Below are positions 1 to 49,618 of a DNA stretch of 49,618 bases, one piece after another; the first letter of the stretch is position 1, and every line of letters starts with the position of its first letter. The notes below the pieces were generated by a model, which did no database searches, was not told where the DNA came from, and saw only the letters and a program-made list of their open reading frames with translations. Made by a program: the position numbers and the translations under genes. This DNA is from Leifsonia sp. CL147 (GTDB lineage: Bacteria > Actinomycetota > Actinomycetes > Actinomycetales > Microbacteriaceae), in contig NZ_FOTM01000002.1 of the NCBI RefSeq assembly GCF_900114565.1, positions 219,471 to 269,088 of the forward strand, read 5' to 3'.

Positions 1-10
1 CGTGGGGGCG

Positions 11-110
11 ACATTCGTGACGAATGTGCCGGTGGAGGGTCGTGGGGGCGACATTCGTGACGAACGTGCCGGTGAGAGGGGGCCGCGGGGGCGAGATTCG
101 TGACGAATGT
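11..110. repeat. Palindromic repeat array 1 (3 units)
   Basis: Three copies of a 17-nt palindrome, ACATTCGTGACGAATGT, lie at 11-27, 51-67 (one change, ACGAACGT) and 94-110 (one change, AGATTCGT). The spacing is 40 and 43 bp. The left flank of each copy is GGCG or close to it. The array begins at or before the window edge and stops about 45 bp before the start chosen for the RarD-like gene. The same palindrome forms arrays at 42096-42436 and 49158-49323. Confidence 0.9.
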
Positions 111-154
111 GGTGCCCGGCGCGAGTGTCGGAGGCCGGAGGTAGAGTCAGGCAA

Positions 155-1099
155 GTGACAGCACCACAGCACGACCTCACCGCGCACCGCACCTCGGGGC
201 TGATCTACGCGATCTCCGCGTACCTGCTCTGGGGCATCCTCCCCATCTACTTCCTGGCCCTGGTGCCGTCGGGGGCCTGGGAGATCGTGGCCTGGCGGGT
301 GGTCTTCTCGCTCGGCTTCTGCGTGATCGCCTTGACCGTCATGCGCGCCTGGCGCATCTTCGGCCGGTTGCTGACCGACAGGCGCGTGCTGCTCACGATG
401 GGCCTCGCCGGCGCCTTGATCTACGTCAACTGGCAGACCTACGTCATCGCGACCGTGAGCGGGCACGTCGTCGAGGCCGCGCTCGGCTACTTCATCAACC
501 CCATCGTGACCGTCTTCCTCGGCGTCATCGTGCAGCGCGAGCGCCTCCGGGTCGCCCAGTGGGTGGCGGTCGGCGTCAGCGTGATCGCCGTGGTGGTCCT
601 TGCGATCGGCTACGGTTCGCTGCCGTGGATCGCGCTCATCCTCGCCTTCTCCTTCGGCCTGTACGGCCTGATCAAGAAGCGGGTCGGCGGCCGGGTGGAT
701 GCTCTCTCCGGCTTGACTCTGGAAACGATGTGGCTCACGCCCGTGGCCGTCATCCAGCTGATCGTGGTCGGCGTCACGGCGGGACTCACGCTCGGCACGG
801 TGAGCGTCTGGCACACCGTCCTGCTGGCGGGCGCCGGTGTCATCACGGCCGTTCCCCTCCTCTTCTTCGCCGCCGCCTCCCGCCGGCTGCCGCTGGTCTA
901 CATGGGGTTCATCCAGTACTTCGCCCCGTTCATCCAGTTCATCGTGGGCGTCGCCATCCTCCACGAAGCGATGCCGCCGGAGCGCTGGCTCGGGTTCGCG
1001 ATCGTGTGGGTGGCGCTGCTCATCCTCAGCGTCGACCTGATCGTCGCGGCACGTCAGGGCAGGCGCGCGCCGGAGCTCGATCTCGCCGGCGTCGACTAG
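155..1099 (+). CDS. rarD: RarD-like EamA/DMT-family permease
   Basis: This is a hydrophobic protein of 314 residues with about ten predicted membrane helices, the size and pattern of the RarD branch of the drug/metabolite transporter superfamily. The N-terminal part carries a stretch reading YAISAYLLWGILPIYF and later VLGVIV-type and FIQYFAPFIQF segments typical of RarD. I chose the GTG at 155 because GGAGG lies at 137-141. An upstream in-frame start at 107 would lie inside the palindromic repeat array and would add a non-hydrophobic, low-quality N-terminus. RarD proteins are annotated from chloramphenicol sensitivity phenotypes, but their substrate is generally unknown, so no substrate is assigned. 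The gene stands alone before guaB. Confidence 0.85.
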   Translation: MTAPQHDLTAHRTSGLIYAISAYLLWGILPIYFLALVPSGAWEIVAWRVVFSLGFCVIALTVMRAWRIFGRLLTDRRVLLTMGLAGALIYVNWQTYVIATVSGHVVEAALGYFINPIVTVFLGVIVQRERLRVAQWVAVGVSVIAVVVLAIGYGSLPWIALILAFSFGLYGLIKKRVGGRVDALSGLTLETMWLTPVAVIQLIVVGVTAGLTLGTVSVWHTVLLAGAGVITAVPLLFFAAASRRLPLVYMGFIQYFAPFIQFIVGVAILHEAMPPERWLGFAIVWVALLILSVDLIVAARQGRRAPELDLAGVD

Positions 1100-2683
<1,584 letters not shown>

Positions 2684-2703
2684 GCGGGCGAGGAGCAGAC
2701 CTC

Positions 2704-2742
2704 GGCGGGAGGGCGCGGCGACGATCGCCGCGCCCTCCCGCC
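2704..2742. terminator. Convergent terminator between guaB and the aminotransferase gene
   Basis: A perfect 18-bp stem (2704-2721 pairing with 2725-2742) encloses a CGA loop and is followed by GTTTCC. It lies between the two convergent stop codons, so it can serve both strands. Confidence 0.85.
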
Positions 2743-2749
2743 GTTTCCG

Positions 2750-3907
2750 TCAGCGGCCGGCGAGGGCTGCAATGCGGTCGATCGCCTCGGTGAGGACTTC
2801 CGGCGAGCAGGCGAGGTTGAGGCGGACGAAGCCCGCGCCTTGCGCGCCGAAGTCCTCACCGGCGACGAGCGCGACCCGTGCCTCCTCGAGGATGCGCTTC
2901 GCCGGGCGATCGCCCCAGCCGAGCTCGCGCAGGTCGAGCCACGCCAGGTAGCTGGCGTGCGGCTCGCGGTAGCGGACGTGCGGGAGCCGATCGGTCAGGA
3001 GCACAGAGAGCAGCATCCGGTTCGCCTCGATCGCATGGAGCGCCCCGTCCAGCCACTCCTGGCCGGAGCGGTACGCGGCTTCGTTCGCGATGCGCCCGAA
3101 CAGACTGGTGCGCACCTCCACCTCGACGGGCAGGGCATGGATGCGCTCCGCCTGCTCCGCGGAAGCCGTCACGAAGAGTGCGCACTTCAGGCCGGCGAGG
3201 TTCCAGGCCTTGCTGGCGGAGTGGGCGGCGATGCCGATGCGCCGCGCCTCCTCCGAGACGGACAGGAACGGGGTGAAGGTCGCATCCGAGTGCGTGAGCG
3301 GCGCGTGCACCTCGTCGCTGACGACGGACACGCCGTGGTGCGCGGCCAGCGCCGCCACGGCCTCCAACTCGGCGCGGGGATGCACGAGACCGAGCGGGTT
3401 GTGCGGATTGCAGAGCAGGAACGCCTTCGCACCGCCGGCGAACGCGCGCTCCAGGCCGGCGAGGTCGAGAGCCCAGCCCGCGCCGTCCGCGCCGCCCTCG
3501 AGCAGCGGGACCTCCTCGACGACGCCGCCGGCCTCCGGGATGAGCTCGAAGAACGGCGGGTAGACGGGAGGCGTGATGACGACCCGGTCGCCCGGCTCGA
3601 TCAGGGACCGCAGCGCCTCGACGATGACGACGCTGACGTCGGTGGTCGTCCGGGTCCGCGCCGGGTCGACCGTCCAGTCCCAGCGGGTCTGCGCGTAATC
3701 GGCGAACGCGCGCTTCACGCGGTCGTCCGGCCCGATGTAGCCGGTGTCGCTGCGATCGATGGCGGCGTGCAGCGCCTGGGCGATCGGAGCCGCGAGCGGA
3801 TAGTCCATCTCGGCGACGAAGAGCGGCAGGACATCGTCGGGATACTCGCCCCACTTCTCGCTGGTGCGCTGGCGGAGGCGGCTGAGAGGTTCGGCTTCGA
3901 CGGTCAC
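2750..3907 (-). CDS. MalY/PatB-like PLP-dependent aminotransferase or C-S lyase
   Basis: A 385-residue fold-type I PLP enzyme. Visible motifs are the MalY/PatB N-terminal signature (VAEMDYPLAAPI at 31-42), GYIGPDD at 57-62, CNPHNPLG at 166-173, SDEVHAPL at 197-204 and the PLP lysine K233 in SASKAWNLAGLK. MalY/PatB proteins usually act as cystathionine beta-lyase-like C-S lyases, and some also act as aminotransferases. Which reaction applies cannot be decided from sequence. The open frame runs further upstream, but that extension is arginine-rich shadow sequence. The GTG at 3907 follows GGGAAGG and starts exactly where family similarity starts. It lies 83 bp downstream of the ABC operon on the same strand and could be read through from it. 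Confidence 0.88.
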   Translation of the reverse strand: MTVEAEPLSRLRQRTSEKWGEYPDDVLPLFVAEMDYPLAAPIAQALHAAIDRSDTGYIGPDDRVKRAFADYAQTRWDWTVDPARTRTTTDVSVVIVEALRSLIEPGDRVVITPPVYPPFFELIPEAGGVVEEVPLLEGGADGAGWALDLAGLERAFAGGAKAFLLCNPHNPLGLVHPRAELEAVAALAAHHGVSVVSDEVHAPLTHSDATFTPFLSVSEEARRIGIAAHSASKAWNLAGLKCALFVTASAEQAERIHALPVEVEVRTSLFGRIANEAAYRSGQEWLDGALHAIEANRMLLSVLLTDRLPHVRYREPHASYLAWLDLRELGWGDRPAKRILEEARVALVAGEDFGAQGAGFVRLNLACSPEVLTEAIDRIAALAGR

Positions 3908-3990
3908 CCCACCACCTTCCCACGGGTTGCCGGCGCGGGCGAAGGCTTCCGGCCGGCGGGCCTGTGGGCGGGCCGCCGGGCGTGCGGCGT

Positions 3991-5067
3991 TCAGCGGGAG
4001 AGGAAGTAGCTGTACAGCATGCGTCGCCGCAGGGCGAGGACGCTGACGAGCGCGCCGACCATGGTGGCGACGGTGGCGCATCCCATCAGGCGAAGAGCGC
4101 CCAGGAAGAGCGACAGCGCCGTCGGGACCTCCTCGGAGGCTGCGACCACCCAGAACGCTGCGCCTGTGAGCGCCACTGCGGCACTCAGCCACGCTGTCGT
4201 CTCGATGACGATCTGCGTAGCGAGAGCCGGCTTGCCGACTCCAGCGTGCAGGGCGCCGATCAGCTCGAGCCGCCTGATGCGGACCGTGAGCGCGCCCATC
4301 GCCAGGCCGAGGACGACCTCGGCGCTGAGGATCCACTCGCGCAAGAGAGCGCCTCCCGAGCGGTCGAAGGCGATACCGCGTGTTGTGTTGAGAGCTCCGA
4401 TGGTGGCCTGCGTGCGGTCGTCTCCGGTCGGCGTGTCGGCGACCGCGGAGAGCAGGGCTTGGACCTGCGGATTCTGTGGCCAGACAGTGATCCAGCACTC
4501 GTCGAAGGCTCCCGTCACTGGAACCTCGCTCACCATCGCGTAGGCGAGGGCCCTGTCCCTGCCGTCGTCGGGATATGGGAACACGCCCGCGACCGTGGCA
4601 TCGTCAGCGCCCAGCGGGAGGATTGCTCCTTCGCGTGTCCCGAGGTCGGCGGCGAGCGGGCCCGAGACCCAGGCGCCCATGGGCTGCGGGGTACTCACTC
4701 CGAGCACTGCGGCCAGCCCGGTGGTTGCAGCGAAAGCGGATGCCGGAGCCTCGGGCAGTGTGGAGATCACGGCGTCCGGCAGCCGGCGCAGAGCGCCCGC
4801 CGCCTGCACTCCCGGAACCTGCGCAAGGAGCGCGCAGCGCTCGCCGTCCACCATTCCGCCTGCTTTGAGCACGAGCGTGCTGGCGCCGGACGCCTGGAAA
4901 GCGACCGCTTCGTGCACCGCTGTCTGGGTCAACGACATCCCGGCGAAGGCGAGGCCACCGGCGGTCAGAATGAAGGCTGTCGCGAGTGTCGTAGCCCGGG
5001 TCACTCCGGAGCGGAGGTTCAGCCACGCCTCGCGGATCAGACCCGCCAGGGGGAGACCGCGACGCAT
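3991..5067 (-). CDS. MacB/FtsX-like ABC transporter permease
   Basis: A 358-residue membrane protein. One helix lies near the N-terminus (about 26-46), followed by a large extracytoplasmic domain (about 50-235) and three helices in the last 120 residues, ending RRRMLYSYFLSR. This 1+3 topology with a big external loop is that of the MacB/FtsX permease class, which works by mechanotransmission and does not form a classic channel. The ATG at 5067 shares its A with the TGA of the ATPase gene (TGATG), so the two are translationally coupled. It is the last gene of the five-gene operon. The absence of other permease genes nearby suggests a homodimer. Substrate is not known; by context it may act on the small secreted peptide encoded at the head of the operon. 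Confidence 0.75.
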   Translation of the reverse strand: MRRGLPLAGLIREAWLNLRSGVTRATTLATAFILTAGGLAFAGMSLTQTAVHEAVAFQASGASTLVLKAGGMVDGERCALLAQVPGVQAAGALRRLPDAVISTLPEAPASAFAATTGLAAVLGVSTPQPMGAWVSGPLAADLGTREGAILPLGADDATVAGVFPYPDDGRDRALAYAMVSEVPVTGAFDECWITVWPQNPQVQALLSAVADTPTGDDRTQATIGALNTTRGIAFDRSGGALLREWILSAEVVLGLAMGALTVRIRRLELIGALHAGVGKPALATQIVIETTAWLSAAVALTGAAFWVVAASEEVPTALSLFLGALRLMGCATVATMVGALVSVLALRRRMLYSYFLSR

Positions 5068-5720
5068 CAGGCGATCACCACAGCGGGAACATTCGATCGG
5101 ATGGCCTCGAACTGACCGGGAGCGAACCGGCCGAGGTCGAGTGTGCGCGAACACGCGGCGACGGTATGGGCATCGTGGGAGGCGACCACGACGATACAGC
5201 GATCGTCGGCGACATTCCGGAGGACCCGATTCACGCTGGACGCCGCCAGCAGGTCGAGCTGCGCCGTCGGCTCATCGACCAGGAGAAGATCGGGGCGGAC
5301 CGCGATCGCCCGAGCGAGCATGAGCCGCTGAGCCTGTCCACCCGAGAGGTGCCGGTAGGGCGAATCGGCGACCTCTCCGAGCTCGAACATGACCAGGATC
5401 TCCGCTGCGCGTCTCCGAGCGGCCGCGAGCGAGTGACCATTCGCGAGAAGCGGCAGGATGACGTGGTCGAGGGCCGACCGGCGGGCGACTCCGAGTGGAT
5501 TCTGGAATACCCAGGACACGGTGGCGATGCCGTCGCGTTCGATCTGCCCTGTCGTGGGGAGGCGCCACCCGGCGATGAGGGAGAGCAGCGTGGACTTGCC
5601 CGCACCGGAGGGGCCCGTGAGGGCCACCATTTCGCCGGGCCGGAAATCCAAGTCCAGGTTCTCGAACAGGACGTTTCCCGAGCCGAACCGATAGCTCACC
5701 CCTGTCGCTCTCAGCCGCAC
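5067..5720 (-). CDS. ABC transporter ATP-binding protein (MacB/LolD-like)
   Basis: A 217-residue stand-alone ATPase subunit. Walker A is GPSGAGKST at about 36-44, the Q-loop is in SWVFQNPLG, the signature is LSGGQAQRLMLARA, Walker B is LLLVDEP and the H-loop is ASHD. Size and motifs match ATPases that pair with FtsX/MacB permeases. The GTG at 5720 lies inside the end of the upstream gene (10-bp overlap), and the stop overlaps the permease start by one base, so the ATPase is embedded in a tightly coupled operon. It should energise the permease encoded directly downstream. Confidence 0.88.
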   Translation of the reverse strand: MRLRATGVSYRFGSGNVLFENLDLDFRPGEMVALTGPSGAGKSTLLSLIAGWRLPTTGQIERDGIATVSWVFQNPLGVARRSALDHVILPLLANGHSLAAARRRAAEILVMFELGEVADSPYRHLSGGQAQRLMLARAIAVRPDLLLVDEPTAQLDLLAASSVNRVLRNVADDRCIVVVASHDAHTVAACSRTLDLGRFAPGQFEAIRSNVPAVVIA

Positions 5721-6787
5721 TGCCGCCCCGAAGAGCGGTGGGCGGATTCTCCGTCGAGCTCGACGACGGAGACCGATGCTCCATTCGTCACCCGGACATA
5801 GGCCTTGCCGAGGCTCGAGGAAAGGATTCTGACCGGGATCGGGTTTCCGCGAGACATCAGGCAGGCATTCGGATCACGCACCGCGAACAGCGAGCTCGGC
5901 GGCACGACGGTTGCCTCGATAGGGTCCTGGAGACGGACAGGCAGAATGACTCCCGCCTTCCTGTCCGAGGCCGCCCAGGCGGAATACTCCGGGCTGGCTT
6001 GCAGTGCAGACAAGAACTCCGGGGAGGCGACGCTCCCCGTGGGATCGATGACCCCGGCGACGTCGCCGATGGTGGCCACCCGGGGTCCGAGATCCGCGGA
6101 GGCTGATACCGTGTCCGGGAGCGTGACGCGTTCGATGCGGCCGACAGTGGTGGCGAAGCCGCTGCCGCCCGCGACGATATCGCCGAGCCGGAGAGGGCAG
6201 CTCTCCGGTACGGCCTGTTCGGCGGGAAGCCAGACGACGTCGGCCTGTGCCAGCCCTCGCGGAGGGTCTGCGCGGCCGGCCTGCGTCCACAGACCAGCGA
6301 CCGCGGCGTCTGTTGCGGCGTCGAACCGGCCGGTGGGCTCGGGAAGGCTGCCCAGACGTTTCAGCTCCGCTTGCAGCGCCGTCACATCGTCGCCTCGCAT
6401 TCCCACGCTGAGGTCGCGCCAGAGCGGAAGCGAGGTCGCCAGAAAGAGGACCGGGGTGTTGTCCAGGCTGAGCGCAGAGGCTCCGGAGGCGATCGGGACC
6501 CCGGCCTGACAGGTTGCGCTCGTCACCCTCCCGGTGCGCAGCAGCGACAGTTCCGGTCCCGGGGAAAGGTGGGGGGTCAGCTCGACCTGGCGCTCGTCGT
6601 CGAAACTCTGGGTGGCCACAGGGACGGCGGTGACCGGTGAACTCGACGCGAGCACAGCGGGTTCCGGCGGGGAGGGTACGAGCACCCCCACGGCGAAGCC
6701 GAGAACGAGCACGATCGCGAAGAGCACGACCGCTGCGGATCCAAACGGCAGTCGCATCCGCAGCCATCGAACGTTCCACAGTTTCAT
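5711..6787 (-). CDS. Membrane-anchored peptidoglycan-binding-domain protein, adaptor-like
   Basis: A 358-residue protein with one N-terminal membrane helix (about 17-37) and an external body. A PG_binding_1-type segment lies around 117-160: GMRGDDVTALQAELKRLG, then TGRFDAATDAAVAGLW. The rest resembles periplasmic-adaptor proteins in which a PG-binding module is inserted before the beta-rich part. In actinobacteria such proteins commonly sit next to an ABC ATPase and a MacB-like permease, as here. The ATG at 6787 overlaps the lipoprotein stop in an ATGA junction. A longer upstream reading of the frame is arginine/proline-rich and unlikely. A likely role is linking the transporter to the cell wall; this is inference. 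Confidence 0.72.
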   Translation of the reverse strand: MKLWNVRWLRMRLPFGSAAVVLFAIVLVLGFAVGVLVPSPPEPAVLASSSPVTAVPVATQSFDDERQVELTPHLSPGPELSLLRTGRVTSATCQAGVPIASGASALSLDNTPVLFLATSLPLWRDLSVGMRGDDVTALQAELKRLGSLPEPTGRFDAATDAAVAGLWTQAGRADPPRGLAQADVVWLPAEQAVPESCPLRLGDIVAGGSGFATTVGRIERVTLPDTVSASADLGPRVATIGDVAGVIDPTGSVASPEFLSALQASPEYSAWAASDRKAGVILPVRLQDPIEATVVPPSSLFAVRDPNACLMSRGNPIPVRILSSSLGKAYVRVTNGASVSVVELDGESAHRSSGRQCG

Positions 6788-7416
6788 TTTTGGACCTGGG
6801 GGTTCAGGTTGCACCGATCGACCCGGTGGTCGTTCCGGTTGAAGGAATACACGCCGGTCTTCGACTCCTGATCGAATCGCTCCGGCGTGTAGTCGTTTCC
6901 GACAACTCCGAGCCGTCGATAGCAATCGACCATAAGCGTGGCATAGTCCTTGTTCGTCGGATTCTGGATGACCTCCGCGTACAGCGCCTCGATGTAGTCG
7001 GTGGTTTCAACACCGCATTCGCCGACAACCGTCCCCGCGGAGTCTTGTGTGTATCCGATGCGTGCCTTTACCGAGTAGCTCCCGGGATTGCCGTAGCTCA
7101 CAGTTGCGGTGAACCCGCGGCCTGTCATGCAACTCACCCATCGTCTCTGTGCTTCGGACAGTTCCGCCTTGTCGACGACACCATCAGCGAGAACCTCCCT
7201 CTGGAAGTCACTCGTCGAGTTCTTGTACGCCTCGGCGAATTCGTTGGCAAAGGGTCCGGAGAATTTCGGAAGGGGACCGGCGTAGGCGGTTGTTCCCGCG
7301 GTCGGCGTCTCGTCGTGCTGTGGGTTGGCGGCCTGAGCGCAGCCCGCCAACCCACATGCTGCCAAAAGCACGCCGACACAGAGCCGCAGGGGGGCGGTTT
7401 TCCGTATCGTCGTCAT
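6784..7416 (-). CDS. Putative lipoprotein of the peptide/ABC operon
   Basis: A 210-residue protein with a lipoprotein signal: basic N-terminus (MTTIRKTAPLRL), hydrophobic stretch and lipobox LAGC with the acceptor Cys at about 26. The mature part contains four further cysteines (WVSCM, GECGV, DCYRR, DRCNL), which could form disulfides outside the cell. No family is recognised. It begins 13 bp after the small secreted-peptide gene and ends in an ATGA overlap with the next gene. GGAAGG sits unusually close to the ATG (about one base), so either coupling drives translation or the real start differs slightly. Base composition is lower in GC than in the flanking housekeeping genes. Confidence 0.68.
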   Translation of the reverse strand: MTTIRKTAPLRLCVGVLLAACGLAGCAQAANPQHDETPTAGTTAYAGPLPKFSGPFANEFAEAYKNSTSDFQREVLADGVVDKAELSEAQRRWVSCMTGRGFTATVSYGNPGSYSVKARIGYTQDSAGTVVGECGVETTDYIEALYAEVIQNPTNKDYATLMVDCYRRLGVVGNDYTPERFDQESKTGVYSFNRNDHRVDRCNLNPQVQK

Positions 7417-7429
7417 TCCTTCCGCGCAA

Positions 7430-7714
7430 TCAGATTGCGTAATTCACGCGCTGATTGGCCGGCTTGGAGTAGCACGCGCTCATCGTCGTCCAATAGCCAC
7501 GTCCAGCCTTGTTGCCGTAGATCCAATTCCCGTTCGAGGTCAGGGCGCCCTGGATCCATGAACAGCTGTTGTTGTACGCCTGCACGTAGCTGGTGGCGGT
7601 CACGTTCGAGAACGCGCAGGACGCAGCCTGGGCGGCGGGCGCGGTGGCCACGCCTCCAATGATCCACCCGGCGGCGACGCCAATCATGCCAAGGGTTGCG
7701 GTCAGTTTTCGCAT
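7430..7714 (-). CDS. Small secreted Cys-containing peptide, bacteriocin-like candidate
   Basis: A 94-residue precursor. The signal peptide (MRKLTATLGMIGVAAGWIIGG and onward) ends in an AQA-A type cleavage site at about 30-33. That leaves a mature peptide of about 62 residues, rich in Asn, Tyr, Trp and Ser, with three Cys. A YGNKAGRGYW segment lies in the middle, followed by SAC. I prefer the ATG at 7714 because AAGGAG is five bases upstream; a GTG two codons earlier is less well placed. It heads the operon with a lipoprotein, PG-binding adaptor and ABC transporter. Small exported peptides of this build occur beside such transporters in Gram-positives. It is not a match to any bacteriocin class I can name with certainty. 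Confidence 0.62.
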   Translation of the reverse strand: MRKLTATLGMIGVAAGWIIGGVATAPAAQAASCAFSNVTATSYVQAYNNSCSWIQGALTSNGNWIYGNKAGRGYWTTMSACYSKPANQRVNYAI

Positions 7715-7881
7715 GTTCACTCCTTCGCGTGGACTGCCGAGGTCCCGACAGTGGTGAACAACCTATTCCACCTTAGGTATATTAAGCAACAGTTGAAATA
7801 CATGTATTAGCGCAAGTAGCCACCACGAGCTGAGCCGGGCGCACCTGTGGCCCGCCACGCGCGCGGCCTAGACTGAACCGC
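7715..7881. promoter_or_regulatory. AT-rich divergent promoter region with a 12-bp palindrome
   Basis: This short region between the minus-strand peptide operon and guaB3 contains an AT-rich island (about 7755-7810) that stands out from the GC-rich surroundings. A perfect palindrome, AATACATGTATT, lies at 7797-7808 and looks like an operator half-site pair. On the minus strand, TTGCTT and TAGGTT separated by 18 bp are a possible promoter for the peptide gene. On the plus strand, TAGACT at 7869-7874 ends seven bases before the guaB3 GTG and looks like a leaderless -10 element. Confidence 0.5.
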
Positions 7882-9006
7882 GTGAGTATGGAGATCGAGA
7901 TCGGCCGCGCCAAGCGCGCCCGCCGTGTGTACGCCTTCGACGACGTCGCCGTGGTTCCGAGCCGGCGCACCCGCGACCCGGAGGACGTCTCGGTCTCGTG
8001 GACGATCGACGCGTACCAGTTCGCGATCCCCTTCCTCGCCGCTCCCATGGACTCGGTCGTCTCGCCGACCACCGCGATCATGATGGGCCAGCTCGGCGGC
8101 CTCGGCGTCCTCGACCTCGAGGGCCTCTGGACACGGTACGAGGACCCGGAGCCGCTGCTCGCGGAGATCCGGGAGCTTCCGGCCGAGCGCGCGACCAACC
8201 GCATGCAGGAGATCTACTCCGAGCCCATCAAGCCGGAGCTCGTCACCCGTCGTCTCGCGGAGATCCGCGAGGGCGGCGTCACGGTGGCCGGGGCGCTGTC
8301 GCCGCAGCGCACCCAGGAACTGTACGAGACCGTGGTGGAGGCGGGCGTCGACCTGTTCGTCATCCGCGGCACCACGGTGTCCGCCGAGCACGTCTCGAAG
8401 AACGTCGAGCCGCTCAACCTCAAGAAGTTCATCTACGAGCTGGATGTGCCGGTCATCGTGGGAGGCGCGGCCACCTACACCGCTGCGCTGCACCTGATGC
8501 GAACCGGTGCGGCCGGTGTGCTCGTCGGCTTCGGCGGGGGAGCCGCCTCCACCACCCGCTCGACCCTGGGCATCCATGCGCCCATGGCCACCGCGGTCGC
8601 GGACGTCGCCGGCGCTCGCCGGGATTATATGGACGAGTCCGGCGGCCGCTACGTGCACGTCATCGCCGACGGCGGCCTCGGGAGCTCGGGCGACATCGTC
8701 AAGGCGATCGCCTGCGGCGCGGACGCGGTGATGCTCGGGACGACGCTCGCGCGCGCCACGGACGCACCGGGCGGCGGCTGGCACTGGGGCGCTGAGGCGC
8801 ACCACGCGCAGCTTCCGCGCGGCAATCGCGTCGCGGTGGGCCAGGTCGCGCCGCTCGAGGAGATCCTGTACGGCCCGGCTCCGGTGGCCGAGGGCTCTGC
8901 GAATCTCGTGGGAGCCTTGCGCCGCAGCATGGCCACGACGGGATACTCGGATGTGAAGGAGTTCCAGCGCGTCGAGGTCGTCGTCGCGCCCTACACGACG
9001 CGGTAG
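7882..9006 (+). CDS. guaB3: GuaB3 family IMP dehydrogenase-related protein
   Basis: A 374-residue IMP dehydrogenase-like TIM barrel without CBS domains, the length of actinobacterial GuaB3. Near the N-terminus it has AFDDVAVVPSRRTRD and AAPMDSVVSP, and later VIADGGLGSSGDIVKAIACGADAVMLG, which parallels the GuaB phosphate-binding region. Aligned by eye, the GuaB catalytic loop GPGSICTTR corresponds to GGGAASTTR here, so the nucleophile Cys is Ser223. GuaB3 paralogues are widespread in actinobacteria, usually close to guaB, and their activity is not that of a standard IMPDH. The GTG at 7882 is preferred over the ATG at 7888 because TAGACT stands seven bases before it, suggesting leaderless translation. 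Confidence 0.9.
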   Translation: MSMEIEIGRAKRARRVYAFDDVAVVPSRRTRDPEDVSVSWTIDAYQFAIPFLAAPMDSVVSPTTAIMMGQLGGLGVLDLEGLWTRYEDPEPLLAEIRELPAERATNRMQEIYSEPIKPELVTRRLAEIREGGVTVAGALSPQRTQELYETVVEAGVDLFVIRGTTVSAEHVSKNVEPLNLKKFIYELDVPVIVGGAATYTAALHLMRTGAAGVLVGFGGGAASTTRSTLGIHAPMATAVADVAGARRDYMDESGGRYVHVIADGGLGSSGDIVKAIACGADAVMLGTTLARATDAPGGGWHWGAEAHHAQLPRGNRVAVGQVAPLEEILYGPAPVAEGSANLVGALRRSMATTGYSDVKEFQRVEVVVAPYTTR

Positions 9007-9061
9007 CACAGGGTGCGGTAGGTGCAGTCCGGCCGACGGCGGCCGGGGAGGGAGAGAACGA

Positions 9062-10855
9062 ATGACAGATTCAGCTCCGGGCGGCAACAGGAACGCCACC
9101 CCCGCCTCCCACCCGGCCGTGACGTACCCGTCGCGGCTCGGTCCTGCCGAGCGCGCGGCCGCGATCTCGGCGCTCAAGAACACCGAGCTCGACATCCTGG
9201 TCGTGGGCGGCGGCATCGTCGGCGCGGGCTCGGCCGTGGACGCCGCGACGCGCGGCCTGACCACGGGCCTCGTCGAGGCGCGCGACTTCGCCTCCGGAAC
9301 CTCCAGCCGCTCCTCGAAGCTGGTGCACGGCGGCATCCGCTATCTCGAACAGCTCGACTTCCGGCTCGTCCGGGAGGCCCTCATCGAGCGCGGCCTGCTG
9401 CTGCAGCGCATCGCGCCGCACCTGGTGAAGCCGGTGCGCTTCCTGTACCCGCTGCACCAGCGCGTGTGGGAGCGCTTCTACGTGGGCGCCGGGATGATGC
9501 TGTACGACATCTTCTCCTACACCGGCGGGCGCCCTCCCGGCGTCCCGCACCACCGGCACCTGAGCAGGCGGCAGGTGCTGAACGCCATCCCGTCGCTGAA
9601 CAAGAACGCGCTCGTGGGCGGGATCACGTACTACGACGCCCAGGTGGATGACGCCCGCTACGTCGCGAACCTGGTCCGCACTGCGGCGCACTACGGCGCG
9701 CACGTGGCTCCCCGCGTGCGGGTCGAAGGCTTCATCAAGGTCGGCGAGCGCGTCGTCGGCGTGCGGGCGCACGACCTGGAGACCGACGAGCGGTTCGACA
9801 TCCGCGCGAAGCAGGTCGTCAACGCGACAGGCGTGTGGACGGACGACACCCAGGCGATGGTGGGCGAGCGCGGCCAGTTCAAGGTGCGCGCATCCAAGGG
9901 CATCCACCTCGTCGTGCCGCGCGACCGGTTCCAGTCGAAGATGGGCCTGCTGCTGCGCACGGAGAAGAGCGTGCTGTTCGTCATCCCGTGGGGCCGCCAT
10001 TGGCTGATCGGTACGACCGACACCGACTGGCACCTCGACAAAGCGCACCCGGCGGCGACCGCGGTCGACATCGACTACCTGCTCGCGCACGTGAACGAGG
10101 TGCTGAACGTCCCGCTGACCCGAGAGGATGTGGAGGGCGTCTACGCCGGACTGCGTCCGCTGCTCGCCGGCGAGTCCGAGCAGACGTCGAAGCTCTCGCG
10201 CGAGCACCTGGTCGCCCACTCGGTGCCCGGCCTCGTCGTGATCGCCGGCGGCAAGTGGACGACGTACCGCGTGATGGCGAAGGATGCCGTGGATGCCGCG
10301 GTGAGCGCGCTCGACGGGCGCATCCCCGAGTCCACCACGATGGAGATCCCGCTGGTCGGCGCGGAGGGCTACCAGGCGGCGTGGAACCGCCGGTACCGGA
10401 TCGCGCAGGAGTCGGGGCTGCACGTCGCGCGGATCGAGCACCTGCTGAACCGGTACGGAACGTTCGCCGAGGACATCCTCGCGCTCATCCGCGAGGACCC
10501 GTCCCTCGCCGACGCGCTGCCCGGCGCCGACGACTACGTCGGGGCGGAGGTCGTCTATGCGGCCACCCACGAGGGCGCCCTGCACCTGGAGGACGTGCTC
10601 GCTCGACGGACGCGCATCTCTATCGAGGCGTGGGACCGCGGCGCGTCCGCGGCCCCGGTCGCAGCCTCCCTGATGGCGCGGGTGCTCGGCTGGGACGCCG
10701 GCCGGGAGGACCGCGAGGTGCGCACGTACCTCAAGCGCGTCGAGGCCGAACGCGCCAGCCAGCTGCAGCCCGACGACGAGTCCGCCGACCGCATCCGGCT
10801 CGAGGCCCCCGACATCGTCGAGGTGGATGCCGCAGCGGCGAAGTCGCAGTCGTAA
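9062..10855 (+). CDS. glpD: FAD-dependent glycerol-3-phosphate dehydrogenase
   Basis: A 597-residue flavoprotein that oxidises glycerol 3-phosphate to dihydroxyacetone phosphate, passing electrons to the respiratory quinone pool at the membrane. The FAD-binding Rossmann motif VVGGGIVGAGSA is at 47-58, followed by GLVEARDFASGTSSRSSKLVHGGIRY, which is very characteristic of GlpD/GlpA. The C-terminal 120 residues match the GlpD capping domain. The ATG at 9062 follows GGGAGGGAG. No glpF or glpK lies next to it. A strong hairpin follows at 10884-10922. Confidence 0.95.
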   Translation: MTDSAPGGNRNATPASHPAVTYPSRLGPAERAAAISALKNTELDILVVGGGIVGAGSAVDAATRGLTTGLVEARDFASGTSSRSSKLVHGGIRYLEQLDFRLVREALIERGLLLQRIAPHLVKPVRFLYPLHQRVWERFYVGAGMMLYDIFSYTGGRPPGVPHHRHLSRRQVLNAIPSLNKNALVGGITYYDAQVDDARYVANLVRTAAHYGAHVAPRVRVEGFIKVGERVVGVRAHDLETDERFDIRAKQVVNATGVWTDDTQAMVGERGQFKVRASKGIHLVVPRDRFQSKMGLLLRTEKSVLFVIPWGRHWLIGTTDTDWHLDKAHPAATAVDIDYLLAHVNEVLNVPLTREDVEGVYAGLRPLLAGESEQTSKLSREHLVAHSVPGLVVIAGGKWTTYRVMAKDAVDAAVSALDGRIPESTTMEIPLVGAEGYQAAWNRRYRIAQESGLHVARIEHLLNRYGTFAEDILALIREDPSLADALPGADDYVGAEVVYAATHEGALHLEDVLARRTRISIEAWDRGASAAPVAASLMARVLGWDAGREDREVRTYLKRVEAERASQLQPDDESADRIRLEAPDIVEVDAAAAKSQS

Positions 10856-10883
10856 GCCCCGCGCGGCCGGAGTTCGGAGGCCG

Positions 10884-10922
10884 GGCGGCCTTCCGCGGAG
10901 AGCGATCTCCCGGAGGGCCGCC
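10884..10922 (+). terminator. Hairpin downstream of glpD
   Basis: A 12-bp stem with one G-T pair (10884-10895 with 10911-10922) continues into an inner GGAGA/TCTCC stem with a GCGA tetraloop. It lacks a T-run, as is common in this GC range. Confidence 0.65.
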
Positions 10923-10984
10923 GCGCGCCTCCGGGTAGACTGGAACCGCACCCCAAGGCCGGCGGACCCGGCGGATGGAGACGG

Positions 10985-11518
10985 ATGATGGTAGACGTTC
11001 GACGGGTCAAACTGCCCGGGGTCGGGGTGCTGCACACGTTCGTGACCGACGACGGCGGCAAGGTCGGCGTCATCGCGCACCGCTCCGGTCACAGCGACCT
11101 GATCACCTTCTCGGACCACGAGGACGGGGCCGACGTCACCAAGGTCTCCCTGCGGCTCAACGAGGACGAGGCGCACACCCTCGCCGAGCTGCTCGGCGGC
11201 ACGCAGATCACCGAGGCGCTGACGGCGCTCGATCAGATCCCGGGCCTCAGCATCGACTGGTTCACCGTCGACTACGACGACTACATCGCCGGGCAGCAGC
11301 TCGGCGCCCCCGGCGACCGCGGCTTCGTCGGGCTCACGGTCGTCGCGGTGGTGCGCGGCGACTCCGCGAACCCGGCGCCCGCTCCCGACTTCAAGGTCTT
11401 CCCGGGGGACACCCTCGTGGTGGCCGGGACGCCGGAGAAGGTCGCGAAGGCGTTCTCGTTCTTCCGCACGGGCGAGGTCGCCCACCGGGTCACCGCCGAC
11501 GCGCCGCCCGGAGGCTGA
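10985..11518 (+). CDS. TrkA-C/RCK_C regulatory subunit of cation:proton antiporter (KhtT-like)
   Basis: A 177-residue soluble protein. Residues 1-70 form a KhtT-like N-terminal domain (VDVRRVKLPGVGVLHTF, then FSDHEDG). Residues about 105-175 form an RCK_C/TrkA-C domain with the usual pattern GLTVVAVVRG, DFKVFPGDTLVVAGTPEKV. It is six bases upstream of the antiporter gene, the arrangement of KhtT-KhtU, in which KhtT gates a K+/H+ antiporter in response to ligand. TAGACT at 10936-10941 is a likely -10 element. Either of two consecutive ATGs (10985, 10988) could be the start. Confidence 0.85.
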   Translation: MMVDVRRVKLPGVGVLHTFVTDDGGKVGVIAHRSGHSDLITFSDHEDGADVTKVSLRLNEDEAHTLAELLGGTQITEALTALDQIPGLSIDWFTVDYDDYIAGQQLGAPGDRGFVGLTVVAVVRGDSANPAPAPDFKVFPGDTLVVAGTPEKVAKAFSFFRTGEVAHRVTADAPPGG

Positions 11519-11524
11519 TCGACG

Positions 11525-12838
11525 ATGCATCTCGGCGCAGACCTCATCGTTCTCGGGATCCTCCTGCTCGTCGCGTACGTGCTCGGGCGCCTCGGCCGGC
11601 TGGTGGGTCTCCCCGCGATTCCGATCTACATGATCGTCGGCCTGCTCGCCAGCCCGCACACCGGCTGGTTCCCCCTCAACTTCGACAGCAGCTACATCGA
11701 GCTCATCGCGATCTTCGGGCTCATCCTGCTGCTCTTCACCCTGGGCCTGGAGTTCGATCAGGACGAGTTCTTCGGCAATTTCGGCAAGCTGATCGTCTCC
11801 GGCGGCTCGTACATCCTCCTCAACATGGGCGTCGGGCTGGCATTCGGCTTCTGGGTCGGGTGGGGGACCCGGGAAGCGCTGATCATCGCCGGGATGACCG
11901 CCACATCCTCGTCCGCGATCGTCACCAAGCTGCTCATCGAGCTGCGGCGGCTCGCGAACAGAGAGACGCCGATGATCCTCGGCGTGACCGTCGTCGAGGA
12001 CATCTTCATCGCGATCTACCTGGCCATCGTGTCGGTGGTGCTGAGCGGCGAGACCGACTTCTGGCCGGTCGTCGGGAAGCTCACGGTCGCGTTCGTCTTC
12101 CTGGTGGTGATGTTCGCCCTCGCCCGGTTCGGCGGCCGGTTCGTCTCGCGGCTCTTCCGCACGAAGGACGACGAGCTGTTCACCATCCTGTTCTTCGGCT
12201 TCGCGGTGCTGTTCGCCGGCGTCGGCGAGGTCCTCGGCGTCACCGACGCGATCGGCGCGTTCCTGATCGGGCTGGTCCTGGGCGCGACCAGGTTCCGCAA
12301 CAAGATCGAGCACATCGCGATCCCGCTGCGCGATCTCTTCGCGGCCTTCTTCTTCCTGAACTTCGGGCTGGCGCTGAACCCCGGCCTGTTCCCGTCGGTC
12401 CTCGTCCCCGTCCTGCTCGCGGTGCTGATGACGATCGTGCTCAACATCGCCGCCGGGCAGTTCGTGGCGTGGATCAACGGGATGGGCGTCCAGGGCGGCA
12501 TCAACACCACCGCGATCCTGCAGAACCGTGGAGAGTTCGCGCTCATCCTCGCGACCCTGTCGCTGTCGGCCGGGCTGGATGCGCGCATCCAGCCGTTCGC
12601 CGGTCTCTACGTGCTCATCATGGCCGTCGCCGGCCCCATCCTCGCAGCGAACTCCGAGAGGATCGGTGCGATGATCCTACGGGCCGGCCCGAGGCGCCGG
12701 CGCGAACGGAAGAAGAGGCACGCCCCCATGATCGACGAGGAGATCGCGCTCGTGGATGCGGCCACGGCCGACGTCGACCGGATGGTCGAGCAGGCGATGC
12801 TGCAGCAGGACGCCGGCGGAGAACGGGAACGGGACTGA
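11525..12838 (+). CDS. CPA2-family cation:proton antiporter (KhtU/KefB-like)
   Basis: A 437-residue integral membrane protein with roughly 12-13 helices and a short charged cytoplasmic tail of about 50 residues. Features of the CPA2/KefB group include GRLGRLVGLPAIPIYMIVGLLASPHTGW near the N-terminus, LFTLGLEFDQDEF, and GMTATSSSAIVTKLLIEL. It lacks the C-terminal TrkA-N domain of KefB/KefC, consistent with regulation by the separate RCK_C protein encoded just upstream. GGAGG at the end of the preceding gene serves as ribosome binding site. Expected role: K+ (or Na+) efflux coupled to proton entry for pH and ion homeostasis. Confidence 0.9.
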   Translation: MHLGADLIVLGILLLVAYVLGRLGRLVGLPAIPIYMIVGLLASPHTGWFPLNFDSSYIELIAIFGLILLLFTLGLEFDQDEFFGNFGKLIVSGGSYILLNMGVGLAFGFWVGWGTREALIIAGMTATSSSAIVTKLLIELRRLANRETPMILGVTVVEDIFIAIYLAIVSVVLSGETDFWPVVGKLTVAFVFLVVMFALARFGGRFVSRLFRTKDDELFTILFFGFAVLFAGVGEVLGVTDAIGAFLIGLVLGATRFRNKIEHIAIPLRDLFAAFFFLNFGLALNPGLFPSVLVPVLLAVLMTIVLNIAAGQFVAWINGMGVQGGINTTAILQNRGEFALILATLSLSAGLDARIQPFAGLYVLIMAVAGPILAANSERIGAMILRAGPRRRRERKKRHAPMIDEEIALVDAATADVDRMVEQAMLQQDAGGERERD

Positions 12839-12894
12839 CCATCGAAACGACCACGGGAGCGTCGACGTCCACCGGCGAGACGACCCTCTTCCAG

Positions 12895-13704
12895 ATGATG
12901 CTGCGCCCCCGCTGGATCGGCGCGCTGGTGTTCGCGCTGCTGCTCGCGGCGGGATTCGCCGCCCTGGGGCAGTGGCAGCTGCAGCGTGCGGTCGACTCCG
13001 GCAAAGCGGTCGAGGCGCCGACCGAGACGGTGCTCCCGCTCGCGCGCGTGGCGACCCCCGGTGCTCCGCTGCACGACATTGCGGTCGGCCAGCTGGTCGA
13101 GTTCACGGGTTCCTTCGTGCCCGGCGACTATCAGCTGCTGCACGGCCGGCTCAACAAGGGCAGAAGCGGCTGGTGGGTGGTCGGCCACGTCAACATCGAG
13201 CGCGGCGACGGCAGCCGTGCCGCGCTCGCCGTCGCACGCGGCTGGGCTCCCGACGAGGCGTCGGCGAAGGCCGCTGTCGCGCGGCTGGCCGAGGCGCCGG
13301 AGACGCCCCAGCGGGTCGTCGGCCGCATCCTCCCCGACGAGCAGCCGGAAGTCCCGACCGACAAGCTGAAGGACCCGACAGGGATGCGGACGCTCGGCAT
13401 CGGCCAGCTCTACAACCTGTGGACGGGCGTCGACGGGATGGACGTGTACGCCGGCTACGTCGTCGAGCGCGGCGCCCCGGACGGCCTGGTGCAGATCGAC
13501 TCTCCGCCGCCGATCGCCCAGACCGAGCTGAACTGGCTCAACGTGTTCTACGCCGCCGAGTGGGCCATCTTCGCCGGATTCGCGGTGTTCCTCTGGTTCC
13601 GGTTGGTGAAGGACGCCAAGCAGCGCGAGGACGAGGAGCGGGAGCCGGCGGCGCAGGCTGTGCTCTCCGCCAAGAACGGGGCCACCGCAGGGAACGTAGA
13701 ATAG
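12895..13704 (+). CDS. SURF1 family protein
   Basis: A SURF1-type protein with one helix at the N-terminus (RPRWIGALVFALLLAAGFAALGQWQLQR) and one near the C-terminus (WAIFAGFAVFLWFRLV), flanking an external domain containing FTGSFVPGDYQLLHGR and VYAGYVVERG. SURF1 proteins assist haem-copper oxidase assembly. I use the ATG at 12895 (269 residues). No ATG, GTG or TTG exists in the frame for some distance upstream and no clear ribosome site precedes it. A CTG at 12835 overlaps the antiporter stop as CTGA and would add 20 residues, so a non-canonical coupled start is possible. Confidence 0.85.
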   Translation: MMLRPRWIGALVFALLLAAGFAALGQWQLQRAVDSGKAVEAPTETVLPLARVATPGAPLHDIAVGQLVEFTGSFVPGDYQLLHGRLNKGRSGWWVVGHVNIERGDGSRAALAVARGWAPDEASAKAAVARLAEAPETPQRVVGRILPDEQPEVPTDKLKDPTGMRTLGIGQLYNLWTGVDGMDVYAGYVVERGAPDGLVQIDSPPPIAQTELNWLNVFYAAEWAIFAGFAVFLWFRLVKDAKQREDEEREPAAQAVLSAKNGATAGNVE

Positions 13705-13708
13705 CTGC

Positions 13709-14158
13709 ATGCCCCTCGCCCCGAAGCTCGAAGACTTCCCGAAGATCCGCAGGGCGCTCCGGTTCTACCAGGTGTTCGCGTACGTCACCGGCATCATGCT
13801 GCTCCTCCTCTGCAGCGAGATGGTCGTGAAGTACGGGCTCGGCTACGAGCTCTACGCGTTCAGCAACTACGGCGTCTTCACGTTCGTGCCGGTCAAGAAC
13901 GCGGTCGCCCCGACCGGTGTGGATCTGAGCACCGGCATCCTGATCGCTCACGGCTGGCTCTACGTCGTGTACCTGTTCTCGGACTTCCGGCTCTGGACGC
14001 TGATGCGCTGGCCGTTCGCGAAGTTCGTCATGATCGCCCTCGGCGGCGTGGTGCCGTTCCTCTCGTTCTTCGTGGAGGCGCGCATCACCAAGCAGGTGCG
14101 GTCCTACCTGGCCGGCCGGGAGGCCGAAGCCGCGATCCCCGTGGAGGCGACAAATTAG
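13709..14158 (+). CDS. DUF3817 domain membrane protein
   Basis: A 149-residue protein with about three to four helices, matching the DUF3817 family: [24 protein letters not shown] near the N-terminus, then [15 protein letters not shown] and [16 protein letters not shown]. No biochemical role is established for the family. TAGAAT at 13697-13702 ends six bases before the ATG, suggesting a leaderless transcript that starts inside the end of the SURF1 gene. It is followed 10 bp later by guaA. Confidence 0.88.
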
Positions 14159-14168
14159 CGGAGAATCC

Positions 14169-15791
14169 ATGAGTGCAGACCCTGCGTTCACCGATGTCCT
14201 GAGCGGGGCCGACTCCGCGAACCCGTCCGGGCCCGTCCTCGTCGTCGATTTCGGCGCGCAATACGCGCAGCTGATCGCCCGCCGGGTGCGGGAAGCGAAC
14301 GTGTACTCCGAGATCGTGCCGCACACGGTGACGGCTGCCGAGATCGCGGCAAAGCGCCCCTCCGGCATCGTGCTGTCCGGCGGACCCTCATCGGTCTACG
14401 AGGAGGGCGCACCGCGGCTCGACGAGGCGATCTTCGACCTCGGCGTGCCGGTGCTCGGCATCTGCTACGGCTTCCAGATCATGGCGACCGCCCTGGGCGG
14501 AGAGGTCGCGAAGACGGGGCAGCGGGAGTACGGGTCGACGGCCGTGCGCATCGCCGACGGCGCCCGGTCCGGCAGCCTGCTCGACGGGCAGCCGGAGGAG
14601 CAGACCGCCTGGATGAGCCACGGCGACTCCGTCGCCCGGGCGCCCGAGGGCTTCGAGGTCCTGGCGTCGACCGAGGGGACGCCGGTCGCGGCGTTCGCCA
14701 ACGACGCACGCCGCCTGTACGGCGTGCAGTGGCATCCCGAGGTCAAGCACTCGACGTACGGGCAGGCGGTGCTGGAGAACTTCCTGCACCGCGCAGCCGG
14801 CATCCCCGCCGACTGGAACAGCGGCAACGTGATCGCCGACCAGGTGGCCGCCATCCGTGCGCAGGTCGGCTCCGGCCGGGTCATCTGCGCGCTCTCCGGC
14901 GGCGTCGACTCCGCCGTCGCCGCTGCGCTCGTCCACGAGGCGGTCGGCGACCAGCTGGTGTGCGTCTTCGTCGACCACGGACTGCTCCGCAAGGACGAGG
15001 CGCGCCAGGTCGAAGAGGACTACGTCGCGGCCACCGGGGTGCGCCTCGTGACCGTGAACGCGCAGAAGCAGTTCCTGGATGCGCTCGCCGGCGTCAGCGA
15101 CCCGGAGACCAAGCGGAAGATCATCGGCCGGGAGTTCATCCGCGTCTTCGAGAAGGCCCAGGCCGACCTGATCGCCGAAGCGGCGAGCGAGGGCGACCCG
15201 ATTCGGTTCCTCGTCCAGGGAACGCTTTACCCGGACGTGGTCGAGTCCGGCGGCGGTGCCGGAACCGCGAACATCAAGAGCCACCACAACGTGGGCGGGC
15301 TGCCGGAGGACCTCCAGTTCGAGCTGGTCGAGCCGCTCCGCACCCTGTTCAAGGACGAGGTGCGAGCGATCGGACGCGAGCTGGGACTTCCCGAGGCGAT
15401 CGTCGGCCGCCAGCCGTTCCCCGGGCCGGGTCTCGGCATCCGCATCGTCGGAGAGGTCACGCAGGAGCGCCTCGACCTGCTGCGCGACGCGGATGCGATC
15501 GTGCGGGCCGAGCTGACGGCCGCGGGCCTCGACGCGGAGATCTGGCAGTGCCCCGTGGTGCTGCTCGCGGACGTCCGCTCGGTCGGCGTCCAGGGCGACG
15601 GTCGCACCTACGGGCACCCGATCGTCCTGCGGCCGGTGTCGAGCGAGGATGCGATGACCGCGGACTGGACGCGCCTCCCGTACGAGCTGCTCGCGAAGAT
15701 CTCGAACCGCATCACCAACGAGGTGGACGGTGTGAACCGGGTCGTGCTCGATGTGACGTCGAAGCCGCCGGGAACGATCGAGTGGGAGTGA
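14169..15791 (+). CDS. guaA: GMP synthase (glutamine-hydrolysing)
   Basis: GuaA converts XMP to GMP using ATP and glutamine. The 540-residue protein has an N-terminal class I glutamine amidotransferase domain with nucleophile Cys99 (GICYGFQ) and the His189/Glu191 pair in QWHPEVKH. The ATP-pyrophosphatase domain has the PP-loop [10 protein letters not shown] at 241-250. The C-terminal dimerisation domain contains [14 protein letters not shown] and ends [13 protein letters not shown], the standard GuaA terminus. GCGGAGA precedes the ATG. Together with guaB in this window it completes IMP to GMP. Confidence 0.97.
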
Positions 15792-15820
15792 CACTGCGTA
15801 GCAGCCGCTCCTGAAGCGAC

Positions 15821-15856
15821 AGAAGGGCCGCCGTGCGATCGCACGGCGGCCCTTCT
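15821..15856. terminator. Bidirectional terminator after guaA
   Basis: A perfect inverted repeat with 18-nt arms and no spacer (15821-15838 with 15839-15856). It begins AGAAGGGCCG and ends CGGCCCTTCT, between the convergent guaA and Bax inhibitor-like genes. In the folded RNA the central bases form the loop. Confidence 0.85.
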
Positions 15857-15901
15857 GTGTCCGGCGCTCTGTCGCGGGTGGGCGACAGTTGCGGGAGAGC
15901 G

Positions 15902-16693
15902 TCAGTTGCGGGAGAGGGCGAAGATGCGCAGCAGCTCCAGGTAGAGCCAGACGACGGTCACCATGATGCCGAAGGCGCCGGCCCAGCCGTAGGCGCGCGG
16001 GGCGCGGTTCTTGACCCCGCGCTGGATGGCGTCGAAGTCGAGCACGAGCGAGTACGCGCACATGATGACGACGAGGACACCGATCACGAGCCCGAGCGGG
16101 ATGCCGAAGATGTGGAACGATCCCCGGAGACCCCACGGGTCGTTCACGGCTCCGGTGACGATCAGCACCAGGTTGATGATCGAGAACAGGAAGTAGCCGA
16201 TCATGGCGACGAGGAAGATCTTCGTCGCGCGCGCCGACGCCCGGATCTTGCCGCTCGCGAAGAGCGCCAGCGTCACACCGACGACGACGACCGTGCCGAT
16301 GACCGCCTGGATGACGACTCCGCCGGCGAAGGCCTCGTAGAACCGGGAGATGCCGCCGATGGCGACACCCTCTGCCGCGGCGTACGCCAAGGTCAGGCCG
16401 GCCGACGGCAGCTTCTTGCGGTTGCGGAAGATGTTGACGAAGGCGAGCACGAGACCCGCCACGAGGCCGAGGATCCAGAGACCGGGGACGATCCAGCCGA
16501 CGGCCGCGCCCACGAGGAGGACGGCGAAGGCGGCGACGGTCTTCCGGATGGTGTCCTCGACCGTCATCCGGTCGGTCTCGACCGCGGTCGCCGAGGGGGC
16601 TTCGTACAGCTCCTGCAGCTGCTCGGCGGAGGCCGTGGTGGGCGTGTTGCGGAAGGCGGGGCTCTGAGAGAAAGCCGGGTTGGACGTTGCCAT
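15902..16693 (-). CDS. Bax inhibitor-1/YccA family membrane protein
   Basis: A 263-residue protein with a polar N-terminal tail of about 50 residues and seven predicted helices, as in the actinobacterial Bax inhibitor-1-like group. Recognisable stretches are MTVEDTIRKTVAAFAVLLVGAA near residue 43, NRKKLPSAGLTLAYAAAEGV and, close to the C-terminus, LDFDAIQRGVKNRAPRAYGW. Bacterial members include pH-dependent calcium leak channels such as BsYetJ; the role here is not known. GAGGA three bases before the ATG is a good ribosome site. Confidence 0.88.
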   Translation of the reverse strand: MATSNPAFSQSPAFRNTPTTASAEQLQELYEAPSATAVETDRMTVEDTIRKTVAAFAVLLVGAAVGWIVPGLWILGLVAGLVLAFVNIFRNRKKLPSAGLTLAYAAAEGVAIGGISRFYEAFAGGVVIQAVIGTVVVVGVTLALFASGKIRASARATKIFLVAMIGYFLFSIINLVLIVTGAVNDPWGLRGSFHIFGIPLGLVIGVLVVIMCAYSLVLDFDAIQRGVKNRAPRAYGWAGAFGIMVTVVWLYLELLRIFALSRN

Positions 16694-16728
16694 GATTCCT
16701 CGCTAGGTCGGACGACGGGAGGTCGTGT

Positions 16729-17280
16729 TCAGTCCAATCTATTCGTTTCTTTTCTGAGCGTTCTGACAGATTGCCATGAATCCCATCGGACGGCGATCCA
16801 GCGGGCGAGCCATGCGGACGCGGCGACTACCACGCTGGTGGTCAGGATGGTGACCCAGCCCTCCTGGTAGTCGTGCACGAAGCCCGGCAGGACGACGCTC
16901 CACACCACCGGGAGGGCGAGAGCGGCGAACGCGGGGAGGGGACGCAGCCGCACGAGCAGCCAGGCGGCGAGGGCGATCGCGTAGCACCAGGCGAATCCTG
17001 AGCCGCCGAGCATCAGCCAGGTGAAGCCGAGGACCGGAACGGGCACCGCCACACGCCGTCCGATGGTGGAGGGCAGGATCGCCCATCCCGCCGGCTGCAT
17101 CAGCGAGCCGAGGAGGAGCAGGGGGAGGCTGTACGCGGTCGTTCCGAGGATGCAGGCCGTCCCGACGACGATCAGCGTCAGCCCGACGATCAGCCGGGGG
17201 CGATACGCGCCCCAGCGCAGGGTGAGCAGCGACGCCGGCTCGACCCAGCGGGTCTGCGTCGCGGGCGGGTCGGCGGGCAC
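16729..17280 (-). CDS. Hypothetical multispanning membrane protein
   Basis: A 183-residue protein with about five to six hydrophobic segments (for example PRLIVGLTLIVVGTACILG and AWLLVRLRPLPAFAALALPVV). No family is recognised. The long open frame continues upstream but is antisense to the phosphodiesterase gene. I chose the GTG at 17280 because CAGAAT (17287-17292 on the plus coordinates) ends six bases before it, as in a leaderless promoter, and the hydrophobic protein begins there. Confidence 0.62.
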   Translation of the reverse strand: MPADPPATQTRWVEPASLLTLRWGAYRPRLIVGLTLIVVGTACILGTTAYSLPLLLLGSLMQPAGWAILPSTIGRRVAVPVPVLGFTWLMLGGSGFAWCYAIALAAWLLVRLRPLPAFAALALPVVWSVVLPGFVHDYQEGWVTILTTSVVVAASAWLARWIAVRWDSWQSVRTLRKETNRLD

Positions 17281-17286
17281 GGGTCG

Positions 17287-17337
17287 ATTCTGGCATCCCC
17301 CGGGTGCGGTCGGCGGCAGGAACGCGCGGGCTAGGAT
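17287..17337. promoter_or_regulatory. Divergent pair of leaderless-type -10 elements
   Basis: CAGAAT on the minus strand (17287-17292) and TAGGAT on the plus strand (17332-17337) each end exactly six bases before a start codon (GTG at 17280 and ATG at 17344). No Shine-Dalgarno sequence fits in either gap, so both transcripts probably begin at or next to the start codon. Confidence 0.55.
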
Positions 17338-17343
17338 CGGCCC

Positions 17344-18411
17344 ATGCGTGCGCGAACGGCCCCGATGGTCATCGGACACCGGGGTGCGCCGGGCTACCGG
17401 CCGGAGCACACGCGCGGCTCGTACGAGCTCGCGCTGCAGCTGAGGGCGGACGCCGTGGAGCCGGACATCGTCGCCACGAAGGACGGCGTCCTGGTGCTGC
17501 GGCACGAGAACGAGATCTCGGGCACCACCGACGTCGCGGGCCATCCCGAGTTCGCGGATCGGCGAACGACCAAGGAGATCGACGGCGTCGCCCTGACCGG
17601 CTGGTTCACGGAGGACTTCACCTGGGACGAGTTGTCGACCCTGCGTGCGCGGGAGCGCATCCCGGCGCTGCGGCAGAACAGCTCGACGTTCGACGGCCAC
17701 TATCCGCTGCTGCGCCTGCGCGACCTGCTGGAGCTGATCGAACGCGCCGGCGAGGCCCCTGGACGCTCTCCGGGCCTTGTCGCCGAGCTGAAGCACGCGA
17801 CGTACTTCGAAGCCGCAGGGCTCCCGCTCGACGAGCTGCTCCTCGCGGAGTTCGCGGAGGCGGGCTGGTCGGATCGCCCGGGCGTCGTGGTGGAGAGCTT
17901 CGAGCGCACGGTCCTCGGGCAGTTGCACGCCCGCGGCTTCCGCGGCCGCCGCGTCTACCTGCTGGAGGGTGCGGGCGCTCCGGCCGACCGGGTCGCCGCG
18001 CTCGGCTCCTCCGCGCCCGGCTACGACAGCGATCTGACGCTGCGCGGCCTCTACGCGCTCGGCTCGGCGGCGGCATCCCCCGGCGACCGCGTGGACGGGA
18101 TCAGCGTCGAGACCTCTCAGGTGCTCTCCTCCGGCTCGGTCTCGGTAGCGCTCTTCGGCGAGGACGATGCCGCGGAGGTCGGCGCGGTGACCTCCGACCT
18201 CGTCGATCTCGCGCACTCGGCGGGCCTCGCGGTGTTCTGCTGGACGCTGCGGCCGGAGAACGGGATGCTGCCCCCCGAGTTCCGGACGGGTGGGCCCGAG
18301 GCGGAATGGGGCGATTGGCGCCGCTTCTTCTCGATCCTCCTGCACTCCGGTGTGGACGGGGTCTTCGCCGATCATCCCGACCTCGCCGTCTCGGTCCGCG
18401 ACGGACTCTGA
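17344..18411 (+). CDS. Glycerophosphodiester phosphodiesterase family protein
   Basis: A 355-residue GDPD-domain enzyme expected to hydrolyse glycerophosphodiesters to glycerol 3-phosphate and an alcohol. The catalytic signature is intact: GHRGAPGYRPEHT with His12, then AVEPDIVATKDGVLVLRHE with Glu40, Asp41 and His54. The end of the barrel contains GLAVFCWTLRPEN and GVDGVFADHPDLAV. No signal peptide is visible, so a cytoplasmic UgpQ/GlpQ2-like role is likely. A -10 like TAGGAT six bases upstream suggests leaderless translation. Confidence 0.9.
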   Translation: MRARTAPMVIGHRGAPGYRPEHTRGSYELALQLRADAVEPDIVATKDGVLVLRHENEISGTTDVAGHPEFADRRTTKEIDGVALTGWFTEDFTWDELSTLRARERIPALRQNSSTFDGHYPLLRLRDLLELIERAGEAPGRSPGLVAELKHATYFEAAGLPLDELLLAEFAEAGWSDRPGVVVESFERTVLGQLHARGFRGRRVYLLEGAGAPADRVAALGSSAPGYDSDLTLRGLYALGSAAASPGDRVDGISVETSQVLSSGSVSVALFGEDDAAEVGAVTSDLVDLAHSAGLAVFCWTLRPENGMLPPEFRTGGPEAEWGDWRRFFSILLHSGVDGVFADHPDLAVSVRDGL

Positions 18412-18482
18412 GGCGTGATCCGCCGCCGCTCGGGCGGCTCCCGGCCGAATGACGGTGGCGGCGACTAAAATCGACTGCAGAC

Positions 18483-21008
18483 ATGACGAGCCTCCCTGAC
18501 GCCCCGCAGACCACCCCCTCCTCCGTTCCGATCATCCTGGACGGATGGCAGGGCGACGGCGTCGACGAACGGGCGGGAGCACGAGATACCGGCGCCTCCG
18601 GAGCGGATTCCGGGAAGGCCGGCTCCGGCCATTGGGGCCCGAGCGACCGTCTGTTCGCCGGTCTCAACCCGCAGCAGCGGGTGGCGGCCGAGTACCGGGG
18701 CCAGGCGCTCCTGATCGTCGCCGGCGCGGGGTCGGGAAAGACGAGCGTCCTCACCCGGCGCATCGCGGGACTCATCGAGGGTCGTGAAGCGTGGCCCAGC
18801 GAGATCCTCGCGATCACGTTCACGAACAAGGCAGCCAACGAGATGCGCGAGCGCGTCGAGCAGCTGGTCGGCGGCAAGGCGCAGGGGATGTGGATCTCGA
18901 CCTTCCACTCGGCCTGCGTCCGCATCCTCCGCCGTGAGGCGGAGACGATCGGCAAGACGTCGAGCTTCACGATCTACGACTCCGGCGATACCCGGGCGCT
19001 GCTGAAGCGCATCATAAAAGCGCTCGATGCGGACACCCTCGGCTTCACGGTCGGCAGTGCCGCGAACCGCATCTCCAAGCTCAAGAACGAGCTGACGGAT
19101 CTGGAGACCTTCGCCCGCTCGGCGAACCTCAGCGATCCGCAGGAGGTGATGTTCCTCGAGATCTTCCGTCAGTACACGCGCGAGCTGCGCCGCGCGAACG
19201 CCTTCGACTTCGACGACCTGATCGCCGAGACCGTCTTCCTGTTCCGTGCCTTCCCGCGCGTCGCCGCTCTCTATCAGAGCCGGTTCCGCCACATCCTGGT
19301 CGACGAGTACCAGGACACCAACCATGCCCAGTATTCGCTCATCCGCGAGCTGACGATGCCGGTCGCTCCCGACATCGTCGACGACCTGGAAGCCCACGGA
19401 CGCAATGTCCGGCCGCTGCGTGACGCCGCCGGCGTCATCCCGAGCGCATCCCTCACCGTCGTCGGTGACTCCGACCAGTCGATCTATGCCTTCCGCGGCG
19501 CCGACATCCGGAACATCGTCGAGTTCGAGCGGGACTTCCCGGGCGCGAAGGTGGTGCTGCTGGAACAGAACTACCGGTCGACGCAGAACATCCTGAGTGC
19601 GGCGAACGCCGTCATCTCGAACAACTTCGACCGCAAGGACAAGAAGCTGTGGACGGCCGTGGGCGACGGCGACAAGATCGTCGGCTACACCGGGTACTCC
19701 GGTCACGACGAGGCGCAGTTCGTCGCGGACGAGATCGAGAAGCTGCACTCGGCCGGGATGGACTACAAGGACATCGCGGTCTTCTACCGCACCAACGCCC
19801 AGACGCGAGCGCTGGAGGAGATCTTCATCCGCTCGGCGCTGCCGTACAAGGTCATGGGCGGCACGAAGTTCTACGAGCGGGCCGAGATCAAGGACTCGAT
19901 GGCCTACCTCATCACGGTCGCGAACCCCGACGACATGCTCGCACTCCGCCGCATCCTGAACACGCCGAAGCGCGGTATCGGTCCGGCGACGGAGACGCAG
20001 TTGGCGAGCTACGCGGAGGACAACGGATTGACCTTCCGCGCCGCGATGCGCGACGCCGGATCGCTGGGCCTGGGGCCGAAGGTGACCAACGCGATCCTTC
20101 AGCTCTCGAACCTTCTCGATGAGGCGGCGGCGAAGATCGATCCGTCCAACCCTGCTGGAGTCTCGTCCGTGGCCGACGTGCTCACGTTCCTGCTCGACGG
20201 CAGCGGATACCTGGAGGCGCTGCGCAACAGCCGCGATCCCCAGGACGAGGCCCGCGCCGAGAACGTCGACGAGCTGGTGGCGGTGACGCGCGAGTTCGGC
20301 CGCAACAACCCGGACGGGTCGCTGGTGGACTTCCTCACCGAGGTCTCGCTGGTGGCCGCCGCGGACGAGATCGACGATTCCAGCGGATCCGTGTCGCTCA
20401 TGACCCTCCACACCGCGAAGGGGCTGGAGTACGACGCGGTATTCCTCACGGGAATCGAGGAGGACCTGCTTCCGCATCGCATGTCGGCGAACGAGCCGGG
20501 TGGCCCGGCGGAGGAGCGGCGGCTCTTCTATGTCGGCATCACGCGTGCCAAGAAGCGCTTGTTCCTGTCCCTCGCCATGACCCGTGCCCAGTTCGGCGAG
20601 ACCGCGGTGGCCATGCCCAGTCGCTACCTGCACGAGATCCCCGCCGACCTGATCGATTGGCGGCAGTCGCCGGGTGCGGCCAATGGCCGGGGAGGGACGC
20701 AGTCCCGTGCTCTCAACGCCCGCCGTCCCGGCATCGAGGGCGGCTCCGGCTGGAACGACAGTCTCTCGGCCGCGCCCTTCCGCCAGGAGCGCCCGAAGGC
20801 CGAATGGCCGAATCGGGTCACCGGCAAGGTCCGCGACAACGGCGACCTCGAGCTCGCACCCGGCGACCGCATCCGGCACGCCGACTTCGGCGAGGGACGC
20901 GTCATGCAGGTCACCGGCCAGGGGGCGAAGCGTGTCGCGCACGTGCAGTTCGAGAAGGCGGGCGCCAAGAAGCTCCTGATCAAGATCGCCCCGATCGACA
21001 AGCTCTGA
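18483..21008 (+). CDS. pcrA: UvrD/PcrA-family ATP-dependent DNA helicase
   Basis: An 841-residue superfamily 1A 3'-5' helicase used in repair and replication. The Q-motif LNPQQ is at 61-65, Walker A GAGSGKTS at 81-88, motif II VDEYQDTN near 273, motif III VGDSDQSIYAFRGAD, motif IV EQNYRST, motif V VSLMTLHTAKGLEYDAVF and motif VI YVGITRAKKRL. The last 50 residues form a Tudor-like RNA polymerase-interaction module (GDRIRHADFGEGRVMQV), usual in PcrA. The first 50 residues are a low-complexity extension. TAAAAT at 18466-18471 is the likely -10, giving a leader of only a few bases. Confidence 0.94.
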   Translation: MTSLPDAPQTTPSSVPIILDGWQGDGVDERAGARDTGASGADSGKAGSGHWGPSDRLFAGLNPQQRVAAEYRGQALLIVAGAGSGKTSVLTRRIAGLIEGREAWPSEILAITFTNKAANEMRERVEQLVGGKAQGMWISTFHSACVRILRREAETIGKTSSFTIYDSGDTRALLKRIIKALDADTLGFTVGSAANRISKLKNELTDLETFARSANLSDPQEVMFLEIFRQYTRELRRANAFDFDDLIAETVFLFRAFPRVAALYQSRFRHILVDEYQDTNHAQYSLIRELTMPVAPDIVDDLEAHGRNVRPLRDAAGVIPSASLTVVGDSDQSIYAFRGADIRNIVEFERDFPGAKVVLLEQNYRSTQNILSAANAVISNNFDRKDKKLWTAVGDGDKIVGYTGYSGHDEAQFVADEIEKLHSAGMDYKDIAVFYRTNAQTRALEEIFIRSALPYKVMGGTKFYERAEIKDSMAYLITVANPDDMLALRRILNTPKRGIGPATETQLASYAEDNGLTFRAAMRDAGSLGLGPKVTNAILQLSNLLDEAAAKIDPSNPAGVSSVADVLTFLLDGSGYLEALRNSRDPQDEARAENVDELVAVTREFGRNNPDGSLVDFLTEVSLVAAADEIDDSSGSVSLMTLHTAKGLEYDAVFLTGIEEDLLPHRMSANEPGGPAEERRLFYVGITRAKKRLFLSLAMTRAQFGETAVAMPSRYLHEIPADLIDWRQSPGAANGRGGTQSRALNARRPGIEGGSGWNDSLSAAPFRQERPKAEWPNRVTGKVRDNGDLELAPGDRIRHADFGEGRVMQVTGQGAKRVAHVQFEKAGAKKLLIKIAPIDKL

Positions 21009-21044
21009 CGAGACCCGGCCCCGCCTTCTCGGTGGCTTCGGCAG

Positions 21045-21125
21045 GTGAAGGAGATTCGGACGAATACCGTTCGAATCTCCTTCACTACTGCCATTCGAAG
21101 GAGATTCGACGCCCGATCTCCTTCG
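21045..21125. repeat. Two tandem hairpins sharing the arm GAAGGAGAT
   Basis: Hairpin one has perfect 14-bp arms (GTGAAGGAGATTCG at 21045-21058 pairing with 21072-21085) and a 13-nt loop. Hairpin two has perfect 10-bp arms (CGAAGGAGAT at 21096-21105 pairing with 21116-21125) and a 10-nt loop. The arms share GAAGGAGAT. They sit between the convergent pcrA and MpaB-like genes and may terminate transcription, but the duplicated arm is more like a REP or small mobile palindrome. Confidence 0.8.
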
Positions 21126-21140
21126 ATAGCCGCACCACTC

Positions 21141-21197
21141 GCCGGCACCCTCCGCCACCCGCCGGCACCCTCCGCCACCCGCCGGCACCCTCCGGCC
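21141..21197. repeat. 20-bp tandem repeat, 2.8 copies
   Basis: Two perfect copies of a 20-bp unit (GCCGGCACCC followed by TCCGCCACCC) occupy 21141-21180. A partial third copy runs to 21197, directly before the stop codon of the MpaB-like gene on the other strand. Confidence 0.8.
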
Positions 21198-21203
21198 GCC
21201 TCC

Positions 21204-22073
21204 CTAACGCTGGGCGGTCCCCTCGCCCGACCCCACGGTGCGGCGAAGCCGCGCCAGGTACCGGTCGCGTGGGAGGTGCCTCAGGCGCAGCGGAAGGCGC
21301 GGGTAGACCGCCGCCGTCCAGCGGATCGCCCGGTCGAACCGTCGTTGCCGGCGCTCGCTCCAGGGCAGGTGGAACTCGTGCCGCAAGCGCTCCGGAAGCA
21401 GTCCCGCCGTGACCAGCCGCACGACGGGGAGCAGCCAGCGGAGCCACCACGGCGCGTGCCGGGGATGCAGGATCTGCCGCGACACGGCCAGGACCTCCGG
21501 TTCCACGCGGAGGCCGGCCATCATCCGCTCCCAGTAGCCGTCGAAGTCCGACCGCGTAGCCGGCCACCGACCCTCCGTCAGCTGGAGACGGGACAGGGCG
21601 CGGGCGAACTCCCGATATGCCTCGTCGGCCTGCGCCGCCGTGAGATCGCCGAAGACGCGCCGGTGCAGCTCCATCATCGTCTGGTACAGCGTGGACGCGA
21701 CCCAGAGCTGCAGCTCGGGGTCGTACGCGCTGTAGGCGGGCCGGCCCGGAGTCGCGTCGCCGTGCACCGGGACGTGGGCCTGGTTGACCACTCGCTGCAT
21801 CGCCGCGAGTTCCCTCGGGGTACCGAACATCGCCGCGGAGAGATAGAGCATCGTTGCGTCGAACCGGTCCATCAGCCGCTCGGAGAAGTCGCTGTGCTCC
21901 ACCACCCCTCGCCCCACGGCGGGATGCGCGATCTGGAGGAGCAATGCCCGGCCCCCGCCGGCCAGAGTCAGCGCTTCGGATGCGATCTGCGTCGCCCGGA
22001 CGGGCCGGTCGCGTCGGATGATGGCCACGACGCCATGGTGCCGTGCCCTCCTGCGAGTGGGCGGAAAGAGCAC
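21204..22073 (-). CDS. Oxygenase MpaB family (DUF2236) protein
   Basis: A 289-residue protein of the DUF2236/MpaB group, which includes haem-containing latex-clearing protein and fungal MpaB. The core begins at about residue 25 with SEALTLAGGGRALLLQIAHPAVGRGVVEHSDF, followed by MYLSAAMFGT-type and VNQAHVPVHG segments; the histidines in QIAHP and in QAHVPVHG may be metal or haem ligands. The start is uncertain: the GTG at 22073 gives the longest form, but an in-frame GTG 15 codons in is also possible. The gene begins 18 bp after the LADTG surface protein and probably shares its transcript. Substrate not known. Confidence 0.8.
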   Translation of the reverse strand: MLFPPTRRRARHHGVVAIIRRDRPVRATQIASEALTLAGGGRALLLQIAHPAVGRGVVEHSDFSERLMDRFDATMLYLSAAMFGTPRELAAMQRVVNQAHVPVHGDATPGRPAYSAYDPELQLWVASTLYQTMMELHRRVFGDLTAAQADEAYREFARALSRLQLTEGRWPATRSDFDGYWERMMAGLRVEPEVLAVSRQILHPRHAPWWLRWLLPVVRLVTAGLLPERLRHEFHLPWSERRQRRFDRAIRWTAAVYPRLPLRLRHLPRDRYLARLRRTVGSGEGTAQR

Positions 22074-22091
22074 CGGTGCTACTGCCCGCGA

Positions 22092-23756
22092 TCACACCCA
22101 TGTCGAACGTCCACGGCGAGGCCCGGAAAGCCGCCGGCCGAACAGCCAGCGGCCCGACAGCCATCGGCCGGACAGCCGCCGGCCGGAACGCCGTGCGGGT
22201 CGTCCAGGACCGGATGTGCCATCGAGCCCGGCAGGTACCCGTGATCGTGCAGAGCGGCGTCCGTGCCGACGGCCCCTGCGGGACATGCGCAGCCGTCCGG
22301 CCACGAGGAGAGCCGCGCCGCTGATACTCGCTCCGGTGCCCCACAGCGTCGGTGCGAGGATGTCCGTCCCCGTGTCGGCGAGCTGTGCCGCCGTCCCGGC
22401 CGGATGCGCATCCACTACCGCGAGGCCCGCCGCGGGAGTGGTCCCCATCGCCGCGGGCGTCTGAGCATGCGTGACCTCCGAGGCGATCCCGAATGCCGAC
22501 GTCCAGGGCTGCAATCGCGTGCCGCCCGCGGACGGGTCCGTGAGCGACGGGTCGATCCGCTCCGTCCAGACGTAGTAGCCATCCGCCGGAAGGGCGCACG
22601 GCGGAGTCGTGTATTCGCCGATTCCGGTCACCGTCGTCTCGACCGTGCACACGGTGGGCGCTCCGTCGGGAACCGTCTCTTCTCGGGCGATCGGGTCAGC
22701 GAAAGGCCCGTGCAGCGTGCTCTCGACGACCGCCGTTACGGGTACCAGTCCCTCGTCGGAGGATGTCACCCCCCAGGTGGGGAGGAGCCCGTCCCCGTCG
22801 TCGACCGTCACAGCCAGCCGGTCCGTCACCGGAGCCCCCGGAAGCGCCACCGCAGCAGAGGTCTGCGTCTCCACCCGAGGCTGGAAGGGCAGGGGTGACG
22901 GTCCCGTCGCGGTCGCCTCGGCATGGGCCGTGGCAGTCGACGGCTGGGCGATCAGGACCGCCTGCGCATCCACCGTCGGCAGGGCGACGGTCAGCCGGTC
23001 GCCGTACGGCAGGTTCCCGGTCGCCGCGGTCGCGCTGCTGGCGACACTCGCCTCCGTTCCCGTGGGGTGGATGGCGACATCGGTTCCCGAGGGAATGGTC
23101 GCGATCGCCGTGCCGTCGTCGAACGTGGCACCGGTGAGGGTGACCGAGACGGGATGGGCGCCCGCGGCGAGCAGGTCAGGGCCGGCCAGGCGGTCGACGG
23201 TCAACTCCACCCGGACGCGGCCGGGCCCGTTCTCCGCCAGCTCGATGACGACCGCGGCCCGGATGCCGGTCGACCCCCGCGTGGTCGCCTCCGCGACCAT
23301 GTCGAGGGCTCTGGCGTACACGGCGTCCGTGTCCGCCCCGGCGCGACCGGCGTGTGCCTGCGCGTCCGCCTCGGACATCCCGGCGTACATCCACGTCGCC
23401 AACTGGCCGGCGGCGGCGGTCAGGCGATCGCCGCTGCCTGCCCAGCTCCGGGCGATGTAGGCGAAGACGGCCGACTGCTCGGGCGTCCACCATCCCATGC
23501 CCGCGGGATCGGCATAGCTGTACTCCAGGCCCACAGGCGCACGCTTCCCGGGATTGAGGCAGAAGCCCACGGCGCCGTCGTCGAAGTGGTAGGCGCCGAT
23601 CCAGAAGCCATCGGGGGAGAGATAGCCGGGCCCGTGGCCGTCTGCAGACAGGGCCCGCGCGGGCGTGGCGCAGAGGACGCTCTGCAGGATGCCGAGGAAG
23701 ACGGCCAGTCCGGCGAGACAGAGGGTGGTGATGAGGGTGAAAGGTCGATGGGTCAT
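22092..23756 (-). CDS. Sortase-anchored surface protein with LADTG motif and basic repeat tail
   Basis: A 554-residue protein with an N-terminal signal peptide (about 1-36). The first domain has FWIGAYHFDDGAVGFCLNPG and ATWMYAG, resembling by eye the thioester-domain region of actinobacterial surface adhesins, but that is tentative. A Thr/Ala-rich middle follows. LADTG starts at residue 459, followed by a hydrophobic stretch and RLRMSRRGRR, so it has a complete sorting signal of the LAxTG type used by class E sortases. Unlike ordinary sorting signals it continues for about 57 more basic residues with RRLSG/RWLSG pentapeptides, encoded by a 15-bp repeat at 22135-22194. The reading frame may have lost its original stop. 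No sortase gene is in the window. Confidence 0.72.
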   Translation of the reverse strand: MTHRPFTLITTLCLAGLAVFLGILQSVLCATPARALSADGHGPGYLSPDGFWIGAYHFDDGAVGFCLNPGKRAPVGLEYSYADPAGMGWWTPEQSAVFAYIARSWAGSGDRLTAAAGQLATWMYAGMSEADAQAHAGRAGADTDAVYARALDMVAEATTRGSTGIRAAVVIELAENGPGRVRVELTVDRLAGPDLLAAGAHPVSVTLTGATFDDGTAIATIPSGTDVAIHPTGTEASVASSATAATGNLPYGDRLTVALPTVDAQAVLIAQPSTATAHAEATATGPSPLPFQPRVETQTSAAVALPGAPVTDRLAVTVDDGDGLLPTWGVTSSDEGLVPVTAVVESTLHGPFADPIAREETVPDGAPTVCTVETTVTGIGEYTTPPCALPADGYYVWTERIDPSLTDPSAGGTRLQPWTSAFGIASEVTHAQTPAAMGTTPAAGLAVVDAHPAGTAAQLADTGTDILAPTLWGTGASISGAALLVAGRLRMSRRGRRHGRRSARSRVPAGLDGTSGPGRPARRSGRRLSGRWLSGRWLFGRRLSGPRRGRSTWV

Positions 23757-23898
23757 GGATCAACCGTCGCCGGGGACGCGCTCTCCTGACCCGTCACGCG
23801 GGGCATCGGTGGAGAACTGCGTCGCCGAGACGAATGTGAGCACATCGTGCGGTTACGGGCCGTCCAGCCGGAGGGACTAAAGTTCGTCGTGGCGAATT

Positions 23899-23916
23899 TA
23901 TCTCGGCGTCGAGCTA
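23899..23916. promoter_or_regulatory. Operator-like palindrome upstream of sucC
   Basis: TATCTCGGCGTCGAGCTA is an imperfect 18-bp palindrome 74 bp before the sucC start. It matches the palindrome in front of icd (47140-47157) at 13 of 18 positions in either orientation. Both fit the form TATCTYGRYRTCGAGMYA loosely. The factor is not known. Confidence 0.45.
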
Positions 23917-23989
23917 TCTCCCGTCGGACCGCCAGGAAAAGTCGATCGGCAGCCACGAGCGCACCGGAACACCAGCGGATTGGATAACC

Positions 23990-25153
23990 GTGGATCTATA
24001 CGAGTACCAGGCCAGAGACCTGTTTGAGAAGTACGGGGTCCCGGTGCTTCCGGGCATCGTCGCGGACACGCCGGAGGAGGTGCGCGCAGCGGCCGAGAAA
24101 CTCGGCGGTGTCACCGTCGTCAAGGCGCAGGTGAAGGCCGGCGGACGCGGCAAGGCCGGCGGCGTCAAGGTCGCGAAGAACCCGGACGAGGCGGAAGAGG
24201 CGGCCAAGGCCATCCTCGGCCTCGACATCAAGGGCCACATCGTCCACCGCGTCATGGTGGCCGGCGGGGCGCGCATCGCCCGCGAGTTCTACTTCTCGGT
24301 GCTCCTGGACCGGGCCAACCGCTCGTACCTGTCGCTGACCAGCGTCGAGGGCGGCATGGAGATCGAGCAGCTCGCGGTCGAGAAGCCGGAGGCGCTCGCC
24401 CGCATCGAGGTCGACCCGCGCGCCGGCCTCGACCACGGCAAGGCCGTGGAGATCGCTCAGGCCGCCGGATTCCCCGAGGAGCTCGTCGAGAAGGTCGCCG
24501 ACGTCTTCGTGAAGCTCTACGCGGTCTACACCGGCGAAGACGCGACACTCGTCGAGGTCAACCCGCTCGTGCTCACCGAGGAGGGCGACATCATCGCTCT
24601 CGACGGCAAGGTGAGCCTGGACGAGAACGCCGGATTCCGCCACCTCTACCACGAGGCTCTGGAGGACAAGGCCGCCGCCGACCCGCTGGAGGCGAAGGCC
24701 AAGCAGGCCGACCTGAACTACGTGAAGCTCGACGGCGAGGTCGGCATCATCGGAAACGGCGCAGGCCTCGTCATGTCGACTCTGGATGTCGTCGCCTACG
24801 CCGGCGAGAAGCACAACGGCGTGAAGCCCGCGAACTTCCTCGACATCGGCGGCGGCGCCTCCGCGGAGCTCATGGCCGCCGGCCTCGACGTCATCCTGAA
24901 CGACCCCCAGGTCCAGAGCGTCTTCGTCAATGTCTTCGGCGGCATCACTGCCTGCGACGCGGTCGCCAACGGCATCGTGAAGGCTCTGGAGATCCTCGGG
25001 GACGAGGCCAACAAGCCCCTCGTGGTCCGCCTCGACGGCAACAACGTCGACGAGGGCCGCCGCATCCTCCGGGAGGCGAACCACCCCCTGGTGACGCTGG
25101 CACTGACCATGGACGAGGGCGCCGACAAGGCCGCCGAGCTGGCCGCGAAGTAA
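23990..25153 (+). CDS. sucC: Succinyl-CoA synthetase beta subunit (ADP-forming)
   Basis: A 387-residue ATP-grasp subunit that, with SucD, converts succinyl-CoA plus ADP and phosphate to succinate plus ATP in the TCA cycle. Motifs include [16 protein letters not shown] at the N-terminus, [36 protein letters not shown] (metal-binding region) and NIFGGI-type [11 protein letters not shown]. The start is GTG at 23990, since VDLYEYQ aligns with other SucC N-termini. The ribosome site is weak (GGAT). It lies 17 bp before sucD in a two-gene operon. Confidence 0.96.
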
Positions 25154-25170
25154 GCGAAGGACGAACGAGA

Positions 25171-26058
25171 ATGTCAATCTTCCTCAACAAGGACTCCAAG
25201 GTCATCGTCCAGGGCATCACCGGAGGCGAGGGCACCAAGCACACAGCGCTCATGCTGAAGGCGGGCACCCAGGTGGTCGGCGGCGTGAACGCGCGCAAGG
25301 CCGGCACGACCGTCACCCACGGCGACGTCGAGCTTCCGGTGTTCGGCACGGTCGTCGAAGCCATCGAGAAGACCGGCGCGGATGTCTCGATCATCTTCGT
25401 GCCGCCCGCGTTCGCGAAGGATGCGATGGTCGAGGCGATCGACGCCGAGATCCCGCTGCTCGTGGTGATCACCGAAGGCATCCCGGTGCAGGACTCCGCC
25501 GAGGCGTGGGCGTACGCCAAGGAGAAGGGCAACAAGACCCGGATCATCGGCCCGAACTGCCCCGGCATCATCACGCCCGGCGAGTCGCTGGTCGGCATCA
25601 CGCCCGCCAACATCACGGGCAAGGGCTCGATCGGCCTGGTCTCGAAGTCCGGAACCCTCACCTACCAGATGATGTACGAACTGCGGGACCTCGGCTTCTC
25701 GACCGCGATCGGCATCGGCGGCGACCCGGTCATCGGCACGACGCACATCGACGCGCTCGCCGCGTTCGAGGCCGACCCGGAGACGAAGGCGATCGTCATG
25801 ATCGGCGAGATCGGCGGCGACGCCGAGGAGCGCGCTGCGGACTTCATCAAGGCGAACGTCACGAAGCCGGTCGTCGGCTACGTTGCGGGCTTCACCGCGC
25901 CCGAGGGCAAGACCATGGGCCACGCCGGCGCGATCGTGTCCGGTTCGGCCGGCACGGCTCAGGCCAAGAAGGAGGCCCTGGAGGCCGCGGGCGTGAAGGT
26001 CGGCAAGACGCCGTCCGAGACCGCAGCCCTGCTCCGCGAGGTCTACGCGGCGCTGTAG
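25171..26058 (+). CDS. sucD: Succinyl-CoA synthetase alpha subunit
   Basis: A 295-residue subunit that binds CoA and carries the phosphohistidine intermediate. It has the CoA-binding Rossmann start [16 protein letters not shown] at 10-25, [13 protein letters not shown] at 126-138 and the phosphohistidine His251 in [13 protein letters not shown]. It partners SucC encoded immediately upstream. A strong hairpin follows 12 bp after the stop. Confidence 0.97.
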
Positions 26059-26070
26059 GCGCATCCACTC

Positions 26071-26106
26071 GGAAGGGCCGGATCCGTTCACGGATCCGGC
26101 CCTTCC
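26071..26106 (+). terminator. Terminator of sucCD
   Basis: A perfect 16-bp stem (26071-26086 with 26091-26106) with a TTCA loop starts GGAAGGGCCG. It lies directly after sucD and before the next promoter-like TACAGT at 26159-26164. Confidence 0.88.
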
Positions 26107-26204
26107 GCGTTCGTCCACAGGTCGGCGAACACTCTGTCCGCGCCTCCGCGCACGGCGTTACAGTGAGCGCACCCGGACGCGCCGGCCGACCTGGAGGGAG
26201 TGCG

Positions 26205-27593
26205 ATGGCTGATCCGACGAACGCGGAACTGATCGAGCGCCTCTCCCGGCTGGAGGCCGAGAACGCGCTCCTGCGCGGGCAGGTCGCCGAGCAGGCGGCT
26301 GCCGGTCCTGTCGCCGCCGATGTGGTCCCCGCCCCCGCGAAGCACCGGAGAAGCTGGGGATGGACGCTGCTGGCGACGGTCCTCATCGTCGTGGGCGCCC
26401 TCCTCGCGCCGCTGGCCGTCGTCGCATCCTGGGCGAAAGTGGAGCTGACGGACACGGACACGTTCGTGGCCACCTACGCCCCGCTCGCGCACGATCCGGG
26501 CGTCCAGGGCTTCATCACCGATCAGGCGGTGAAGGCGGTCCAGCAGCACGTCGACATCCCCGGCGTGACCTCTCAGGTGATCGACGGGATCACGCAGCTG
26601 GGAACCGGCCCGGTCGCCACCAAGGCGCTGGATTCGCTGAAGGGGCCGCTGGCGCAGGCGATCGTCTCGCTCATGCGCTCCACGGTGCAGCGCTTCGTGA
26701 CCTCCGACGCGTTCTCCCAGGTCTGGGAACAGGCATTGCGGACAAGCCATGACCAGTTCGTCGCCACGATGGAGAACGATCCGAAGGCCGCCGTCACGGT
26801 CGGGTCCGACGGCTCGGTCGGCATCCAGCTCGCACCGATCGTCGCGCGGGTGAAGCAGTTGCTCGTCGATCAGGGGCTCACCTTCGCATCGCAGCTCCCC
26901 ACGGTGGATCGGACGATCACCGTGGCCCAGACCTCCGCCATCCCCACGCTCCAGCAGTTCTACGGGCTGTCCGTGGCCGCAGGCACCTGGCTGTCGTGGG
27001 TGGCGCTCACGCTGCTCGCCCTCGGCGTCGTGGTCGCGCGACGGCGCTCGCTCGCGCTGGTCTGGGCGGCCGTGGGTCTCGGACTGGCGATGGCGCTGAC
27101 CCTGGCGGCCCTCGGCGTGGCCCGCCTCGTCTTCGTGGCGCAGGCATCCCCGTCGCTGATCCCGGCCGCATTGGCGCAGTCGCTGTTCTCGACCGTGACC
27201 GGCGCGATGATCGCGACGGCGGTCGCCGTGCTCGTCCTCGCGCTCTCCGTCGCACTCGTCGGCTGGTACGCCGGCCCGTTCGCCGCGCCACGGCGGTTGC
27301 GCGGCTTCTTCGGGGCAGGCGCATCCCGGCTGCGGGATGCGGCCGAGCGTCACGGCATCAGCACGGGGCGCACCGGCGAGTGGATGTACACCCAGCGCGT
27401 CCTCCTGCGTGCCGTCGTCGCGGTGATCGCCGCAGCGGTCGTGCTGTTCGTCCGGCCGCTCACGGCCTCCCTGGTGGTGTGGACGCTCGTTCTCGCCGTC
27501 CTGGTCGTGGTCGTCCTCGAGCTCGTGGAGCGGCCGGTCGTCGCGGTCCAGGAAGCAGCGGACGACGACACGCCCGTCATGACCGTCTCCTGA
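26205..27593 (+). CDS. Membrane protein with N-terminal coiled coil, function unknown
   Basis: A 462-residue protein. The first 25 residues form a short coiled coil (NAELIERLSRLEAENALLRG), followed by a linker and one helix at about 50-72. Then comes an external or lumenal helical domain of about 190 residues, and four to five more helices between 265 and 440. No family name is certain. The ATG at 26205 is preceded by GGAGGGAG. The open frame extends far upstream, but that part overlaps sucD in another frame. Located alone between sucCD and the perM-purN-purH group. Confidence 0.75.
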   Translation: MADPTNAELIERLSRLEAENALLRGQVAEQAAAGPVAADVVPAPAKHRRSWGWTLLATVLIVVGALLAPLAVVASWAKVELTDTDTFVATYAPLAHDPGVQGFITDQAVKAVQQHVDIPGVTSQVIDGITQLGTGPVATKALDSLKGPLAQAIVSLMRSTVQRFVTSDAFSQVWEQALRTSHDQFVATMENDPKAAVTVGSDGSVGIQLAPIVARVKQLLVDQGLTFASQLPTVDRTITVAQTSAIPTLQQFYGLSVAAGTWLSWVALTLLALGVVVARRRSLALVWAAVGLGLAMALTLAALGVARLVFVAQASPSLIPAALAQSLFSTVTGAMIATAVAVLVLALSVALVGWYAGPFAAPRRLRGFFGAGASRLRDAAERHGISTGRTGEWMYTQRVLLRAVVAVIAAAVVLFVRPLTASLVVWTLVLAVLVVVVLELVERPVVAVQEAADDDTPVMTVS

Positions 27594-27648
27594 GCGTCGA
27601 AGTGTCGGCCGCGTCCGCGGTCCGCGCGCCGGTAGGCTCCGTTCGGTC

Positions 27649-28866
27649 ATGAGTCGCACAACCGTCGCCCTGCTCGCCGCGCTGGAGGCGCTCATCGTCG
27701 CCGCGGTGGGCCTCGGCATCTGCCTGGTCCCCATCACGATCCTCTGGGCCGCGCAATACCAGCTCGGAGCCGACTTCGGGGTCGTCTGGCGGTCCGCAGC
27801 GGATGTGTGGCTCGTCGGTCACGGCGTCAACCTGACCGTCGCTCTCGATCCGCAGACCGTCGCCCGGCTGGGGCTGCCGGGAGCGGGCGTCCCGTTCCAG
27901 GTGACGATCGCGCTGCTGGGCTTCGCGGCCCTCACTGCGGGATTCGGAGTGCGCACCGGCATGCGCGCCGCCGGCACGCCGCAGCCTGCCGTCGGTGCGC
28001 TGAGCGCCCTGGTCGCCTTCGCCGCGATCTCGACCGTGGTCGTTCTGTCGGCGGGGTCCGCGATCGTGCAGCCGTCGCTCTGGCAGGGCATCGTGCTCCC
28101 TCCGTTCGTCTACGCCGTCGGCATCGCCGCAGGCTTCGGCTTCGCGGCGCTGAGACGGCCGCGCGAGGAGGAGGCGCCGGCGGCGCTCCCGACCCTGCGC
28201 GCCCAGGCGCTCGCCGTGCCCGGGGCGCTCCGTGCGGGAGCCGTCGCCGCCGTGCGTGCCGGCACCGCCGCGACCGCGATGGTGATCGGCATCGCGGCGC
28301 TGATCGTCGCCGTTCTGCTGTTCGGGAACTACGGCACGATCATCAGCCTGTACGAGCAGCTTCAGACGGGCATCGCCGGGGGAGCGGCCCTGACGATCGG
28401 GCAGCTCGCGATCCTGCCGGACGTCGTGGTGTGGATGGCGTCGTGGCTCGTCGGGCCCGGCTTCGCGATCGGCACGGGTTCGTCCGTCAGCCCGCTCGGC
28501 ACCGCACTGGGCCCGCTGCCCGGGGTGCCGGTGTTCGGCGTCATCCCGCCCGGCGGCTACAGCCTGGGTCTTGTCGGCATCCTGGTCCCCGTCCTCGCCG
28601 GCTTCCTCGCCGCCGTCCTTCTGCGTTCGACGACCTCGATGCAAGGCGTGGAGGGCGTCCGCGCCAAGCTCCTGGTGGCCCTCGCGATCGGCGTGGTCGC
28701 GGGCGTCGAGCTCGGGCTCCTGGCGTGGTGGTCCTCCGGCGCCCTCGGCCCCGGCCGCCTGCACGACGTCGGCCCGAATCCCTGGCTCGTCGCAGGGATC
28801 TCCGCGGCGGAGGTCGCCGTGGCGGCCGCGATCGGCCTGGCCGCGGGAGCGCGCACCCGCCGGTAA
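27649..28866 (+). CDS. DUF6350/PerM-like membrane protein
   Basis: A 405-residue polytopic protein with about nine to ten helices starting SRTTVALLAALEALIVAAVGLG. The position directly upstream of purN and purH is the conserved actinobacterial arrangement in which Mycobacterium tuberculosis has perM (Rv0955), a membrane protein needed for cell division stability under stress. Sequence pattern and synteny support a DUF6350/PerM assignment, but function in this organism is inferred. TAGGCT at 27633-27638 ends ten bases before the ATG, so the leader is very short. Confidence 0.8.
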   Translation: MSRTTVALLAALEALIVAAVGLGICLVPITILWAAQYQLGADFGVVWRSAADVWLVGHGVNLTVALDPQTVARLGLPGAGVPFQVTIALLGFAALTAGFGVRTGMRAAGTPQPAVGALSALVAFAAISTVVVLSAGSAIVQPSLWQGIVLPPFVYAVGIAAGFGFAALRRPREEEAPAALPTLRAQALAVPGALRAGAVAAVRAGTAATAMVIGIAALIVAVLLFGNYGTIISLYEQLQTGIAGGAALTIGQLAILPDVVVWMASWLVGPGFAIGTGSSVSPLGTALGPLPGVPVFGVIPPGGYSLGLVGILVPVLAGFLAAVLLRSTTSMQGVEGVRAKLLVALAIGVVAGVELGLLAWWSSGALGPGRLHDVGPNPWLVAGISAAEVAVAAAIGLAAGARTRR

Positions 28867-28898
28867 GGGGTGTCCCCGGCCCCCACTAGGCTGGTTGC

Positions 28899-29492
28899 GT
28901 GCTCTCGATCGTTGTCCTCATCTCCGGCGGCGGATCCAACCTGCTGGCCCTGCTGGAGGCGGCGGAGGACGCGGAGTTCCCCGCACGCGTCGTCGCCGTC
29001 GGCGCCGACCGCGACGCGGAGGGCTTCGAGCACGCCGAGCGGTTCGGCATCCCGACCTTCACCGTGCCGTACACCTCGTACCCGAGCCGCGAGGAGTGGG
29101 GTGACGGCCTCCTGGAGCAGATCCTGCAGTGGGAGCCCGACCTCACCATCCTGTCCGGCTTCATGCGGCTGGTGCCGCCGCGGGTCGTCGAGGAGCTCTC
29201 GCCGGACCTGATCAACACCCACCCGGCCTACCTGCCGGAGTTCCCGGGTGCTCACGCGGTGCGCGACGCGCTCGCCGCGGGCGTGACCCAGACGGGCGCG
29301 AGCCTCATCGTCGTCGACAACAGCGTGGACGGCGGCCCGATCATCAGCCAGGAGCGCGTGGAGGTGCTGCCCGGCGACACCGAGGCGAGCCTGCACGAGC
29401 GCATCAAACCCGTGGAGCGACGGCTGCTCATCGACGCCGTCCTCGACATCGCCAACGGACACATCGACCTCGAGGAGCTTGCCCGAGCATGA
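28899..29492 (+). CDS. purN: Phosphoribosylglycinamide formyltransferase 1
   Basis: PurN transfers a formyl group from 10-formyl-THF to GAR, the third step of purine synthesis. The 197-residue protein starts [17 protein letters not shown], and the catalytic triad Asn106, His108 and Asp144 lies at the same numbers as in the E. coli enzyme ([13 protein letters not shown] and NSVDGG). The start is GTG at 28899, six bases after TAGGCT (28887-28892), so translation is probably leaderless. The stop overlaps purH in an ATGA junction. Confidence 0.96.
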
Positions 29493-31135
29493 GCGGACCC
29501 CGTCACGACGCCAGCCAGTACCGGGAGCGGGACCTGATCCCGATCCGCCGAGCCCTCATCTCGGTCAGCGACAAGTCGGGACTCCTCGAGCTGGCGCACG
29601 CGCTGGCGAGCGCCGGCGTGGAGATCGTCTCGACCGGATCGACGGCTCAGACCATCCGCGATGCCGGTCACGCGGTGACCGACGTCGCGAGCTTGACCGG
29701 CTTCCCGGAGTCGCTGGACGGGCGGGTGAAGACACTGCACCCGGCCATCCACGCCGGGATGCTCGCCGATCTGCGTCTCGGGTCGCACGAGGAGCAGCTG
29801 AAAGAGCTCGGCATCGAGCCGTTCGAGCTGGTCGTCGTGAACCTGTACCCGTTCGTCGAGACGGTCGCCGCAGGCGCCGTCGGCGACGATGTGGTGGAGC
29901 AGATCGACATCGGCGGACCGGCCATGGTCCGTGCGGCGGCGAAGAACCACGCCAACGTCGCCATCGTCGTCTCGCCCTCCGACTATGCGGGCATCGTCGG
30001 GGCGGTCGCGGCCGGCGGGACCACGTTCGAGCAACGTCGCGAGCTGGCATCCCGGGCGTTCGCCCACACCGCCGCCTACGACGGAGCCGTCGCGGCCTGG
30101 TTCGCCGGCGAGGCGCCGTCGAACGACGTCGCCGACGCGGCCGAGGCCGCCGCCGACGACGCCGCCGCCGCATCCGCAGAGTTCGGCCCGCAGTGGGAGG
30201 CGCGTGCCGAACGGAAGCAGACGCTCCGCTACGGCGAGAACGCGCACCAGGCGGCCGCCCTCTACGCCGACCCGGCCGGGCGCGGCATCGCACAGGCGAC
30301 GCAGCTCGGCGGCAAAGAGATGTCGTACAACAACTACGTGGATGCGGATGCCGCCCTGCGCAGCGCCTACGACTTCCACGAGCCGGCCGTCGCGGTCGTC
30401 AAGCACGCGAATCCGTGCGGAATCGCGATCGCCGGCGACATCGCGGAGGCCCACCGCAAGGCGCACGAGTGCGACCCGGTGTCGGCGTACGGCGGCGTGA
30501 TCGCCGCGAACCGCACCGTCTCCCTCGCCATGGCGGAGACCATCAAGGGCATCTTCACCGAGGTGCTCATCGCCCCGGGATACGAGCCGGAGGCGCTGGA
30601 GCTGCTGCAGACCAAGAAGAACCTCCGCATCCTGCAGTTGCCGGACGACTACGCGCGCGCCGCCACCGAGTTCCGCCAGATCTCGGGCGGCGTGCTGGTA
30701 CAGGAGGCGGACCGCTTCGACCCCGAGGCCCTGGTGACCTCCGCCTCCGCCGGCTGGACGCTCGCCGCCGGCGAGGAGGCGGACGCCGCGACCCGCGCCG
30801 ACCTCGAGTTCGCCTGGAAGGCGTGCCGCGCGGTGAAGTCGAACGCCATCCTCCTCGCCCACGACGGCGCCTCCGTCGGCGTCGGCATGGGCCAGGTGAA
30901 CCGTGTCGACTCCTGCACGCTGGCGATCACACGCGCGGGCGACCGCGCGGCCGGTTCTGTCGCCGCCTCGGATGCGTACTTCCCGTTCGCCGACGGCGCG
31001 CAGCTCCTCATCGACGCCGGGGTGAAGGCGATCGTGCAGCCGGGCGGATCCATCCGCGACGAGGAAGTGATCGCCGCGGCGAAGGCCGCAGGAGTGACCA
31101 TGTACTTCACCGGCGAGCGGCACTTCTTCCACTGA
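29489..31135 (+). CDS. purH: Bifunctional AICAR transformylase/IMP cyclohydrolase
   Basis: A 548-residue enzyme catalysing the last two steps to IMP. The N-terminal MGS-like cyclohydrolase domain ([44 protein letters not shown]) spans about 18-215. The transformylase domain begins near [14 protein letters not shown] and carries KHANPCG near residue 304 and the [11 protein letters not shown] end motif. The ATG at 29489 overlaps the purN stop by four bases, giving coupled translation. Product IMP feeds guaB and guaA in the same window. Confidence 0.97.
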
Positions 31136-31174
31136 TCGCGTTGCCTCCGTGACGGGCTCGCGGGAGAATGGAGG

Positions 31175-31191
31175 GCGGTCCACAAGACCGC
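31175..31191 (+). terminator. Short hairpin after purH
   Basis: GCGGTC and GACCGC pair around a CACAA loop, 40 bp after the purH stop. It has no T-run and could equally belong to the leader of the next gene. Confidence 0.3.
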
Positions 31192-31225
31192 ACCATTGTT
31201 ACCGCGATCCCACGAGGAGACACCG

Positions 31226-32293
31226 ATGTCCGTCCTGCCCCCATCCCCGTTGCCCGGCGAACTGCCGCACGAGACACTGCACGTCGTGAAGGGGAGGCGG
31301 AGCGGCCTCACCATCAGCATCGCGGTGCACTCCACCACCCTCGGTCCCGCCTTGGGCGGCTGCAGGGTGTGGACGTACGACTCCTGGCAGGAGGCCGTCG
31401 CCGACTCGCTGCGCCTGGCCGAGGGGATGACGTTCAAGAACGCCGCCGCCAGCCTCCATCGTGGAGGCGGCAAGGCCGTCATCCACCTTCCGCGCGGCAC
31501 CGTGCTCTCCCCGACGGAGCGGTACGAGGCGATGCTCGACCTCGGCGACGCCGTCGAGACGCTCGGCGGCGCCTATATGACCGCGGAGGATGTGGGCACG
31601 AGCGCCGACGACATGGCGGTCGTGGCCACCCGCACCGCGCACGTCTGCGGGCTGCCGCCGTCGCAGGGCGGCGTCGGCGAGCCGAGCGACGCCACGGCCA
31701 CCGGCGTCTACGCCGGCCTGCAGGCCACGCTGGAGCGCGCCTTCGGCGACCGGGCCGTGGCCGGACGCCGGGTCACCGTGCTCGGGCTCGGCCACGTCGG
31801 CTCGATCATCGCGACGCGCCTGGCGAGCGAAGGCGCGATCCTGACCGTCACGGATGTGAACCCGGCCAAGCGCGCGCTGGCGGACGCCCTCGGCGCTGCC
31901 TGGACCGAGCCGGAGGAGGCGCATCGCGTCGAAGGCGACCTGTTCGTCCCGGCCGGGGTCGGCGGAGTGCTGACCGGACAGGTCATCGACGAGCTGCGGG
32001 TCGCCGCGGTCGTCGGACCGGCCAACAACCAGCTCGCCGAGCGCTCGGGAGCCGAGCGGCTCGCCGCGCGCGGCATCCTGTGGGCGCCGGACTTCGTCGT
32101 CAACGCAGGCGGCGTGATCTTCCTCGACATGATGGGCGAGGGCGTGACTGCGGAGGCGACCGAGGAGCGCGTGGAGCGGATCGGGGACACGGTCGCCGGG
32201 ATCTTCCGCACGGCCGACGAGCGTGGGATCACCACCCTCCAGGCCGCGGAGGAGCTCGCTCTGGGACGGCTGCGGGAACCAGCGAACGCATAG
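31226..32293 (+). CDS. Leucine/valine-type amino acid dehydrogenase
   Basis: A 355-residue NAD-dependent oxidative deaminase of the Glu/Leu/Phe/Val dehydrogenase family. Substrate-binding and catalytic lysines are K71 (EGMTFKNAAASL) and K83 (GGGKAVIHLP). The Rossmann motif VLGLGHVGS is at 185-193 and GPANNQLAE near residue 265. Length fits leucine or valine dehydrogenases better than glutamate dehydrogenases (about 450). Branched-chain substrate preference is inferred. GAGGAGA five bases before the ATG is a good ribosome site. Confidence 0.87.
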   Translation: MSVLPPSPLPGELPHETLHVVKGRRSGLTISIAVHSTTLGPALGGCRVWTYDSWQEAVADSLRLAEGMTFKNAAASLHRGGGKAVIHLPRGTVLSPTERYEAMLDLGDAVETLGGAYMTAEDVGTSADDMAVVATRTAHVCGLPPSQGGVGEPSDATATGVYAGLQATLERAFGDRAVAGRRVTVLGLGHVGSIIATRLASEGAILTVTDVNPAKRALADALGAAWTEPEEAHRVEGDLFVPAGVGGVLTGQVIDELRVAAVVGPANNQLAERSGAERLAARGILWAPDFVVNAGGVIFLDMMGEGVTAEATEERVERIGDTVAGIFRTADERGITTLQAAEELALGRLREPANA

Positions 32294-32318
32294 CGGGGCT
32301 CCGCTAGGGTGGGGTCTC

Positions 32319-33518
32319 ATGACGTCTTCCTGGGGCCGCCGCCTCATCGCCTCCTTCTCGTCCGCCCTCGCAACCGCCGCCATCGGCTTCGTCGCTGCGA
32401 CGTTCGTGATCCTGGTGGCCAGCCAGCTCCAGTCCAGCGCCCTGACGAACGCCACGCCGTATGTCGGCTGGAACGCGCTCGTCGCGCTGATCCTCGGCTT
32501 CGCGGCGGCGCTGCTCGGGGCGATGGACCGGCGCTGGATCGCCGTGGTGACGGGCATCGTGCTCGCTCTGGTGAGCACGGTGCTCGGCACCCTGATCCTG
32601 TTCACGGTGCTGAGCGTGCCGTTCTCGGGAAGCACCTGGGGTCAGCTCTTCCAGTCGTTCATCGGCATCAACCTGCCGTTCTGGCTGGCCGTCGCCGTGG
32701 CCTTCCCGACCGCAGGGCACGCCGTGTTCCACGCGGTGGAGGGCGGAGAGCGGGGCGAGCGCCGCATCGCGCTGGTGCGCATCCCGGCCGCCAACCTCGC
32801 CGAGGGACTGATCACGCACATCGACCCGCAGGAGATCGACGCCGAGCTCGCCGACACGCAGTGGGACGCCTACGTCGCCGCCCTCTCCGCGGCCGGCTGG
32901 CGGACCGTCGAGGTCGCTGCCGCCGATCGGATGGCCGACTCGGTCTTCGTCGAGGACACCGCCGTCGTCCTCGGCGAGACCGCCGTCATCGCCCGCCCCG
33001 GCGCCGAGTCGCGCGAGGGAGAGACCGCCGGCACGGAGGCTGCGCTGCGGGCGCAGGGCCTGCGGCTCGAACGCATCGAGGCGCCGGGGACCCTGGACGG
33101 CGGAGATGTGCTCAAGGTCGGCTCGACCGTGTACGTGGGCCGCGGGGGCCGCACGAACGCGGAGGGCGTGCGCCAGCTGCGCGCCCTGGCCGGGCCGCTC
33201 GGCTACGACGTGGTCGCGGTGCCGGTCACGAAGGCCCTGCACCTGAAGACCGCGGTGACCGCGCTTCCCGACGGCACCGTCATCGGCTACGAGCCGATCG
33301 TGGACGACCCGCGCGTCTTCGAGCGGTTCCTCCCGGTGCCCGAGGCCCACGGCACGGCGGTCGTCGTGCTCTCCGACGACACCGTGCTGATGTCGTCGTC
33401 CGCACCGAAGTCGGTCGCGCTCGTCGAGGATCTCGGCTACACCGTCATCCAGGTGGACATCTCCGAGTTCGAGAAGCTCGAGGGCTGCGTCACCTGCCTC
33501 TCCATCCGGATCCGCTGA
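32319..33518 (+). CDS. Membrane-anchored DDAH-like amidinohydrolase (fusion)
   Basis: A 399-residue protein. Residues 1-140 contain four predicted helices (about 11-37, 50-69, 73-98, 115-138). Residues 150-399 are a guanidino-group-modifying enzyme domain of the DDAH type: DSVFVEDTAVV at 207-217, TLDGGDVLKVG at 258-268, the catalytic His308 in ALHLKT and the catalytic Cys393 in EGCVTCLS. DDAH enzymes hydrolyse methylated arginines to citrulline and methylamines; the true substrate here could be another guanidino compound. Typical bacterial DDAH is soluble and about 255 residues, so the N-terminal membrane module is unusual. TAGGGT at 32305-32310 ends eight bases before the ATG. Confidence 0.82.
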   Translation: MTSSWGRRLIASFSSALATAAIGFVAATFVILVASQLQSSALTNATPYVGWNALVALILGFAAALLGAMDRRWIAVVTGIVLALVSTVLGTLILFTVLSVPFSGSTWGQLFQSFIGINLPFWLAVAVAFPTAGHAVFHAVEGGERGERRIALVRIPAANLAEGLITHIDPQEIDAELADTQWDAYVAALSAAGWRTVEVAAADRMADSVFVEDTAVVLGETAVIARPGAESREGETAGTEAALRAQGLRLERIEAPGTLDGGDVLKVGSTVYVGRGGRTNAEGVRQLRALAGPLGYDVVAVPVTKALHLKTAVTALPDGTVIGYEPIVDDPRVFERFLPVPEAHGTAVVVLSDDTVLMSSSAPKSVALVEDLGYTVIQVDISEFEKLEGCVTCLSIRIR

Positions 33519-33617
33519 CCCACCGGGACCGCTTCCCCGCCCGACTGTCTTTCGCAGCGTCCTCGCTCTGGACCACCATGTGGCTCGTATCCCTGCCGCA
33601 TACCGGATCGAGGACCG

Positions 33618-36600
33618 ATGTTCACTTCACGGGACGGGCGTCTGCGGACGTCGGCCTTCGGGCTCGCAGCGATTCTTCTCGTGGCGTCGGCCGTGGCACT
33701 CGGGGCGCAGCCGGCGGCGGCGGATGTCACGCCCGTCTCGACCGTCTACAAGACCGGCACGGATCCGGCGACCGGCAGCTCGGCGGCCTCACCCGGTTCG
33801 CCCGGCGGCCAGCGCTCCGGGCAGACGCACCCCGGCGACACGATCGACTGGGTGATGAACTACTCCAACTCGACGGGGGCGGACGCGGCGGTCGATGCTC
33901 GTGATGCGCTGACCGGCGCCGGAACGTACGTGAACGGCTCCCTCGTCGTGCCGCCGGCCCAGATCCCGGAGGAGCCGTTCCAGGCTCAGTACTCCTCGAA
34001 CGGAGGCGGCACCTGGCAGCAGGGCGCTCCTCCGGCGGGCGCGACGGGAGTCGGCTTCACCGGCGGGGCAGCACCCGCGGTCAACGGCCTTCAGAAGCAG
34101 TTCAGCCAGCAGTTCCAAGTTCCCTCCGGAATCACCATCAACCAGACGGGTGGCGACGCTTACAACGGTGTGGTCGCCCAGGTGAACGGCCAGTATCAGA
34201 TCTATACGGCCTATCACCACAACACGGGGACGGGCTATCTGCTCTGCACGACGGCGACAGGCAACGTGTGTCCTGGCTGGCCGGGCACCAACTCCTATGC
34301 ATCCACCCAGGTCGGTGCACCCCTCGGTACGGGGCCGTTCACCAGCATGGCGACCACCTGGCAGAACGGGACCTTCCTCTCGGGAACGACGCTCACCTGG
34401 GAAGCGCAGGCGCGCACTGTGGACGCGACCGGGCTGTATCCCGTCGGGATGATGTGCCTCGACATCGTCACGCTCGTCAGCTGCGGCTTCCACGTGATCG
34501 CCCACGTGACCTTCCCGCCGTACTTCGCCGGCACCAACCCGTTGATCAGCGGCACGGGCCTCGCGGCGTCGGACGGCAACGACTACTTCGTCACGGCGGA
34601 CGGCGACATCCTGTGCTTCAACCCGACGAGCTTCGTCCCCTCGGACACGAGCTCGACCGGGCTCTGCGGAACGTTCCACATCCCCGGTGTGGCCGGGACC
34701 GATCGGCCGCCGCTCACACTCACCGTCGGCAACTACGTGTTCGCGGGGCTCATCGCCTCGCCGACCGCCGCCGGCCCCACGATGTACTGCTATAACGTCG
34801 TGACGGGCACCTTGTGCCCCGGCTACCCGGTGGCTGTGCCGACCGGTGTTCCGGCGGGCGCAGCGTTGCACGGTGCTCTCGCCCCCATCCTCGACGGTGC
34901 AGGCGCTGTCACGGGCGTCTGCTCCCTGCAGTCGGGGGTGGCAGGCAACTGCTGGAATCTGGCGGGGGGAAGCGTCCCCTCCCCGTACCCGACCAGCGCA
35001 GGATTCCATGATTCGTTCAGCGGCGACACCCTCGTCGTCGGCACCAAGGTGTATCCGCCGGTCAACAGCGACAATTCCGTCGGCTGCTTCGACTTCGCCA
35101 CCATGGTGGGCGGGCAGGTCCAGCCCTGTGCCGGGTTCACGCCGCCGAGCAATCCGACCAACTACACCTCCCGCCAGGTCGCCGGTATTCCCGGATGCCT
35201 GCTCGCCGCGGGCGATGGCCGGGTGATGAACACCTTCGATGCCACCACAGGCGGTCCGTGCGCGTCGACCTTCTCCTCCGCAACGGTGAACCCGATCGCC
35301 TCGTACTGCGGTTCCGGCGCGGCCGGGTTCCACTCGTGGAATTCCGTAGAGATCGACGGCCTTCCGTCGACGTCGTACGGATCCGCGGTCGTCACGGTAT
35401 TCAACAGCAACGGTCAGGTCGTCGCGGGCTTCGACCACGTGCAACTGCCGAACGGCGTGACCACACTCGACATCTCCTCGATACCGAAGACGGGGGCCAC
35501 AGCGAGTCTCACTGCGCAGGTCGAACTTCTCGGCGTCACCGATGCGAACGCGGTGACTCTCGGCCGTGCCGCGGTGACCTGGAACGGCGACCCGGTGCAG
35601 GCCTGCTTCCAGACGATCGCTCCGCCGGTATCGTGCGGTGTCTCCGGAGTGGTGTCCAACGACGTGACGATCACCACCAACGGAACGGGTGGCTCGGACA
35701 CAGGCAACAGCTCGGGGCCGACGTCGTTCACCAACACCAACCCCGCCGGCGCGTGCGTCGTCGATTTCGCCAAGTCGGCCTCGCCTCCGACGGCGAGTCC
35801 CGGGCAGACGGTGACCTGGACCATCTCTGTGACGAACAACGGCACAGTGGCCTTCGATGCAGCGAACCCGGCGACCTTCACCGACGACCTCTCGAACGTG
35901 CTGAACAACGCGACGTACAACGACGACGCCACGGCTTCCGCCGGCACGGTCAGCTATGCGGCCCCCGTCCTGACGTGGTCCGGTCCGCTTGCGGTCGGGG
36001 GGTCCGCGACGATCACCTACACGGGGACGGCCAACGCGACGAACACCGGTTCCGACCTGGTGAACACCGTCGTATCGGAGAGTGAGGGCAGCAACTGCAC
36101 GGCCGCCCAGCCCGCAGCGGTCTGCACGCAAGATGTGCCTGTCCTGGGTGTGACCCTGGTCAAGTCCGTCGACCCGGCGACGGTGGCGCGAGCGGGGGAC
36201 ACGGTGACGTACTCCTACCTGGTGACGAACATCGGAAGCCAGCCGCTCAGCGGGATGACGATCGTGGAATCGGCGGCCGATTTCACCGGGACGGGTGGCT
36301 TGCCTGTGGCCACCTGTCCCCTCCCCACGCTGAACCCGAACCAGTCCGAGACCTGCACGGCGACGTACACGATGACGCAGGCGGATGTGGACGCGGGATT
36401 CGTGGACAACACGGCGACTGCCGAGGGGACGGCGCCGGGTCAGCCGGCGCCGACGGTGTCCAACGACTCGTCGGCTCACGTGACGGCTCCCGCCGCCCCG
36501 AGCCTGACGCTGGACAAGACGGTCGCGCCGGCGACCGTCGCAGCAGCGGGGGACACCGTCACCTACAGCTATCTCGTGACGAACAACGGCACCGTGACGC

Positions 36601-38057
36601 TGAACGCCATCACGATCCTGGAGTCCGCCGGTGCCTTCACCGGGACAGGCCCGCTGCCCGTTCCGTCCTGCCCGCAGCCGTCTCTGGCGCCGAACACCTC
36701 CGAGACCTGCACGGCGGCCTACACGGTGACGCAGGCAGATGTCGACGCCGGCTTCGTCGACAACACCGCTACGGCGCAGGGCACGGCGCCCGGAGCCACG
36801 ACGCCGACGGAGTCGAATGAGTCCAGCGCTGCGGTGACCGCGCCGGCGAATCCCGCGCTCACGCTGGTGAAGAGCGTGTCGCCCGCGACGGTGACGTCGG
36901 CGGATGACCTGGTCACGTATTCCTATCTGGTCACCAACACCGGCAACGTGACGCTGCACGACATCGACATCCGCGAAGACGCCGCCGGATTCAGTGGGAC
37001 CGGTCCTCTTCCGGTCGCGGTCTGCCCGCTCCCGGTCTTGGCGCCGAGCGACTCCGAGACCTGCACGGCGAACTATCGCGTGACGCAGGCGGACGTCGAC
37101 GCAGGCGAGGTGCTGAACACGGCGACAGCGCTCGGCACGCCTCCGGGTGACACCGTCCCCGTCGAGTCGGCGCCCGACGACGCGGTGGTCACGGCGACGG
37201 CCAGCCCAGCCCTCTCGCTTGTCAAGTCGGCGACTCCGGGCACGGTCCATCGCTCCGGCGACGCGGTCACCTACAGCTACCTGGTGACGAACACGGGGAA
37301 CGTGACGCTGACCGCCATCGGGATCACCGAATCGGCCGCCGGCTTCACGGGAACGGGAACGCTTCCGGTGGCGACCTGCCCGCAGTCCGAGCTGGCTCCG
37401 GGTCAATCGGAGACGTGTACCGCCGACTATCAGGTCACGCAGGCGGATATCGATGCCGGCCGGATCCTGAACTCGGCGAGCGCACACGGCACGCCCCCTG
37501 GGGGTGCAGCAGCGATCGAGTCCGCGCCGGACGACGCGGTGGTGATCAGCGAGCCGATCGCGGGAATCGCCGTCGTGAAGAGCGTGTCGCCCACTGCTCT
37601 GCCCGCAGCGGGGTCCACGATCACCTATCGCTACATCGTCACGAACACCGGCAGTGCGCACCTGACCGCGGTCGCGGTGCTGGAGTCCGCAGCGGACTTC
37701 AGCGGGACCGGGCCGCTCCCGGCCCCTGTCTGCCCGAAGACCGCTTTGGCCCCGGGTGAGTCCATGACCTGCACCGCCGATTACGTGGTCACGTCCGCGG
37801 ACGAGGCGGCGCGAGTGGTCAGCAACGTCGCTCGCGCACAGGGCCTCCCTCGTGGGGCGACCGACCCGATCGTGTCCGCCCCCTCGGAAGCCGTGATCGA
37901 GGCGGCTCCGGTGGTGCTTCCGGGCCAGCCGGCGGTACTTCCGGGGCTCGCGTCGACCGGGTCCATGCTGGGCATCGGCGGCCTGCTGGTGGCGATGGGT
38001 CTCATTGTGGCCGGTGGCGTCCTGGGGCTGACGCGACTGCGAGCTCGTCGTCACTGA
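33618..38057 (+). CDS. Large LASTG-anchored surface protein with DUF11/DUF7507 repeats
   Basis: A 1479-residue secreted protein. A signal peptide occupies about 1-37 (ending QPAAA-D). The first 700 residues are a Gly/Thr/Cys-rich unrecognised domain. A DUF11-like domain (CVVDFAKSASPPTASPGQTV) follows around 712-830. Then come five repeats of 116-118 residues of the DUF7507 type, each starting like LVKSVxPATV and containing TYSYLVTN, SETCTA and TQADVDAG; their DNA begins near 36136, 36490, 36838, 37192 and 37546. The sorting signal is LASTG at residues 1444-1448, a hydrophobic helix and the tail RLRARRH, fitting class E sortase anchoring. GAGGA lies a few bases before the ATG. Likely a wall-anchored stalk or adhesin. 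Confidence 0.85.
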   Translation: MFTSRDGRLRTSAFGLAAILLVASAVALGAQPAAADVTPVSTVYKTGTDPATGSSAASPGSPGGQRSGQTHPGDTIDWVMNYSNSTGADAAVDARDALTGAGTYVNGSLVVPPAQIPEEPFQAQYSSNGGGTWQQGAPPAGATGVGFTGGAAPAVNGLQKQFSQQFQVPSGITINQTGGDAYNGVVAQVNGQYQIYTAYHHNTGTGYLLCTTATGNVCPGWPGTNSYASTQVGAPLGTGPFTSMATTWQNGTFLSGTTLTWEAQARTVDATGLYPVGMMCLDIVTLVSCGFHVIAHVTFPPYFAGTNPLISGTGLAASDGNDYFVTADGDILCFNPTSFVPSDTSSTGLCGTFHIPGVAGTDRPPLTLTVGNYVFAGLIASPTAAGPTMYCYNVVTGTLCPGYPVAVPTGVPAGAALHGALAPILDGAGAVTGVCSLQSGVAGNCWNLAGGSVPSPYPTSAGFHDSFSGDTLVVGTKVYPPVNSDNSVGCFDFATMVGGQVQPCAGFTPPSNPTNYTSRQVAGIPGCLLAAGDGRVMNTFDATTGGPCASTFSSATVNPIASYCGSGAAGFHSWNSVEIDGLPSTSYGSAVVTVFNSNGQVVAGFDHVQLPNGVTTLDISSIPKTGATASLTAQVELLGVTDANAVTLGRAAVTWNGDPVQACFQTIAPPVSCGVSGVVSNDVTITTNGTGGSDTGNSSGPTSFTNTNPAGACVVDFAKSASPPTASPGQTVTWTISVTNNGTVAFDAANPATFTDDLSNVLNNATYNDDATASAGTVSYAAPVLTWSGPLAVGGSATITYTGTANATNTGSDLVNTVVSESEGSNCTAAQPAAVCTQDVPVLGVTLVKSVDPATVARAGDTVTYSYLVTNIGSQPLSGMTIVESAADFTGTGGLPVATCPLPTLNPNQSETCTATYTMTQADVDAGFVDNTATAEGTAPGQPAPTVSNDSSAHVTAPAAPSLTLDKTVAPATVAAAGDTVTYSYLVTNNGTVTLNAITILESAGAFTGTGPLPVPSCPQPSLAPNTSETCTAAYTVTQADVDAGFVDNTATAQGTAPGATTPTESNESSAAVTAPANPALTLVKSVSPATVTSADDLVTYSYLVTNTGNVTLHDIDIREDAAGFSGTGPLPVAVCPLPVLAPSDSETCTANYRVTQADVDAGEVLNTATALGTPPGDTVPVESAPDDAVVTATASPALSLVKSATPGTVHRSGDAVTYSYLVTNTGNVTLTAIGITESAAGFTGTGTLPVATCPQSELAPGQSETCTADYQVTQADIDAGRILNSASAHGTPPGGAAAIESAPDDAVVISEPIAGIAVVKSVSPTALPAAGSTITYRYIVTNTGSAHLTAVAVLESAADFSGTGPLPAPVCPKTALAPGESMTCTADYVVTSADEAARVVSNVARAQGLPRGATDPIVSAPSEAVIEAAPVVLPGQPAVLPGLASTGSMLGIGGLLVAMGLIVAGGVLGLTRLRARRH

Positions 38058-38067
38058 GACATCCAGC

Positions 38068-38107
38068 AAATTTTCTCTTGCGCTTTTCGGGAACCTGGCA
38101 ATAAGCT
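38068..38107 (+). promoter_or_regulatory. Candidate WhiB7-type promoter of the ABC exporter operon
   Basis: TTGCGC (38078-38083) and TAAGCT (38102-38107) are separated by 18 bp. Exactly three bases upstream of TTGCGC lies AAATTTT (38068-38074), an AT-rich block in a very GC-rich genome. WhiB7-dependent promoters in mycobacteria and Streptomyces have an AT-rich block three bases upstream of the -35. The match is by position and composition, so it is a prediction. Confidence 0.5.
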
Positions 38108-38163
38108 GTAGGGCTGCCTTGTCGCGGCATAACGGACGTGTACATCGAGGCTGGGAGGACGCC

Positions 38164-38250
38164 ATGACGACGATCGAGACCGCACGAAAGCTCACCGTGC
38201 CCGGGTTCGTCGCTGCCGTCACGGCCGACGCCCGACCGTCCGGGCGGTAG
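38164..38250 (+). CDS. 28-codon leader ORF upstream of the ABC exporter
   Basis: A small open frame starting ATG at 38164 with an excellent ribosome site (GGAGG, five bases away) and encoding 28 residues: [19 protein letters not shown], then TADARPSGR and TAG. The region up to the exporter start at 38420 is otherwise without a gene. A GCCCG/CGGGC hairpin (38230-38245) covers the last codons. The exporter gene itself has a poor ribosome site. Arrangement suggests a leader peptide for translation-coupled attenuation, as found before many antibiotic-induced transporter genes. Coding is supported by the ribosome site only. Confidence 0.5.
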
Positions 38251-38419
38251 CTCTCCGCCCCTCGCCGCGCGCCGCCGCGCACGACACCCGGGAACGACTG
38301 CAGACGCTCCCCCGCATCCCCACCACGAGACCCGCCATCCTCGGCGCGTCTTCGGCGACTCCTCCGCGTGCTCGCCGCCGGCTCCACGACGTCGGACACT
38401 CACAGAAAACGGATCATCC

Positions 38420-40279
38420 ATGTCTGTCGCCCAGACTCCGAACACTCAGACTTCGAAGACCACCGCGAAGCGGAAGAGCACCGCGCGCATCCTGCTGCGC
38501 ATCCTCCCGTTCGCGAAGTCCGCTGCGCCCCGCATCGTGCTCGGCATGGTGGCCGCGCTGCTGGCGAGCCTCGTCGCCCTGAGCATCCCGCAGGTGCTGC
38601 GCTGGCTGGTCGACGGCCCGCTCTCGGCCGGTGACCCGGCAGCCGTGTGGCCTGCGGCCCTGCTCGTGGTCGGGCTGGGTGCGGCGGAGGCCGTGTTCAT
38701 CTCGCTGCGCCGCTGGTTCGTGCTGACCCCGGGCACCCATGTGGAGGCGCGGATGCGGAACGCGCTGTACGCGCAGCTGCAGGATCTGCCGGTCGCCTTC
38801 CACGACCGCTGGCCCAGTGGGCAGCTGCTGTCGCGCGCCGTCAGCGACCTGAGCCTGATCCGCCGCTGGCTGTCGTTCGGCATCGTGCTGCTGGTGGTCA
38901 ATGTCGTCACGATCGTGGTCGGGTTCGCCATCCTGATCGGCTGGAACTGGATCCTCGGGCTCATCTTCCTGGTGTGCTCCATCCCGCTCTGGATCTACGG
39001 CTTCGTGTTCGAGAACAAGTACTCCGTCATCGCGCGGCGCAGCCAGGATCAGGCGGGCGACCTGGCGACGGCTGTCGAGGAGTCGGTGCACGGCATCCGC
39101 GTCCTCAAGGCGTTCGGCCGGGGCAAGCACGCGCTGAAGAGCTTCGAGTCGCGCGCCGAGCAGCTCCGCGGCACGGAGATCGCCAAGGCGAAGGCCATCG
39201 CGGGAATCTGGCTCTGGCTGCTGCTGGTCCCGGATGTCGCGTTCGGCATCTGCCTGGTCGTCGGGGTGTGGCTCTCGGCGCAGGGTCAGCTGTCCGTCGG
39301 CGAGCTGGTGGCGTTCTTCGCCACGGCGACCGTGCTGCGCTTCCCGGTCGAGTCCATCGGCTTCCTGCTGTCGATGACGTTCGACACCCGCACGGCGGCC
39401 GACCGCTTCTTCGACGTGATGGACGAGGTCAATGCGATCACCGATCCCGCAGACCCCAAGCGCATCGCCGAGCCGCGCGGCGAGCTCGTCTTCGACGATG
39501 TGCACTTCCGCTACCAGGACTCGCCGGAGCGCTTCCCGGACCTGCTCGACGGAGTCCGGCTGACGGTGCGCCCGGGGGAGACCATGGCGCTGGTCGGTCT
39601 CACCGGCTCGGGCAAGTCGACGCTGACCGCCCTCACCACCCGGCTGTACGACGTCACCGGCGGTGCGATCACGGTGGACGGCGTGGACGTGCGCGACCTG
39701 ACCCGGTACGACCTGCGCAAGGCGATCGCCATGGCGTTCGAGGACGCGACGCTGTTCTCGGCATCCGTGCGCGACAACGTCCTGCTCGGCCGCGACGACC
39801 TCGACCCGGACTCCGCTGAGGCGGAGCGCGTGCTCGCCGAGGCACTCGATGTGGCGCAGGCCGGCTTCGTCTACGGCCTGCCCGAGGGCGTCGAGACGAA
39901 GGTCGGCGAGGAGGGGCTCAGCCTGTCCGGGGGACAGCGGCAGCGTCTCGCGCTCGCGCGGGCCGTCGCGGCCGACCCGAGCATCCTGGTGCTCGACGAC
40001 CCGCTGTCGGCGCTGGATGTGGACACGGAGGCGCTCGTCGAGGCGGCGCTGCGGCGGGTGCTCGCGTCGACCACCGCGCTGATCGTCGCGCACCGCCCCT
40101 CCACGGTGATGCTCGCCGACCGGGTCGCCCTGCTGGAAGACGGCCGGGTGACCGCGGTCGGCACCCACCATGAACTGCTCGCCACCAGCGAGCACTACCG
40201 CTTCGTCATCTCCAGCCTGGAGGACGAAGAGCCGGACAACGATACGACTGGCGAGATCCTCGAGGAGGCGAACCTGTGA
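38420..40279 (+). CDS. Heterodimeric ABC exporter, subunit with degenerate ATP site
   Basis: A 619-residue type IV (ABCB-like) exporter half-transporter: six-helix membrane domain (about 35-330), then an ATPase domain. Walker A is GLTGSGKST and the signature [14 protein letters not shown] is canonical. The Q-loop Gln is replaced by Glu (AFEDATLF, E441), and the catalytic Glu after Walker B is Asp ([12 protein letters not shown]527). These changes mark the degenerate-site partner of heterodimers such as BmrCD and TM287/288. The stop overlaps the next gene in a GTGA junction. Function is probably drug or lipid export; a leader ORF and candidate WhiB7-type promoter support a drug-response role. 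Confidence 0.9.
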
Positions 40280-42090
40280 GCACGACGACAGTGCTGGGCG
40301 TCGAAGGCGAAGAGCGCAACGACCTCAGCAAAGAGGAGAGCCGGCAGGTCCGGCGCCGTTCGCTGCGCCTGCTGGGCTCGCTGCTGCATCCACTGCGGAT
40401 GCGGCTGCTGCTGACGGCGATCGTGGTCGTGGTGAGCACGGCAGCCCAGGTGGCCGGTCCGGCGCTCATCGCGTTCGGCATCGACAACGGCCTGCCGGCC
40501 CTGCTGAAGCAGGACTGGCTCCCGCTGGCGGCCGCCGGCGTCGCCTACCTGTTCACGGGCGTCATCGGCGCTGCCCTGATCGCGTGGTACACCGTCCTGA
40601 GCGCGCGGATCAGCCAGGCCATCCTGCTCGACCTGCGCAAGCGGGTGTTCCTGCACACGCAGAAGCTGTCGCTGGAGTTCCACGAGTCGTACACCTCCGG
40701 CAGGATCATCTCCCGCCAGACGAGCGACCTCGACTCGATCCGCGAACTGCTCGACTCCGGCATCAACCAGCTGGTGCAGGGCTTCCTGTACATGCTGTTC
40801 ATCGCGGTCGCGCTGTTCTCGATCGACGGGGTCAGCGGTCTGGTGCTGCTCGGGTCGCTGGTGCCGCTGTACTTCCTGACGCGCTGGTTCCAGAAGCGGT
40901 CGCAGGCGCTCTTCCGCATCTCGCGGGTGGCGTCGGCGAAGGTGATCGTGCACTTCGTGGAGACGATGACCGGCATCCGCGCGGTCAAGGCGTTCCGGAA
41001 GGAGAAGCGCAACGAGAAGGAGTTCGGCGGCCTGGTCGAGGAGTACCGGGATGTGAACGCCCGCGTCATCCAGCTGTTCGGGATCTTCGACCCCGGGCTC
41101 GTGATGATCGGCAACGTGACGGTCGGCGTCGTGCTGCTCGTCGGCGGCTTCCGCGTCGCCGACGGCGCTCTCCCGATCGGTGTGCTGCTCGCGGTGCTCC
41201 TGTACACGCGGCGGTTCTTCGACCCGATGGAGGAGATGGCGATGTTCTACAACTCCTACCAGTCGGCCGCGGCGGCGCTGGAGAAGATCTCGGGCGTCCT
41301 CGAAGAGGAGCCCAGCGTCCCGGACCCCGTGAAGCCGGTCGACCTGTGGTCGGCGGAGGGCCACGTGCGCTTCGACGGCGTGACCTTCGCCTACAAGAAG
41401 GACCGGGTCATCCTGCCGGAGTTCACGCTCGACATCCCGGCCGGGCAGACCGTTGCGCTGGTCGGATCGACCGGCGCAGGCAAGTCCACGCTGGCGAAGC
41501 TGATCTCGCGGTTCTACGACCCGAGCGAGGGACGGGTGACGCTGGACGGTGTGGATCTGCGCGATCTGCACCCGAAAGACCTCCGCCGCGCGATCGTGAT
41601 GGTCACGCAGGAGGCGTACCTGTTCAGCGGGTCGGTCGCGGACAACATCGCCCTCGGCAAGCCGGACGCGTCCCGGGAGGAGATCGTCCGGGCGGCGAAG
41701 GCGGTCGGCGCGCACGAGTTCGTCGAGGGCCTGCCCGACGGGTACGACACCGACGTGAACAAGCGGGGAGGCCGGGTGTCCGCCGGACAGCGGCAGCTGA
41801 TCTCGTTCGCCCGGGCGTTCCTGGCCGACCCGGCCGTGCTGATCCTGGACGAGGCCACGAGCTCTCTCGACATCCCGAGCGAGCGGCTGGTCCAGGAGGC
41901 GCTGCAGACGCTGCTCTCGGACCGCACGGCCGTGATCATCGCGCACCGCCTGTCGACGGTCGCGATCGCCGACCGGGTGCTCGTGATGGAGCACGGACGC
42001 GTCGTCGAGGACGGCACGCCCGACGACCTGATCGCCGGCACGGGACGCTTCGCGCAGCTGCACGCGGCGTGGCGGGACTCGCTGGTGTAA
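40276..42090 (+). CDS. Heterodimeric ABC exporter, catalytic-site subunit
   Basis: A 604-residue half-transporter with six helices (about 45-345) and an ATPase domain. Walker A is GSTGAGKST, the Q-loop MVTQEAYLF and Walker [11 protein letters not shown] with catalytic Glu526, all canonical. Its signature is degenerate, VSAGQ at 501-505 instead of LSGGQ. This complements the partner: one ATP site combines this subunit's good Walker motifs with the partner's good LSGGQ, and the other combines both degenerate parts. The GTG at 40276 overlaps the partner's TGA, ensuring coupled 1:1 translation. The operon ends five bases before palindrome array 2. Confidence 0.92.
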
Positions 42091-42095
42091 GGCCG

Positions 42096-42436
42096 GCATT
42101 CGTCACGAATGTCGCCCTGGGGTGAGGGGGAGTGCGCATTCGTGACGAATGTCGCCCTAACGCGAGGGGGAGTGCGCATTCGTGACGAATGTCGCCTTGG
42201 GGTGTGGGGGAGTGGACATTCGTGACGAATGTCGCCTTGGGGTGTGGGGGAGTGGACATTCGTGACGAATGTCGCCTTGGGGTGTGGGGGAGTGGACATT
42301 CGTGACGAATGTCGCCTTGGGGTGTGGGGGAGTGGACATTCGTGACGAATGTCGCCCTGGGGTGTGGGGGAGTGGACATTCGTGACGAATGTCGCCTTGG
42401 GGTGTGGGGGAGTGGACATTCGTGACGAATGTCGCC
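42096..42436. repeat. Palindromic repeat array 2 (nine 40-bp units)
   Basis: The 13-nt core ATTCGTSACGAAT recurs at exactly 40-bp steps: 42098, 42138, 42178, 42218, 42258, 42298, 42338, 42378 and 42418. Each is followed by GTCGCC. Between palindromes lies a near-identical filler of about 20 bp (TTGGGGTGTGGGGGAGTGGA or close variants). The first three copies have G rather than A at the outermost left position, and the first has C at the centre while the rest have G. Open frames through this array are artefacts: 40 is not a multiple of three, so each frame repeats the same peptides. Confidence 0.95.
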
Positions 42437-42785
42437 GACGGGCGGCCCGGCGCAGGGCGATCACGACGAGCGGCAGCTCCTGCGCGCCGACCGTGCCGCC
42501 GACGACGAAGGGGAGGCGGTCCGCCGTGGTCGCGCGGCCCTCGCCACTGCGCCCGCCGCAGCAGACGGAGCGCCGGTCGGGCCCGCGGCTCGGGTCACGG
42601 GGAATCGCCTTCTTCTGGGTAGGTCGTCGGCCGCCGGTCGGGCGGAGGAACCTCACCGTTCGGGTCGGTGAGGTTGTCTCACATCCTGTCCCTGCCTGGG
42701 CCTGGCCCGCATCCGGGGGTCCACCTCATTCCGTTTACGTGGAGGCACGGATGAACACCGGGACCCGTGCGGTCATCATGGAGCC
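42437..42785. other. Intergenic region with no convincing gene
   Basis: Between array 2 and the receiver gene. It contains one perfect hairpin (AACCTCACC at 42649-42657 pairing with GGTGAGGTT at 42667-42675, nine-base loop). A minus-strand open frame contains a hydrophobic stretch (FVVGGTVGAQELPLVVIALR), but it runs on into the repeat array and matches no family I recognise; a decayed gene cannot be excluded. Confidence 0.5.
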
Positions 42786-43136
42786 ATGTTGTCCCTCCGG
42801 GTGGTGATCGTCGACGACCACGAGCGGTTCCGCGAACAGGCCGCCGAACTGCTCCGGCTGCACTGCTTCACGGTCGTCGGGGACTGCGACACCGCGGCCC
42901 GGGGGGTCGAATTGAGCCGCCGTCTCACACCCGACGTGGTCCTGCTCGACGTCGGCCTGCCCGACGCGAGCGGTTTCGACATCGTGCCCGAGATGCGGGC
43001 GACCGGGGCGGCTGTCGTGCTCACGTCCAGCCGTTCGGCCCAGGACTACGGCAGACGCGTGGCCGACAGCGGCGCGGAGGGGTTCATCAATAAGGACGAG
43101 TTGACCGGTGAGGCGATCCGCACCCTGCTAAGGTAA
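42786..43136 (+). CDS. Single-domain (receiver-only) response regulator
   Basis: A 116-residue CheY-like receiver with no output domain. The acidic pair is Asp10/Asp11 (VIVDDHERFR), the phospho-acceptor Asp55 (VLLDVGLPD), the switch residue Thr80/Ser81 (VLTSS) and the conserved Lys103 (FINKDEL). It is followed four bases later by a LuxR-type regulator and then a histidine kinase, so it probably competes for or relays phosphate from the same kinase. The ATG at 42786 is closely preceded by GGAG. Confidence 0.85.
   Translation: MLSLRVVIVDDHERFREQAAELLRLHCFTVVGDCDTAARGVELSRRLTPDVVLLDVGLPDASGFDIVPEMRATGAAVVLTSSRSAQDYGRRVADSGAEGFINKDELTGEAIRTLLR
43129..43134 (+). promoter_or_regulatory. -10-like element inside the end of the receiver gene
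   Basis: TAAGGT at 43129-43134 overlaps the last codons of the receiver gene and ends six bases before the GTG of the next regulator. This spacing matches the other leaderless starts in the window and suggests the LuxR-type regulator can be transcribed on its own. Confidence 0.4.
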
Positions 43137-43140
43137 GCGC

Positions 43141-43824
43141 GTGAGCGGGGGACAGACAGAGGGTTCTCGCGCGCTCCGGGTGGCCGTCGCCGACGACGCA
43201 GTGCTTCTGCGCGAAGGGATCGGGCAGATCCTGCGTGCGGGCGGCATGCAGGTCGTCGTGTCCGTCGATACCGCTGAGGAGCTCCTCGCCGCGGTCGCGG
43301 AGGAGGACGGGATCGATGCGATCGTCCTCGACATCAAGATGCCGCCCACGCACACCGACGAGGGGCTGCGTGCGCTGGAGCGTCTCCGCGCCGGCGGTTC
43401 GAGGGCCGGCGTCCTGCTCCTCTCGATGTACACGACGGCGTCGTACGCCATCCGCGCCATGAGTGCGGGAAGCGGAACCGGTTACCTGCTGAAGGATCGC
43501 GTCGCCGACGCCGACACACTGGTGACGGCCGTCCGGACGGTCGCCCGCGGGGGATCCGTCGTCGATCCGGAGGTCGTCCAGTTCCTCGTCTCCGCGCGAT
43601 CGTCCGAGGCGGCCGTCGAGGCGCTGTCCGCTCGCGAGCGCGACGTCCTGCGGCTGATGGCCGAGGGCAAGTCGAACGCGGGCATCGCCACCGAGCTGCA
43701 CCTCAGCCTCCGCACGGTCGAGTCGCACATCGGGCACATCATGGCGAAGCTGGGGGTGGAGGACTCGGCCGAAGGGCACCGCCGGGTGCTCGCCGTCCTG
43801 CGCTTCCTCGGCCGGGACGTCTGA
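43141..43824 (+). CDS. NarL/LuxR-family response regulator
   Basis: A 227-residue two-domain transcription factor. The receiver has Asp18/Asp19, phospho-acceptor Asp64 (IVLDIKMPP), Ser95 and Lys118 (GYLLKDR). A LuxR-type helix-turn-helix spans about 162-226 (LSARERDVLRLMAEGKSNAGI, then LHLSLRTVESHIGHIMAKLGV). It begins with GTG and lies five bases upstream of the histidine kinase. It is the likely output of this two-component system; targets are not visible. Confidence 0.93.
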   Translation: MSGGQTEGSRALRVAVADDAVLLREGIGQILRAGGMQVVVSVDTAEELLAAVAEEDGIDAIVLDIKMPPTHTDEGLRALERLRAGGSRAGVLLLSMYTTASYAIRAMSAGSGTGYLLKDRVADADTLVTAVRTVARGGSVVDPEVVQFLVSARSSEAAVEALSARERDVLRLMAEGKSNAGIATELHLSLRTVESHIGHIMAKLGVEDSAEGHRRVLAVLRFLGRDV

Positions 43825-43828
43825 GCTC

Positions 43829-45667
43829 ATGGATCTCGCGCGCCCGGTGTCCGCGCGCTCCACTCCCGCGCCTCCCGAGCGGGAGGCCGAGCTTCGGCGA
43901 CCGGATGCGGGGCGTCTCGGGCTCCGAGCGCTGGCGCTCACCGTCGCGCTCGCCTCCAACGTCCTGGCGCAACTGCTCAGCGCTGTCACGGACGACTACG
44001 GCCCCCGGCCGTCCGGAATCGGCTGGGCGATCGTCTTCGTCGCCGTCGCCGTCGACTACCTCGTGTGCGCGGTGGTCGCCTGGCGTATCGTGCGCAGCCC
44101 CGTCCCCGGCTGGCTGATGGTCGGCGCCGCCCTGTTCTGGTCGGCGGGGGCCTGGTACCCGATGGTGCGGCCGTGGGGATGGGTCTGGCCGTGGATCGAA
44201 GGAGTCACCGACCTGTGGGCCGTGCTGGTCGGGCTTCTCGTGCTCTGCTATCCGACAGGGAGGCTGGCCCGCCGCTTCGATCGGATCGTCGTCCTGGTGG
44301 TGTCGGGCGCCTTCCTGGTGCGGCTGGGCGGCATCCTGCTGTTCGCGTCGCCGGAGCCCGCCGTGTGCGGATGCGCCTTCAACCCGTATGCGGTGCTGCC
44401 GAGCGACACCGCCGATTTCTGGCTCGGGCTGGCGTGGCGGTTCGTCGGCCTGGCCCTGATGCTGACGGTTGCCGCCCGGCTCATCGCGCGGTGGTTCACC
44501 AGCTCGCTTCCGGCCCGCCGCGTGGCCTTCGTCATGCCGCTGGCCATCCTGCTGTGGTGCTTCGGCACGGTCCAGGAGTCGTTGAGCTTCGCTCTGCACT
44601 GGGACGGCGGCTGGCTCCAGTTCGTCCCTCCGGTCGCGATCGCGCTCATCCCGCCCGCTTTCGTCGGCGGTGTGCTGTACGCGAGAGGGCTTCGCTCGCG
44701 CGTGGCCGACTTGGTCATCGTCGCGCGTGACAAGGTGGATCGGGGGCTCTGGGAGTCGAGTCTGGCCCGCACCCTCCACGATCCGTCCCTGCGTGTGTTC
44801 TGGTGGGACGAGCCGCTGCAGCGCTACCAGACGAGCGACGGAGAACCGGCATCGGATGCGGGGCTCACCCAGCGGCCCGGCCGTTCCACCCTCGCGATCG
44901 ACTCGGATCAGGGACCGATCGCGCTCATCGAGCACGACGTCGCCCTCACCCAGGATGACCGGCTGCTCGACGCTGTCTCCTCGGCTCTGCTCCTCTCGGT
45001 CGACAACGACCGGCTCCGGGAACGGCTGGAGCGCACCATCCACGAGTTGCGCGAGTCCCGCCTCCGCATCGTCGAGGAGGGCTATCTGGCCAGACGCAGG
45101 CTGGAGCGCGACCTGCACGACGGCAGCCAGCAGCAGCTCGTCTCGCTGGCGATCAGCCTCCGCATCGCGACGGCCAAAGCCGAGGCGCACGGAGACGAGG
45201 AGCTCGCCGTGGACCTGCGACGTGCAGCGGGCCAGCTCGGCGATGCGCTGCGGGAGCTCCGCGAACTGGCTCGCGGCATCCACCCGACCGTGCTGACCGA
45301 CGGCGACCTCCGCTCGGCGATCGAGGAGCTCGGGATGCGCAGCCACCTGCCGGTCGAGGTCCACATCGACATCGGGGAGCGTCTGCCCGATGTCGTCGAG
45401 GAGACCATCTACTACTGCGTCTCGGAGTGTCTCGCCAACGCGGCGAAGCACGCGCACGCCCGCAACTGCAGCGTGCTCGTGACGCGCACCGACTCCACCG
45501 TGGCGGTCGTCGTGAAGGACGACGGACAGGGCGGGGCGAGGATCGAGCCGGGCGGAGGGCTGGAGGGTCTGCGGGACCGCGTCGAAGCGGTCTCCGGCCG
45601 CGCAGACGTCCGCTCGGTGGAGGGGCTCGGCACGATCATCGAGCTCACCATCCCCGTGCTCGCCTGA
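43829..45667 (+). CDS. NarL-type sensor histidine kinase
   Basis: A 612-residue kinase. The N-terminal half has about eight helices (residues 30-290) without a large external domain, suggesting sensing within or close to the membrane. A GAF-like linker region spans about 300-390. The HisKA_3 dimerisation motif is LERDLHDGSQQQLVSLAISLR with phospho-acceptor His430. The ATPase domain ends with DDGQGGARIEPGGGLEGLRDRVEAVSG. It belongs with the LuxR-type regulator directly upstream; cognate pairing is inferred from adjacency. The stimulus is not known. Confidence 0.92.
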   Translation: MDLARPVSARSTPAPPEREAELRRPDAGRLGLRALALTVALASNVLAQLLSAVTDDYGPRPSGIGWAIVFVAVAVDYLVCAVVAWRIVRSPVPGWLMVGAALFWSAGAWYPMVRPWGWVWPWIEGVTDLWAVLVGLLVLCYPTGRLARRFDRIVVLVVSGAFLVRLGGILLFASPEPAVCGCAFNPYAVLPSDTADFWLGLAWRFVGLALMLTVAARLIARWFTSSLPARRVAFVMPLAILLWCFGTVQESLSFALHWDGGWLQFVPPVAIALIPPAFVGGVLYARGLRSRVADLVIVARDKVDRGLWESSLARTLHDPSLRVFWWDEPLQRYQTSDGEPASDAGLTQRPGRSTLAIDSDQGPIALIEHDVALTQDDRLLDAVSSALLLSVDNDRLRERLERTIHELRESRLRIVEEGYLARRRLERDLHDGSQQQLVSLAISLRIATAKAEAHGDEELAVDLRRAAGQLGDALRELRELARGIHPTVLTDGDLRSAIEELGMRSHLPVEVHIDIGERLPDVVEETIYYCVSECLANAAKHAHARNCSVLVTRTDSTVAVVVKDDGQGGARIEPGGGLEGLRDRVEAVSGRADVRSVEGLGTIIELTIPVLA

Positions 45668-45688
45668 GGCGGGGACGGCGCCCGCCCG

Positions 45689-45706
45689 CGTCTGCTTCGG
45701 CAGGCG
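45689..45706. terminator. Possible terminator between kinase and lipoprotein genes
   Basis: CGTCTGC and GCAGGCG pair (one G-T pair) around a TTCG tetraloop in the 54-bp gap between convergent stop codons. Confidence 0.4.
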
Positions 45707-45721
45707 TCCGCGCGGTGACGG

Positions 45722-46144
45722 CTACTTCGTGGCCGCCCGCGCGGCCCAGACCTGCTGACCGATCGCGAAGGCGGACCAGCCGCCGGGGCAGCCGGCCGAC
45801 TTCGGCGGGATGCCGTCCACCGGCCACCAGCTGTCCTGGATGGTGGGCTTCAGCGTCGCCACCTGCGTCTTGCACACGTTCGGAACGAGCAGCGCCTTGG
45901 ACGTGTAGGTCATGATGGCCGACCCGTCCTGGGTGTCGTAGTCGAGACGGATGAGCGTCGCGTCGTCCGGAACGAACTTCGGGGAGCCGACGATGGCCGT
46001 GTTCGCGGCCTTCATGTCCTTCGCGGTGTCCCAGATCTCCGACTCCACATGCGGTGCGAATGCTGTCACGACGGAGCACCCGGACAAGGCCAGGGCAAGG
46101 GCGGACGTCGTCGCGATGACTCCAGCGGTTCGGATGCGGGGCAC
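45722..46144 (-). CDS. Putative lipoprotein, function unknown
   Basis: A 140-residue protein starting at GTG 46144, preceded by GGAG with five-base spacing. The lipoprotein signal is PRIRTAGVIATTSALALALSGC, with lipobox LSGC and acceptor Cys near residue 23. The mature part has two further Cys (VPNVCKT, SAGCPGG). The C-terminal VDGIPPKSAGCPGGWSAFAIG is distinctive, but I cannot name a family. A start 15 codons further upstream would put a polar stretch before the signal and is less likely. Confidence 0.7.
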   Translation of the reverse strand: MPRIRTAGVIATTSALALALSGCSVVTAFAPHVESEIWDTAKDMKAANTAIVGSPKFVPDDATLIRLDYDTQDGSAIMTYTSKALLVPNVCKTQVATLKPTIQDSWWPVDGIPPKSAGCPGGWSAFAIGQQVWAARAATK

Positions 46145-46205
46145 GGCAGCTCCAGGGGAAAGGGACAGGGATGCACTAGAAGTGAACACTACGGAACTGA
46201 ACGAA

Positions 46206-46634
46206 TCATCGGTCGGAGGGATGATTCCGGCCGTTCTCCCCGGAGGGCTCCGGCTCCGGTTCCGACTCCTCGAACAGTACCGGGCTGAGCCGTGCCGCGC
46301 GCATGTCGATCCGGAAGGCGGCGCCGGCGCCGCGGAGGAGCGGCGTGCCTTCGGCCCGGTAGTGCTCCAGCGCGAGGTGCTCGTGCTTCACAGGGGGATG
46401 CCCGCCGGCTCGCACGACGCGCCACCACGGAACCTCGCTGCCGTAGAACGCCATCACCTGCCCGACCATGCGTGCCGCGCGCGATCCGAGCGCCGCCGCC
46501 ACATCCCCGTAGGTCATCACGCGGCCGGGAGGGATGGCGTCGACGACCTCGAGGACCCGGTCCACGAAGGAGTCCGGATGGCCGGACGAACCCGGACGGT
46601 CGGACGAGTCCGGACGGTCAGAGATCGAGGGCAC
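46206..46634 (-). CDS. Alkyltransferase-like protein (ATL, MGMT family)
   Basis: A 142-residue member of the O6-alkylguanine-DNA alkyltransferase family lacking the active-site Cys: the usual PCHRV is PWWRV at 69-73. The DNA-binding helix region is intact (PPGRVMTYGDVAAALGSRAARMVGQVM). ATL proteins bind O6-alkylguanine and hand it to nucleotide excision repair instead of removing the alkyl group. The GTG at 46634 overlaps the end of the GNAT gene by 17 bp. The first 22 residues are a repetitive Asp/Pro/Ser stretch, so a start nearer FVDRVLEVV is possible. Confidence 0.85.
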   Translation of the reverse strand: MPSISDRPDSSDRPGSSGHPDSFVDRVLEVVDAIPPGRVMTYGDVAAALGSRAARMVGQVMAFYGSEVPWWRVVRAGGHPPVKHEHLALEHYRAEGTPLLRGAGAAFRIDMRAARLSPVLFEESEPEPEPSGENGRNHPSDR

Positions 46635-47070
46635 CGATCGTCTCGCCGTACTGCGTCTCGCCCACGGGCTTGAAGCCGCTGCGCAGGAAGAACTGCTCCG
46701 GACCCAGCTCTCCGGACTCCCAGATCACGTGGAGCCGCTGGTGGCCGCGGGCCCGCGCCTCGTCGGCCAGCGCGCGGACGGCGAACGTGCCGATTCCGCG
46801 GCCCTGGTCGTCGGCGTCGACGTTGATGCGCCAGAGGATCGCCTTGAACTCCTCGTGCTCTGCATTGGGGTCGAAGTTGCCCATGATGAAGCCGACCACC
46901 TCGTCGCCGTCGAGCACGACGCGCTGCCACGACGTGTTCGGATCGGCGACCGCGGCCGCGGCCGAGTAGGACACAGGAGCGATGAACTGCTCCTGGCCCG
47001 GCTTCAGTGTCAGCGCGTTCGCCGCCACGACGGTCCGCGCGCTCAACTCTTCCAGTCTCAACTCAGCCAT
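46618..47070 (-). CDS. GNAT family N-acetyltransferase
   Basis: A 150-residue acetyltransferase. The acetyl-CoA-binding motif A is WRINVDADDQGRGIGTFAVRALADEARARG, with the Q-x-x-G-x-G core. It continues with HVIWESGELGPEQFFLRSGFK, which fits spermidine/spermine-type GNATs loosely. Substrate not known. The ATG at 47070 is preferred: TACCCT (plus coordinates 47077-47082) ends six bases before it, as for other leaderless genes here. Longer upstream reading enters the icd leader and coding region. It overlaps the ATL gene by 17 bp, so the two are co-transcribed. Confidence 0.85.
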   Translation of the reverse strand: MAELRLEELSARTVVAANALTLKPGQEQFIAPVSYSAAAAVADPNTSWQRVVLDGDEVVGFIMGNFDPNAEHEEFKAILWRINVDADDQGRGIGTFAVRALADEARARGHQRLHVIWESGELGPEQFFLRSGFKPVGETQYGETIGALDL

Positions 47071-47139
47071 GACGAAAGGGTAACGTGCGGGAGCGACTGC
47101 GGCATAGTCGCGCGCAGCCGACGATTCGCCGAGAGAAAC

Positions 47140-47157
47140 TGTCTCGATGTCAAGATA
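47140..47157. promoter_or_regulatory. Operator-like palindrome upstream of icd
   Basis: TGTCTCGATGTCAAGATA contains the imperfect palindrome TCTnGAnnTCnAGA and lies 59 bp before the icd ATG, in the gap to the divergent GNAT gene. It resembles the palindrome upstream of sucC (23899-23916). Confidence 0.45.
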
Positions 47158-47215
47158 GTTGTCGCACTCGGGTAAGCTGACGGAGGCTTGAAACGGCAGA
47201 CACCCCAGGAGAACC

Positions 47216-48430
47216 ATGGACAAGATCAAGGTTGACGGAACGGTCGTCGAACTCGACGGCGACGAGATGACGCGCATCATCTGGAAGGCGATCAAAGACT
47301 CCCTCATCCACCCGTACCTCGATGTGAACCTCGAGTACTACGACCTCGGAATCCAGAAGCGCGACGAGACCGACGACCAGATCACGATCGACGCGGCCCA
47401 CGCCATCCAGAAGCACGGCGTCGGCGTGAAGTGCGCAACGATCACGCCCGACGAGGCGCGCGTCGAGGAGTTCGGTCTCAAGAAGATGTGGAAGAGCCCG
47501 AACGGCACGATCCGCAACATCCTCGGAGGCGTCGTCTTCCGTGAGCCGATCATCATCTCCAACATCCCGCGGCTGGTCCCGGGCTGGAACAAGCCGATCG
47601 TCATCGGCCGTCACGCCTTCGGCGACCAGTACCGCGCGACCGACTTCACGTTCGACGGCCCGGGCACACTGACCATCAGCTTCCAGCCGAACGGCGGCGG
47701 CGAGGCGCAGAGCTTCGAGGTCTACCAGGCTCCCGGCGCCGGTGTCGCGCTCGCCATGTACAACCAGGACGAGTCCATCCGCGACTTCGCCCGCGCGTCG
47801 TTCAACTACGGCCTCGACCGCCAGTACCCGGTGTACCTGTCGACCAAGAACACCATCCTGAAGGCGTACGACGGCCGCTTCAAGGACCTCTTCCAGGAGG
47901 TCTTCGACACCGAGTACAAGCAGAAGTTCGACGCCGCCGGCCTCACGTACGAGCACCGCCTGATCGACGACATGGTCGCCTCCAGCCTCAAGTGGGAGGG
48001 CGGGTACGTCTGGGCCTGCAAGAACTACGACGGCGATGTCCAGTCCGACACCGTCGCCCAGGGCTTCGGCTCGCTCGGCCTGATGACCTCGGTGCTGACC
48101 ACCCCGGACGGCTCGGTCGTCGAGGCGGAGGCGGCGCACGGCACGGTGACCCGTCACTACCGCCAGCACCAGCAGGGCAAGCCGACCTCGACCAACCCGA
48201 TCGCCTCGATCTTCGCCTGGACGCGCGGCCTCGCGCACCGCGGCAAGCTCGACGGCAACCAGGACCTCATCGACTTCACGCACACCCTCGAGGACGTCGT
48301 GGTGAAGACGGTCGAGCAGGGCAAGATGACCAAGGACCTCGCACTCCTGGTCGGTCCCGAGCAGGCGTTCCTCACCACGGAGGAGTTCCTGGAGGCGATC
48401 AGCGACAACCTGAAGGCTCGCGTGGCCTGA
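47216..48430 (+). CDS. icd: NADP-dependent isocitrate dehydrogenase
   Basis: A 404-residue homodimeric (eukaryote-like, type II) isocitrate dehydrogenase producing 2-oxoglutarate and NADPH in the TCA cycle. It starts [21 protein letters not shown] and contains [23 protein letters not shown] (substrate-binding Ser and Arg), [14 protein letters not shown], the metal-binding [24 protein letters not shown] and [14 protein letters not shown] (cofactor-binding). Length is normal for this type. AGGAG is seven bases from the ATG. It is divergent from the GNAT gene and has an operator-like palindrome in between. Confidence 0.97.
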
Positions 48431-48480
48431 CGCACTCGCGAGACCTGACGCACTCGCGAGACCTGACGCACTCGCGAGAC
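48427..48480. repeat. 18-bp tandem repeat overlapping the icd stop codon
   Basis: Three perfect head-to-tail copies of CTGACGCACTCGCGAGAC at 48427-48444, 48445-48462 and 48463-48480. The first copy contains the icd stop codon (TGA 48428-48430). Each copy includes the palindrome CTCGCGAG. Confidence 0.95.
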
Positions 48481-48486
48481 GCACGA

Positions 48487-48521
48487 AGGAGGCCCCGGGG
48501 ACGATGTCCCCGGGGCCTCCT
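48487..48521. terminator. Terminator between icd and the DUF805 gene
   Basis: A perfect 16-bp stem (48487-48502 with 48506-48521), starting AGGAGGCCCC, with a GAT loop. It lies between convergent genes and ends just before TCGTCG. Confidence 0.88.
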
Positions 48522-48543
48522 CGTCGCTGGTGCGATCGATCCG

Positions 48544-49026
48544 CTAGGCGCGCGGACGGTCGAAGCGGGCGCCCTCCGGCTTCGAGGGGAGCAGCGTGAG
48601 GACGAGCACGATGATGCCGCCCACGAACGGGATGAAGCCGAGGAAGAAGAACGGCCCGGCGAGGTTGGCGTCGTGCAGGCGTCGCCAGGTCAGGGCGAGC
48701 TGCGGGACGATCGTGGCCAGCCACCAGACGATGAGCACCACGAAGAGGACCCAGTAGAGCGGCCCGAGGGTCGCCGTTCCATCGCTGTTCACGCTCGCGC
48801 CGACCATCCCGAGGCTGAACATCAGGATGTAGAGCACGACGTCGACGATGAAGTATGCGAGGAACCACCACCAGTACTCGCTGCGGCTGGCGCGGCCGGT
48901 GAAGTCCGCATACTTCTTGAAGAAGCGCTGGATGGACTGCCCGAAGGAAGCGCCGTAGAGCGGCGCCCAGAGCGGGGTCTCGCCTGCGGATGCAGGCGGA
49001 GCGGTCGGATACTGGGGTGTCGTCAC
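48544..49026 (-). CDS. DUF805 domain membrane protein
   Basis: A 160-residue protein with a Pro-rich N-terminus, then a DUF805 domain: FFKKYADFTGRASRSEYWWWFLAYFIVD, TWRRLHDANLAGPFFFLGFIPFVGGII. About four helices. The GTG at 49026 is preferred over a start 14 codons upstream because AAGGA lies six bases before it. DUF805 members are small inner-membrane proteins without a known reaction. Confidence 0.9.
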   Translation of the reverse strand: MTTPQYPTAPPASAGETPLWAPLYGASFGQSIQRFFKKYADFTGRASRSEYWWWFLAYFIVDVVLYILMFSLGMVGASVNSDGTATLGPLYWVLFVVLIVWWLATIVPQLALTWRRLHDANLAGPFFFLGFIPFVGGIIVLVLTLLPSKPEGARFDRPRA

Positions 49027-49157
49027 GATGGGTCCTTTCCAAGACACGTGTTCGGGTGAGGCGCCCAACAGTCAAGCGCATGAGAGTGAACTGCAGGTAC
49101 AGCGTGACTCGGCGTGTCCTCCATCCGATCCCGCCAGCGGCCCAGCGGGTACGCGCG

Positions 49158-49323
49158 ACATTCGTCACGAATGTGCACCTCCGGGCGGCTGGGCGCGACA
49201 TTCGTCACGAATGTGCCGTCACTGCTGGCTGAGCGCGACATTCGTCACGAATGTGCCGTCACTGCCGGCTGAACGCGACATTCGTCACGAATGTGCACCT
49301 CCGGGTGGGTGAACGCGACATTC
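49158..49323. repeat. Palindromic repeat array 3, interrupted by an IS element
   Basis: Cores ATTCGTCACGAAT stand at 49160, 49200, 49240 and 49280, exactly 40 bp apart, each within GCGACATTCGTCACGAATGTGC. Filler between them alternates between two related sequences (CACCTCCGGG.. and CGTCACTGC..). A fifth unit begins on schedule (ACATTC at 49318-49323) and is cut off by the IS end. Confidence 0.93.
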
Positions 49324-49618
49324 CGGGCTGTGTCAAGCTGCGTGGAGTCGTTGGGTGGGGGTGTTGATGCCGACGAAGCCGGCTGGCTTTGGGGTGTTGG
49401 GGTGGTGGCGGAAGCGTTCGGGGTGGGCTTGGTAGTAGGCGTGTTGGACGTTGTGGCGGTGTTGCCAGTGGCGGTGCCAGCTGCCGTCGTGGACCTGGTC
49501 GGGTGAGAACAGGGCGATGCCGGAGTGTTTGTGGTGCTGGTTATACCAGGGCACGTAGGTGTCCATGAACGCCCGGGCTTGCTCGATCGTGTCGAAGATG
49601 CCGGGGTAGTTGGGGCGG
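49324..49618. mobile_element. End of an IS3-family insertion sequence (partial)
   Basis: The sequence changes abruptly from the palindromic array to transposon sequence near 49324. The transposase stop codon is at 49333-49335, about ten bases from this junction, typical of the right end of IS3-family elements. The other end is outside the window, so terminal inverted repeats and target duplication cannot be compared. Confidence 0.75.
49333..49618 (-). CDS. IS3-family transposase, C-terminal part (runs off window)
   Basis: The last 94 residues of an OrfB/DDE transposase; the rest lies beyond the window edge. Recognisable are FDTIEQARAFMDTYVPWYN, HHKHSGIALFSPDQVH, AYYQAHPERFRHHPNTP and GFVGINTPTQ, matching the end of the rve catalytic domain and the tail of actinobacterial IS3 transposases. 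No frameshift or stop is seen in the visible part. The catalytic DDE residues are not included. Confidence 0.85.
   Translation of the reverse strand, partial: RPNYPGIFDTIEQARAFMDTYVPWYNQHHKHSGIALFSPDQVHDGSWHRHWQHRHNVQHAYYQAHPERFRHHPNTPKPAGFVGINTPTQRLHAA

Follow-up and report, generated by a model that had tools for sequence, protein, structure and literature searches.

What is a short palindrome that recurs at steps of 40 bp, in three separate arrays within one stretch of a Leifsonia chromosome, and what keeps it so exact? The window considered here, i.e. the whole stretch of DNA that was analysed, spans 49,618 nucleotides of Leifsonia sp. CL147. A first-pass annotation had left three candidates for the arrays: sites for an abundant DNA-binding protein, structures at transcript ends, or a non-autonomous repeat element. 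The features on which the question turns are the following.

11 to 110, no strand assigned: array 1, three palindromes, spaced 40 and then 43 bp
42096 to 42432, no strand assigned: array 2, nine palindromes, every step 40 bp
49158 to 49294, no strand assigned: array 3, four palindromes in 40-bp steps
49318 to 49323, no strand assigned: half palindrome ACATTC, the unit that follows in array 3, cut by an insertion sequence (IS)
49325 to 49618, minus strand: right end of an IS3-type IS with the C-terminus of its transposase, continuing to the contig end

The window holds 16 matches to ACATTCGTSACGAATGT, against a mean of 0.03 in dinucleotide shuffles (up to three mismatches allowed). Their number and positions agree with the first-pass annotation, whose description of all 16 as intact was slightly generous: 11 fit ACATTCGT-S-ACGAATGT exactly and five carry one mismatch, which affects an outer base in four of them and, in the fifth (51-67), position 15 on the margin of the 13-bp core. 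The start-to-start distance within arrays is 40 bp with a single exception of 43, so the spacing reported earlier stands, as does the one cut copy, located where the IS begins. Equating 40 bp with four helical turns is only approximate (3.8 turns at 10.5 bp per turn), and helical phasing of the arrays was discarded because the period makes no whole number of turns. The three units of array 1 probably form the right end of a longer array: a run of Ns stands immediately before the window, and on its far side, to the left in the contig, there are three further units (C26:219167-219263). Array 2 follows an ABC transporter gene (40276-42090) and begins 5 bp after its stop codon. No RNA family at gathering scores and no tRNA was found in the window. 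Other repeats seen there are three tandem 18-bp units (CTCGCGAGACCTGACGCA-like) at 48417-48480, at the end of an open frame (47216-48430); a fourfold direct repeat with a period of 354 bp at 36151-37512, inside a 1479-aa frame (33618-38057) and probably representing repeated protein domains; and 10-bp units (CCACCCTCCG-like) in an array at 21135-21203.

A motif restricted to the three window sites, the outcome that the first-pass annotation had named as contrary to its view, is not what we found. In the CL147 genome (G000), a draft of 3,775,309 bases in 38 contigs, the exact 17-mer occurs 270 times and its inner 13-mer, ATTCGT-S-ACGAAT, 456 times (reversed control, 0). Among 27 congeners, the 13-mer is present in 20, at 1 to 226 copies, and the 17-mer in 13; with CL147 included, carriers of the 13-mer amount to 21 of 28 genomes, and the seven genomes without any copy include the near relatives G013 and G018. 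The 17-mer was found in none of 32 non-Leifsonia genomes, and a scan of named records for two close-spaced 17-mers, which may leave out CL147 itself, returned 11 stretches, all from Leifsonia. Of 398 genomes drawn from the family, 10 were Leifsonia, and seven of these had a 15-mer; among the 388 others it occurred in two, with a single hit in each, which is chance level (about two expected, an estimate that assumes uniform base composition). Exact 17-mers were absent from viral contigs, and array 2, as the sole query and with the BLAST low-complexity filter on, had no match among plasmids. The palindrome family is, as far as searched, restricted to the genus. The open-access literature, queried with the motif letters, Leifsonia and REP terms and leaving most subscription papers uncovered, yielded no record of the motif; papers with fragments of its letters do not deal with bacterial repeats, as far as their titles and the start of their abstracts tell.

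What is kept within the arrays was analysed in 706 kb of the 3.78 Mb of CL147, namely three whole contigs, the window's whole contig and part of a fifth. These contigs were chosen for listed 17-mer matches or for holding the window, and array density in the sample is not a fair estimate of that in the genome. The sample contains 21 arrays or single sites totalling 108 units, of which 106 have a perfect 12-base core and two a single mismatch, and 78 of 87 spacings are exactly 40 bp. Within arrays, the mean pairwise difference is 0.000 for the core and 0.152 for the filler; between arrays, it is 0 for the core and 0.58 for the filler. The earlier statement that filler is alike inside arrays and different between them thus holds as a trend (15% vs 58%), and with fillers about 85% alike within arrays there are no unique spacers, so that CRISPR was rejected, as it had been at first pass. 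Rotated fillers differ by 0.70, and the slight likeness between arrays (58% vs 70%) points to a common ancestry.

Across 17 arrays (76 units), segregating positions number 0 of 204 in the core, 8 of 17 at the centre, 13 of 68 among the outer bases and 107 of 391 in the filler (core vs filler, Fisher 1e-22). The centre of the 13-mer in the CL147 genome is G or C (S) in 456 cases and A or T (W) in one; in the sample, 106 of 108 ATTCG-NNN-CGAAT sites carry TGA or TCA, and in 44 congener loci, picked for holding the motif, TGC or GCA replaces TSA in 34 of 154 palindromes. Outside the arrays, a scan of the same sample at up to two mismatches, which misses units with more than two core mismatches, gave just nine single sites and one pair, all with two mismatches. 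The best core matches in array flanks have at least four mismatches of 12, and two flank matches resemble decayed units, one beside C14:125527 (with an insert) and one beside C26:103850 (one base shorter). The outer four bases are altered in 27 of 108 units and fully compensated in none; the letters therefore seem to be kept, not the pairing, which suggests recognition as double-stranded DNA by a putative dimer. Together with the G/C-only centre and the fixed spacing, this preference for letters argues for a sequence-specific dimer binding double-stranded DNA, and we infer that the palindrome core is under strong and ongoing constraint.

Congener palindromes come in pairs at a distance of 40 bp, and this doublet is the unit; it often encloses a third palindrome, which lies midway and is variable in several species. 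Exact 40-bp steps between two 13-mers number 638 in 19 of 28 whole genomes, 324 of them in CL147 (control, 0). Centre-to-centre distances below 120 bp in the 44 motif-holding congener loci, two places of which are doubled (L041 = L097, L042 = L105), are 40 bp (56 times), 20 bp (16 times), 35 bp (11 times) and others fewer. The 23-bp spacer varies by species. The 54 distinct congener spacers are self-complementary beyond crossed halves (6.06 vs 5.04 of 11 pairs, 0/2000), ATTCGTGSCACGAAT in G026 and L. shinshuensis being an example. In CL147, the self-complementarity of the spacer is lower than that of crossed halves (3.45 vs 4.46 of 11 pairs, 1992 of 2000 controls being at least as high), and a self-complementary filler was rejected for this genome. 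In L. shinshuensis DP-L11, the known palindrome of L044 has a neighbour of like shape at 7303-7319, ACATTTGCCGCAAATGT, which may hint at another related family.

Such exactness could have been imposed by the cell, in which case the arrays would be sites of an abundant chromosome protein, serving nucleoid structuring, partition or occlusion and selected with no selfish spread. The perfect core with its G/C centre and the fixed 40-bp geometry with 20-bp half steps would suit this, as would the scatter of 17-mer loci over the chromosome. With the ParB gene standing in for the origin, the chromosome half opposite to it holds 15 of 20 loci in G023 (p 0.04) and 12 of 18 in G019 (p 0.24), so that the relation to the terminus that the first-pass annotation had proposed to plot is weak in the former and not significant in the latter. 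Operators of KorB are 13-bp palindromes with a central S, and the Leifsonia palindrome has the same length and centre as these ParB-family sites; however, CL147 has a single ParB_N (PF02195) match, hence no Noc/KorB-like paralogue was found. A ParB/parS-like partition site was rejected on the same ground: no second ParB able to bind the palindrome was found in this genome, and the earlier remark that the arrays are not parS holds. GntR-, TetR-, MarR- and KorB-like operators were considered for the palindrome and no candidate regulator emerged. Host function would also sit poorly with the absence of the 17-mer from 32 non-Leifsonia genomes and with the seven Leifsonia genomes that have no site, G013 and G018 among them; 200 kb each of G018 and G005 contained no comparable palindrome family (largest counts 4 and 3). 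We regard host function as unlikely.

The location of the arrays raises a different question, namely whether tandem hairpins terminate transcription or protect mRNA 3' ends. Genes were called by codon score, with no annotation used. By these calls, 19 of the 21 sampled arrays are entirely intergenic; the array at C26:122575 shares about 36 bp with the end of a called frame, and the single site at C15:203063 falls in a weakly scored frame. Most are near gene 3' ends, 11 of 21 beginning at most 61 bp past the stop of the left gene. The 18 array-holding intergenic regions with genes called on both sides comprise eight convergent, eight tandem and two divergent pairs. Convergent pairs account for about 39 of 302 other gaps of at least 60 bp (320 minus the 18 array loci), which makes them enriched at arrays (p 0.0017), also after dropping one locus classed by an inserted IS (7 of 17, p 0.005).

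Orthologous junctions were compared at two of these places. At the ABC gene end occupied by array 2, the core is absent from all 27 congeners, the scan taking in whole loci (1.5 kb each side; closest 92% identical). Several plus-oriented loci among them (e.g. G020, G009, G001 and G026), read by eye, have a strong hairpin directly after the ABC stop codon; in CL147 this hairpin is missing and array 2 stands in its place. At the junction of the C26:115484-115660 array, the core is absent from all eight congeners examined, and the junction measures 18 bp in G013 and G018 vs 217 bp in CL147, where a terminator-like hairpin is retained before the array. Junctions orthologous to the latter in G001, G009 and G025 (L120, L121 and L122), also between convergent genes, hold other repeats when read by eye, GGAGGAG/CTCCTCC and CTCACCGANTGGTGAG-like. 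By eye, G002 and G021 appear to share one orthologous site (L094, L098), and G019 and G023 another (L155, L156), so the family is not young everywhere. Around 5795-5850 of L101 (G021), a terminator-like hairpin, AAAAGGGAGGGG..CCCCTCCCTTTT, encloses the right palindrome of a doublet in its loop.

Gene-end placement, convergent enrichment and the substitution of array 2 for a hairpin are all consistent with a role at transcript ends; the RNA of array 2 also folds far better than shuffles (z -7.6), as expected of any palindrome array. No terminator-like site (hairpin plus T tract) occurs in 41500-49618, which spans arrays 2 and 3, nor is there a T tract close to either array, and an intrinsic terminator was rejected there, while the C26:115484 locus retains its own hairpin beside the array. 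Hairpins require pairing and not fixed letters, yet fully compensated changes are absent; a loop does not need a G/C-only centre, and two of the 18 loci have divergent genes on either side. What survives of this first-pass candidate is mainly the location, and we judge it decidedly improbable.

Array 3 is cut by the IS3-type IS, and the same IS stretch read from another copy (L110) matches PF13683 (rve_3, E 4.2e-7). Besides the window copy (49325-49618), copies lie on CL147 contigs C8, C35, C17, C15 and C24, and several contigs break at the IS. Six of seven right-end junctions in CL147 fall in the palindrome: five show ACATTC and then the end of the IS, with an additional C in two of them, one follows ACATTCGTGACGAAT, and the seventh is elsewhere. 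IS3-family elements insert into REPs in E. coli and Klebsiella, and IS1397, ISKpn1 and ISPsy8 are REP-targeting members of this family (PMC1525189, in part). The junctions might suggest that the repeat is a miniature of the resident IS, copied by its transposase, a very remote prospect that is largely refuted by the distribution of the two: of the 28 genomes, 21 carry the repeat, whereas an IS end was detected in one. By eye, the right end of the IS, GGGCTGTGTCAAG, has no palindrome in common with the repeat. The IS is therefore an unlikely source, and looks like a parasite that uses the repeats as landing sites. A neutral satellite or an assembly artefact is scarcely credible: several CL147 contigs do start or end in the IS, most of them within an array, and at two places a palindrome is followed by Ns, so that the draft may misstate the number of units, but arrays are also present in the independent single-contig genomes of G023 and G025, which removes the concern about artefacts voiced at first pass, and the core of a satellite would vary like its filler.

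We consider it probable that the arrays are Leifsonia-specific intergenic repeats of the REP/REPIN kind, based on a doublet and kept exact by a putative dimer that binds double-stranded DNA. The repeat-element reading is the best supported because of the lineage-specific copy number, the array-less orthologous junctions, the doublet unit and the targeting by the IS; the non-autonomous repeat of the first-pass annotation thus fares best, and its protein site would enter as part of the same account. The basic unit would be two 13-bp palindromes exactly 40 bp apart, with the third, variable one midway in several congeners. Doublets would have settled mainly near gene 3' ends and, in the species of CL147, would have been drawn out into tandem 40-bp arrays. 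A putative dimeric protein would read the palindrome as double-stranded DNA and thereby keep core, G/C centre and spacing exact; most likely it would be either a copying enzyme of the repeat or a host protein through which the repeats became useful. The evidence on repeat gain is presence and absence between species, no transposition event or target duplication being directly seen; three G026 elements inspected by eye showed no target-site duplication, a feature of MITEs. Host selection could account equally well for how many arrays the high-copy species have.

Known repeat families offer several points of comparison. In the parts of PMC3116915 used here, REPINs of Pseudomonas fluorescens are described as short extragenic palindromes in hundreds of copies, with fixed-distance doublets over-represented and some evenly spaced tandem arrays, the doublet of REPs being the replicative unit. 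The Leifsonia repeat likewise exceeds 100 copies (456), is mainly extragenic (19 of 21), forms fixed-distance doublets (638 steps, 19 of 28 genomes) and is an IS target (6 of 7 junctions). It differs in being a perfect, symmetric 13-bp palindrome with fixed 40-bp spacing, whereas REPIN palindromes are imperfect, and in belonging to Actinobacteria. PF01797 (Y1_Tnp, IS200/IS605-type), the domain expected of a RAYT, has no match in any of the 28 genomes, CL147 being a draft and several congeners single contigs, while 5 of 14 control genomes were positive; nor is there a GTAG tag, as no more than 9 of 108 units in CL147 have GTAG or CTAC at a distance of up to 12 bp. Given these two absences we do not claim membership of REP/REPIN and call the repeat only REP-like; they count against a REPIN-like reading, as does the CL147 spacer that falls below its crossed-halves control. 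CGTC-tagged REPs are similarly palindromic, mainly intergenic, near gene 3' ends and with no dedicated transposase known (PMC3733652, in part); the Leifsonia repeat differs by having no fixed CGTC tag (no more than 24 of 108 units have CGTC or GACG nearby). Their hosts, in the same part of PMC3733652, are Proteobacteria, Chlorobi, Bacteroidetes, Spirochaetes and Thermotogae, and "actino" is absent from its main text. BIMEs, or palindromic units, of E. coli also form regularly spaced palindrome arrays, but their units alternate in orientation (PMC2817692, in part), which cannot be defined for the symmetric Leifsonia unit, and the sequence differs.

Within the REP-like reading, one possible mechanism, offered tentatively, is a REPIN-like repeat without RAYT: a putative dimeric enzyme of another class would recognise the double-stranded 13-bp palindrome, measure 40 bp as two dyads round a third, and copy or amplify the doublet to gene ends, with the core staying exact as the rest drifts.

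REP repeats are common in bacteria and depend on RAYT transposases for their spread. As its genomes hold as many as 456 REP-like sites, differ clearly between species in their presence and yielded no Y1 transposase in any of 28 cases, Leifsonia provides a direct test case for repeats that multiply and stay exact without RAYTs, and the 40-bp array is a ready bait for fishing out the binding protein.
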